From Terriglobia bacterium (lineage in GTDB: Bacteria; Acidobacteriota; Terriglobia; Bryobacterales; Bryobacteraceae): DNA of 43,697 nt. The stretch covers positions 1-43,697 of the forward strand of contig JAIQFN010000049.1 of NCBI GenBank assembly GCA_020073265.1, in the 5' to 3' direction. Position numbers and translations under genes: made by a program. The notes under the pieces were generated by a model. It did not search any database and was not told the origin of the DNA. It was given only the letters and a program-made list of their open reading frames with translations. Positions 1 through 43,697 of the stretch are shown here, in pieces (within the stretch, counting starts at the first letter, position 1; each line of letters opens with the position of its first letter).

Positions 1-603
1 GTTCTCTTGCTGGCAAAGCTTGGGGGCGACTACGGCTGCCGCCCCCACCCATCGTCTCGATGAGTTTCCAGCCGGCTATTCCTCGGCGAGTTGCTCTCCA
101 GCAGTGCCCGCTTCCGCTTCACCAGCCGGGCACCAGTATGCTGTAATGTCGTCTTGCCGGTCGAGCAGTTTTCATCGAACGGCGAACTGTGTCTTAACTA
201 TTTGTCCCAGCTCAGGGGGCCACCGCACTTGGTAGCCAGGGATGACTTATTGGCGGGGGGATTATGAGTCCGCTGCTCTAACCGGCTGAGCTAAGGGCCC
301 GCGCCTTCATTATTTCATTGATTGGCTGGCTGCTCACCGTCGCTATGCGCGCAGCGTCCCGAAGCTTTTGCAGCGCATCACGACGCTAGCCATTCGCCGC
401 AGCCTGCGCTCTTTCACCCATCCCGAGCGTGTGCGCGATGATCCAGCCCTTGTGAGTCACGGGAGCTCCGGCAAGCTCCGTGTTCGGCACTCAGTTTGCG
501 GTGAATTCTTTGCTTTTCATTGACAAAGGAGATTCTCGCGCGGGGTGCCGTCTCCCGGATTTCCATCGGCCGGCGTCCGGCAGCGATGTGCATCGGAGCA
601 ATC
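1..603. other. Gene-poor left edge
   Basis: No intact protein gene is visible before the secreted protease-like protein at 604. Open frames here are short, have no domain I recognise and no convincing ribosome-binding site. The stretch contains a truncated tRNA (about 256-300, minus strand). At about 190-222 there is a sequence ending in a CCCCTGAGCTGGGACA-like motif on the minus strand, which loosely resembles IS3-family ends, but no transposase is recognisable. I see this as intergenic, rearranged DNA. Confidence 0.5.
256..300 (-). pseudogene. Truncated tRNA, 5' part, anticodon CAT
   Basis: Read on the minus strand, the sequence starts GGGCCCTTAGCTCAGCCGG and forms a proper acceptor 5' strand, a D-arm (GCTC...GAGC) and an anticodon arm with loop CTCATAA (anticodon CAT at 264-266). 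It breaks off after the anticodon arm: no variable loop, no T-arm with GTTCGA/AATC and no GGGCCC-pairing 3' acceptor strand follow. It therefore looks like the 5' half of an elongator tRNA-Met or lysidine-type tRNA-Ile2 gene whose 3' half was lost through recombination or insertion. It is unlikely to yield a functional tRNA. Confidence 0.7.
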
Positions 604-2667
604 ATGACAAGAACATGCTTTGGGTTTCGGACCCTGCCGTGGACCGCGCTGCTGGTACTCTGCGTGCCTGCTGCGGCGGACCAACCGGTCTCGCTCAACT
701 ATCAGCGCGAAATGTTCGGGGCCATGCCCGCGTCGCTCTCGCTCAACTTCACTTCCGTAGATCCGGCCACTGGCAGCGTGGTTCTGAACGGCAGCGACTG
801 GCGCCAGCCCACTACTCCGTTCACCTTCGACTGGGGCGACGGACAGATCACCTCCGGGTTCTTCCCGCAGCAACATCACTACACCCAGGTCAAGAACTAC
901 ATGCTGACCGTGACTCCCAAGTACGGTAGCGGAACGTCGGAGGGAGTGCAGGCCGCAGTCCGCATGACCGCGCCTTCGATCCAACCAGTGACGTTGCCGG
1001 CGGGACTGGACGTAACCATCGCTACGTCCGGCGCGCTTCCCATTAGCCGGATCTCGTACAGCTTACCCACTACGCTCGCGTCGTTTGCGGCCGGCGATTT
1101 TGGCGTGCTCCCGCGCGGCACCATCGAATACATTTTGTCGGTGGTGGCCGCGGTGGAGAAAGATATGCTCGGCGACACGCTCGGTCTGGTGAACGGGGCC
1201 TTCCGGCAGCAGGTCTGGAAGGACACCGGTGGCGGCTACTACTCGCTTTGGTTTACGAATCCGGTGAGCTTCGCGGCAGGCAACCAGGGCTTTCGGGGAA
1301 GCATCCTGTGGTCGTCGCTGGCGCACGAGATGGGGCACAATTTCACGCTGAACTTTCCGGCCGGTTACATCTTCGGCGGAAAGGTCGACGGAAGCGGGAA
1401 CGCCATCTACACCGAGACCATGGCGCAGATCTTTCAGCATGCGGCGCTGTACGAAGTAGTCAACAACGCGGCCTCGTACGGTTTGAGCTCCGAGCTGGCG
1501 TTCGACCTGGCTCAGGACGCGCACGCCACCGCCAGCGTGGTGCGGCGCTATTACGACAGCTATGTAAGTTCGGGCAAACCTTTCGCCACCTGGAACAATC
1601 CCGCTACCCCGGCGGATGAAACGCTGGGCACGTTCATGACGGTGGCATACGAATTTCTGTCGAACGTCGAGCGGAACGGGGGAGGCTATCGCGGGCCGGT
1701 GAAAAGGCTCACGACGTTTCTCAAGAGATTCAATTCGGATTGGCAAAGCCGCTATGCGCCGAGCCAGAACACGTCTCAAGCCGACACGTTCCGGGCCACG
1801 CTCATGGCCGCGGCTGTTTCCTATGCGGTGGGGCGGGACTTGCGGACGGACTTCCGCAGTCTGGGCTTTCCGGTCGACGATGCCACCTTCAACAGTCTCA
1901 ATTCCGGAGCGGAGACGCTGGCCATCAGCTCGGTGAACACGGCCGGCGGCGGTCCGGATCTCGCGCCTAACACGTGGATCGAGATCAAGGGCAAGAACCT
2001 GGTGCCCGCCGGCACTCCCGCGGCCGGTCTGACTTGGAGTAACGCTCCCGAGTTCGCGTCCGGCAGGATGCCGGTGCAACTCAACGGGGTGAGGGTCGAC
2101 ATCAACGGAAAGCCGGCCTATGTGTACTTCCAATGCAGCGCGGTCACCAGCACGGTCTGCGCCGCCGACCAGATCAATGCGTTGACGCCGCTCGACTCGA
2201 CGGCCGGTCCGGTGGCGATTACGGTGATCAACGGAGCCAATGCCACCACGGTCTTCGCGGGAAACCGGCGAGCCGTCGCGCCCGCGTTTCTGCTGTTGAA
2301 TCCCGACGGGTACATGGTCGCCACCCACGGAGACTCCACGCTGGTGGGGCCGGCCAGTTTGTATCCGGGCTACTCGACGCCGGCCCGGCCGGGCGAGCAG
2401 ATCGTCCTCTACGGCGTCGGCTTCGGGCTGCCGTCGGCGGCGCTGGTGGAGAGCTCCTCGAATCAATCGGGCGGGTTGCCGTCACCCGTGGTCTGCCAGG
2501 TCGGGGGCGCGGACGCCCCAGTGGCCTTCGCGGGATTGATCAGTCCGGGTCTCTACCAGTTGAACGTTGTCATTCCGAACACGGCCGCCAACGGCGACAA
2601 TGCGGTGAGTTGCAGCTACAGCGGGGCCAAGACGCCGGCCGGCGACGTTATCGCCGTCGAGCGGTGA
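604..2667 (+). CDS. Secreted HExxH metalloprotease-like protein with PKD-like and Solibacter C-terminal domain
   Basis: This 687-residue protein starts with a signal peptide (basic MTRTCFGFR, hydrophobic core, AAA cleavage region near 24). I chose ATG 604 because a GGAGC ribosome-binding site precedes it; upstream in-frame starts give no better leader. Residues about 30-125 resemble a PKD-like Ig domain (FDWGDG and HxYTQ). H241-E-M-G-H245 is a zincin-type zinc motif, so a metallopeptidase role is likely, though the third ligand is not certain. From about 435 to the end the protein has the TIGR03437-type Ig-like domain found in Solibacter secreted proteins (GGGPDLAPNTWIEIKG, later PGEQIVLYGVGFG). 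It probably acts outside the cell. Its substrate is unknown. It converges on the gene at 2695. Confidence 0.8.
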   Translation: MTRTCFGFRTLPWTALLVLCVPAAADQPVSLNYQREMFGAMPASLSLNFTSVDPATGSVVLNGSDWRQPTTPFTFDWGDGQITSGFFPQQHHYTQVKNYMLTVTPKYGSGTSEGVQAAVRMTAPSIQPVTLPAGLDVTIATSGALPISRISYSLPTTLASFAAGDFGVLPRGTIEYILSVVAAVEKDMLGDTLGLVNGAFRQQVWKDTGGGYYSLWFTNPVSFAAGNQGFRGSILWSSLAHEMGHNFTLNFPAGYIFGGKVDGSGNAIYTETMAQIFQHAALYEVVNNAASYGLSSELAFDLAQDAHATASVVRRYYDSYVSSGKPFATWNNPATPADETLGTFMTVAYEFLSNVERNGGGYRGPVKRLTTFLKRFNSDWQSRYAPSQNTSQADTFRATLMAAAVSYAVGRDLRTDFRSLGFPVDDATFNSLNSGAETLAISSVNTAGGGPDLAPNTWIEIKGKNLVPAGTPAAGLTWSNAPEFASGRMPVQLNGVRVDINGKPAYVYFQCSAVTSTVCAADQINALTPLDSTAGPVAITVINGANATTVFAGNRRAVAPAFLLLNPDGYMVATHGDSTLVGPASLYPGYSTPARPGEQIVLYGVGFGLPSAALVESSSNQSGGLPSPVVCQVGGADAPVAFAGLISPGLYQLNVVIPNTAANGDNAVSCSYSGAKTPAGDVIAVER

Positions 2668-2694
2668 TGTAACGCCACTGGATCGGTTGACTGC

Positions 2695-5154
2695 TTAAGG
2701 TTGCTGGACCATCATGGTAACCGGCGGCGCGGCGATTCCAGATACCGACAACACCACTTGAACCGGGCCGTTCGGAACACCATCGGGCACGATGGCATTG
2801 ATCTGATAGAGTCCCGCGGATCCGGGCGTGAGTCCGGCGAACTTGATGATGGCGGGCTGGCCGCCGATCGTCAGGGCCGCACCCGTGACCTGGCTCAACG
2901 GATTCACGGGCGCCGCCGTTCCGGCTTCCACGGCCGGGTCCACCGCGCCGAGGCCCCCGGCGTAAATTTGCAGGTAGTCTCCCGTTTTGGCCGGATGGCT
3001 CGAGTCCGCCAGGTACTGCCCGCCGGCATCCACGACGTAGATGTGCCCTTGTCCGCTGCCGCTCTGATCGATGGTGAAAATGCCGGGCTCGGCGGGAGCG
3101 ATCGGCACCGGGATCGGCGCCGAGAGCCGGTTGCCGTGCTGCGCAATGAGCTGCACCGTGGTGTTGGTGCCGACCGAGTAGGGCAGCACGGCGTTGATCT
3201 GGCCGTCGCTGGTGGACACGAGTGGAACGTTCTGGCCGCCCAGAAGCAGCGTTGCGCCTTGGAGCGATGTTGCAAACGGCAGCGATTGCGACGCGCCGTT
3301 TCCGTCCGCGAGGCTGGCTCCGAAAACGGATACGATCTCGCCGGGACTGGGAGCGCTGTCTACCGCGAAGCTGGCGGCGCTTACCACTCCGCCGAGATTC
3401 AGCACCGGCACGTTGGGATTGGCCTGCACGCCGCCGGTAATATCGGCGCTGCCCAGCAGCTTGGGACTCACCGCGGCGGCGTCCACGTGAATTTTCAGTC
3501 CCGAACCCAGGGGAGTTCGGGGCACCCAGGTGGCGAACCAGCCTCCATCCCCGCTGGATATCAGGTTCAACTGGGGATCGCCGTTGGAGAAGGTGGCCGT
3601 TGCGGCGCCGGTAATCAGAGGGCCGCCGCAATCGTCGAAAATCCGCACTTCTATGGGTGTGGGCCACGAAGCCGGAGTGCTGAAGCCGTTGCCGAGCTGG
3701 CTGAAGACCAGTACGAGCTTGGTAGGCGTGCAGGACGCCGCCGCTAGAGGCGCGGGGGCGTCCGCGCTGGACGATGCAGTGTTGATCGCGTTGGTGACGA
3801 TCAGCGCCAGGTCGACGGCGCGCGTCACGTTGTCACCGGGGAATTGCAGAATCAGCGTACCCGGATAAACGCCGGGCGAACGTGCCGCGCTCGAAGGAGT
3901 CACCTGGACTGAGACCGGTTGTCCAGGGTTGGCGGTGCCCGACACTGGAGAAATTGTGAACCAGGCTGTGCCGCTCGGCACCGTTCCCGTGGCGGTGAAG
4001 GAACTCGGGCGGTTCGTCAGATTCGTGATGCGAACCGATTGCGCCGGCGGGGAGGCTGAACCAACCACGGAGACGAACACCAGGCCGGTAGGATCGACCG
4101 ATGGCCCGGGGTTCACGTTCGCTCCCGACACATTCAGCACCGCCGACACGATTTGCGGCGTGTTCGGCGCACCGGGTGCATCCACGCGGATCTGGCCATA
4201 GTAATCTCCGGCTGCCAGACCGGAAGGATTCACGTTCACTGCGATCGCGGGCGGCGGTTTCGCCGGATCGGTGACGGCTTGCGTCGGGGAGACGGCCAGC
4301 CAGGTTCCACCGCTGATCGTGGACGCCGAGAGGTTGAGATTCACAGCCGCCTGCGTGCCGTTCAAGATTTGAAAGCTTCTGGACGGCGGAGCGCCGCCGC
4401 CTTGCACGGCTGAAAACGTGAGCCCACTCTGTGTCGGCACGACACCAAACAGGCGAACCGAGAACGGTACGGTGTTACTGTTGAAGCCTTGTATTCGCAG
4501 AATGACCGGATAATCGCCAACCAGGAAATTGGACGGCACGCGCACCTGGACTGAGTAGAGACCGCCGGTAAGATAGGTGGACGATATGAGCGCCAGATCT
4601 TTTCCGCCCAGTGTCACTAAAGGCGCTGTCACGGTGGGAGGGCCGTTAGAGATCGTGAAGGAGCTGCCGAAAGGCGCGGGAGGATTGGTGGCGCCCAGCC
4701 CTACCGCGATAAGAGAAATCAAATCCCCCGGCGAGGCGGAATTGATTTGCTGGGGATGCGTCAGGTTGGAGAACTCTGGTGGGAAAGGAGGTGCGTAGAG
4801 ACCGGGGGCGAAGGCATTGATGCTGAGGAAAAACCCGGCTGAGTTGGCGCCTTGATAAGACACTACGAGGTTGGTGCTGCCGAGCGGCAGGTCAACGGGA
4901 AAACGCACTCGGATGAAGGTGTCGTCCGACCCCAAAATCTCCGCCGGCTCCTGGTTCACTGTCACGCTCAGACCGGCAGGTGTGCTGGTCGCGGAGCTCC
5001 GCACCGGTCCGAAGTTCCTGCCGTTGATAATCGCTCGAACGCCCGGCGAGAAGTTCCTGATTTGCGAGGCGTCGTTGAGCACAGAATCGATTTGGGGCGC
5101 CTGTGCGTCGAGGAAACCCGCGACCGCGATCAGTAGGAAGACGATCCGGCACAT
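2695..5154 (-). CDS. Large secreted protein with two Solibacter Ig-like (TIGR03437-type) regions
   Basis: The 819-residue product has a short signal peptide (MCRIVFLLIAVAGFLDAQA). An N-terminal TIGR03437-like unit (SVLNDAS near the start, PGDLISLIAVGLG about 140-155) is followed by repeated beta-rich segments of about 90-100 residues resembling BACON-like Ig modules (SAVQGGGAPPSRSFQI, VSVVGSASPPAQSVRI, TWLAVSP, WFTISPVSG). A second, canonical TIGR03437 unit fills the C-terminus (GVVSAASFAVDSAPSPGEIV, then GDYLQIYAGGLGAV). No catalytic residues are apparent, so an adhesive or structural surface role is plausible but unproven. It starts 10 nt after the stop of the hydantoinase-like gene and is probably co-transcribed with it. 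Confidence 0.78.
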   Translation of the reverse strand: MCRIVFLLIAVAGFLDAQAPQIDSVLNDASQIRNFSPGVRAIINGRNFGPVRSSATSTPAGLSVTVNQEPAEILGSDDTFIRVRFPVDLPLGSTNLVVSYQGANSAGFFLSINAFAPGLYAPPFPPEFSNLTHPQQINSASPGDLISLIAVGLGATNPPAPFGSSFTISNGPPTVTAPLVTLGGKDLALISSTYLTGGLYSVQVRVPSNFLVGDYPVILRIQGFNSNTVPFSVRLFGVVPTQSGLTFSAVQGGGAPPSRSFQILNGTQAAVNLNLSASTISGGTWLAVSPTQAVTDPAKPPPAIAVNVNPSGLAAGDYYGQIRVDAPGAPNTPQIVSAVLNVSGANVNPGPSVDPTGLVFVSVVGSASPPAQSVRITNLTNRPSSFTATGTVPSGTAWFTISPVSGTANPGQPVSVQVTPSSAARSPGVYPGTLILQFPGDNVTRAVDLALIVTNAINTASSSADAPAPLAAASCTPTKLVLVFSQLGNGFSTPASWPTPIEVRIFDDCGGPLITGAATATFSNGDPQLNLISSGDGGWFATWVPRTPLGSGLKIHVDAAAVSPKLLGSADITGGVQANPNVPVLNLGGVVSAASFAVDSAPSPGEIVSVFGASLADGNGASQSLPFATSLQGATLLLGGQNVPLVSTSDGQINAVLPYSVGTNTTVQLIAQHGNRLSAPIPVPIAPAEPGIFTIDQSGSGQGHIYVVDAGGQYLADSSHPAKTGDYLQIYAGGLGAVDPAVEAGTAAPVNPLSQVTGAALTIGGQPAIIKFAGLTPGSAGLYQINAIVPDGVPNGPVQVVLSVSGIAAPPVTMMVQQP

Positions 5155-5164
5155 GGCATCTAAG

Positions 5165-7078
5165 TTATGACGTTATCCTTAGCGTACCGAATCTGTCGAG
5201 CGAGAAGCGCCAGGCGGGTGGTATCAACGTGGTCGAGCCGTAGTCGATCACCAGCGCCGGACCGCGCCGGGCCGTGCCGGACAGATTCGCTCGCACGTAC
5301 ACCGGAGTGTTTCGCCAGGCGCCCGCGGTGTGGATCCGGCGGGCCTGCGACGGCGCTTTGATGCGCGCGGATCCGCGGCGGGCCGCCTTCGGCTTGGCTA
5401 CTGCCAGCCTGGCTCGAAGCCGGATGGTGACGATCTCGATGGCGCGGTCCGGATTCGCGTAGCCGTACACGCGCTGGTGTTCGCGATGAAACGGCTCGGC
5501 GGGATTGGCGGCGTGCCACGGAACCGTCAGCTCGTAGCTTTGGCCGGCGTAGCGGATGTCGGCCGAACGCACTAGCTCCGCGCCGCCGCGCAGTTCCTTG
5601 CGCGCCACGCCCTCCAGGCGTTCGAACTCGCGCTCGACGTTGGGGCGGTTCAAGACACCAGCGGCGTAGTCGCGCACGCGGTCGGCGATCAGCATTCCGA
5701 GCGCCGATAACGCTCCGGCGTACTCGGGAACCAGCACAGTGCGGATTCCCAACTCGGCGGCGATTTCGCAGGCATGCAGGCCGCCGCAGCCCCCGAACGC
5801 CACCAGCGCGAAGTCACGCGGATCGTGACCTCGCTCCACCGACACCAGGCGGATGGCGCGCTCCATGTTGGCGTTGGCGACGCGCAGGATGCCTTCGGCC
5901 GCCGCCACCCGGCTGATCTTGAGCCGGCGCGCGATGGAATCCACCGCCGCCGCTGCACGACTGACATCCAGATGCATCTGGCCGCCGATGAGCTGGTCGG
6001 CCGCGATGCGTCCCAGCACGACGTGCGCGTCGGTGACCGTCGGTTGATCGCCGGTGCCGTAGCAGGCCGGGCCTGGATCGGCGCCCGCGCTCTCCGGACC
6101 CACGCGCAGCAAGCCGCCCTCGTCCACGCGCGCAATGGATCCGCCGCCGGCGCCCACGGTGTGGATGTCGAGCATCGGCACGCGCACTGGAAAGCCGTCG
6201 ATGGACGCCTCCATGGTTTCGCGCGGGATGCCGTCCGACAGGCTAACGTCGGTGGACGTGCCGCCCATGTCGAAGCCGAGAATTTGCGGGAATCCAGATC
6301 GGCGGCCCGCGTCGAGCGCTCCGATGACACCGCCGGCCGGTCCCGAGAGCACGGTGCGAATGGCGTGGCGGCGGGCCTCGCGCGTCGACATGAACCCGCC
6401 ATTCGACTGCATGATTGAGATGGCGTGCCGCGTGCCGCGTTCCAGCTCGCCCAGGTAGCGGTCCATGAGCGGCCCCACGTACGCGTTGATCAGCGTCGTG
6501 GACGTCCGCTCGTACTCGCGAAACTCCGGGCACACGTCGTGCGAGCAGCACAGGTAGCCCAGGCCCTCGAGCGCCCGCGCCACCAGCTTCTCGTTGGCGG
6601 GCGTGCGGTAGGCGTGCAGGAAGCAGATGGCGATGGATTCGACTCGCGCGCGCTTCAGCCGGGCCTTCAAGCGCGCCAGTTCGTTCCGCCGCGGTTTTTC
6701 CGCGACCGTTCCATCGAACCAGGCCCGCTCCCGCACGCCGAAGCACATCGCGCGCGGGATGATCGGCGTGCGCAGCCGCGGCGTCAGGTTGTACAGTTCC
6801 GGGCGATTCTGGCGGCCGATGTGAATGACGTCTTCGAATCCGGCGGTAGTGACCAGCGCCGTCCGCACGCCCTTGCGTTCCAGCAGCGCATTGGTGGCGA
6901 CGGTGGAGCCGTGGATCACTTCGGCCTTGCGCGATCCGGCGGCCTGCTTGAGTCCCGCTAGAATCACCGAGCCGGGCGAATGCGGGTTGGAGCGCAGCTT
7001 GAAGGTCTCGAGCGCGCCGTTGTCGTGATAGACGATGAAATCGGTGAAGGTGCCGCCGGCGTCGATTCCTATGCGCAT
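5165..7078 (-). CDS. hyuA: Hydantoinase/oxoprolinase family protein, HyuA-like subunit
   Basis: This 637-residue protein is a HyuA-type ATPase, the family that hydrolyses hydantoins, 5-oxoproline or related cyclic amides with ATP. The sequence shows the N-terminal sugar-kinase/actin-like phosphate loop DAGGTFTD (residues 6-13), HGSTVATNALLERKG near 56-70, LSGPAGGV near 244-251 and the second phosphate motif DMGGTSTD (270-277). Further on come GAGGGSIA, ADPGPACYG and FGGCGGLHACEIA. It is slightly short for the family. No HyuB-type partner is adjacent. The downstream gene encodes a secreted Ig-like protein and the upstream neighbour is a divergent ABC operon. The family is sure; the substrate is not. 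Confidence 0.88.
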   Translation of the reverse strand: MRIGIDAGGTFTDFIVYHDNGALETFKLRSNPHSPGSVILAGLKQAAGSRKAEVIHGSTVATNALLERKGVRTALVTTAGFEDVIHIGRQNRPELYNLTPRLRTPIIPRAMCFGVRERAWFDGTVAEKPRRNELARLKARLKRARVESIAICFLHAYRTPANEKLVARALEGLGYLCCSHDVCPEFREYERTSTTLINAYVGPLMDRYLGELERGTRHAISIMQSNGGFMSTREARRHAIRTVLSGPAGGVIGALDAGRRSGFPQILGFDMGGTSTDVSLSDGIPRETMEASIDGFPVRVPMLDIHTVGAGGGSIARVDEGGLLRVGPESAGADPGPACYGTGDQPTVTDAHVVLGRIAADQLIGGQMHLDVSRAAAAVDSIARRLKISRVAAAEGILRVANANMERAIRLVSVERGHDPRDFALVAFGGCGGLHACEIAAELGIRTVLVPEYAGALSALGMLIADRVRDYAAGVLNRPNVEREFERLEGVARKELRGGAELVRSADIRYAGQSYELTVPWHAANPAEPFHREHQRVYGYANPDRAIEIVTIRLRARLAVAKPKAARRGSARIKAPSQARRIHTAGAWRNTPVYVRANLSGTARRGPALVIDYGSTTLIPPAWRFSLDRFGTLRITS

Positions 7079-7132
7079 AGGCGGCGATCAATCCTGCAGC
7101 GGGGCATCGCGATAAGACATCATAGCTAATAG

Positions 7133-7840
7133 GTGATTCGACTCGCTCACGTCAGCAAAATCTTCCAGGGAAAACGCCAGGTCACGGCTTTGGACGGCAT
7201 CGATCTTGAGATCGGGCGCGGCGAGATGGTCTCCATCATCGGACCTTCGGGGTCGGGCAAGTCGACGCTGCTGAACTTGATCGGCGGGCTGGACACCGCG
7301 ACTTCGGGCGAGATCGCGATCGACGGCCAGCGCCTGAGCGGCTTGTCCGACGACGAGCTGACGCGCCTGCGCCGCGACAAGATCGGATTCATATTCCAGT
7401 TCTTCAACCTGCTGCCGACTTTGAGCTGCATGGAAAACGTGTCCATCCCGTTGCACCTGCGCGGCTGGCCGAAGAAGAAGATTGACGAGCGCGCGCGGGA
7501 GTTGCTGGACCTGGTGGGGCTGGCGCATCGAATGGAGCACCTGCCCGATGAGCTGTCCGGCGGCGAGCGGCAGCGCTGCGCCATTGCGCGGGCGTTGTCG
7601 GTTTATCCTCCGGTGCTGCTGGCCGACGAACCCACCGGGAACCTGGACACGCACACCGGCGCCGACATCCTGAAGCTGATTCGCGACCTGCACCAGCGTC
7701 TGGGATCGACGGTGCTGATCGTGACGCACGACATCCACGTGGCTGAAAATTGCGCGCGGCTGGTGGCGCTGTGCGATGGCCGCATCGAGGAAGACCGCGC
7801 CGGAAAACTGGGGCCGGTCTCCATGGGCGGGAAGTTGTGA
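7133..7840 (+). CDS. ABC transporter ATP-binding protein, LolD/MacB type
   Basis: The 235-residue ATPase carries Walker A GPSGSGKST (37-45), Q-loop Q89, signature LSGGERQ (141-147), Walker B VLLADEPTGNLD (161-172) and the H-loop H199. EPTGNLD and the length place it in the MacB/LolD/FtsE group, which powers FtsX-type permeases. The start is GTG 7133; no strong Shine-Dalgarno sequence is seen. It is the first gene of a set with the permease at 7941, the LolA-like protein at 10483 and the barrel at 11207, which points to a transenvelope lipid or lipoprotein transport system. A palindromic repeat separates it from its permease. The gene is divergent from the hydantoinase-like gene across about 54 bp. 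Confidence 0.93.
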   Translation: MIRLAHVSKIFQGKRQVTALDGIDLEIGRGEMVSIIGPSGSGKSTLLNLIGGLDTATSGEIAIDGQRLSGLSDDELTRLRRDKIGFIFQFFNLLPTLSCMENVSIPLHLRGWPKKKIDERARELLDLVGLAHRMEHLPDELSGGERQRCAIARALSVYPPVLLADEPTGNLDTHTGADILKLIRDLHQRLGSTVLIVTHDIHVAENCARLVALCDGRIEEDRAGKLGPVSMGGKL

Positions 7841-7843
7841 ATT

Positions 7844-7935
7844 GTGGCGCACGCACTCGTGGCGACGCTTGGCCCGCGGCTGCCTCCGTGCGTTCAACCG
7901 AGTGTGAACGCGGCACGCACGAGTGCGTGCGCCAC
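7844..7935. repeat. Palindromic tandem-hairpin repeat, copy 1
   Basis: A 92-bp element bounded by GTGGCGCACGCACTCGTG on the left and its reverse complement CACGAGTGCGTGCGCCAC on the right. The right half contains two neighbouring hairpins: GCACGCA/TGCGTGC with loop CGAG, and an imperfect one around GTTCAACCGAGTGTGAACGC. The reverse complement of the right half matches the repeat at 12463-12508. It fills the gap between the ABC ATPase and permease genes and ends 5 bp before the permease ATG, so it resembles a REP or MITE-like insertion rather than an operon terminator. Confidence 0.8.
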
Positions 7936-7940
7936 GTCCA

Positions 7941-10490
7941 ATGATCCTGCTGCGGCTCATTAGCTGGCCCTACATCCGCAAGCACCTGCTGCGCTGGATG
8001 CTCACGCTGGCCGGCATCGTGCTGGGCGTCGCGGTGTTCGTCGGGATGCACACCGCCAATCAGTCCGTGCTGTATGCCTTCCGCCAGACCGTCGACCGCA
8101 TCGCGGGCGCCACGCAGCTCCAGATCTCAGCCGGCGAAACCGGGTTCGACGAGAACGTTCTCGACCGCGTGCAGGCCGTGCCGCAGGTCCGCGTGGCGGT
8201 GCCGGTGATCGAGGCCGTGGTCAGCACGGCGCTCGCGGGACAAGGCAACCTTCTGATCCTGGGCGTCGACATGACTGGCGATCGCGGGCTGCGCGACTAC
8301 GATCTCGAAAGCGGCGACGCCGCGGTCGACGATCCGCTGGTGTTTCTGGCGCAACCCGATTCGCTTATCGTCACCGAGTCGTTCGCGCGCGAAAACCGCC
8401 TCGCCATCGGCGGCAAAATCCCGCTGAGCACCATGCAGGGCGAGAAGCGCTTCACCGTTCGCGGCATCATGAAGTCCGGCGGCCTGACCAGTGCGTTCGG
8501 AGGCAACCTGGCCGTGATGGACGTGTATGCGGCGCAGAAGGTATTCGGGCGCGGACGCAAGTTCGACCGCATCGATCTGGCGGTGTCGGACGGCGCGAGC
8601 GTCGATACAGTCGCGCGGCGCATCAAGGCGCTGCTGGGCCCGGGCTTCCAAGTGCAGGAGCCGTCGGCGCGCGGCCAGCAGTTCGAATCCATCTCGCGCA
8701 TTTACTCGCTGACCGCCGACATCACCAGCGCCTTCGCTCTGTTCATCGGAATGTTCATCATCTACAACACATTCCAGATCGCGGTGACGCAGCGCCGCGC
8801 GGAGATCGGCATTTTGCGGGCGCTGGGCGCGACGCGCCGCCAGATCCGCACTATATTTCTCGGCGAGAGCGTGGTGGCGGGCCTCGCGGGATCGCTGCTC
8901 GGCCTCGCGCTCGGCATCGGCATCGCGCGCGTCATGACCGGATACATCGGCGCGTTGCTGGGCGAGGTCTACGGCATCGCGCAGCGCGCCGACGAGATTT
9001 CAACCGATCCCAAGCTGATGCTGTTCGCCGTGGTGCTGGGTGTGATCACGAGCGTGGTGGCGGCGTTCATTCCGGCTCGGGCCGCCGCGCGCGTCGATCC
9101 GGTGCAGGCCTTGCAGAAGGGGAAATACCAGCAGTTGAGCGCCGGCGAAAACCGCACTCGCCGCGTCAGCGCTTTCATCGTGGCGTTGCTGGCTGTCGGA
9201 TGCGTGCTGCTGCGCAAGTATCACGCACTGGTTTACGTGGCGGACGCGCTGGCGGTGGTCGCGGCCTTGTTGCTTACGCCGACGCTGGCGCTGCTGGTCG
9301 CCAGAATGCTCCGGCCGTTGCTGAAACTCCTCAGCCCTGTGGAAGGCACGCTGGCGGCCGACAGCCTGCTCCAGGCGCCTCGCCGAACTTCCGGGGCGGT
9401 GGCCGCGCTGATGCTATCGCTGGCCCTGGTGGTGGCCCTCGGCGGACTCACGCGCGCCAGTTACGACTCGATTCTCACGTGGCTGAACGTCGCGCTCAAT
9501 CCCGACCTGTTCGTAACGCCTTCGGAAAGCCTGACCGCGCGCGATTTTCGATTCCCGGAAGCGATGGTCGATCAGCTCCGCGCGATTCCCGGCATCGCCG
9601 AAGTCCAAGGCGTCCGCGACGCGCGCATCGAGATCCGGGGCACGCCTATCATGTTCGTCGCCGCCGACGTCGAGTCGCTGGTGCGGCGCGCCAACGTGCC
9701 TCCCGTGGCTGGAGACGCCCGGACGATGTATCGAGAGGCCGCCCGAGGCAGGGCGGTGCTGGCGTCGGAAAACTTCGCGCTGCTGCGCGGCTACAAATTG
9801 GGCGACATGATCGACATTCCGACGCCGCGCGGCCTGCTGCATCTGCCGATCGCCGGCATCGTGACGGATTATTCCGATCAAGAAGGCAGCATCCTGATGG
9901 ATCGCAGCGTCTTCAAGCGCTACTGGAACGACGACACGGTCAACATTTTTCGCGTCTATCTCACGTCCGGCGCCACGGAAGCCGACGTGAAGCGCCGCAT
10001 ACTCGAACGATTCAGCGCCGAGCGGCGGCTGTTCGTCCTGACCAACCGGGACGTGCGGCGTTACATTTTGCGCTTGACGGACCAGTGGTTCGGCATCACC
10101 TACGTGCAGATCGCCGTCGCGGTATTGGTGGCTGTCCTGGGGATCGTCAACACCTTGACGGTCTCGATCACCGACCGCCGCCGCGAACTGGGCGTGCTGC
10201 AAGCCGTGGGCGGGCTGCGCAACCAGATCCGCCGGACCATCTGGCTGGAGGCGCTGACCATCGGCGCGGTGGGCCTGATCCTGGGCCTGGCGTTCGGCGC
10301 GCTGCAGCTTTACTTCAGCCTGGTGATCGTGGTGGAAGACATCGCCGGCCTGAGGCTGGGTTACGAATATCCGTATCAGATCTCGCTGGCGCTGCTGCCG
10401 GTGATTCTGGCGGTCGCGTTCATCTCGGCCATCGGGCCGGCCGAATCGGTGGTGCGCGGATCGCTGGTGGAAGCGCTCGAATATGAATAA
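7941..10490 (+). CDS. ABC transporter permease, FtsX/MacB family with two FtsX domains
   Basis: The product of 849 residues starts with a membrane anchor (LLRWMLTLAGIVLGVAVFVG). A periplasmic MacB-like region follows, then three membrane segments with the FtsX signature (TQRRAEIGILRALGATRRQI near 280-300). Further membrane segments and a second soluble region lead to a C-terminal FtsX domain (TDRRRELGVLQAVGGLRNQI near 740-760). It is a fused double-FtsX permease of the LolCE/MacB superfamily, expected in the inner membrane with the ATPase at 7133. I chose ATG 7941; an in-frame GTG at 7923 lies inside the palindromic repeat. No Shine-Dalgarno sequence remains in front of the start. It overlaps the next gene by 8 nt. 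Confidence 0.92.
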   Translation: MILLRLISWPYIRKHLLRWMLTLAGIVLGVAVFVGMHTANQSVLYAFRQTVDRIAGATQLQISAGETGFDENVLDRVQAVPQVRVAVPVIEAVVSTALAGQGNLLILGVDMTGDRGLRDYDLESGDAAVDDPLVFLAQPDSLIVTESFARENRLAIGGKIPLSTMQGEKRFTVRGIMKSGGLTSAFGGNLAVMDVYAAQKVFGRGRKFDRIDLAVSDGASVDTVARRIKALLGPGFQVQEPSARGQQFESISRIYSLTADITSAFALFIGMFIIYNTFQIAVTQRRAEIGILRALGATRRQIRTIFLGESVVAGLAGSLLGLALGIGIARVMTGYIGALLGEVYGIAQRADEISTDPKLMLFAVVLGVITSVVAAFIPARAAARVDPVQALQKGKYQQLSAGENRTRRVSAFIVALLAVGCVLLRKYHALVYVADALAVVAALLLTPTLALLVARMLRPLLKLLSPVEGTLAADSLLQAPRRTSGAVAALMLSLALVVALGGLTRASYDSILTWLNVALNPDLFVTPSESLTARDFRFPEAMVDQLRAIPGIAEVQGVRDARIEIRGTPIMFVAADVESLVRRANVPPVAGDARTMYREAARGRAVLASENFALLRGYKLGDMIDIPTPRGLLHLPIAGIVTDYSDQEGSILMDRSVFKRYWNDDTVNIFRVYLTSGATEADVKRRILERFSAERRLFVLTNRDVRRYILRLTDQWFGITYVQIAVAVLVAVLGIVNTLTVSITDRRRELGVLQAVGGLRNQIRRTIWLEALTIGAVGLILGLAFGALQLYFSLVIVVEDIAGLRLGYEYPYQISLALLPVILAVAFISAIGPAESVVRGSLVEALEYE

Positions 10491-11241
10491 GACGTTCCTC
10501 GTTTCTGGTTTCTTGTTTCTCGTTGTGGGCTCGTGCGCGGCTCAGGACGCGCGCCAGATCGTCACCGAGGCGCAGAACCGGTCGCGATCGAAATCGCAGC
10601 AGTACGAAGGGACGCTTGAAGTGGTGGGATCGTCCAACAAGGTCAGCTTGAAACGCTGGATCTATCAGCGCATCGGATCGTTTGGCGCGAGCAAGGCCAT
10701 CCTGCGCTTCACCGCGCCGCCGGAGGTGAAGGGCGTCGCGCTGCTGATTGTGAATCATCCCGACCGCGCGTCCGACCAGTGGATGTGGACGCCCGCCATC
10801 GAGCGCGACCGGCGCATCGCGCTGCAGGACCGCTCCACGCGCTTCTTCGCCACCGATTTCAGCTTCGAGGATCTGGAGGAACGCGACGTGAACCAGTACG
10901 ATTACAAGCTGGCGGGCGAGGACACCGTGGACGGCGCGGCGTGCTGGAAGATCGAGTCCAAGCCCAAGGAGTCGAAGTCTTCGCAGTACACTTCGTCGCT
11001 GGTGTCGGTTCGCAAAGACAACTACGTCATCGTCCAGATCGAGAATTACAACAAAGACAAGCTGATCCGCCGCGTGCACTACAGCGACATCCAACAGGTG
11101 GATGGCATCTGGACGGCGCGCAGCACGGAAGTCTACGATCCCGGCCGGCAAAGCCGCACGGTGCTGAAGCTGGAAAAGCTGCAATATAACGTGCCGCTGA
11201 AGGAAGATGACTTCACGCTCGAAGCGCTACGGCGTGGGTAG
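10483..11241 (+). CDS. Periplasmic outer-membrane lipoprotein-sorting (LolA-like) protein
   Basis: The 252-residue protein has a signal peptide (MNKTFLVSGFLFLVVGSCAA) and the COG2834/LolA-like fold pattern. Diagnostic segments are ILRFTAPPEVKGVALLI, DQWMWTPAIERDRRI, FFATDFSFEDLEERD and the late WKIESKPKE. LolA-like proteins of this class are unclosed barrels that bind lipid moieties. Unlike true LolA it is encoded with a MacB-like ABC pair and an outer-membrane barrel, so it more likely ferries a lipid substrate between that transporter and the outer membrane. Its start overlaps the permease stop by 8 nt, so translational coupling is likely. Confidence 0.85.
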   Translation: MNKTFLVSGFLFLVVGSCAAQDARQIVTEAQNRSRSKSQQYEGTLEVVGSSNKVSLKRWIYQRIGSFGASKAILRFTAPPEVKGVALLIVNHPDRASDQWMWTPAIERDRRIALQDRSTRFFATDFSFEDLEERDVNQYDYKLAGEDTVDGAACWKIESKPKESKSSQYTSSLVSVRKDNYVIVQIENYNKDKLIRRVHYSDIQQVDGIWTARSTEVYDPGRQSRTVLKLEKLQYNVPLKEDDFTLEALRRG

Positions 11242-12460
11242 AATCGCACGGGCCGCCGCCCTCGTGTTGCTGTGGTGCTGCTCGGCCGCCGCGCAAAACT
11301 TCACCCAGCGCGGGTTCCTGGAGACCTCGCTGACGCTGTATCCGGAAATCGCGCCGAACGACAGCGGGCACGCGGTGGGCGAAAGCCTGTTCCGCTACGA
11401 AGCGTCCTACAAAGCGCGGCCCTGGCTGCGTCTCTCCGGCTCGATCGACGCGCGTTTCGACACGCACCAGCAGGTGGAACGCGCGCTGCACCTGGACTGG
11501 CAGGACCGCTCGCTGCGCCGGCCCGCGCTCTCGGTGCGCGACCTCGCGGCGACGCTGTCCAAGGGAAAACTGACGGCCGAGTTTGGCAAGCAGTTCATCC
11601 GCTGGGGCAAGGCCGACATTTTGAATCCTACCGATCGTTTCGCGCCCAAGGATTTTCTGAGCGTCACCGATGCCGGGTTTCTGGCGGTGACGGCGGCGCG
11701 AGTGGTGTACGACACCGGCGTCGATTCGATCGACCTGGTGTGGCAGCCGCGCTTCACTCCCAGCCGCACGCCGCTGCTGAACCAGCGCTGGACTGTGCTG
11801 CCATCCGAGCTGGAAGGCGTGCCGTTGCGCGATCTCGGGTCCGAGTTTCCCGGCCGCTCATCGTTCGGCGCGCGCTGGAATCACATCGGGTCGGGTTACG
11901 AAGTGTCGGCCAGCTTTTATGACGGCTTCAACTACCTGCCGCTGTTCGAGAGCGAGTCGACGGACGCCAGCATTGATTTCCTGCGGCGTTATCCCGCGCT
12001 GCGTCTCTATGGCGCGGACGCGGCGGTCCCGCTGCGCTGGTTCACGGTGAAAACCGAGGCGGCTTACTACACTTCGCCCGACCGTCAGCAGGATGAATAC
12101 GTGATCTACGTGGTCCAATTCGAACGCCAGATCAAGGAGCTGTCGCTGGTCGCGGGCTATGCCGGCGACGCGGCGACGAAGCACTCGCCTGCATTGCAAT
12201 TCTCGCCCGAGCGAGGCTTCGCGCGCGCCGTGCTGGCGCATGCGCAGTACACCATCGATACCAGCCGGTCGCTCGCGGTGGATGCGGCAGTGCGGCAGAA
12301 CGGGCAGGGAACTTGGCTGCGCTCGGAATACTCGCAGGCTTTCGGCCAGCACTGGCGCGCGACGGCCGGCTTCACCTGGATCGGCGGCGATGCCAGCGAT
12401 TTCCTGGGCCAATATCACCGCAATTCCTTCGCCCTGCTAGCTCTGCGCTACAGCTTTTAA
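11207..12460 (+). CDS. Outer-membrane beta-barrel protein, DUF1302-like
   Basis: The 417-residue product has a signal peptide (hydrophobic AALVLLWCCSAAAQ) and then alternating beta-strand sequence through to a terminal phenylalanine (LLALRYSF), the classic outer-membrane barrel ending. Segments such as EFGKQFIRWGKADILNPTD and DLVWQPRFTPSRTP resemble DUF1302-type barrels, which often accompany LolA-like proteins and RND exporters. Here the partner exporter is an ABC system. ATG 11207 overlaps the previous gene by 35 nt; GTG 11234, overlapping by only 8 nt, is an equally reasonable start with a shorter signal peptide. The tandem-hairpin repeat copy 2 follows the stop. Confidence 0.78.
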   Translation: MTSRSKRYGVGRIARAAALVLLWCCSAAAQNFTQRGFLETSLTLYPEIAPNDSGHAVGESLFRYEASYKARPWLRLSGSIDARFDTHQQVERALHLDWQDRSLRRPALSVRDLAATLSKGKLTAEFGKQFIRWGKADILNPTDRFAPKDFLSVTDAGFLAVTAARVVYDTGVDSIDLVWQPRFTPSRTPLLNQRWTVLPSELEGVPLRDLGSEFPGRSSFGARWNHIGSGYEVSASFYDGFNYLPLFESESTDASIDFLRRYPALRLYGADAAVPLRWFTVKTEAAYYTSPDRQQDEYVIYVVQFERQIKELSLVAGYAGDAATKHSPALQFSPERGFARAVLAHAQYTIDTSRSLAVDAAVRQNGQGTWLRSEYSQAFGQHWRATAGFTWIGGDASDFLGQYHRNSFALLALRYSF

Positions 12461-12462
12461 CC

Positions 12463-12508
12463 GTGGCGCACGCACTCGTGCGTGCCGCGTTCACACTCGT
12501 GTGAACGC
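12463..12508. repeat. Tandem-hairpin repeat, copy 2
   Basis: This copy comprises two perfect adjacent hairpins with the same loop: arms GCACGCA/TGCGTGC around CTCG, then arms GCGTTCACA/TGTGAACGC around CTCG. The first 34 bases match the reverse complement of the right half of the element at 7844-7935. It lies between the convergent barrel and bcp genes, starting 2 nt after one stop and ending 6 nt before the other, where it could act as a bidirectional terminator or mRNA-stabilising structure. Confidence 0.8.
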
Positions 12509-12514
12509 TAGGGT

Positions 12515-12982
12515 TCAATCGGACAGCGCCTCGTACACCTGCTCGGCATGCCCGTCCGGCTTCACCTTGCGGAAAATCTTCCGGATCTTGCCATCCTTGC
12601 CGATCAGGAACGTGCTGCGCTCGATCCCCATGTACTTCCGGCCGTACATGCTCTTCTCCACCCAGGCGCCGTACGCCAGGGCCACCTTGTGATCCACGTC
12701 CGCGAGCAGCGTGAACGGTAGATCGAACTTGTCCTTGAACTTGGACTGCGCCGCCGATTTATCCGGCGACACTCCCACGATCACGGTATCCGCCTTGCTG
12801 AACTTCTTGGAGTGATCGCGGAACTCGCAGGATTCGCGCGTGCAGCCGGGCGTATCCGCTTTGGGGTAAAAATAGAGCACGACGTTCTTGCCTTTGAGAC
12901 TGGCCAGGTCGAACGGCTGGCCCCGGTCGTCGTCGGCATGAATCGCGGGTGCTGCGTCGCCTTCTTTGAGCGCTTTGGGCAT
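12515..12982 (-). CDS. bcp: Thioredoxin-dependent thiol peroxidase (Bcp/PrxQ peroxiredoxin)
   Basis: The 155-residue protein is a complete Bcp/PrxQ peroxiredoxin that reduces H2O2 and organic hydroperoxides using thioredoxin. The peroxidatic cysteine is C47 in the DTPGCTRESC motif, and C52 five residues later is the usual resolving cysteine of the atypical 2-Cys group. YFYPKADTPGCT, GVSPDKSAAQSKF and ERSTFLIGKDGKI are further family hallmarks. It has no signal peptide and should act in the cytoplasm. It is convergent with the outer-membrane barrel gene and divergent from the small cytochrome c gene at 13069. Confidence 0.95.
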   Translation of the reverse strand: MPKALKEGDAAPAIHADDDRGQPFDLASLKGKNVVLYFYPKADTPGCTRESCEFRDHSKKFSKADTVIVGVSPDKSAAQSKFKDKFDLPFTLLADVDHKVALAYGAWVEKSMYGRKYMGIERSTFLIGKDGKIRKIFRKVKPDGHAEQVYEALSD

Positions 12983-13068
12983 GAGAATATTTTAACGGCC
13001 TGCGGGATGCGGCGGGCGTCCAAGAAATTGTAGACTGGAAATTACATCAACTCTGGAGGAGTTCCGCA

Positions 13069-13392
13069 ATGCGCAAAGGGATGCTAAGCACTGGGATCGC
13101 TGGGTTGTTGCTGGCCGGTTTGGCGGTGGCGGCAGACAAGCCCGACCCCGCCAAGGGCAAAGAGGTCTTCGAGCAGTGCTCGGTCTGCCACAACACGGAT
13201 ACCGACGACAAGAAGATCGGCCCGTCCTTGAAGGGCCTCTTCAAACACGCCGCGCTGAAGAACGGCAAGAAGGTCACCGAGGAGAACGTGAAGGCCTTCA
13301 TTAGTGCCGGCGGCAACGGCATGCCGTCCTACGCCGACCTGTTGTCGGAAGCCGAAAAGACCAACGTCATCGCCTATCTGAAGACGCTCTAA
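13069..13392 (+). CDS. Small class I cytochrome c
   Basis: The 107-residue precursor has a signal peptide (MRKGMLSTGIAGLLLAGLAVAA) and one heme-binding motif C37-S-V-C-H41. The probable distal ligand is M85 in GNGMPSY. The mature domain of about 85 residues fits a soluble periplasmic cytochrome c that shuttles electrons between membrane complexes. A GGAGGA ribosome-binding site at about 13055-13060 supports ATG 13069. It stands alone, just upstream of tRNA-Glu, and its electron partners cannot be named from this window. Confidence 0.93.
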   Translation: MRKGMLSTGIAGLLLAGLAVAADKPDPAKGKEVFEQCSVCHNTDTDDKKIGPSLKGLFKHAALKNGKKVTEENVKAFISAGGNGMPSYADLLSEAEKTNVIAYLKTL

Positions 13393-13467
13393 AGGCTGCC
13401 GAGCAGTCGGGCCGACAACTCCGCGGACCGGGCGTGCTAGAGTAGCAGTGTAGGCCCTTCCCGAAAA

Positions 13468-13545
13468 GTCCCCATCGTCTAGCCCGGCCTAGGACACCGC
13501 CCTTTCACGGCGATAACGGGGGTTCGAATCCCCCTGGGGACGCCA
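13468..13545 (+). tRNA. tRNA-Glu (TTC)
   Basis: A complete cloverleaf can be drawn: acceptor GTCCCCA/TGGGGAC, D-arm, anticodon loop CTTTCAC with anticodon TTC at 13504-13506, a T-arm with GGTTCGAATC, discriminator G at 13542 and an encoded CCA at 13543-13545. The sequence closely follows bacterial tRNA-Glu. The outermost anticodon-stem pair is C-A rather than C-G. The 3' half is repeated at 15230-15271, so this gene looks like the attachment site of an integrated element. Confidence 0.97.
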
Positions 13546-13592
13546 AACCAAATCAGCAAGTTGCAGACGTCGCGCTTGCGGCCGCCAAATCC

Positions 13593-13610
13593 GGTGACGC
13601 TATGGCGACG
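13593..13610 (+). repeat. Direct repeat near left border of tRNA-Glu element
   Basis: GGTGACGCTATGGCGACG lies 47 bp inside the left border of the tRNA-Glu element. It matches 17 of 18 bases of the sequence at 15155-15172, which lies about 57 bp inside the right border. It could be an arm-type recombinase binding site or a relic of duplicated element ends. Confidence 0.55.
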
Positions 13611-13700
13611 CATTGAGGGCCATTCCGCACGTTGGAGGCATCTGACCCTGAGCACCCTGTCACGTTCGGCTTTCAGCATCAGCCCCGGCACCTCGCACTG

Positions 13701-14351
13701 CTAGGCCGGCTTCTTGGAAATTGCCACTTGGTAGTCTTGGTGAACTATGTCGTAACGCCCACTATGGCTGCCCAGAAACAAGTCGATCGCAAGTCGGGGA
13801 CGGTGTCCCGCAGGTAGATGCGCCTCCCACTTATAGTCGTCAAAGATCATGATTCCGCGTTGCTTTAGCAATTCCCAGCCGAGCATGGCATCGAGCATCA
13901 CGTTGGGCGCGTCATGACACCCATCCACATAGATCAAATCGTATGATCCCCGTTCCAACTCCGGTACGACTTCTTCCGATCGCCCTCGGCGCTTGTCAAC
14001 GCGCGAGGCTGCCCCGCTCACACTTACATTGTGGTCAAAACGCACTTCCTGCAGCGGGTCGAAAAACGGGTCGACGCAAACCAGCCGGGAGGTCGGATGG
14101 GTGACAATGTTTTCCAGGAACCAGATGGTCGACCGCCCTTCGAATGAGCCGATTTCCAGCATCCTGATGTCGGGGCGTCCGGCGAATTTTGCCAGGTATT
14201 GGCGCCAATATTTCACCTGCCCGGACATCCAATCCTGTGTAAAGCAGTACTGCCGTGACTGGGCCAATTGCGCCGCCAGGCGTCGCGTCTCCCGTCGAAC
14301 GAGGCGCTGCTGCCAGCCTGACTTCAGGGACCTCAGCATCGCCCACAACAT
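13701..14351 (-). CDS. Class I SAM-dependent methyltransferase
   Basis: The 216-residue protein shows a Rossmann-type methyltransferase pattern: motif I MLEIGSFEGRSTIWFLE (about 64-80), acidic LVCVDPFFD after strand 2, YDLIYVDGCHD (about 137-147) and GIMIFDDYKWE (about 165-175). This matches the Methyltransf_24 group, common in glycan and secondary-metabolite loci. The substrate cannot be told. It lies inside the tRNA-Glu-bounded element, so it may be cargo carried in with it. Residues 1-40 are basic and lack a recognised domain. The start ATG 14351 is the only reasonable one in frame. Confidence 0.75.
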   Translation of the reverse strand: MLWAMLRSLKSGWQQRLVRRETRRLAAQLAQSRQYCFTQDWMSGQVKYWRQYLAKFAGRPDIRMLEIGSFEGRSTIWFLENIVTHPTSRLVCVDPFFDPLQEVRFDHNVSVSGAASRVDKRRGRSEEVVPELERGSYDLIYVDGCHDAPNVMLDAMLGWELLKQRGIMIFDDYKWEAHLPAGHRPRLAIDLFLGSHSGRYDIVHQDYQVAISKKPA

Positions 14352-14550
14352 GTGACAAGTATAACGTTCACCCTCGCGCGAAGCCGGTGCCGGATGCCGG
14401 ACCGCTGACGGGCATGCCCGGAACTGATGTCATTCAAACGTCAGCTCTGATGGCCGTGTGACCCCATGAACTCATCTCAGACCGGGGTGGGGGTCCGATG
14501 CGAGCCAAGGGGGCATCTCCCCCGGTGGGGAGGGTCGCTGGCTGGAAATT

Positions 14551-15138
14551 TTAGTCGCTGGCGGGCTGATCGTAGAACGGTTCGGCTTGAGGTTCCGGTA
14601 CTGGCGCGTCCGCTGGCCCGAGCCACCGCAGCACCTCCACCTCAGCGGGTCGCAGTGGGCGCTTGCTCGCCGTGGCGTCGTCCAGTTGCTTCAGTAGATT
14701 TTCAAGTTGAGCATCGGTCAGTTTGCTAAGATCGCCATCCCAAACGGTAGTTGTGTCGATCCCTTGCTTCCAAACCTCTGGGCGTTTGGCTTCGAGGTAG
14801 CGGATGGCCAGCATGTCGGAGTAGAGCTTGTAGCTGCCGCACACGCGACCTTGATACCAGACCGGGCGCTCCAAGCCTTCGATGGCCCGCTGGCGCACGG
14901 CTGCGTCAGCGCGTTCGATGGCTTCGTCCTCGGCTTCGGCGAACGCCTGCCGGTAGGCGGGATCTTGTATCCAGGCGTAATGATTCGTACGGCTAAGGCC
15001 CGAGGCTGCCGCTGCTCCTACGAGCGTGCCAGCGACGAGTTAGGCTGCGAGAAACTTGCGCGGATTGAGTGTTAGATCGTCCAATCGTGGCGGGTAGGCG
15101 TTCAGTGTTGTCCATTTGTGGTGAGGTCTGAGTAGCTG
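14551..15138 (-). pseudogene. Decayed phage terminase small-subunit-like gene
   Basis: From 15039 to the stop at 14551 the frame encodes AAASGLSRTNHYAWIQDPAY, then EAEDEAIERADAA, RAIEGLERPVWYQGRVCG and YSDMLAIRYLEAKRPEVW. This is the order seen in small terminase-like phage proteins: HTH, acidic helix, then PVxxQGxxxG...YSDxLxxxxLxxxRPE. The same frame continues upstream as TLNPRKFLAA, typical of the start of this family, but is cut by an in-frame TAA (15040-15042) where a tyrosine codon would be expected. A further stop occurs at 15139. A GTG at 14898 could start a 115-residue fragment, but that would lack the HTH. I therefore call it a pseudogene. Confidence 0.6.
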
Positions 15139-15154
15139 CTAGGCATCGAAAGGC

Positions 15155-15172
15155 GGTGACGCTATGGTGACG
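15155..15172 (+). repeat. Direct repeat near right border of tRNA-Glu element
   Basis: GGTGACGCTATGGTGACG, in the same orientation as the copy at 13593-13610 and differing from it at one base. It lies 57 bp before the tRNA-Glu 3' duplicate. Confidence 0.55.
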
Positions 15173-15229
15173 ATGCGCAGGTGGAGACTATCGAATTCTG
15201 CCGGCGTTCGAAGAATCTGGTCGAACCCT

Positions 15230-15271
15230 CTTTCACGGCGATAACGGGAGTTCGAATCCTTGGGGACGCCA
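15230..15271 (+). pseudogene. Duplicated 3' half of tRNA-Glu (attachment-site copy)
   Basis: From the anticodon loop (CTTTCACGGCGATAACGGG, 19 identical bases) to GGGGACGCCA this follows the intact tRNA-Glu at 13502-13545. It differs by one substitution before TTCGAATC and by a 2-nt deletion plus a substitution in the T-arm 3' strand. The acceptor 5' strand and D-arm are missing. Homology starts at the anticodon, a common crossover site for tRNA-targeting integrases. Confidence 0.85.
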
Positions 15272-15277
15272 CAATTC

Positions 15278-15799
15278 TCACGGCTTGGACGTCAAGTCCG
15301 CCTTGCCCGTCGCCATGTCCACCGGAAACGAAAGGTGCTCGTGAACGATCAGCCACTTTCCATTGATCTTGCGATAGACATCCGTCATGCGAACCGTCGA
15401 GTCCAACTGCTTGCCGTCCTTGTCCGTCAGGACGGCGTGCAGGAAACCGTGTCCATAGCCGAGCGTGCCGTCGGTTTCAATCTTCCAGTCGATCTGCTCC
15501 ACCTTGATCGGCCCCGGAAAGGCCGCCACAAAGTCCTCATTGTCTTTCTTGTACGCATTGAATCCGACATACTGGCGAGGAGGGATCGCATCGAAGGCCA
15601 CCAGGCTCTCGTCCGGCGAGTAAACCGCCATCATGGCCTTAGTGTCCTTGGCGTTGAATGCGTCCACGTAGCTCTTTTCGAGCGCCCGGATGTCGGCCTC
15701 ATCGCTGGCGCTACTGGCGCTCGAACAAGAAGATGTACACACGCTCAGAAGAATCACGGCGCCGCCCAAGGCTGCGCTCAGATATCCACGGCTTTTCAT
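15278..15799 (-). CDS. Secreted SnoaL-like / DUF4440-type protein
   Basis: The 173-residue protein begins with a signal peptide (LSAALGGAVILLSVCTSSC), possibly a lipoprotein signal since cysteines sit at the cleavage region. From about 33 it carries a SnoaL/NTF2-like fold sequence: IRALEKSYVDAFNAKDTKAM, VYSPDESLVAFDA, LDSTVRMTDVYRKINGKW and WLIVHEHLSFP. This matches the ketosteroid-isomerase-like DUF4440/YybH group, which has diverse or unknown activities. It follows the gene at 15806 by 6 nt, with a GGAAG ribosome-binding site inside that gene's end, so the two form an operon. Confidence 0.8.
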   Translation of the reverse strand: MKSRGYLSAALGGAVILLSVCTSSCSSASSASDEADIRALEKSYVDAFNAKDTKAMMAVYSPDESLVAFDAIPPRQYVGFNAYKKDNEDFVAAFPGPIKVEQIDWKIETDGTLGYGHGFLHAVLTDKDGKQLDSTVRMTDVYRKINGKWLIVHEHLSFPVDMATGKADLTSKP

Positions 15800-15805
15800 G
15801 CCGCG

Positions 15806-16204
15806 CTACTTCCATTCCCAGAACTTCGTCGTCACGTTGTCGTTGGCGTCGGTGCTGTGTTCGAACACTGCCACCGTGCCGGCCAGTTTCGCGAGCTTTC
15901 CGGTGGCGCTCATGAAGTGCACCGCGCCGCGATAGCTTGCGCCTCCGCCCGGATTGAGCCTTCCCGTTCCCTGGCCAATCCATGCCGCCATGGAGCCGTC
16001 CGCGGTCATGTACATGCCCTGTCCCTCACCGTACAGAAACCCGCCGGCCTGCATCTTCGACCAGTAGGTGGTGCGGCCTTGGTAGTCGTTTCCGAAGACC
16101 TTGCCTTTGGTTTGAATCGCAACTTCCACTTTCGGTCCCGCTGCATCCAACACGCGGAAACCAGTTACTTTGCCGGTCTCTTCCCCAATTTGATCACCCA
16201 ACAT
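15806..16204 (-). CDS. Conserved hypothetical protein (MLGDQIGE... family)
   Basis: The 132-residue protein has no signal peptide or membrane segment. It has a repetitive beta-rich pattern (GKVTGFRVL, KVEVAIQTKG, GFLYGEGQGMYMTADG, GRLNPGGGASYRGAVHF) ending in TTKFWEWK. I recall similar small proteins with MLGEQIGE starts and VWEWK ends in soil bacteria, but know of no assigned function; a lipocalin- or allene-oxide-cyclase-like barrel is possible. A GGGAGG ribosome-binding site precedes ATG 16204. It is the first gene of a pair with the SnoaL-like gene. Confidence 0.7.
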   Translation of the reverse strand: MLGDQIGEETGKVTGFRVLDAAGPKVEVAIQTKGKVFGNDYQGRTTYWSKMQAGGFLYGEGQGMYMTADGSMAAWIGQGTGRLNPGGGASYRGAVHFMSATGKLAKLAGTVAVFEHSTDANDNVTTKFWEWK

Positions 16205-16318
16205 GTCTTATGGGCCTCCCTAAAGCCCGGCTGAGTATAGCTCTACTGAGCCCCACAGAGCAAGAAAAAGATCGTCTAGTGACAAAACTCGGCCCGGTGG
16301 TCGATCAGGGACGTCAGA

Positions 16319-16702
16319 TTACTTTCCAGTGGCGTGATCCGCCGGCTTTTGCGATTGCAAATAGGTGATGATCTGCCAACGCTGCGGCTCGGGAAGATGC
16401 GCGAAGGACGGCATGCCACGATTTAACGATCCATTTTCCAGGACCCAGAACAGCGTGCCGGGCGGGGCCTGAAACACTTCAGCGCGTTTGAGCGGCGGAG
16501 CTTTCTCCCCACCCTCGCCCTCCGAGCCATGGCAGGCTGCGCACTCGCGCGCGTACAGTTTCGCGCCCGCTCGCGATGCGGATTCATTGCCCTGCATCGG
16601 ATTTTTCTTGTTGGCGAACTTCGCCGGCGCCTGCTCCAGCGGGCCTACGTTCTGCGCCCAGGCCGATATCAACAGCAAACAAGTCAGTCCAATCAGCTTC
16701 AT
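16319..16702 (-). CDS. Monoheme cytochrome c
   Basis: The 127-residue precursor has a short signal peptide (MKLIGLTCLLLISAWA). One heme motif C54-A-A-C-H58 lies in LYARECAACHGSEGEGG, with probable ligand M96 in NRGMPSFAHLPE. This is the cytochrome c domain common in alcohol dehydrogenase and oxidase partners. ATG 16702 is preceded by AGGAG at a spacing of about 8 nt; upstream in-frame starts would remove the signal peptide from the N-terminus. It begins 10 nt after the stop of the outer-membrane-like gene at 16713 and is likely co-transcribed with it. Confidence 0.92.
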   Translation of the reverse strand: MKLIGLTCLLLISAWAQNVGPLEQAPAKFANKKNPMQGNESASRAGAKLYARECAACHGSEGEGGEKAPPLKRAEVFQAPPGTLFWVLENGSLNRGMPSFAHLPEPQRWQIITYLQSQKPADHATGK

Positions 16703-16712
16703 GTCAGCGCTC

Positions 16713-17582
16713 CTAGCGGTGGAACATGCTGCGCGCGGCTCGGCCGAATTGCGCGATTTCATACGAAACGCCAAAGCGCAGCAGGAATCCCGCGCTGGCT
16801 CCGGTCAACCCGAACCCGGGCGAGATCTTGAAGCTGGTTCCGCTCGCCAGGGTCCAGGCGACCGTCGGGGCAATGTAGTGCGAGGTGTCGCGCACACCGA
16901 AATCCGCGTGCGTTCCCAGGCCACCATACAGCTCGATTCCCGCCTGGAAGTTCTCCGGACAAACATTGCATCGGTCGGCTCGGGCCGTGAGCGCTAGCGG
17001 CCGGCTGACGCCTACTGAGTAGCCGAACTCGAAGGGTTCGTGCCGGATGTTCTTTTCGGAGATGAAATTCTCGGCGACCGTCCAACCCTTGACGTAACTG
17101 CTCAGGATCAGCTTGGCCTCGATCTCGCGCTGCTTCTCCAGCCGGGCGTCCGCGTTCGGCACGATGAGATCCTCTTGTCCATCGTGACCGACCACCTCGA
17201 GCAGGCCTTTGTCGGCGCCGTTTATATTTTCGAACTCGACGTACAACACCGGGTTGATCCAGTGCTCGCGCGGCAACAATCGAAACCGGTTCTCCCAGCG
17301 ATAGCCCGTAAACAGCGTACTGTCGCCGAAGGTAGCCTGCCCGTCGAGATAGAACTCGGTGGTCCACCAACCCTTGACGCCGTACTCCAGCTCAGTAGTG
17401 GCTCCCAGAAACCGGGGGCCATCCGCCGGCCGTCCCGTTATACTCTTGGTCGCGAGTTCCAGGTTGCCCGGTTCCTCCATCTGATGGGTGTAGGTAATGA
17501 AGAATGGTCCTTCATCCGCCCAACATGTCCCAATGGCGATCAGCGCCGCGGTGGATAGCAAAGTAACGATTCGAACGAACAC
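16713..17582 (-). CDS. Putative outer-membrane beta-barrel protein of unknown function
   Basis: I chose GTG 17582 because it is preceded by a purine-rich AAGGGAAGAG site and yields a signal peptide (MFVRIVTLLSTAALIAIGTCWA). The 289-residue product is beta-rich with alternating polar and hydrophobic strands (TTELEYGVKGWWTTEFYLDG, FTGYRWENRFRLL, NPVLYVEFENING, FKISPGFGLTGAS, FLLRFGVSYEI). It looks like an outer-membrane barrel. A CNVC sequence near 225 is not a heme motif because no histidine follows. It precedes a monoheme cytochrome c by 10 nt, hinting at a respiratory or redox link. I do not recognise a named family. Confidence 0.65.
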   Translation of the reverse strand: MFVRIVTLLSTAALIAIGTCWADEGPFFITYTHQMEEPGNLELATKSITGRPADGPRFLGATTELEYGVKGWWTTEFYLDGQATFGDSTLFTGYRWENRFRLLPREHWINPVLYVEFENINGADKGLLEVVGHDGQEDLIVPNADARLEKQREIEAKLILSSYVKGWTVAENFISEKNIRHEPFEFGYSVGVSRPLALTARADRCNVCPENFQAGIELYGGLGTHADFGVRDTSHYIAPTVAWTLASGTSFKISPGFGLTGASAGFLLRFGVSYEIAQFGRAARSMFHR

Positions 17583-17761
17583 TGCTCTTCCCTTCTGGGC
17601 GAGGTCAACCGAGTACCTCTCCGTTCTTAGTAGCAATAGCCTTGCAACTGGAGTGACGATGAGCAATTATTCAGCCATCTGTCTCAGAATCAACAGCAAC
17701 TCAGTTGCAACTAACTCCGGTCTCGAATATAGGACTAAATCGGTCTGGAATCAAGCATCTT

Positions 17762-17791
17762 CATTCGTGAGGTCTGAAATCCTCGCGAATG
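17762..17791. promoter_or_regulatory. Hairpin upstream of the outer-membrane/cytochrome operon
   Basis: Arms CATTCGTGAGG and CCTCGCGAATG pair at 10 of 11 positions (plus a G-T wobble) around TCTGAAAT. It lies about 180 bp upstream of the GTG at 17582 and next to a VWFA-like remnant. It could be an operator, a terminator of lost genes, or incidental. Confidence 0.4.
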
Positions 17792-17868
17792 GCTAGAATG
17801 GAGGGCTGATTGGTGCGCGCGGGAGATCGGGTGAAAGGCCCGCACTCGGGAACAGGACTGCTAGATCG

Positions 17869-18153
17869 TCAATGATTCGCCTGCGCCGCGCAATCCGTGC
17901 CACGGCTGCCGAAATCCGCGCCCCCGGTCTCGCGCGCAACGCGCTCCATCACGCTGATGCCGTATTTGTTCCGCGCGTCGAGCCGGCCATCTTCGGCGTC
18001 GGTGTAGCGCACCGAGAACAGCCTCACGTCGTTGCCCTGCGCGGTTTCGATCGCATCCAGCATGTGGTGCGCGTTCGAATGGTCTTCCCCGTCGCTTAGA
18101 ACGCCGTCCCGAGGATGCGCCGCTCGCGCGGACACCAGGAGGCGCGAATGCAA
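17869..18153 (-). pseudogene. Fragment of acidobacterial VWFA-related protein
   Basis: The central part, LSDGEDHSNAHHMLDAIETA through RNKYGISVMERVARETGGAD, closely follows the TIGR03436-type VWFA-related domain (DGEDHS near the metal site, then RYT...LxARNKYG...MxRxAxETGG). The signal peptide, first half of the VWA domain and the C-terminal part that normally follow ETGGADF are missing. The N-terminal residues of this frame (MHSRLLVSARAAHPR) do not fit the family. It is best read as a decayed fragment left by deletion. Confidence 0.7.
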
Positions 18154-18204
18154 GATTCCATGCCGATCCGCTGGAAACGCCGCCGGCGCACCGTTCGTCC
18201 CAGA

Positions 18205-18251
18205 ATTCAGGAATGTTTGTGATACTCTTACATGACTGTTAATTCCTGAAT
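18205..18251. promoter_or_regulatory. Inverted repeat abutting the amino-acid transporter start
   Basis: Perfect 10-bp arms ATTCAGGAAT (18205-18214) and ATTCCTGAAT (18242-18251) are separated by 27 nt; the second ends directly against ATG 18252. The spacing, about 3.5 helical turns between arm centres, and the position over the likely promoter and start suggest a regulator-binding site. It could also fold in mRNA to cover the start. Confidence 0.5.
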
Positions 18252-19793
18252 ATGCCTGATCTTCTCGCCTGCAAGCCTCTCGACATGATTCGTCAAGAGG
18301 CCGAGACCACAGATGAACACTCTCTGAAACGCGTGCTGGGGGCGACCAACCTGGTCGCGCTGGGGATCGGCGCCATCATCGGGACCGGCATCTTCGTGCT
18401 CACAGGTTCGGTGGCGGCGCAGCACGCCGGGCCCGGGATCGTGCTCTCGTTTATTCTGGCCGGCATCGGGTGCGCTTTCGCGGGCCTGTGCTACGCCGAG
18501 TTCGCTTCGCTGATTCCGATCGCAGGTTCGGCCTACACCTACGGCTACGCGACGCTGGGTGAAATCTTCGCCTGGATCATCGGCTGGGACTTGATCCTGG
18601 AGTACGCTTTTGGAGCCGCCACCGTGGCCTCGGGCTGGAGCGCCAACGTGGTGCAACTGCTGGCGCGGATCGGCATTACGATTCCGCCGCAGATCATCGC
18701 GACGCCCGGGACGCTGCTGGTGCACTACCAGGATTTGTGGCAGCCGGCCACGTCCGTGCCGGCCGGCGTCGACTTGGCCACGCTGCCCCACGCCACCGCG
18801 GTTTTCAATCTGGTCGCCTTCATCTCCATCGCCCTGGTCACCACGATTCTGGTCATCGGCATCCAGGAATCAGCCACCATCAACTCGGTGATCGTGTTCG
18901 TCAAGGTCGGCACGGTGCTGGTGTTCATCGCGGTCGCGGCCATCTATGTCTTCCAGCATTTCTCGCAGGCCACCGCCAACTGGAAGCCGTTCATCCCGCC
19001 CAACAAGGGGACCTTCGGCGAGTTCGGCTGGTCGGGCATCCTGCGCGGCTCAGGCAAGATCTTTTTCGCCTACATCGGGTTCGATGCGGTCTCGACGGCC
19101 GCCCAGGAGGCGCGCAATCCGCAGAAGGATATGCCCGTGGGCATTCTGGGATCGCTGACCATCTGCACGCTGCTCTACATCGTAACGGCCTGGCTGCTGA
19201 CGGGCGTGGTCAGCTACACGCGGCTCAACGTCGGCGCGCCCATTGCCCTGGGGATGGCGGAAACGGGCGTGCGCTGGGGCGAGTTTCTGGTGCTGATTGG
19301 AACCATCATGGGCCTGAGCACCGTGATGCTGGTCATGCTGCTGGGCCAGTCGCGCGTGTTCTTCTCCATGTCGCGCGACGGGCTGTTGTGGAAATGGGCG
19401 GGCGCCATCCATCCGCGTTTTCGCACCCCGTGGATTTCCTCGATCATCGTCGGAGTATTCGTCGCGATTCTGCCGGCCCTGTTCCCGATCAACGTGCTGA
19501 ACGATCTCACCAGCATCGGCACGCTGCTGGCTTTCGTGATCGTGTGCGCGGGTGTCTGGGTGCTGCGGGTGCGGCGTCCTGAGCTTCACCGGCCGTTCAA
19601 GACGCCGCTGGTCCCGCTGGTTCCGATCCTGGGTATTGTCGTCTCGCTGGGCCTGATGGCGGGACTGCCCGGCGAGGCCTGGCTCCGGCTGCTCGTCTGG
19701 CTGATTATTGGGATGGTCATTTATATGACCTACGGGCGCAAGAACAGCCGCGTGCAGCAGTATCTGGCGTCGGACCGCAAAGCCGCCGACTGA
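18252..19793 (+). CDS. APC-family amino acid permease, YfnA/CAT-like
   Basis: The 513-residue integral membrane protein has about 12 hydrophobic segments and the APC transporter substrate motif GIGAIIGTGIFVLTG (about 38-52). ILEYAFGAATVASGWS and FFAYIGFDAVSTAAQEARNP (about 275-294) are hallmarks of the cationic amino-acid transporter (CAT/YfnA) branch. It should import amino acids with protons across the inner membrane; the exact substrate is open. The basic cytoplasmic N-terminus (MIRQEAETTDEHSLKRVLG) fits the family. A perfect inverted repeat abuts the start codon and may regulate it. It converges on the gene ending at 19801. Confidence 0.93.
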   Translation: MPDLLACKPLDMIRQEAETTDEHSLKRVLGATNLVALGIGAIIGTGIFVLTGSVAAQHAGPGIVLSFILAGIGCAFAGLCYAEFASLIPIAGSAYTYGYATLGEIFAWIIGWDLILEYAFGAATVASGWSANVVQLLARIGITIPPQIIATPGTLLVHYQDLWQPATSVPAGVDLATLPHATAVFNLVAFISIALVTTILVIGIQESATINSVIVFVKVGTVLVFIAVAAIYVFQHFSQATANWKPFIPPNKGTFGEFGWSGILRGSGKIFFAYIGFDAVSTAAQEARNPQKDMPVGILGSLTICTLLYIVTAWLLTGVVSYTRLNVGAPIALGMAETGVRWGEFLVLIGTIMGLSTVMLVMLLGQSRVFFSMSRDGLLWKWAGAIHPRFRTPWISSIIVGVFVAILPALFPINVLNDLTSIGTLLAFVIVCAGVWVLRVRRPELHRPFKTPLVPLVPILGIVVSLGLMAGLPGEAWLRLLVWLIIGMVIYMTYGRKNSRVQQYLASDRKAAD

Positions 19794-19800
19794 GCGAGCC

Positions 19801-20412
19801 TCACTCCAGCGTGACCGGACGGTCGAACACCACGTCGAGCGTCGCGCCGTGCCGCAGTTCCACCTCTTTACCGCGGCTCAACAACACGGTAGCGAGTCCC
19901 ACGGCCGCTCCCGCGCCGGCCCCGATGCCCGCGCCTTTCCAGCTGCGGTCCGCCAGACCGCCGATCGACGCTCCGCTGCCGGCCAGAATGGCGATGCGTT
20001 CGGCATCCTTGCCCATGTCGGGGCCCTGCTCAATGGTGCTTTCCTTGCCGGTCACCTTCTGTCCGGTTTCTTCGGCGTCCACGGAAGTCAGGTGCGGCGA
20101 AAACTTGAACACCTTGCCGCTCGCGAGCGTCAGGGTTTCGAGGCGAATTCCCAACTGCGCGCGGCCCTTCACGCGTCCGCTGCGCTTGGCTTGTGTAACC
20201 ACGCCCTGCACGTAGCTTCCGGCCGGCACCGCGATTGTTCCGTCCACGCTGATCGGGCTGGCGGTCCGCAGATAGACGAAATCGCCCTCCTGCGCGGTGC
20301 GCGTGTTGATGGAGTTTTCCACACGCAGCAAGACGTGAGCGCCGCGCGGGATCTCGGCCGCCGACGCCGCCCACACGACCAACAGCAGAATCAGCCCAGC
20401 GAAGCGCGCCAT
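19801..20412 (-). CDS. Secreted conserved hypothetical protein with C-terminal glycine-zipper segment
   Basis: The 203-residue product starts at ATG 20412, preceded by AGGAG; a TTG at 20418 is less likely. A signal peptide (MARFAGLILLLVVWAASAA) precedes beta-rich sequence (IPRGAHVLLRVENSINTRTA, VYLRTASPISVDGTIAVPAG, GSYVQGVVTQAKRSGRVKG). Near 155-175 there is a glycine/alanine-rich stretch (GAGIGAGAGAAVGLATVLL) like a glycine zipper or membrane insertion. The first part resembles the TrbI/VirB10-like barrel module seen in acidobacterial periplasmic proteins. Function is unknown. Confidence 0.7.
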   Translation of the reverse strand: MARFAGLILLLVVWAASAAEIPRGAHVLLRVENSINTRTAQEGDFVYLRTASPISVDGTIAVPAGSYVQGVVTQAKRSGRVKGRAQLGIRLETLTLASGKVFKFSPHLTSVDAEETGQKVTGKESTIEQGPDMGKDAERIAILAGSGASIGGLADRSWKGAGIGAGAGAAVGLATVLLSRGKEVELRHGATLDVVFDRPVTLE

Positions 20413-20471
20413 AAGCAATCTCCTATCACGATAGTAACCCTTCGTGCAGCGCGTACGTTTCGAGCATCAGG

Positions 20472-20477
20472 TATAAT
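20472..20477 (+). promoter_or_regulatory. Consensus -10 box TATAAT, possibly giving a leaderless mRNA
   Basis: TATAAT lies 7 nt before ATG 20485, and no Shine-Dalgarno sequence intervenes. If used, transcription would start at or next to the A of the start codon. No convincing -35 box is seen at 16-18 nt upstream. Confidence 0.45.
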
Positions 20478-20484
20478 TCTGAAA

Positions 20485-22161
20485 ATGAATCGCTGCTTCA
20501 ATCCTCTGTCCACCGTGTATCTGTTCCTATGCGCGGCAAGCCCGCTGCTTTCGGCCACGCCGGCCATCTCAAGCGTCATGAACTCGGCCACCAACATCGT
20601 GCAGTCGCTGCCGAACAGCGCGATCGCGCCCGGGAGCATCTTCGTGGTGAAAGGCACCGGCTTGGGGCCGCTTTCGCTTTCGGTATCTCAGACGCCCTTC
20701 CAAAGTACAACCTTGAACGGAACGTCCGTGGCCGTGACCGTGGGAGGAACCACGGTGAGCTGCCTGATGTATTACACCTCGGACGGCCAGATCGCCGCTC
20801 TGCTGGCTTCGAATACACCCACCGGCAGCGGGACGATCAAGGTTACATATAACGGCCAGTCGAGCGCGGCCGCGCCGATCGGCGTCGCGGCGAACAATCT
20901 CGGAATTTTCACGGTCGACTCGAGCGGGTCGACCGGCGATTCCGTCGCCATCGTAACTTATCCCGACTACAGCCTGGTCTCGTCGGTGAAAGCCCCCAAT
21001 TGCGGCGGACCGAATACTACCTGCGGCGCGGCGAATCCCGGCGATACGCTGATCCTCTGGGCCACGGGCCTGGGCCGCATCACCGGAGACGACGCCTCGG
21101 GCGCCGGCCTCGGCCAAAACATGCCGAATGTTCCTCTGAAGTTGTGGATCGGCGGCGTGCAGGCCAATGTGAGTTACCAGGGACGCTCCGGTTGTTGCAT
21201 CGGCGAGGACCAGATCGTGTTCACGGTTCCCGACGACGCGCCCACCGGGTGCGCCGTTCCGATGGTGGTTGAGATCACCACCAACATCACTGAAGTCAGC
21301 AATTCGGCGATGATGCCGATTGCGCGCGGAAGCCGGTCCTGCGCGTTGAGCGATATCGCCGCCGGATCGATCGACGCCTCGCTGCTGAGTGGAACCGTTC
21401 CATTCGGCGAAGTGGAGGTGGACCACTTGCTGAATGACTCGGGCTCCGGGTTCAACGACACGGCGTCATTCAACTTTCTGACCTTTACGATTCCCGCGGC
21501 TGTGCAGCCGTTCGCCGGGACTTATCTGGACCACATACCGGTTGGCACCTGCATCACTCAGAACTCGGTTCGCCCGGGCGACCCCCCCGCGTTCACAAAC
21601 CTGGTTCCGCTGGATGGAGGTTCGAGATTCACCGTCACCGGCCCGAAGGGCAGCCAGACCGTGACGGCCGCGACCGGCGACAACGTTTCGCTCAGCACGG
21701 CGGGCACGTTCCTGGTGCCGGGCGACTATACGATCAGCGGCGGGGGCGGGAAAGACGTCGGCGCATTCTCCGTGAATGTCAATCTTCCGGCGCTGCCGAC
21801 GCTCACCAGTCCGGCCAACCCGGGCAGCCTGAGCGTCAATCGAACCAAGGGGCTGACCATCACCTGGAATCCCACCGGCGCCAGCAGCCACGTTGAGATA
21901 CAGCTCCGCAGCGCGGCGGCAGGCAACAGTTTCGCCATGATAAGTTGCAAGGCGCCGGTGAGCGCCGGAACATTCACGATTCCGTCCTACCTGTTGTTCG
22001 CGCTTCCGAATGGAAACGGCACGAATTTCAATTTCCAGACCGGCGATGGGCCTGCCGGTCCGGCGAGCATTTCTCTTTTCTCGGCTTCCGGCCTGGCGAG
22101 TGGAATTGCACAAACGTTCGCTGATGGCATAAGCTTCGGCGGATTCAACATCGCGAATTAA
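20485..22161 (+). CDS. Secreted protein with Solibacter Ig-like (TIGR03437-type) N-terminal domain
   Basis: The 558-residue protein starts with a signal peptide (LSTVYLFLCAASPLLSA). Residues about 25-265 form a TIGR03437-type unit (AISSVMNSATNIVQSLPN, APGSIFVVKGTGLGP, CGAANPGDTLILWATGLG). The remainder is beta-rich with further Ig-like or bacterial surface features but no catalytic motif. Several cysteine pairs (CGGPNTTC, SGCCIGEDQ) could form disulfides outside the cytoplasm. The open frame extends far upstream without a start that would preserve the signal peptide, so ATG 20485 is chosen; a TATAAT lies 7 nt before it. Role unknown, probably surface or extracellular. Confidence 0.75.
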   Translation: MNRCFNPLSTVYLFLCAASPLLSATPAISSVMNSATNIVQSLPNSAIAPGSIFVVKGTGLGPLSLSVSQTPFQSTTLNGTSVAVTVGGTTVSCLMYYTSDGQIAALLASNTPTGSGTIKVTYNGQSSAAAPIGVAANNLGIFTVDSSGSTGDSVAIVTYPDYSLVSSVKAPNCGGPNTTCGAANPGDTLILWATGLGRITGDDASGAGLGQNMPNVPLKLWIGGVQANVSYQGRSGCCIGEDQIVFTVPDDAPTGCAVPMVVEITTNITEVSNSAMMPIARGSRSCALSDIAAGSIDASLLSGTVPFGEVEVDHLLNDSGSGFNDTASFNFLTFTIPAAVQPFAGTYLDHIPVGTCITQNSVRPGDPPAFTNLVPLDGGSRFTVTGPKGSQTVTAATGDNVSLSTAGTFLVPGDYTISGGGGKDVGAFSVNVNLPALPTLTSPANPGSLSVNRTKGLTITWNPTGASSHVEIQLRSAAAGNSFAMISCKAPVSAGTFTIPSYLLFALPNGNGTNFNFQTGDGPAGPASISLFSASGLASGIAQTFADGISFGGFNIAN

Positions 22162-22185
22162 ACTCTGGGGGCGCGGCGCCGGCCG

Positions 22186-22641
22186 CTATGATTTGGCGCC
22201 GCCGCGCGCCTCAGCCTCAGCCAGCCATCCGCGCCGCAGCCGCTCGGCCGGAACGCTCGAAAGATAGGGCTTGAGGTCGAGAATCGGCGTTCCATCCAGC
22301 ATGTCGACACCGCGGACGTGCAGCTTCGATCCCTCCCGGCGCAGCAGCTCAACCACCGTCAGCCCGATCGGGTTCGGACGCCGCGGGGATCGGGTGGCGA
22401 ACACGCCGTGCGGCCGGCCGTCGCTCGGGGGCTTCGCCTCTAGGCTGAACCCTTCGGAGCGATCGAAGGCCCAGATGACGAACAAGTGTGAAAAGCCTTC
22501 TACGTCGGCGAGGCCAGGCTCAAACTCCGGTAATATTTCGAGAACTCCCTCCGCGTCGTGCTTCGCGCCTAGTCCTTTCGGAATTTCGCTGCCTTGCTGG
22601 TAAGGACTCCTTACGTATCCGATTGGCTGCATGGAAAACAT
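22186..22641 (-). CDS. trmO: tRNA (N6-threonylcarbamoyladenosine(37)-N6)-methyltransferase TrmO
   Basis: The 151-residue protein is a TsaA/YaeB/TrmO domain, which methylates N6 of t6A37 in tRNA-Thr(GGU) using SAM. Evidence is MQPIGYVRSPY at the N-terminus, FSHLFVIWAFDRSEGF, and the diagnostic ATRSPRRPNPIGLTVVELL. GVDMLDGTPILDLKPYL closes the domain. ATG 22641 fits the usual family N-terminus; ATG 22632 is also possible, and the open frame upstream to 22716 lacks family similarity. It lacks the extra C-terminal domain of E. coli TrmO. It is divergent from the selenoprotein-like gene. tsaB, needed for t6A itself, is also in this window at 28187. Confidence 0.9.
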   Translation of the reverse strand: MFSMQPIGYVRSPYQQGSEIPKGLGAKHDAEGVLEILPEFEPGLADVEGFSHLFVIWAFDRSEGFSLEAKPPSDGRPHGVFATRSPRRPNPIGLTVVELLRREGSKLHVRGVDMLDGTPILDLKPYLSSVPAERLRRGWLAEAEARGGAKS

Positions 22642-22658
22642 AGCGTGGCTATTGTCGA

Positions 22659-23300
22659 ATGGCGAGGGATCAAAAGTCCAGCGCGATGCAGGCTGGCTAC
22701 AATAAAGTTGTGGCACGCATCCGCGGACTCGAATCCAGCGAAACCGGACCGCTCACGCGCTTTCTCTACTGGATGACCAGGCGCAAAATCGGCCGCGTGG
22801 TCCTGCCCTTCAAAGTCGCCGCGCATCATCCCCGGCTGCTGCTCGCCACCGGCCAGATGGAGATGGGCCAGCAAGCCGCGCGCAGCGTCGATCCCAAGCT
22901 GAAAGCCCTGGCCAGCATCAAGGCCGCGCTGCTGATCGGTTGTCCGTTCTGAATCGACATCGGGTCTGCCGTGGGCAGACAGGCCGGCGTCAGCGAAAAT
23001 CAGCTCATGGCGCTCCCCGATTTCGAAAACGCGTGCGAGTTCACGCCGATCGAGAAGCTGGTGCTGCGCTACGCCGTGGCCATGACCGCGACGCCGGTAG
23101 AGGTCCCCGACGAACTGTTTCAAGCCCTGCGCGAGCAATTCGATGAACGCCAGCTGGTCGAGCTGACCTCCGCCATCGCGTGGGAGAACTACCGGGCCCG
23201 TTTCGATCACGCCTTTGGCATCGAAGCCGAAGGTTTCTACCGGGGCGCGCTTTGCCTGCTGCCTCAACGAGATACGGCCCACCCCGCCGCCCACTCCTAG
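22659..23300 (+). CDS. AhpD/carboxymuconolactone decarboxylase-family protein, probable selenoprotein (in-frame TGA = Sec)
   Basis: Two open segments, 22659-22949 and 22953-23300, are in the same frame and separated only by TGA at 22950-22952. Read through, the protein has 213 residues and the active-site sequence IGCPF-U-IDIGSAVGR, where family members have CPFC; selenocysteine would be residue 98 and its partner C95. The downstream part continues the same CMD-family domain (LEKLVLRYAVAMTATPVEV, QLVELTSAIAWENYRARFDH). Family members are thiol peroxidase or disulfide-exchange enzymes. A perfect hairpin starts 11 nt after the TGA. The start is uncertain: ATG 22686 or GTG 22710, the latter after a TACAAT box, are alternatives. 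Without Sec decoding only an inactive 97-residue N-terminal fragment would be made. Confidence 0.8.
22698..22703 (+). promoter_or_regulatory. Possible -10 box TACAAT before GTG 22710
   Basis: TACAAT lies 6 nt before an in-frame GTG of the selenoprotein-like gene. It would produce a leaderless or nearly leaderless transcript starting protein synthesis at the conserved ARIRGLES segment. It lies inside the longer open frame, so it competes with the upstream start choices. Confidence 0.3.
22964..22980 (+). promoter_or_regulatory. Bacterial SECIS-like hairpin
   Basis: GTCTGCC (22964-22970) and GGCAGAC (22974-22980) pair perfectly over 7 bp around the loop GTG. The hairpin is 17 nt long and begins 11 nt after the TGA at 22950-22952, the same spacing and size as the minimal upper stem-loop of the E. 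coli fdhF SECIS. A G at the first loop position also fits the bacterial SECIS rule. The hairpin lies in coding sequence for conserved residues, so part of the pairing could be coincidental. Confidence 0.7.
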
Positions 23301-23393
23301 GGTATTCACCGCACGCTGCGGGTCGTATTCCCCTAGGACCTATAAGGTTTTAGTACCCTTCGGACGATACATAGTTTTAGCGGCTGGCAACGC

Positions 23394-24542
23394 GTGTCTC
23401 CGATACTTCACAAGTCGATCGAACGCAAGGCGCGCCGCATCGACGATCCGATTGCGCGCTTGCAATACTTGAAGCGCCGGATGGCAACCGCCAGCGCTCC
23501 AGCGGCTCTCTGGAACTATCGAAAGCTACCGGCCATCGGCCTGGTGCTCCTGCTGGCGATCGTGCTCAGTCCCGGTTATAAGGCTTCGAGCGCCGAACAG
23601 AGCCTGCCGCCTCCGCGCATCCCGCACATTTCGGCGCCCGCCGGCGCCAGCGTCGCCAAGGTCTGGCTGGTGGACAAGTCCAACGACTTCGAAACCTACA
23701 GCAACGGCCTGCGGATCGACGACCGCTACGCCATCTCCAACCAGAGCCGTCTGTTCTATCCGGTATACAAGCGTTCCGCGGTGGACCCGGACCAGCCCGA
23801 GTGGCGCTCGGAACCGGCCGGCATCGTGTATCACACCACCGAGAGCGACCAGGTGCCGTTCGACCAGGGCCAGAACGGAGCGCTCAAGCGGATTGGCCAC
23901 CAGGTGCTCAGCTACGTGCGGCAAAACCACTGCTATCATTTTTTCATCGACCGCTTCGGCCAGGTGTTTCGCGTGGTTGAGGAGTCGGATGTGGCCTTTC
24001 ACGCCGGCAATTCGATCTGGGCCGACGACCAGGTGGTATACGTGAACCTGAACAGCAGCTTCCTGGGGATCGCCTTCGAGACCCAGACACAGCGCGGCCA
24101 GGATCTGGCGTCCGCGAATCCGGCGCAGGTTCATGCGGCGCGCGTGCTGACCGAGATGCTTCGCAGCAAATACAATATTCCGGCGGCCAACTGCGTGACG
24201 CACGCGCAGGTTTCCGTGAATCCCGACAACATGCTGGTGGGCTATCACACCGATTGGGCGGGCAATTTTCCATTTCTGGACGTGGGCCTGAGCGACAACT
24301 ACGGAGCGCCGCCGGCCAGCATCTACGCCTTCGGTTTCGAATACGACCCCGTGTTCGTGCACGCCACCGGAGTTCGCATGTGGGAAGGACTCACGCTGGC
24401 CGAAGACCAGCTACGCATCCAGGCGGCGGCGCGCGGGCTTCCCATTTCGAAATACCGGTCATTGCTGCGGAAGAAGTACAAGGAGGTTCTGGCTGCCGTC
24501 AAGGCCGTCAACGAAGCCAGAGAGAACGACCATGCGACCTAG
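23394..24542 (+). CDS. Membrane-anchored N-acetylmuramoyl-L-alanine amidase (Amidase_2 type)
   Basis: The 382-residue protein has a basic cytoplasmic N-terminus, one membrane anchor (LPAIGLVLLLAIVLSPGY, about 45-62) and a periplasmic Amidase_2/PGRP-like domain from about 135 to 300. Probable zinc ligands are H147 in VYHTTES and H270 in VTHAQVS. FIDRFGQVFRVVEE (about 185-198) and AFHAGNS (202-207) are domain hallmarks. Such enzymes cut the amide between muramic acid and the stem peptide. The start is GTG 23394; ATG 23481 would keep the anchor but drop 29 residues. It overlaps the actin-like gene by 11 nt, so a coupled function in wall remodelling is likely. Confidence 0.82.
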   Translation: MSPILHKSIERKARRIDDPIARLQYLKRRMATASAPAALWNYRKLPAIGLVLLLAIVLSPGYKASSAEQSLPPPRIPHISAPAGASVAKVWLVDKSNDFETYSNGLRIDDRYAISNQSRLFYPVYKRSAVDPDQPEWRSEPAGIVYHTTESDQVPFDQGQNGALKRIGHQVLSYVRQNHCYHFFIDRFGQVFRVVEESDVAFHAGNSIWADDQVVYVNLNSSFLGIAFETQTQRGQDLASANPAQVHAARVLTEMLRSKYNIPAANCVTHAQVSVNPDNMLVGYHTDWAGNFPFLDVGLSDNYGAPPASIYAFGFEYDPVFVHATGVRMWEGLTLAEDQLRIQAAARGLPISKYRSLLRKKYKEVLAAVKAVNEARENDHAT

Positions 24543-25536
24543 CGACAAAGCCAATCACTCCGCCGTCGGCGTGGACGTCGGCACCAGCCGCGTCTGCCTG
24601 GCGCAACGCCAGGGCGATACATTCCAGTATGAGACGCAGCTCAACGCCTTCGTCACCGTTCCATACTCCAGCATCACCGAGAACGTGTTGAAGAAGGAAA
24701 GCGTGCCGCACACGGTTTCGGGCGCCGAGATCATCGTGCACGGCAACGAATCGGGCCGCTTCGCCGACCTGCTGAACATCGAGACCCGGCGCACCATGGA
24801 CAAGGGGCTGCTGAATCCGGCCGAGCCGTCCAGCCTGGACATGCTGGGGAAAATCGTGGAGTCGCTGGTGGAACCCACCGAGGAGAAACGCAAGTTGTAC
24901 TTCACGGTTCCGGCCGCGCCGCTCGGCTCTGAGGACAACCTCACCTATCACGAGGCCACGCTGCGCCAGATCTTCAGCGACCTGGGTTATCAGGTGAAGA
25001 GCATCAACGAAGGGCTGGCCGTGATCTACTCCGAGCTGGAGAGTTCCAACTACACCGGCATCGGGATCAGTTGCGGGGGCGGCTTGTGCAACATCTGCGT
25101 GGCGTACCTGTCGGTCCCGGTGCTGAGCTTCTCGATTCCCAAGGCCGGCGATTACATCGACTCGAGCGCCGCCACCATCACCGGCGAGCGCGCCAATCGC
25201 GTGCGCATCGCGAAAGAACATTCCTTCCACTTCAACGGATTTTTCGCCGACCAGCTCGAGCAGGTGCTGACGGTGTACTACGACGAGATGATCCAGTCGC
25301 TGGTGCAAGGCATCAAGCAGGCCTTCGCCAGCTCGCGCAATCTGCCCAAGTCCAGCCGGCCGCTGCCCATCGTGCTGAGCGGCGGGACCGCGCTGCCGGA
25401 TGGCTTTCGCGACCGCTTCGAGAAGATCCTGCTGGAAGCCGAAATCCCGATCTCGACCACCGAAATCCGCCTGGCCGCCGATCCGGTGCACGCCTCGGCC
25501 AAGGGCGCGCTGATCGCCGCGCTGGCCGAGGGCTAA
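24532..25536 (+). CDS. Actin-like ATPase (MreB/FtsA/Hsp70 superfamily)
   Basis: The 334-residue protein has the actin-superfamily nucleotide site: phosphate-1 VGVDVGTSR (12-20), phosphate-2 TGIGISCGGGLCNICVAY (175-192) and adenosine motif IVLSGGTALPDGF (280-292). A connecting segment YQVKSINEGLAVIYSEL (about 153-169) has the usual E before the phosphate-2 strand. It lacks FtsA's 1C domain order and is shorter than DnaK. It is soluble with no signal peptide. Coupling to a membrane-anchored peptidoglycan amidase suggests a cytoskeletal scaffold that positions or activates that enzyme. This is inference from context. Confidence 0.78.
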   Translation: MRPSDKANHSAVGVDVGTSRVCLAQRQGDTFQYETQLNAFVTVPYSSITENVLKKESVPHTVSGAEIIVHGNESGRFADLLNIETRRTMDKGLLNPAEPSSLDMLGKIVESLVEPTEEKRKLYFTVPAAPLGSEDNLTYHEATLRQIFSDLGYQVKSINEGLAVIYSELESSNYTGIGISCGGGLCNICVAYLSVPVLSFSIPKAGDYIDSSAATITGERANRVRIAKEHSFHFNGFFADQLEQVLTVYYDEMIQSLVQGIKQAFASSRNLPKSSRPLPIVLSGGTALPDGFRDRFEKILLEAEIPISTTEIRLAADPVHASAKGALIAALAEG

Positions 25537-25552
25537 GACACCAGCACTTCTC

Positions 25553-25671
25553 CTACCAGCCTCGATCGGCCAGAACTTTGCCGATTTCCGTTGCCAGCAT
25601 CTTCGAATACAGGGCGGCCCCTTCCCGGACCAGCAGGTTCGCGACCACTCGAACGCGTGGGCTCGGGTGCG
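25553..25671 (-). pseudogene. C-terminal gene remnant (unidentified)
   Basis: The minus-strand frame reads VRVVANLLVREGAALYSKML then ATEIGKVLADRGW before TAG at 25553-25555. It is interrupted upstream by TGA at 25672-25674. Its composition is that of a real alpha-helical C-terminus, but I cannot assign the family, and no start or upstream domain is present. Confidence 0.3.
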
Positions 25672-25693
25672 ATCACTGGTCTAGCCGTGACGT

Positions 25694-26187
25694 TCAAGGA
25701 CTCTCGAATGGCAAGGAATAGGGATTTCTGCATATCCATGCCTGTTGGCCCTTTGAGTCCCCGTTCGTTATAACGACCCTCACATACGAGATTGTTGCTT
25801 CTGCGACGGTGCTGCATCCAGCTTTTGAGATCTCCAGCATTCGGCAGCGCGTATTCTCTTTGACAGTGATGTGCGGGGCACTAGCCATAGCCGCCAAGAA
25901 CTCCGTGCGAGCAGGCATAATCTGACGCCGCTGCTCTTGGATTGTATGGGGTTCCATCGCGAGATTATGGTTGATCTCTGCCGTCTTGGTTTCATATGCG
26001 GCGATCAGTTGTCGAATCTCTGGGCTATCGAGGACGATCTGGGTTGCCTCTGAGTTACCGCTCTGAACGACTGTTACCGGACAGCCATAAATCCCATTGG
26101 GTCCGGAGTGAAAGCAGAGGCATCCGGTAGCACAGGCAAAGGTGAGTGCCGTTAGCAGCAGGTGTATGCCTTTAGGGTTCGTGCCAT
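25694..26187 (-). pseudogene. Frameshifted putative lipoprotein gene
   Basis: The frame ending at 25694 stays open upstream past its only ATG (25957). It reads HLLLTALTFACATGCLC then NGIYGCPVTVVQSGNSEATQ, a lipoprotein-like signal with candidate lipobox cysteines followed by protein-like sequence. No start codon exists in that frame. An ATG at 26187 in the neighbouring frame encodes MARTLK and would complete the signal peptide if the frame shifted by one base near the AAA run at about 26170. A one-base indel in a real gene, or a sequencing error, is therefore likely. The mature part, about 140 residues, has no recognised domain. Confidence 0.4.
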
Positions 26188-26462
26188 GATGCTATCACGA
26201 CACGTTGCTGATAGGTTGAGACAGACGTGATCGCTAATGCCAGCGGCCATTGGGTTCACCTTGCCGATCCATGGGATGAATCCTGGCGGAGCATCTCGTA
26301 CCGCCGGAGAAGCTCCAGGCTGAGATTCAGCCAATGGGCGCTATCCGACGTAACCGCCCTGATGCGCACCTTCTATTGGAACTAGAGCACACGACATCAT
26401 CAATCAGAATCTAAGCGCATTACCCGGGCTAGACCACCAGGCGTTGCGCTACGCTGAAATTG
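26188..26462. other. Non-coding stretch before the glycoside-hydrolase-like gene
   Basis: No convincing gene, RNA or repeat is visible. A TACGCT sequence at 26450-26455 lies 7 nt before ATG 26463 and could be a weak -10 box. Confidence 0.4.
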
Positions 26463-28190
26463 ATGCTGGCGCGACTGCCGCTCATCTTAGTGGCGTGCGT
26501 TCCCGTCCTCGCGCAAACGCCCTGTGAAGGGACGCCCGCTTACTCGCCTTGCGAGATGGTGTTCGAACTCTCGCCCGCCGATCTCGCGGCGCAGCCCAAT
26601 CCCTACGCGAGCGCGCAGCTCCAGGCCGAATTCCGGTCGCCGCATTTCAAGACCTACCTCATGCCGGCCTTCTGGAACGGCGCGGGCAAGATGATCCTGC
26701 GGTTCACTCCCACCGAAGCCGGCCCGTGGACCTATCGCATCACCAGCAATCTCGCGGGACTGGACGGCAAGGAGGCCGCCTTCAACGCGGCCGCATCCGA
26801 CGCGCCAGGCTTCGTGAGGCCCGCCAACATCCACCATTGGGCCACGGAAAACAAGAAGCCGCACTTGTGGATGGGCTACATCGCCGACCGCTTTCCGTTC
26901 ACGAGCGCGCCCGAGTTCGACCAGCAGCTCGACCAGGCGGCACAAAACAAGTTCACGCATTTTCGCGGCTCGATTCTCGGCACTGCGGCCGACCGCGGGC
27001 GTGTGTTCCTGGGACCTGATAAACCGAACCCCGCGTATTTCGACGAACTGGATCGCCGCATTCTGACCATCCATAAGCGCGGCCTCACCGCCGACTTGAT
27101 CCTGGCTTCGAATCCGGATTACGTCGCGAGCCTGTTCCCGGACTGGCAGTCGCGCGAGCGCTTCATTCGCTACCTCGTGGCGCGCTATGCGCCCATGAAC
27201 GTCACCTGGCAGGGATTCGATGAGTTCGAAGAGTACGCGGGCGGCCGCGCGCTGCTGAAGGAGCTCGGCCTGGATCTGAAGAAGCTGGATCCTTACGATC
27301 ATCCGCGTTCCTCGAACGCGAAGGTCACCTCGTCGCCGCTGCTGGCCGACGGCTGGATGAACTTCATCATCGAAGCCTCGCAGGATGACGTCGTCGGGTC
27401 GGTGGAGCATCAGTTCTACCAGGTGCCGTTCGTCGGGGTGACGGATGCGCGGCATCTCTGGAACACCACCATGGACGGCGAGTATCCGGAATTTCACGGC
27501 GACCAGCCCGGGCTGGCGCGCTATTGGTTCGATTTCATCGCCGACACGCGCTACTGGGAGCTGGAGCCGTATTTCGACGTGGACGGCACGCGCGCGGTGG
27601 CGCTCGAGGACGTCGAGTATCTGAACTACATCGAGCATCCCGGGCCGCCGGTCGAGATCTCGGTGGAAAGGCACGGCTACGATGTGATCTGGTTCGATCC
27701 GGCCACCGGCGAGATGCAGGAGCAGAAGAAATACAAGGGCGAGCACTTCACCGGCGAGGCTCCGGACAAGAACCGTCCCTGGGTTTTGCTGGTGGCGCGC
27801 GAGGGACGCAAGGAATCCATGCTGAAATCCTACAAGTTCGATTCACGCGAAGTGCCGCTGGTGCAGGAGATCGAGACCAATCCGCAGAAGGTGCCGTTCA
27901 CCATCGTCGAGCCGGCCGGCAACACGTTGAAGGCGGGGACGCCGGTGCGGTTCGCGGTGAAGCTGACGCGCGAAACGCGAGCCACGCGCGCGATGCTGTA
28001 TCTCTGGACCGCCGAGGTCGCCTCCGACGGGCAGGGGTTTCGCGTCATCGGCACCGGGTCGCCGGGTTCGTTCGTGATTCCTCCGTCGGTGGCGCTGCAT
28101 TTTCCGGCGGTGCTCGCCATCCATTTGAGCGCGCTCAACGCCAACGGCAAAGCTTATGCGGCCGACCGCGCGTACGAACTCGACAAGTGA
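26463..28190 (+). CDS. Secreted DUF5060-domain glycoside-hydrolase-like protein
   Basis: The 575-residue protein begins with a signal peptide (LARLPLILVACVPVLAQ). Residues about 28-115 form a DUF5060 Ig-like domain (CEMVFELSPADLAAQPNPY, TYLMPAFWNGAGKMILRFTP, GPWTYRITSNLAGLDG). A TIM-barrel region follows like those of DUF4038/putative collagen-binding glycoside hydrolases (HHWATENKKPHLWMGYIADR, ILTIHKRGLTADLILAS, YLVARYAPMNVTWQGFDEFE near 235-255). The glutamates in this last segment are candidate catalytic residues. A C-terminal beta domain closes the protein. It probably acts on an extracellular polysaccharide, not identified. No Shine-Dalgarno sequence precedes ATG 26463. Its stop overlaps the tsaB GTG by 4 nt. 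Confidence 0.8.
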   Translation: MLARLPLILVACVPVLAQTPCEGTPAYSPCEMVFELSPADLAAQPNPYASAQLQAEFRSPHFKTYLMPAFWNGAGKMILRFTPTEAGPWTYRITSNLAGLDGKEAAFNAAASDAPGFVRPANIHHWATENKKPHLWMGYIADRFPFTSAPEFDQQLDQAAQNKFTHFRGSILGTAADRGRVFLGPDKPNPAYFDELDRRILTIHKRGLTADLILASNPDYVASLFPDWQSRERFIRYLVARYAPMNVTWQGFDEFEEYAGGRALLKELGLDLKKLDPYDHPRSSNAKVTSSPLLADGWMNFIIEASQDDVVGSVEHQFYQVPFVGVTDARHLWNTTMDGEYPEFHGDQPGLARYWFDFIADTRYWELEPYFDVDGTRAVALEDVEYLNYIEHPGPPVEISVERHGYDVIWFDPATGEMQEQKKYKGEHFTGEAPDKNRPWVLLVAREGRKESMLKSYKFDSREVPLVQEIETNPQKVPFTIVEPAGNTLKAGTPVRFAVKLTRETRATRAMLYLWTAEVASDGQGFRVIGTGSPGSFVIPPSVALHFPAVLAIHLSALNANGKAYAADRAYELDK

Positions 28191-28837
28191 TCCTTTCCGT
28201 CGACACCACGTCGGAGTTCGGAAGCATCGCGCTGACCGAAGGCGATCGGGTGGTGGAAGAATTGTCGATGCGCTCGGCCGACGGATTCGGGCACGTGCTT
28301 TTCCAGCACATCGAACAGTTACTGGCGAGGCACGGCGCGGCTCTGGATGCGTTGGATGGCTTCGCGGCCGCGTCGGGTCCCGGATCGTTCACGGGCGTGC
28401 GCGTGGGGCTGGCCGCGGTGAAGGGGTTGGCGGAGGCGACCGGGAAGAAGGTAGTTGCCGTCTCCAACTTGCGGGCACTGGCGTGGTTCGGATCGGCCGC
28501 GTTGCGCGCGGTGGTCATCGACGCGCGGCGCGGCGAAGTTTATGGCGCCGTGTATAGCGACCGGCTGGAGCCGGTCACGCCCGAGTCGGTGCTGAAGTTT
28601 CCGGCCTGGCTCAAGACGCTGCCGGCTGCGGGTTTCGAATTCGTCTCGATCGATTTTTCGCCGTGGCGCGCGTGCGTCGACCCGGCGATTCCGGTGGTGA
28701 CGGCGCCGCCCGCGCTGGCCGCCGCCATCGGATGCATCGCCTCGCGCGAATTCGCCTCCGGGCGCGCGCTCGATCCTGCTGGAATCGACGCCAACTACGT
28801 GCGCCGGTCCGACGCCGAGCTGTTGTGGAAAGAATAG
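28187..28837 (+). CDS. tsaB: tRNA threonylcarbamoyladenosine biosynthesis protein TsaB
   Basis: The 216-residue protein is the ASKHA-fold TsaB subunit that pairs with TsaD (with TsaE) to place threonylcarbamoyl on A37 of ANN-decoding tRNAs. The N-terminal ILSVDTTSEFGSIAL, the helix FGHVLFQHIEQLLARHG and the signature GFAAASGPGSFTGVRVGLAA (about 62-81) identify it. KGLAEATGKKVVAVSNLRAL and IDARRGEVYGAVY also fit. GTG 28187 overlaps the upstream stop as GTGA, which implies translational coupling to the glycoside-hydrolase-like gene, an odd partnership. Confidence 0.95.
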   Translation: MILSVDTTSEFGSIALTEGDRVVEELSMRSADGFGHVLFQHIEQLLARHGAALDALDGFAAASGPGSFTGVRVGLAAVKGLAEATGKKVVAVSNLRALAWFGSAALRAVVIDARRGEVYGAVYSDRLEPVTPESVLKFPAWLKTLPAAGFEFVSIDFSPWRACVDPAIPVVTAPPALAAAIGCIASREFASGRALDPAGIDANYVRRSDAELLWKE

Positions 28838-28849
28838 CGGTCGTACGGG

Positions 28850-28855
28850 TACAAT
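28850..28855 (+). promoter_or_regulatory. Possible -10 box for the rrf2-cysK operon
   Basis: TACAAT lies 48 nt before ATG 28904 and just after the tsaB stop. A TTGTGG at 28823-28828 is too distant (21 nt) for a standard -35, so only the -10 match supports it. Confidence 0.35.
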
Positions 28856-28903
28856 CTCTAGTTGGCGACAGGAGATTGACGATTCGCGCAGATTGATGAG
28901 CCA

Positions 28904-29329
28904 ATGAACATCTCCGTCAAAGGCGAGTACGCGCTGCATGCCATTTTCGATCTGGCGCTGCAGCCGGCCGGCCAGCCGGTGAAAATCGCCGACATCGCGC
29001 GCCGCCAGAAGATCCCGCAAAAATTTCTGGAGTTGATCCTCTCGGGCCTCAAGCAGGGAGGCTTCGTGGAATCGCGCCGCGGCGCCGAAGGCGGCTACCT
29101 GCTGGCGCGAGCGCCGGATGCGATCACGGTGGGCGAAGTGCTGCGTTACGTCGAAGGCGATAAAACCAAGCGAACCACCGCCAAGCAGCGCGCGGCCGAT
29201 CCGTTTTCAGACACCTGGCGCCGCGTGGACCAGGCCGTTTCGAACGTGATCGATCAGGCCACCTTCGCCGAACTGGCGCGCGCCTGGCGCGACCGTCAAA
29301 CCAAGTACGTGCCGAACTGGGAGATCTGA
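28904..29329 (+). CDS. Rrf2-family transcriptional regulator, CymR-like
   Basis: The 141-residue protein has the Rrf2 winged-helix pattern: [37 protein letters not shown] (recognition helix about 33-50) and [20 protein letters not shown] (wing, about 59-78). It contains no cysteine at all, so it cannot bind an Fe-S cluster as IscR and NsrR do. This matches the CymR branch, which senses cysteine status through cysteine synthase. It overlaps cysK by one base (TGATG), so it probably controls cysteine synthesis and may bind CysK directly. Confidence 0.93.
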
Positions 29330-30282
29330 TGACCTATCAAGACAATTCGTTGAGTATCGGGCGCACGCCGCTGGTGAAGCTCAACCGCGTCGCCGAGGGC
29401 GCAGTCGCCACTGTTCTAGCCAAAATCGAAGGGCGGAATCCGGCCTATTCGGTGAAGGACCGCATCGGCGCTTCGATGATCTGGGACGCCGAGAAGCGCG
29501 GGCTGCTCGGTCCGGGCAAGGAACTGATCGAGCCCACCAGCGGCAACACCGGTATCGCGCTGGCCTTCGTAGCGGCCGCGCGCGGTTACGCCATCACGCT
29601 CATCATGCCCGAGACTATGTCGGTGGAGCGCCGCAAAGTGCTGCGCGCGTTCGGCGCCAACCTGATCCTCACCGAAGGCGCCGGCGGGATGCGCGCGTCC
29701 ATCTCCAAGGCAGAAGCCATGCTGGCTTCGGATCCCGAGCACTACGTTCTGCTCCAGCAATTCCAGAATCCCGCGAATCCCGAAATCCACTTCAAAACCA
29801 CCGGCCCGGAAATCTGGGACGACACCGAAGGCGCGATCGACGTGCTGGTGAGCGGAGTCGGAACGGGCGGCACCATCACGGGCGTGTCGCGCTACATCAA
29901 GACCGTTCGGAAGAAGAAGATCGTTTCGGTGGCCGTCGAGCCGACCGTCAGCCCGGTGATTACTCAGACGCGGAACGGCGAATCGCTGAAGCCCGGCCCC
30001 ACCAGGATTCAAGGGATCGGTGCGGGATTCATACCCGGAACGCTGGATCTTGGAATGGTGGACCGCGTGGAACTGGTTACCGATGATGAATCGATCGAGA
30101 TGGCGGGCAGGCTATCGAGCGAAGAAGGGATTTTGTCGGGAATCTCCTGCGGGGCGGCAGTCGCGGCGGCGGTTCGGATCGCCAAAGAGCCCGAGATGAA
30201 GGGCAAGACAGTGGTGGTGGTGCTGCCGGATTCCGGCGAGCGCTATCTCAGCACGCCGTTGTTCAAGGGAATTTCGGAATAG
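29329..30282 (+). CDS. cysK: Cysteine synthase A (O-acetylserine sulfhydrylase)
   Basis: The 317-residue PLP enzyme converts O-acetylserine and sulfide to cysteine and acetate. The Schiff-base lysine is K43 in [10 protein letters not shown], and the substrate loop PTSGNTG is at 69-75. [15 protein letters not shown] contains the PLP phosphate loop, and [14 protein letters not shown] closes the chain as in CysK. It is translationally coupled to the Rrf2 gene. A stem-loop at 30299-30337 follows the stop. Cysteine synthase is favoured over cystathionine beta-synthase by length and lack of extra domains. Confidence 0.96.
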
Positions 30283-30298
30283 CTTCCAAAACAGAAAA

Positions 30299-30337
30299 GG
30301 CGGACGCTTTTTGGGGTGATTGGGTGAAGCGCCCGCC
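30299..30337 (+). terminator. Stem-loop after cysK
   Basis: GGCGG and CCGCC pair, then after a 2x2 internal loop GCTT pairs with AAGC, leaving a loop of 17 nt. It lies 16 nt after the cysK stop. No T-tract follows, so termination strength is uncertain. Confidence 0.45.
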
Positions 30338-30395
30338 GTCGTAACGGGGATTTGATTAGATAACGACGCGAGACCCCCACAGGGTTACGGCCAGC

Positions 30396-30411
30396 TGCGA
30401 AATATTTCGCA
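30396..30411. promoter_or_regulatory. Perfect 16-bp palindrome upstream of the DUF72 gene
   Basis: TGCGAAATATTTCGCA is an exact palindrome, nested within CCAG (30391-30394) and CTGG (30415-30418). It sits 54 bp before the likely -35 box of the DUF72 gene. A dimeric regulator site is a reasonable reading. Confidence 0.5.
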
Positions 30412-30464
30412 CCCCTGGCGATACTTAACATAACTTACGGGGTGCCCGGTGTCCGCATACCCCC

Positions 30465-30493
30465 TTGTATTTCGCTTTTTCTTCGGATATACT
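30465..30493 (+). promoter_or_regulatory. Sigma70-like promoter of the DUF72 gene
   Basis: TTGTAT (30465-30470), a 17-nt spacer and TATACT (30488-30493) match the housekeeping promoter pattern. AAAGGAG follows just before ATG 30515, giving a leader of about 15 nt. Confidence 0.6.
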
Positions 30494-30514
30494 CAAGGCG
30501 AATAAAAGGAGAAT

Positions 30515-31459
30515 ATGAGTGCCGTCATGCCCCTCCCCCAGACACTCTACTGCGGACCCTCCGGATGGTCGTATCCGCACTGGAACGGAATCGTTTATCC
30601 GAAGCTGAAGCCGCGCGGATTCCACGCGCTCGAGGACATCGCGCGATACTTCGACGCGGTGGAGATCAACACCACTTTCTATCAGACCATCCGGCCGGAG
30701 ATCGCGCGGCTGTGGTTACGAAAGGTTACACACAATCCCAAGTTTCAGTTCACGGCCAAGCTGGGGCGCCGGTTCACGCACGAGCGGCTGCTCGGTTCCG
30801 CCGAAGTCGCGCAGTTCAAGGAAGGCCTGTGGCCCATCCTGCGCGCGCACAAACTGGGTTGTGTACTGATGCAGTTTCCGTGGACCTTCCGCTACACCGA
30901 GGAGAATCGCGAGCACCTGATCGCGGTGCGCCGCGCGTTTCACGAATTCCCGCTGGTGGCCGAGATGCGGCACTCGAGCTGGATGCAGGAAGAGGCGCTG
31001 GGCACGCTGATGGATTATCACATCGGTTTCGCCAACATCGACCAGGCGGCCTACACCAAGGCCATGCCGCCGGGATCGTTCCTGACGTCCTCGATCGGCT
31101 ACGTGCGGCTGCACGGGCGCAATCCGCAGGACTGGCAGCGCGAGTTCGGCCGTGCCGCCGAGCCGGTGGCCGCGCACGATTACCTGTATTCGCGCGAAGA
31201 GCTGCTCGAATGGAAGCCGCGCATCGACGAACTGTGCCAGCACGCTGGGACGACGTTCGTGTTCGCCAACAACGACGTGGGCGGCAAGGCGGTGGTGAAT
31301 GCGCTGCAGCTCTCGGCGCTGCTCGGCGATGAGCGGCGCATCGCGCCGGCCGATCTGATCGCGCGGTTCCCGATGCAACTCGAGGAATTCCACGCCGACC
31401 GTCCCATGCAGGAAGCGCTGTTTTCAAGCTACCAGCCCGAGCATCGCGCCGTGGCGTAG
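30515..31459 (+). CDS. DUF72 (YecE-like) domain protein
   Basis: The 314-residue protein shows the DUF72 TIM-barrel pattern: YCGPSGWSYPHWNGIVYP at the N-terminus, YFDAVEINTTFYQTIRPEIA (about 47-66), KFQFTAKLGRRFTHER, LGCVLMQFPWTFRYTEENR and YVRLHGRNPQDWQREF. TTFVFANNDVGGKAVVNAL near the end is the usual DUF72 closing motif (normally FNNHxxGxAxxNA). Function is not established for the family. A sigma70-like promoter and a perfect palindrome lie upstream. A GGAGA ribosome-binding site precedes ATG 30515. Confidence 0.9.
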   Translation: MSAVMPLPQTLYCGPSGWSYPHWNGIVYPKLKPRGFHALEDIARYFDAVEINTTFYQTIRPEIARLWLRKVTHNPKFQFTAKLGRRFTHERLLGSAEVAQFKEGLWPILRAHKLGCVLMQFPWTFRYTEENREHLIAVRRAFHEFPLVAEMRHSSWMQEEALGTLMDYHIGFANIDQAAYTKAMPPGSFLTSSIGYVRLHGRNPQDWQREFGRAAEPVAAHDYLYSREELLEWKPRIDELCQHAGTTFVFANNDVGGKAVVNALQLSALLGDERRIAPADLIARFPMQLEEFHADRPMQEALFSSYQPEHRAVA

Positions 31460-31492
31460 GCTCGCAAGCCGCTTGTTACCATGAAGGAAGTC

Positions 31493-32050
31493 ATGGCCAC
31501 CGCAACGTTGTTGACGCTGGAGCAGTTCTCCGCGCTGCCGGAGTACGACGAGCGTACCGGCTCGAGCTACGAGCTGGATCACGGAGAACTGATTGTCGTG
31601 TCGCCACAGGCATGGGAGCATGAGAGGCTGAAGGGCAGGTTGTTTCTGCTGTTGAGCAGATACTTTGAGGATCGCGGCGAGCCGTTGCGCGCAGTGATTA
31701 AAACCGGGTTCATTCTCGATGAGGATAGCTGGCGCAAACCCGACGTCGCCGTGATGTCGGGAGAAGCGTTGCGGCGTGCCGAGCAGGACCGGACGCTTCC
31801 GCTCGAGGGCGCCCCGGAACTGGCCATCGAAGTTGCATCGCCCTCGGACACGTCGGCCATGATCGGGCGCAAAGTGGATCACTTCCTCGCGGCGGGATCG
31901 AAGACCGTGTGGGCCGTTTACCCGGAAACGCAGCAGGTCCACGTCCATAGAGTAGGAAGGAAAAGCACCAAACTCGGCGCTGACCAATTTCTGGACGAGC
32001 CTGAGATCCTGCCCGGCTTCCGCATCGAAGTCCGGCGGCTTTTTGAGTAG
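31493..32050 (+). CDS. Uma2-family (DUF820) restriction-endonuclease-like protein
   Basis: The 185-residue protein has the PD-(D/E)XK-type Uma2 pattern: LTLEQFSALPEYDE, YELDHGELIVVSPQAWEHER (about 26-45), WRKPDVAVMSGEAL with the conserved PD (about 79-92), and PELAIEVASPSDTSAMIGRK with ExxSP..(about 103-122). These proteins are common in cyanobacteria and acidobacteria; their target is unknown. ATG 31493 fits the domain start and has AAGGAAG just upstream; ATG 31481 is an alternative that adds four residues. It is convergent with the P-type ATPase gene. Confidence 0.85.
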   Translation: MATATLLTLEQFSALPEYDERTGSSYELDHGELIVVSPQAWEHERLKGRLFLLLSRYFEDRGEPLRAVIKTGFILDEDSWRKPDVAVMSGEALRRAEQDRTLPLEGAPELAIEVASPSDTSAMIGRKVDHFLAAGSKTVWAVYPETQQVHVHRVGRKSTKLGADQFLDEPEILPGFRIEVRRLFE

Positions 32051-32101
32051 CGGGCACCCGGAGGCTTAGGCGGGCATCCAGCGTGGTGCCGTCTCACTTT
32101 T

Positions 32102-33985
32102 TCAGAAGTCGGTTTTCTGCGCGGGCGGAATGGCGACGCGCAGAGCGTTCAGCACCGCGGCGAGGTCGATGAACTCCTGGGCCACCGCGCCGACCACCGG
32201 CGTCAGGTAGCCCGCCGCGGCCGCGATCATTCCGAGCATGCTCAGAGCCATGCCTCCCACGGCGCTCTGGAGCGCGATGTTGCGCATATGCCGGCTGATG
32301 TGCATCAACTCGTCCACTTTGGCGAGCGACGGCTCGAGCAGCACCGCATCGGCGGCCTCGGCGGTGATGTCGCTGGTCTGGCCAAAGGCCACGCCGGCGG
32401 TGGCTTCGAGCATGGCAGGCGCATCGTTAATGCCATCGCCGACGTACAGCGTCTTGGCGAGCCGGGTCTCTTCCTTGACGATCGCGACTTTTTCCTCCGG
32501 GGTCTTGCCCGCATAGACTTCCTTGATTCCGACGGCATCGGCCAGGTAACGCACCTCCGATTCCCGGTCGCCCGACACCAGCATCACTTTCTTGGCGGCG
32601 TGCTTGGGCATGAGATGCGAAACGAAGGCGCCGCTCTCCCGGCGCGGCTCATCGCGGAAATGGAAGGCTGCGGCGAAAGCGTCGTCGATGTAGACCAGGC
32701 ATTCAAGCCCGGAGATCCCGGCGGGAAAACCCTCGGGCAAGCCCAACCCGGAAGCGGCCAGCCGGTTCCGGCCGGTGATCCGCAGGCTGTGATCTCCCAC
32801 CAACCCCTGCAGGCCCTCGCCCGGCTTTTCGTTGATCAGCCGCACCGGCGCGAGCCTCAGACGCTTGTCTTCGGCGGCCCGCAGCACGGCGCTCGCCAGC
32901 GGATGCTTGGAGTATTGTTCCAGACTGGCGGCCAGACGCAGCACCTGCTCGGCCTCGACTCCCGGCGCCATGGTCATGCCGGTGAGCGCCGGGCGCCCGT
33001 AGGTGAGCGTGCCGGTCTTGTCGAAAATCAGCGTGCGGCATCGATCCACCTGCTCGAGCACCGCTGGATTCTTGATGATGATGCCGCTCTTGCCCGCCAC
33101 CGAGATGGCTCCGATGATGGCCACCGGGATGGCGAGCAGCAGCGGGCAGGGCGTCGCGATCACCATGACCGCCAGAAAGCGGTGCGGGTCGCCGCCCACG
33201 TACCAACCGAGCAGGGCGACCCCGAGCGCCAGCGGAGTGTACCAGGCGCCCAGCCGGTCGGCGATACGCCGCATCCGAGGACGCTGCTGCTGGGAGGCTG
33301 ACATCACCTGCATGATCTTGGCGTAGCGTGAATCGGCCGGCAATCTGTCCACCGCGATGGTGAGCGCCGCGTCACCGTTGATCGAGCCCGAGAGCACCGC
33401 GGCGCCCGGCGTCTTGGACCTCAGGAACGGCTCGCCCGTCAGGTACGACTCGTCCATGGTGGAATGCCCTTCGAGCACGGTGCCGTCCACCGGGCAGATC
33501 TCGTGCGGCAACACCAGCAGCCAGTCGCCGATCGCGATCTCGTCGAGTGAAACATCGCTGAACGTGGAATCCGAACTGCGGTGCGCGATCCGAGGCATGC
33601 GCTTCGCCAGCGCGTTGAGCACCGAGGAGGCGCGCCGCGCGGCATATTGCTCGAGCGCCGTTCCGCCGGAGAGCATCAGCACCACGATGGTCCCCACCAG
33701 GTACTCGCCCATGAACGCGGCGGTGGCGATGGATGTCCCAGCGAGCAGGTCCGATCCGAAGTCGCCCGCGGCCAGGTTTTTCGTCAATTGAAAGATCAGC
33801 GGAAGACCGCCACCGGCCAGCGCCACGATCAGCGGCAGGTTGAAGACCGGCATCGGGAGCCGGAAGGCGTAGCGCAGAGTGAGGTGCAGCGCGATGGAAA
33901 CAGCGGCCAGGCCAGCGATATAGGCTTCCCTCTGGCTCCCCGGCTGCCGCTCCATCAGGTTTGTGTGATGCACGACAGTGGCCAT
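32102..33985 (-). CDS. P1B-type heavy-metal-translocating ATPase with TPC motif
   Basis: The 627-residue pump has the P-type core: actuator TGE (183-185), phosphorylated D322 in FDKTGTLT, KHPLASAVL in the nucleotide domain, and GDGINDAP near 520. The transmembrane metal motif reads T278-P279-C280 instead of the CPC of Cu and Zn/Cd pumps. No N-terminal HMA CxxC domain is present; the N-terminus is short with a few histidines (VVHHTN). TPC-type P1B ATPases are a minor branch of uncertain specificity, so I leave the metal open. It is divergent from the multiheme cytochrome operon across 175 bp. Confidence 0.9.
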   Translation of the reverse strand: MATVVHHTNLMERQPGSQREAYIAGLAAVSIALHLTLRYAFRLPMPVFNLPLIVALAGGGLPLIFQLTKNLAAGDFGSDLLAGTSIATAAFMGEYLVGTIVVLMLSGGTALEQYAARRASSVLNALAKRMPRIAHRSSDSTFSDVSLDEIAIGDWLLVLPHEICPVDGTVLEGHSTMDESYLTGEPFLRSKTPGAAVLSGSINGDAALTIAVDRLPADSRYAKIMQVMSASQQQRPRMRRIADRLGAWYTPLALGVALLGWYVGGDPHRFLAVMVIATPCPLLLAIPVAIIGAISVAGKSGIIIKNPAVLEQVDRCRTLIFDKTGTLTYGRPALTGMTMAPGVEAEQVLRLAASLEQYSKHPLASAVLRAAEDKRLRLAPVRLINEKPGEGLQGLVGDHSLRITGRNRLAASGLGLPEGFPAGISGLECLVYIDDAFAAAFHFRDEPRRESGAFVSHLMPKHAAKKVMLVSGDRESEVRYLADAVGIKEVYAGKTPEEKVAIVKEETRLAKTLYVGDGINDAPAMLEATAGVAFGQTSDITAEAADAVLLEPSLAKVDELMHISRHMRNIALQSAVGGMALSMLGMIAAAAGYLTPVVGAVAQEFIDLAAVLNALRVAIPPAQKTDF

Positions 33986-34025
33986 GAGATATCGCAGATC
34001 GATGGGATGGTAAGGTTCACGTCTA

Positions 34026-34043
34026 CTGGGTTATTTTACCCAG
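34026..34043. promoter_or_regulatory. Hairpin in the ATPase/omcA-like divergent region
   Basis: CTGGGT and ACCCAG pair perfectly around TATTTT, 40 nt before the ATPase start and 118 nt before the cytochrome start. It could be an operator in the shared promoter region or a weak hairpin of no function. Confidence 0.35.
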
Positions 34044-34160
34044 CGTCAGGAGCTTTGCCCCAGCTTGTAACTGTCAGGCGCAAGCTAAGCTGTTGAAAAA
34101 AATAGAGAATCTCCTGGAAGAGCGACTGCACCGGCCCCAGCGATGGGAAGGAGTGCTCAG

Positions 34161-36302
34161 ATGAGCCGCATATCATCGGGTGTCTTGATTCGAACATCTC
34201 TCTTAGTCACCGTGTTGGCGGGTGCGATCGGTTTGCAGAGCGAGGGGAAAAACCCGTTCACCAAACGCGATAAGGCATTTTTCGCCGATGCAAACGTTAT
34301 CAACTTTGTACGGCCCGGCCTGGTTTTCAAGGTCTCCAGCGCTTCGATAGCGAAGGATGGAACGATCACCGCCAGGGTCCTGGTCACCGATCCGCAGGGG
34401 CTACCGCTGGATCGGAACGGAGTGAATACGCCCGGCGCCGTCTCCATGAGCTTCATCGCTGCGACGATCCCGGCCGGAAAGACGCAATACACCTCGTATA
34501 CGTTCCGAAGCGTGACCGCTCAGAGCGGCGGAGCGACTGCGATACAAGCCGCCGCCGATTCGGGCGGAACGTTCACACCCAACGCCGACGGCGACTATAC
34601 CTATACTTTCAAAACCAAGGCGCCGACGACTTTCGATCCGACGGCGACGCATACGGTGGCCGTTTACGGATCGCGCACCTTGACGGCATTCAACTTAGGA
34701 ACCAATCGCGCTTCCGCGACTTTGGACTTCCTGCCCGGTGGCGGCGCCGTGACGGTGACGCGCGACGTGATTCGCGACTCGAGCTGTAACAAGTGCCACG
34801 AACAGTTGCTGTTCCACGGCGGTTCGCGAGTGGGCATTGCGGTTTGCGTGCTGTGCCACACGCCGCAGTCGGTGGATCCGAATAGCGGCAACACCGTCGA
34901 CATGCCGAAGATGATCCATGAGATTCACATGGGCGCGGCGGCTCCCAACGCGATTGCTGGAAAGCCTTATAAGATCTTCGGGTTCACTGGCTACGTGGAC
35001 TGGCATGACGTTACGTTCCCGGGCAGCGGCTCGATCAACGATCCGCGCAACTGCCAAACGTGCCATGAGCAGAACACGGGCGCCAAGCAGGCCACGGCCT
35101 ACATGCAACCGAATCGCGAAGCTTGCGGTGGTTGCCACGATAACGTCAATTTCGCTACCGGTGATAATCACGTGAACCTTCCGCAGGTGGACGACAAACA
35201 ATGCGCCAACTGCCATACCCCGCAGGGTGAGCTGCCGTTTGATGTGTCCATAGAGGGTGCGCATATCAGTCCCACCAGTTATTCCGGGCTACCCGGCATG
35301 GTCATCAACATCCTGAAGGTGGACAACGCCACGGCGGGAAGCAAGCCGGCCGTCACCTTTACGCTGAAGGACAGCGGGGGGAATCCGATCGCGGCGAACA
35401 GTCTCACCACCAGCCCCAATCGCCTGGCGGTCGTCATGGCTGGTCCAACCACGGACTACGGCTACACCAGCTTTGGTTCGGATGTGACCACCAACGGTTA
35501 CGTATCCGAAGATGCCACCAAGTCTACGTGCAGCACGGATGGAACCTGCGTGTATCAGTTCCTGCATGCGGTCCCGGATAAGGCCGCCGGCACCTTCTCG
35601 ATCGGTATGGAAGGCCGGCGAGGATTCACCATCAATGCGGATACCAAAGCCGCGGTGACAACCGAATACGGCGCGGTGAACAAAGTCGTCAATTTCTCGG
35701 TGGATGGTTCTCCCATCGTGCCACGGCGCAAGGTGGTGGACATCACGAAATGCAACGCTTGCCACTTGTCCTTGACGGTGCACGGCGAGAACCGGAATCA
35801 GATTGAGATGTGCGTGCTATGCCACAATCCGTCGGAGACGGACATCTCTCAGCGTCCAGCGGCCAAGGATCCGGCCGTCAAGAACGCACCTCCGCAATCG
35901 GTCAACTTCGCTCTCATGATCCACAGGATCCATGACGGCTCGGCATTGGCAGCCATCGGACAACCGTTCGTGATCGTCGGCTTTGGCGGAAACCCCGTCG
36001 ACTTTTCCGACGTGACCTTCCCGGCCTTGGACAACAATGGCGGGGTAGGCAACGTACAGGCGTGCACGATGTGTCACGTCAACGGGTCGGAGGCCAACCT
36101 GCCGGTGGGCTTGAAGGACGTGACGACTCCCAATTCGCTGTTGACCAAGACACCGGCCACCACGGCAGCCTGCACGGCCTGCCACGCGACCAAACCGGAA
36201 CTTTCTCACGCGGTAGCGAACACCACGCAATTCGGTGAGAGCTGCACGGCGTGCCATGCATCCGGCGCTGCATTCGACGTAGATCAGGTCCATGCTCAAT
36301 AG
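34161..36302 (+). CDS. Decaheme c-type cytochrome, OmcA/MtrC family
   Basis: The 713-residue protein has ten CxxCH motifs in two groups of five: CNKCH (from residue 209), CVLCH, CQTCH, CGGCH, CANCH, then CNACH, CVLCH, CTMCH, CTACH and CTACH (from 695). The two pentaheme regions alternate with beta-rich domains (residues about 35-200 and 375-520), the layout of OmcA/MtrC extracellular cytochromes. ATG 34161 is chosen because GGAAGGAG lies 8 nt before it. The N-terminus is a signal peptide but I see no lipobox cysteine, unlike Shewanella MtrC. It is first in an operon with MtrA-like and MtrB-like genes. It should sit at the cell surface and pass electrons to or from external acceptors. Confidence 0.93.
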   Translation: MSRISSGVLIRTSLLVTVLAGAIGLQSEGKNPFTKRDKAFFADANVINFVRPGLVFKVSSASIAKDGTITARVLVTDPQGLPLDRNGVNTPGAVSMSFIAATIPAGKTQYTSYTFRSVTAQSGGATAIQAAADSGGTFTPNADGDYTYTFKTKAPTTFDPTATHTVAVYGSRTLTAFNLGTNRASATLDFLPGGGAVTVTRDVIRDSSCNKCHEQLLFHGGSRVGIAVCVLCHTPQSVDPNSGNTVDMPKMIHEIHMGAAAPNAIAGKPYKIFGFTGYVDWHDVTFPGSGSINDPRNCQTCHEQNTGAKQATAYMQPNREACGGCHDNVNFATGDNHVNLPQVDDKQCANCHTPQGELPFDVSIEGAHISPTSYSGLPGMVINILKVDNATAGSKPAVTFTLKDSGGNPIAANSLTTSPNRLAVVMAGPTTDYGYTSFGSDVTTNGYVSEDATKSTCSTDGTCVYQFLHAVPDKAAGTFSIGMEGRRGFTINADTKAAVTTEYGAVNKVVNFSVDGSPIVPRRKVVDITKCNACHLSLTVHGENRNQIEMCVLCHNPSETDISQRPAAKDPAVKNAPPQSVNFALMIHRIHDGSALAAIGQPFVIVGFGGNPVDFSDVTFPALDNNGGVGNVQACTMCHVNGSEANLPVGLKDVTTPNSLLTKTPATTAACTACHATKPELSHAVANTTQFGESCTACHASGAAFDVDQVHAQ

Positions 36303-37260
36303 CTCCTTGACAGGGCTTTCGAGAGCGGCCGCGGGTATCGTGCTAATGGCTTCGTGCCTCACGATATCCGCTCAGCCGCCCGCGAAGTCGGCCGAACCCG
36401 CGAAGCCTGCCGAACCGGCGAAGGCTCTCGAGTATGTCGGGTCGGAGACTTGCAAGGCCTGTCACGAGGAAATCTTCAACAACCTTCAAAAGACACCACA
36501 CTCCGCCATCGAAACCGGCGCTCGCCGTGGCTGGGATCAAAAAAGCTGCGAGTCCTGCCACGGCCCCGGTTCCAAGCACGCCGAATCGGCCTCGGCGGAC
36601 GATATCAAGAATCCAGCCAAACTGGCGCCCGGCCAAGTGGACCGCACCTGCTTGCAATGCCACCTGAACCAGAACACGCCGGTGGGCAGGCTGGCGAGCG
36701 GACACGCCAAAGACCAGGTGGCCTGCACCAGTTGCCATTCGGTCCACGGAGCCGGCGGCGCCAAGCTGGTGATCCACAACAAAACCGAGATCAATCAGAA
36801 ATGTTCCACCTGCCACCTGACGCAGTGGGCTTCCTTCAACCGGCCTTACAAGCATCGGCTTCCGGAGGGAGCGATGTCGTGCGTGGATTGTCACAATCCG
36901 CACGCCAGTTTTCGCGACGACACGGTCCGGACGGCATTCGGCAACGAGCCGGGCTGCCTGCAGTGCCATAGCGACAAGCGCGGTCCGTTTGTGTATGAGC
37001 ATCCGGTGTTGCGGCTGGAAGGCTGCACGGCATGCCACGATCCGCACGGCTCGGCCAATCCAAGAATGCTGACGCGCCACGAAGTGCGGCTGGTGTGCCT
37101 GGAATGTCACGCCAACCTGCCGATTCCGGTGGCCCAGCCGCCCAGCCTCGGCGGAGTGCCTCCGGCGCTGCACGATTTGCGCAGCCCGCGCTTTCAAAAC
37201 TGCACGATCTGTCACACCAAAGTTCACGGGTCGAACGTAGACAGGACGTTCTTCCGATGA
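36292..37260 (+). CDS. Periplasmic decaheme c-type cytochrome, DmsE/MtrA family
   Basis: The 322-residue protein has a signal peptide, a repetitive proline/alanine linker (SAEPAKPAEPAKPAEPAK-like, about 33-45) and ten CxxCH motifs: CKACH, CESCH, CLQCH, CTSCH, CSTCH, CVDCH, CLQCH, CTACH, CLECH and CTICH. The start YVGSETCKACHEEIFNNL and the closing NCTICHTKVHGSNVDRTFFR are typical of DmsE/MtrA. This family spans the outer membrane inside an MtrB barrel and links periplasmic donors to the surface cytochrome. Its start overlaps the upstream gene by 11 nt and its stop overlaps the barrel gene's start (ATGA), so the three are translationally coupled. Confidence 0.94.
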   Translation: MLNSSLTGLSRAAAGIVLMASCLTISAQPPAKSAEPAKPAEPAKALEYVGSETCKACHEEIFNNLQKTPHSAIETGARRGWDQKSCESCHGPGSKHAESASADDIKNPAKLAPGQVDRTCLQCHLNQNTPVGRLASGHAKDQVACTSCHSVHGAGGAKLVIHNKTEINQKCSTCHLTQWASFNRPYKHRLPEGAMSCVDCHNPHASFRDDTVRTAFGNEPGCLQCHSDKRGPFVYEHPVLRLEGCTACHDPHGSANPRMLTRHEVRLVCLECHANLPIPVAQPPSLGGVPPALHDLRSPRFQNCTICHTKVHGSNVDRTFFR

Positions 37261-39245
37261 AGACTCTAATCACGTTCCTGCTGGTCCTTCCGCTGTGCGC
37301 GCAAGATGCGCCCAAGCCAGCTCAGGATGCGAACAAACCTGCACAGGAGCCGGCCAAACCGGCCGAAGCAGTGGCGCCGGCTGCAGCCCCCGCCGAAGCG
37401 GCGCCCGCTGGCGAAAGCTGGCTCAAGGGCAGCCTGCAAATCGGCTATCGCTGGATTCCCAATATCGACGGAAGCCTCAATACTTACCGCAGCGTGGTGA
37501 ACCTCGGCGAGGGGCTGAGGCTGCTGGACACCGACTTCACGCTCTTGAACCCGTCCAAGCGCTTCTTCGACCGCGCCGACGTCCACGCTTCGTCCTGGGG
37601 CGGCGATCCCTACAACACGTTACGCGTGGATGTTCAGAAGAGCGGAGCGTATCGTCTGACCGCCGACTATCGCAGCATCGCTTATTTCAACTTTCTGCCT
37701 TCGTTTGCAGATCCGAGCCTGAGCCAGGGCTTGCTCCTCGATCAGAACTCATTCGACACCCGGATTCGAACCACGGACGTCCAGCTTGACCTGCTTCCCA
37801 ATAAATGGATCACGCCTTACGTGGGATTCAGCCGGAACACCCAGTTCGGCCGCGGGATCACGGGCTTCCACACCGGCTTCAACGACTATCCGGTGGCCAG
37901 CCTGTATTCGGACCAGACCAACACCTATCGCGCCGGCGTTCGCATCGAGCTGGGCCGCTATCACGTGACGCTGGAGCAAGGCGGCACCACGTTCAAAGAC
38001 GACCAGGGAGCTTCCGACGCTGGGCCCAACGCAGGAAATTTCACCGGCCTTTTTCTGGGGAGCACGCTGCCGCTGAATTCGCTCAACGAGCTGTACCGCG
38101 TGCGCGGCGATTCCATTTACACCAAGGCGCTGCTGGCGGCGAATCCGTACTCCTGGATGAGCGTTACCGGACAGTTCGTGTACGCCAAGCCCCGTACCGA
38201 CATCAACTACACCGAGGCTTCCACGGGCACGTTCTATCTGCAGCGCATTCTGCAGTTCTACAGCGCGGGCCAGGACGTCCTGGTGGGCGATGCCAACCTG
38301 CCGCATGTCTCCGGCAGCCTGACGGTGGAACTTCGCCCGTTGCGCCGGCTGCGCGTGGTCGAGTATTGGATGACCGACCGTTTTCACAACGCCGCCAACG
38401 CGCTGCTGGCCGAAAACCTGATCGTGTCGGGTGCGCCGCTCACCGATCAACAATTGCTGAGCGATCGGCTGGTGTTGAATTCGAACCGCGAAGAGATCGA
38501 TGCGTTTTACGACCTGCTGCCGCAACTGACGCTGCGGGGCGGCTACCGTTTCGAGTGGGGAGACACGCAAGTTCGCGCGCCGATTCTGACCGGCCTGGCC
38601 TTGCAATCCGCCGATCTGCGCCGGAACGTCGGAATCGCGGGTGTGAATTACCGGATTGGGCAGAAGCTGCGGATCACGGGCGACGCCGAAGGTTCCAGCT
38701 CGGACCAAACCTACTTCCGCACCAGCCTGCAAAATTACGAAAAGGCGCACATCCGCGCCAGCTACGACTTGTCAGCGGAATGGCGGCTGGCGGCCGATTT
38801 CAGCCTGCTCAACAACAGTAATCCGGCGCCCAACGTGATGCTGGATTATTCGGCCAAGATCGAATCCGCGTCGGTGTTCTGGACGCCCAAGGCAATCAAG
38901 TGGGCCAACCTGTTGGCGGACTACTCGCGGTCCGCAGTGCGCTCCAACATCATCTATCTGGTGCCTCAGACCCTCTCGCCAACGCCTTCGATCTATCGCG
39001 ACAATGGGCATTCGCTGAGCGTCGTGGCGGGGATCAAGTGGTTCAGCCTGGGAGGGTCGCTGTACGTTTCGTCGGGAAGCCGGCCCACCACTTACTACCA
39101 GCCGCTGGCGCGCTTTAACTGGCCGGTGTATAAGCACGTCGAGTGGATCACCGAGTGGCGCTGGTACTCGATGGCCGAAGATTTCTACGGGATCGAAAAC
39201 TTCCGCAGCAATCAGTTGACAACCAGCTTGCGGTTCACCCGGTAA
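37257..39245 (+). CDS. MtrB/PioB-like outer-membrane barrel of the porin-cytochrome complex
   Basis: The 662-residue protein has a signal peptide (MKTLITFLLVLPLCA) and an alanine/proline/lysine-rich linker (about 18-50) like the one in the upstream cytochrome. It then runs as long alternating beta strands to LTTSLRFTR. Repeated outer-membrane strands (LKGSLQIGYRWIPNID, YRLTADYRSIAYFNFLPS, LRGGYRFEWGDTQV, HIRASYDLSAEWRLAADF) and its place after MtrC- and MtrA-like genes identify it as the MtrB/PioB-type sheath. I see no N-terminal CxxC pair, which Shewanella MtrB has. ATG 37257 overlaps the previous stop; no Shine-Dalgarno sequence is needed if coupled. Confidence 0.85.
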   Translation: MKTLITFLLVLPLCAQDAPKPAQDANKPAQEPAKPAEAVAPAAAPAEAAPAGESWLKGSLQIGYRWIPNIDGSLNTYRSVVNLGEGLRLLDTDFTLLNPSKRFFDRADVHASSWGGDPYNTLRVDVQKSGAYRLTADYRSIAYFNFLPSFADPSLSQGLLLDQNSFDTRIRTTDVQLDLLPNKWITPYVGFSRNTQFGRGITGFHTGFNDYPVASLYSDQTNTYRAGVRIELGRYHVTLEQGGTTFKDDQGASDAGPNAGNFTGLFLGSTLPLNSLNELYRVRGDSIYTKALLAANPYSWMSVTGQFVYAKPRTDINYTEASTGTFYLQRILQFYSAGQDVLVGDANLPHVSGSLTVELRPLRRLRVVEYWMTDRFHNAANALLAENLIVSGAPLTDQQLLSDRLVLNSNREEIDAFYDLLPQLTLRGGYRFEWGDTQVRAPILTGLALQSADLRRNVGIAGVNYRIGQKLRITGDAEGSSSDQTYFRTSLQNYEKAHIRASYDLSAEWRLAADFSLLNNSNPAPNVMLDYSAKIESASVFWTPKAIKWANLLADYSRSAVRSNIIYLVPQTLSPTPSIYRDNGHSLSVVAGIKWFSLGGSLYVSSGSRPTTYYQPLARFNWPVYKHVEWITEWRWYSMAEDFYGIENFRSNQLTTSLRFTR

Positions 39246-39252
39246 CAAAAAG

Positions 39253-39300
39253 CTCACCGGCAGCCGCGACCCGAGGTGTCGAGCCACGACTGCCGGTGAG
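39253..39300. terminator. Strong inverted repeat after the porin-cytochrome operon
   Basis: CTCACCGGCAG and CTGCCGGTGAG are perfect 11-bp arms around a 26-nt loop. It lies 7 nt after the barrel stop and 20 nt before the stop of the convergent OsmC gene, so it is placed to terminate both. No T-tract is present. Confidence 0.65.
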
Positions 39301-39320
39301 TGGACGGACTGGTTGAATCG

Positions 39321-39746
39321 CTATGCGAGCGCCGGCTCAGGCTCCACTACCTCCGGGCTGGAGATCACTTTGACCTCGAGCTCCGGCGGCTTGACCAGCG
39401 TCTTCTCGAGCAGGCAGGCGTCCACGGCGCGCAGGATGCCATCCCGGTGGCGCTGGTTCAGGCCGGGTGCGATCACGTCCATGCGCACCTTGGTGATCCT
39501 CACCGGCTTGTCGCCCTTGACGGCCGAGAGATGAATCTCGAATCCTTCATCGGGCAATGCCCTGGCTCGCAGGTATTCTTCGGCGTAATAGGCGGCGCAG
39601 GCTCCCAGAGAGCTCAGAAACAACTCCGGAGGCGTCATGGCGGCATCGGTCCCCTCGTTGTCGCTCGGCTGATCGGAGAGCACCTGATGGCCGCGCGCCG
39701 TCATCTCGAACTTCTTACCGCCCAGGCATCGGACTTTCACTTCCAT
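39321..39746 (-). CDS. OsmC/Ohr-family protein
   Basis: The 141-residue protein has the OsmC fold pattern: VKVRCLGGKKFEMTARGH, TPPELFLSSLGACAAYYAEE (about 42-61, with the conserved cysteine C53), and ITKVRMDVIAPGLNQRHRDG. A second cysteine at about 118 (AVDACLLEKTL) lies where the resolving or partner cysteine normally sits. OsmC/Ohr proteins reduce organic peroxides; the general YhfA-like subgroup has unclear substrates. ATG 39746 is chosen for its GGAGGAG site; the open frame extends upstream without family similarity. Confidence 0.87.
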   Translation of the reverse strand: MEVKVRCLGGKKFEMTARGHQVLSDQPSDNEGTDAAMTPPELFLSSLGACAAYYAEEYLRARALPDEGFEIHLSAVKGDKPVRITKVRMDVIAPGLNQRHRDGILRAVDACLLEKTLVKPPELEVKVISSPEVVEPEPALA

Positions 39747-39940
39747 GGCGAATGCTCCTCCAGGCTTTTCAGTTGCATTCCAGCGGCCCAAGCATTTCGA
39801 CCCTAAGTGTTGAATCCCAATAGACTTCCGCTGGAGATGCGTAAGATGGCCCACCCACACCGGGTCCGGGTTCCCAGGCCCGCCCAAGCACTGGAAGCCC
39901 CCCAATCCAGGTTGGTACGAATTCTGCTGAAGAAAAACAC

Positions 39941-41281
39941 ATGGATTCCGCCCTGGCCGTCCATCGCCTGCATTTCGCCTTCACAGTGACGTATCACTAC
40001 CTGTTTCCGCAGCTCACCATGGGGTTGGCGCTGCTGATCGTGATCCTGAAGACAATAGCGCTCAAAACCGGCGACCAACGCTACCATCAGTGCGCGCGCT
40101 TCTGGGTGAAGATCTTCGCCATCAACTTCGCCATGGGGGTGGTGACGGGCATTCCGATGGAATTCCAGTTCGGCACCAATTGGGCGCGATTCTCCAGGGC
40201 CTCGGGTGGCGTGATCGGGCAGACGCTCGCCATGGAGGGCGTGTTTTCGTTTTTTCTGGAATCGACCTTTCTGGGCCTGCTGGTCTATGGCGAGAAGCGC
40301 CTGAGTCCGAGACAGCACTGGCTCGCGGCGTTCATGGTGTTCCTGGGATCCTGGTTGTCGGGATTTTTTATCATCGCGACCGACGCCTGGATGCAGCATC
40401 CGGTGGGCTACAAGCTGGGCGCCGGCGACGACATTCTCCTGGACAGTTTCTGGGGGCTGATCCTGAATCCCTGGACGCTGTGGCAGTATCTCCACAACAT
40501 GATTGCCGCGGTGGTTACCGGCAGCTTTGTGATGACGTCGGTCGGCGCGTATTACTTGCTGGCGGGACGATTCCAGGAACATGCGCGCATCTTTCTGCGC
40601 ACCGGCGTGGTGGCCGGAACCATCGCCGTTCTCGCCATGCTTTTTCCCACCGGCGACGGGCAGGGCCGCATGATCGCCGAGCATCAGCCCGTCACGCTGG
40701 CCGCCATGGAGGGGCAATTCGAAACCGAAAGCGGGGCGCCGATCGCGCTGGTGGGTCAGCCCGACACCGACCGGCTGCAGCTCGACAATCCGCTGCTGGT
40801 ACCCCGGGCGTTGAGCTTCCTCACCTACCGCCGCTGGGAAGCCGAGGTGAAGGGCCTGAAGGATTTCCCGCGCGACCAGTGGCCGGACAACATCCCGCTG
40901 CTCTATTACAGCTATCACATCATGGTGGGACTGGGGACGCTGCTGATCGCGCTGGCGCTGGCGTGCTCCTGGTTTTTGTGGCGCGGCCGCCTGTATGGCA
41001 ACAAGACGCTGTTGTGGGCGCTCATGCTGGCGCTGCCGTTTCCTTACATCGCGACCACGGCCGGCTGGATGACCGCTGAGCTGGGCCGGCAGCCATGGCT
41101 GATCTATGGTTTGATGCGCACTTCGGCGGGCGATTCGGCGCGCGTCTCCGCGGGCAATGGGCTGTTCACGCTGATCGGATTCATGGGATTGTACATGGTG
41201 CTCGGCATACTGTTCCTGTTTTTGATTCACCGCGAGATCGACCACGGGCCTGAAGTGCAGGAAACGGGAGGTGCGCGATGA
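39941..41281 (+). CDS. cydA: Cytochrome bd quinol oxidase subunit I
   Basis: The 446-residue subunit binds hemes b558, b595 and d and oxidises quinol with O2. H19 in VTYHYLFPQLTMG aligns with the conserved heme ligand, and the helices with FWVKIFAINFAMGVVTGIPM, EFQFGTNWARFS, FFLESTFLGLLVYG and NPWTLWQYLHNMIAAVVTGS (second histidine ligand region) are all present. TAGWMTAELGRQPW is the family signature near the C-terminus. The Q-loop is of the short type and the protein is shorter than E. coli CydA. Its stop overlaps cydB as ATGA. Confidence 0.97.
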   Translation: MDSALAVHRLHFAFTVTYHYLFPQLTMGLALLIVILKTIALKTGDQRYHQCARFWVKIFAINFAMGVVTGIPMEFQFGTNWARFSRASGGVIGQTLAMEGVFSFFLESTFLGLLVYGEKRLSPRQHWLAAFMVFLGSWLSGFFIIATDAWMQHPVGYKLGAGDDILLDSFWGLILNPWTLWQYLHNMIAAVVTGSFVMTSVGAYYLLAGRFQEHARIFLRTGVVAGTIAVLAMLFPTGDGQGRMIAEHQPVTLAAMEGQFETESGAPIALVGQPDTDRLQLDNPLLVPRALSFLTYRRWEAEVKGLKDFPRDQWPDNIPLLYYSYHIMVGLGTLLIALALACSWFLWRGRLYGNKTLLWALMLALPFPYIATTAGWMTAELGRQPWLIYGLMRTSAGDSARVSAGNGLFTLIGFMGLYMVLGILFLFLIHREIDHGPEVQETGGAR

Positions 41282-42303
41282 TCGAGATCCTGTGGTTCTG
41301 CCTGGTCGCGATCATGATCGCGGGCTACGTGATCCTGGACGGCTTCGATCTGGGCGCCGGAGTGGTCCACCTGTTCGTGGCGCGAACGGAGAAGGAGCGG
41401 CAACAAGTGCTCGCTTCCATCGGACCGGTGTGGGACGGCAACGAAGTATGGCTGCTGGCCGGCGGCGGCACATTGTATTTCGCTTTCCCGGCGTTGTATG
41501 CCGCGGCGTTTAGCGGATTTTATCTGGCTCTCATGATGGTGCTGTGGCTGCTGATTCTGCGCGGCATCTCGATCGAGCTGCGCAGCCACATCGAGAGCCG
41601 GCTGTGGAAGCCGTTTTGGGATCGCGTGTTCGGCGCATCCAGCGCGCTGCTGGCGTTGCTCTACGGTGTCGCGCTCGGCAACGTGGTGCGCGGCGTGCCG
41701 CTCGACGCGAGCGGCTACTTCTTCCTGCCGCTGTGGACCAACTTCCTTCCGAACGCGCAGGCCGGCGCCGTCGATTGGTATACGCTGCTGATTGGTCTGG
41801 CGGCGCTCATCGCGCTGGCTGCTCACGGATGCTATTGGGTGGTGCTGAAGACCACTGGCGAGTTGCAGGCGCGCACCAGGGCCTTCGGCTCCAAAGCCTG
41901 GTTGGGGGTGGCCGTCTTTACCGCTATCATCACCGTTGCGAGTTTTCAGCTTCAGTCGAACATCGCGAAGGAGTACAGCGATCGGCGGTGGGGTTACGTT
42001 TTCCCGCTGCTGGCGCTCGCCGGGCTCATCGGGATGCGCGTTGCGAGCGGGCGCCGGCGCGACCTCGGCGCATTCCTTTGTTCCTGCGTTTATCTGGCGG
42101 GGATGCTGACCAGCGCGGCGTTCGGCGTTTTCCCCTATGTGCTGCCATCGAACGCGGCGCCCGAGAACGGGCTGACGGTGACCAATTCGGCGGCGGCCTC
42201 TTACGGTTTATACGTGGGCCTGTGGTGGTGGATTCCCGGCATGCTGCTGGCGGCCGTGTATTCAGTCTTCGTGTACCGGCATTTCAGCGGGAAGGTGGAG
42301 TAG
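41278..42303 (+). CDS. cydB: Cytochrome bd quinol oxidase subunit II
   Basis: The 341-residue membrane subunit opens with the family pattern EILWFCLVAIMIAGYVILDG followed by FDLGAGVVHLF. PVWDGNEVWLLAGGGTLYFA (about 44-63) and RGISIELRSHIESRLWKPFW are diagnostic. It stabilises CydA and completes the bd oxidase in the inner membrane. No cydX or CydDC genes are visible nearby. Its 3' end overlaps the convergent acetyltransferase gene by 20 nt, so the two transcripts are complementary at their ends. Confidence 0.97.
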   Translation: MIEILWFCLVAIMIAGYVILDGFDLGAGVVHLFVARTEKERQQVLASIGPVWDGNEVWLLAGGGTLYFAFPALYAAAFSGFYLALMMVLWLLILRGISIELRSHIESRLWKPFWDRVFGASSALLALLYGVALGNVVRGVPLDASGYFFLPLWTNFLPNAQAGAVDWYTLLIGLAALIALAAHGCYWVVLKTTGELQARTRAFGSKAWLGVAVFTAIITVASFQLQSNIAKEYSDRRWGYVFPLLALAGLIGMRVASGRRRDLGAFLCSCVYLAGMLTSAAFGVFPYVLPSNAAPENGLTVTNSAAASYGLYVGLWWWIPGMLLAAVYSVFVYRHFSGKVE

Positions 42304-43697
42304 ACAAAACCAAAACCGCTTCGAGCGACTCGGGATCCACCGACTGCTCCAGCCGGAATCCCAGCTTCTCGAATACCTTTTGCATGGGGCGGTTCTCGAA
42401 GAGCACCGTCGCGGTGACGCGCTCGAGTTTCTCGTCGCGCGCGAAGCCCACCAACTGGCGGATCACCTCCAGGCCGATCCCGCGCCGCTGGAACCGGTCG
42501 CTCACGATCACGGCGAGTTCCGCTTCCTCGGCGAAGTGCGACTTCACCAGTCTCCCCACCGCCACGATCTGGCGCTCGTCCGTGGCCGGGTCGGTGCGCT
42601 CGGCCACGAAGGCCATCTGGCGGTCGTAGTCGATGAAGCACATCCGCGTGAGGCGCTCGTGTTCGGTGCGCTGCTCCACTTTCATCCAGTGGAAATAGCG
42701 CAGGTAGACGCTGCGCTCGGACAACGTGTAGTGAAATTTCACCAGGAGCGGTTCATCCTCCGGCCGGATAGGACGGATGACGATCTCGCTTCCGTCGTCG
42801 AGCGTCATGGTCTGTTTGTAGCGGTTGGGATAAGGCCGGATCGCGAGGCGCGGCAACTCGGCAGCTTTCACGTCCTTGCCGTAGACGACCACTCGCGCAT
42901 CCAGCGCTAGCGACCGTTCCGGCGAAGCCAGCAGCGGATTGATGTCAATCTCCTGGATCCAGCGCTGTTCGGTGACCAGGCGGCTGAACTTGACCAGCAG
43001 TTCCTCGAGCGCCGCCAGGTCCACCGGCTGCCGGCCGCGAACGCCCAGGAGGGCTTTGAAGATCTTGGTCTGCTCCATGAAGCGGCGCGCCAGCGTCGTG
43101 TTCAGCGGCGGCAGCGACAGCGCGCGATCCTGGAAGACCTCCACCAATTGTCCGCCCGCGCCGAACAGCAGCACGGGACCGAACTGGGCGTCGATGCTGC
43201 TTCCGAGGATCAACTCATAACCCTCGGTGGAAACCATCGGCTGAACGGTTACGCCGGCGAAATGTTGCGCGCCGGCTTTTTCGGTCACCGACGCGCGGAT
43301 GGCTCGAAAGGCCTCGCGCACCGCGGTTTCATTGCGCAGATTCAACTTCACGCCGCCGACATCCGTCTTGTGCGTGATGGTGGGCGAGTTCAGCTTGAGC
43401 ACCACGGGAAACCCGATGTCGAGCGCCGCCGCGGCGGCCAGGTCCTCGGTGTCGGCCAGTCTGGTCTCGACCACCGGAAGCCCGTAGGCCTTCAGGACCT
43501 GCTTGGACTCGAGTTCGGTGAGCAGGGTCCGGCCTTGGGCGCGGACGTCTTCGATCACGCGGGCCGCGGCTGCCGGATCGATGGAGTCCGGGCTGGTGAG
43601 CACCGGCGTTTCATACAACCCGCGCAGGTTGTAGCTGTACTTCCACATATACTGGAAGGCGCGCACCGCGGTGTCGGGGAAGGGAAAGGTGGGGATG
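42284..43697 (-). CDS. ADP-forming acyl-CoA synthetase / GNAT acetyltransferase fusion, N-terminus beyond window
   Basis: The frame is open to the window edge: the last bases before the first ATG (43666) encode IPTFPFPDTAVRAFQYMWKY, part of the family's central region, so ATG 43666 is not the true start. The visible part has an ATP-grasp domain (GYGLPVV-like LLTELESKQVLKAYGLPVVE, GFPVVLKLNSPTITHKTDVG) followed by a C-terminal GNAT domain (IVIRPIRPEDEPLLVKFHYT, QRRGIGLEVIRQLVGFA, VLFENRPMQKVFEKLGF). This is the PatZ/Pka architecture: an acetate-CoA-ligase-like regulatory part fused to a protein lysine acetyltransferase, which typically inactivates acetyl-CoA synthetase. The CoA-binding domain lies outside the window. 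Confidence 0.92.
   Translation of the reverse strand, partial: IPTFPFPDTAVRAFQYMWKYSYNLRGLYETPVLTSPDSIDPAAAARVIEDVRAQGRTLLTELESKQVLKAYGLPVVETRLADTEDLAAAAALDIGFPVVLKLNSPTITHKTDVGGVKLNLRNETAVREAFRAIRASVTEKAGAQHFAGVTVQPMVSTEGYELILGSSIDAQFGPVLLFGAGGQLVEVFQDRALSLPPLNTTLARRFMEQTKIFKALLGVRGRQPVDLAALEELLVKFSRLVTEQRWIQEIDINPLLASPERSLALDARVVVYGKDVKAAELPRLAIRPYPNRYKQTMTLDDGSEIVIRPIRPEDEPLLVKFHYTLSERSVYLRYFHWMKVEQRTEHERLTRMCFIDYDRQMAFVAERTDPATDERQIVAVGRLVKSHFAEEAELAVIVSDRFQRRGIGLEVIRQLVGFARDEKLERVTATVLFENRPMQKVFEKLGFRLEQSVDPESLEAVLVLSTPPSR

Follow-up and report, generated by a model that had tools for sequence, protein, structure and literature searches.

A predicted AhpD/CMD-fold selenoprotein with an in-frame UGA in the genome of a Terriglobia bacterium

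Introduction

Does a TGA in the middle of an otherwise continuous reading frame end the gene, or is it read as an amino acid? The question is raised by a locus in a 43,697-nucleotide stretch of DNA from a Terriglobia bacterium (hereafter the window), which makes up a whole contig (G000:C21) of the draft assembly GCA_020073265.1 (6.41 Mb, 131 contigs, 98.18% complete, 3.34% contamination). A sequence-only reading had proposed that this TGA stands in place of the second cysteine of a CxxC motif and encodes selenocysteine (Sec). We compared related loci, searched the genome for the decoding machinery, analyzed the RNA downstream of the UGA, and modeled the protein. Our conclusion is that Sec is very probably inserted at the UGA of a redox protein with the AhpD/CMD fold. 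The locus also shows, cleanly and with good controls, how mechanical frame calling can split a gene in two.

AhpD-like selenoproteins with a CxxU motif were already known, as the sequence-only reading had stated (PMC1088965, PMC2398784, PMC9312934). The 2005 description of a CMD-domain (Pfam02627) CxxU selenoprotein from the Sargasso Sea (PMC1088965) was followed by entries in the tables of reviews of 2022 and 2026 (PMC9312934, PMC13188914). Since the kind has been in print from 2005 onward, the window protein is a new, well-supported example of an already known kind of protein. By its description, the Sargasso Sea protein has the same Pfam domain and CxxU as the window protein. The CxxU motif is likewise shared with the AhpD-like/YciW (COG2128) selenoproteins (PMC2398784, PMC9312934), and the first of these sources lists two CxxU proteins, AhpD-like 1 and AhpD-like 2. 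For Acidobacteria, a count from 2006 gave four selenoproteins in three families (PMC1794560). No word beginning with 'acidobacteri' occurs in the available text of PMC1088965, PMC9312934, or PMC13188914. Literature searches on AhpD/CMD selenoproteins, Acidobacteria, Solibacter, and the matching NCBIfam name, in which subscription journals are thinly covered, gave no title on this branch among the matches listed.

Gene and domain

As drawn, the selenoprotein gene occupies 22659..23300 on the forward strand and encodes 213 amino acids plus a stop. The ATG at 22659, the TGA at 22950..22952 (+), and the TAG stop at 23298–23300 all lie in a single frame, and translation across the TGA gives ...LLIGCPFUIDIGSAVGR.... 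The UGA is thus codon 98, the second redox residue of C95-P-F-U98, and frame, domain, and the codons at related loci all agree with its placement at the second Cys of the motif (GCPFU). The first redox residue, Cys95, is encoded by TGT at 22941..22943 (+) and is invariant in an alignment of twenty-five rows. Mechanical frame calling does split this gene in two, as had been anticipated.

The Pfam CMD domain (PF02627) is matched at 37.8 bits, against a cut-off of 23, over residues 64–139. This match spans the TGA codon at residue 98, so that both halves belong to one domain as well as one frame. The AhpD core domain of NCBIfam (TIGR00778) was not reached (23.5 bits, with 27.8 required). The best NCBIfam match is NF053654, 'YciW-related (seleno)protein', with 121.5 bits over residues 19–194 (116.3 by six-frame search), yet this is far below the cut-off of 310.

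The start proposed at 22659 probably lies upstream of the true one. Residue 18, which is Val (GTG) in the window, aligns with a Met in 19 of 24 relatives, and residues 1–16 of the structure model have pLDDT below 50; for these reasons, GTG 22710 (or ATG 22686) is probably the likelier start. The conserved part of the protein begins at about residue 18.

Predicted structure and possible activity

The structure model, built with the twenty-five-row alignment, is all-helical and has a mean pLDDT of 86.2. It contains the AhpD-like helical fold, with Sec98 in a helix of residues 96–108 and Cys95 just before it. The best folds in the PDB are those of PA0269, the debrominase Bmp8, and peroxidase-related proteins; Mycobacterium tuberculosis AhpD itself (1lw1) is matched weakly (E 1.1). 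Like the window protein, both PA0269 and M. tuberculosis AhpD are helical folds with a redox pair of the CxxC type (2ijc, 2o4d; PMC3141380); the window protein differs from them in having Sec for the second Cys, Ala83, Gly102, and Cys199.

Two of these differences fall on the catalytic relay. In AhpD this consists of Glu118, Cys130, His132, Cys133, and His137, and in PA0269 the source describes Cys48, Cys51, and His55 as invariant among the structures it compares (PMC3141380). In the window protein the relay Glu, fifteen residues before the second Cys, is replaced by Ala83, and the relay His, four residues after it, by Gly102. The earlier assignment to the AhpD/CMD family therefore stands as far as the Pfam domain and predicted fold are concerned, with the qualification that TIGR00778 is missed and two AhpD relay residues are absent.

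The absence of that Glu and His leaves room for a selenoprotein that is neither a peroxidase nor a thiol adaptor, for example one resembling a reductive dehalogenase, or a reductase of another substrate. Bmp8 (6ohi, 6ohj) shares the fold and is among the best matches both by sequence (37 bits) and by structure (6ohj, E 6.0e-7, 20% identity in the fold alignment), and its TM by query length (0.71) exceeds that of PA0269 (0.61). However, the sequence scores of PA0269 and its kin are higher (up to 46.6 bits), PA0269 has the slightly better fold E-value (2ijc, 4.0e-7) and is the best PDB match on both counts, and the neighboring genes examined point to no pathway. We regard a dehalogenase-like or other such activity as possible, if doubtful. 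Peroxide or disulfide reduction seems the likeliest activity, and we lean toward it with some reserve.

TGA and cysteine codons at related loci

We looked for related loci in sixty-one genomes, in 396 genomes belonging to the phylum, in a set of named genomes, and in the window's own genome, and obtained seventy-five (L024–L098). The loci read are mostly the best match per genome, and matches listed without a locus were left unread. Two loci (L097, L098) that match the C-terminal part only were left out. At the Sec site, the remaining seventy-three readable loci, including that of the window, have TGA in forty-three cases and TGC or TGT in thirty; with mostly one best match per genome, this ratio is not a population frequency. 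The comparison of homologous codons suggested by the sequence-only reading thus bears out its proposal, and the recurrence of TGA at the same aligned codon is far beyond chance. In a tblastn ranking, the twenty-two loci nearest to that of the window all have TGA, and the first Cys locus is L062.

Related loci come from named Acidobacteria, Phycisphaerales/Phycisphaerae (L086, L088), and Gemmataceae (L093). Within the window's phylum, 396 genomes were sampled, and at least twenty-three of them, the window's own included, have TGA at the site. The window's own genome also carries three Cys paralogues (L050, L054, L055). A scan of viral contigs found no relative. In L093 and L098 the match shifts frame within the gene, which indicates that these copies are broken or misassembled.

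On a tree of the seventy-three loci, the Sec label requires nine changes (at least eight of them on supported branches), compared to 23.6 for shuffled labels. The tree was rooted at the midpoint, and the placement of some long rows is unsure. The window falls in a clade of twenty-eight Sec and two Cys rows with support of 98/94 (the focal clade).

We also examined how the relay residues are distributed over these rows. The relay Glu is present in 16/43 Sec rows and 21/30 Cys rows, the relay His in 15/43 and 25/30, and both together in 15/43 Sec rows versus 21/30 Cys rows. While the raw counts favor the idea that loss of His follows gain of Sec, independent pairs on the tree hardly differ (median p 1). 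We do not claim such a sequence of events, because the distribution of the relay follows clades and because five of the thirty Cys rows (L033, L039, L062, L078, L096) also lack the His.

The C-terminal tail holds a further cysteine, Cys199 (TGC, 23253..23255, +), which may be a third redox residue. The tail is modeled with low confidence. A Cys is found at this place in all fifteen Sec rows of the closest branch. Among the other thirteen Sec rows of the focal clade, L030 is cut off, L028 has its tail Cys close to this position, and the remainder have none in the tail; in L058 and L061 a Cys lies earlier, around the last helix.

Selection on either side of the UGA

We estimated dN and dS separately for the two halves of the gene in ten comparisons with other TGA loci. 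For the closest relative, L025, the half before the TGA has dN 0.203 and dS 0.87, and the half after it dN 0.134 and dS 1.18. In most comparisons synonymous change approaches saturation, so L025 alone yields a usable dN/dS ratio. In all ten comparisons dN is lower than dS on both sides of the TGA, and in all ten the half that follows the codon has the lower dN of the two. This pattern of substitution indicates purifying selection on the part of the gene that follows the UGA.

The hairpin after the UGA

Directly 3' of the UGA the window reads AUCGACAUCGG-GUCUGCC-GUG-GGCAGAC. The hairpin (GTCTGCC / GTG loop / GGCAGAC; 22964..22980, +) covers +15 to +31, taking the U of UGA as +1, begins eleven bases past this codon, and has a perfect stem of 7 bp closed by a GUG loop. 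Only 0.35% of 2000 synonymous recodings reach a stem of this length at the site. Across the related loci, the stem-length test gives a value below 0.05 in 34/43 TGA rows versus 1/30 Cys rows; nine of the forty-three TGA rows fail the strict hairpin test.

By free energy alone, the hairpin in the window is modest and not outstanding: an equally good fold is reached by 37 of 500 synonymous recodings and by 16 of 200 dinucleotide shuffles (z −1.76 against the shuffles). The mean folding z is −1.91 for TGA rows versus −0.41 for Cys rows, with a Mann–Whitney p of 1.4e-8 that is optimistic because the rows are related.

In the twenty-eight Sec rows of the focal clade, 183 of the 196 cells for pairs +15/+31 through +21/+25 remain paired (allowing G-U). 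Compensatory changes are seen in the outer two pairs, which are C-G, U-A, or G-C depending on the row, and the first base of the loop (+22) is G in 28/28 rows; the innermost pair is open in seven of the twenty-eight. The other fifteen TGA rows have their stem two bases further on, with 98/105 cells paired. Cys rows are paired in 85/210 and 73/210 cells in the two registers. When the partners were slid over eighteen registers, the maxima outside the true register were 102/196 and 59/105. When the 3' letters were shuffled 1000 times, the paired cells averaged 156.5 and 83.7, with maxima of 168 and 90, and the observed value was reached in 0/1000 shuffles.

No SECIS family of Rfam matches the window hairpin. 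From its position and covariation, which TGA rows show and Cys rows lack, we identify it as a bacterial SECIS element, the structure that the sequence-only reading had suggested looking for.

These results bear on whether the TGA might be a nonsense mutation, either in a recent pseudogene or as a sequencing error. In favor of this, a TGA is one base away from TGC or TGT, and the assembly is a draft in 131 contigs. Against it, TGA recurs at the same codon in 43/73 readable loci, dN is below dS after the TGA in 10/10 comparisons, and a covarying hairpin accompanies the TGA rows and not the Cys rows. We reject this explanation on these three grounds and consider it very improbable.

Selenocysteine machinery in the host genome

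We next asked whether the organism has the means to decode UGA as Sec, as had been supposed. A tRNA-Sec with anticodon TCA was found at 76 bits (cut-off 47), and selA (442.6 bits), selB (384.6 bits), and selD (376.5 bits) are all over their cut-offs. Each of the four is on a contig other than that of the window, which, in a draft with 3.34% contamination, is a point against the assignment. A second tRNA-Sec match, at 48.1 bits and barely above the cut-off, is a tRNA-Ser according to ARAGORN. The complete set supports Sec decoding in this organism.

The selD gene (L018, C85:8028-8939, −) has one in-frame TGA, giving GUAS near its start, followed by a hairpin with a GGT loop. It is likely to be a selenoprotein gene itself.

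Besides the window's own genome, 115 genomes gave a match; we searched forty of these, picked by hand, for selB and found it over the cut-off in thirty-five. It is present in 27/29 of those that carry TGA at the site and in 8/11 of those for which the loci read all have Cys (not found in G231, G404, and G446). The two TGA genomes in which selB was not found are G039 (64% complete) and G170 (95% complete). G170 has both TGA and a hairpin at the site (L079), yet selB was not found in this nearly complete genome.

UGA is a sense codon in some bacteria, and it could be read here as Trp or Cys through a changed code or a suppressor tRNA. However, two of the five window frames checked that have Pfam matches end in TGA, which means that UGA also terminates genes in this genome. 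Together with the presence of tRNA-Sec, selA, selB, and selD and a hairpin that tracks the TGA rows, this leads us to reject a changed code as extremely improbable. Equally negligible is the idea of two proteins, one stopping at the UGA and a second starting from GTG 22971 (109 amino acids), which we reject because, though both frames appear in a mechanical ORF listing, the UGA would split one CMD domain and its redox motif, the Cys homologues are one chain, and the predicted model is one helical domain.

Discussion

The preferred reading is thus an all-helical redox protein of the AhpD/CMD family with Sec as the second active-site residue. By analogy with known bacterial Sec decoding, SelB and Sec-tRNA would bind the hairpin, and Sec98 would be inserted where translation would otherwise end. 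Cys95 and Sec98 would then form the redox pair. The selenolate may attack a peroxide, a disulfide, or another oxidized substrate, and Cys95 would resolve the intermediate as a selenenylsulfide, after which a cellular thiol would regenerate the enzyme. Cys199 may serve as an extra resolving or exchange thiol.

Selenocysteine is ionized at neutral pH. As a consequence, the Glu and His that activate Cys in AhpD may be dispensable in a Sec enzyme, and both are missing here. A branch with Sec kept and the Glu/His relay absent would offer a natural setting in which to ask what selenium contributes to an AhpD-like active site.

The missing classical relay and the C-terminal Cys kept in the closest Sec branch are the less ordinary features of the window protein. 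One could go further and propose that this branch forms a class of CMD-fold selenoenzymes of its own, with Sec making the Glu/His relay dispensable and the C-terminal Cys joining the catalytic cycle. This would be a selenoperoxidase or reductase that is complete in one protein and works by a new mechanism, present in at least two phyla (Acidobacteria and Planctomycetes groups). We think this broader proposal unlikely.

Other features of the window

The frames flanking the gene match TrmO (on the other strand) and, downstream, N-acetylmuramoyl-L-alanine amidase; neither hints at function. We compared neighbors for the window and fourteen relatives, some of which are cut short by contig ends. 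Antisense frames aside, only genes for DUF885 and an amino acid permease are common to at least four loci (L090, L091, L092, L095, with the two genes identified in L091). Gene context is silent on function, since the window belongs to none of the groups with shared neighbors.

Opposite the selenoprotein gene lies an antisense frame of 232 amino acids (22611-23309, −), and similar frames occur in 9/14 related loci. It is most likely a shadow of codon use. Elsewhere in the window, a protein encoded at 24532-25536 (+) matches Pfam Volactin (PF25216) at 257.9 bits. Volactin is an actin-like family known from haloarchaea, and the match here is in a bacterial-looking genome.
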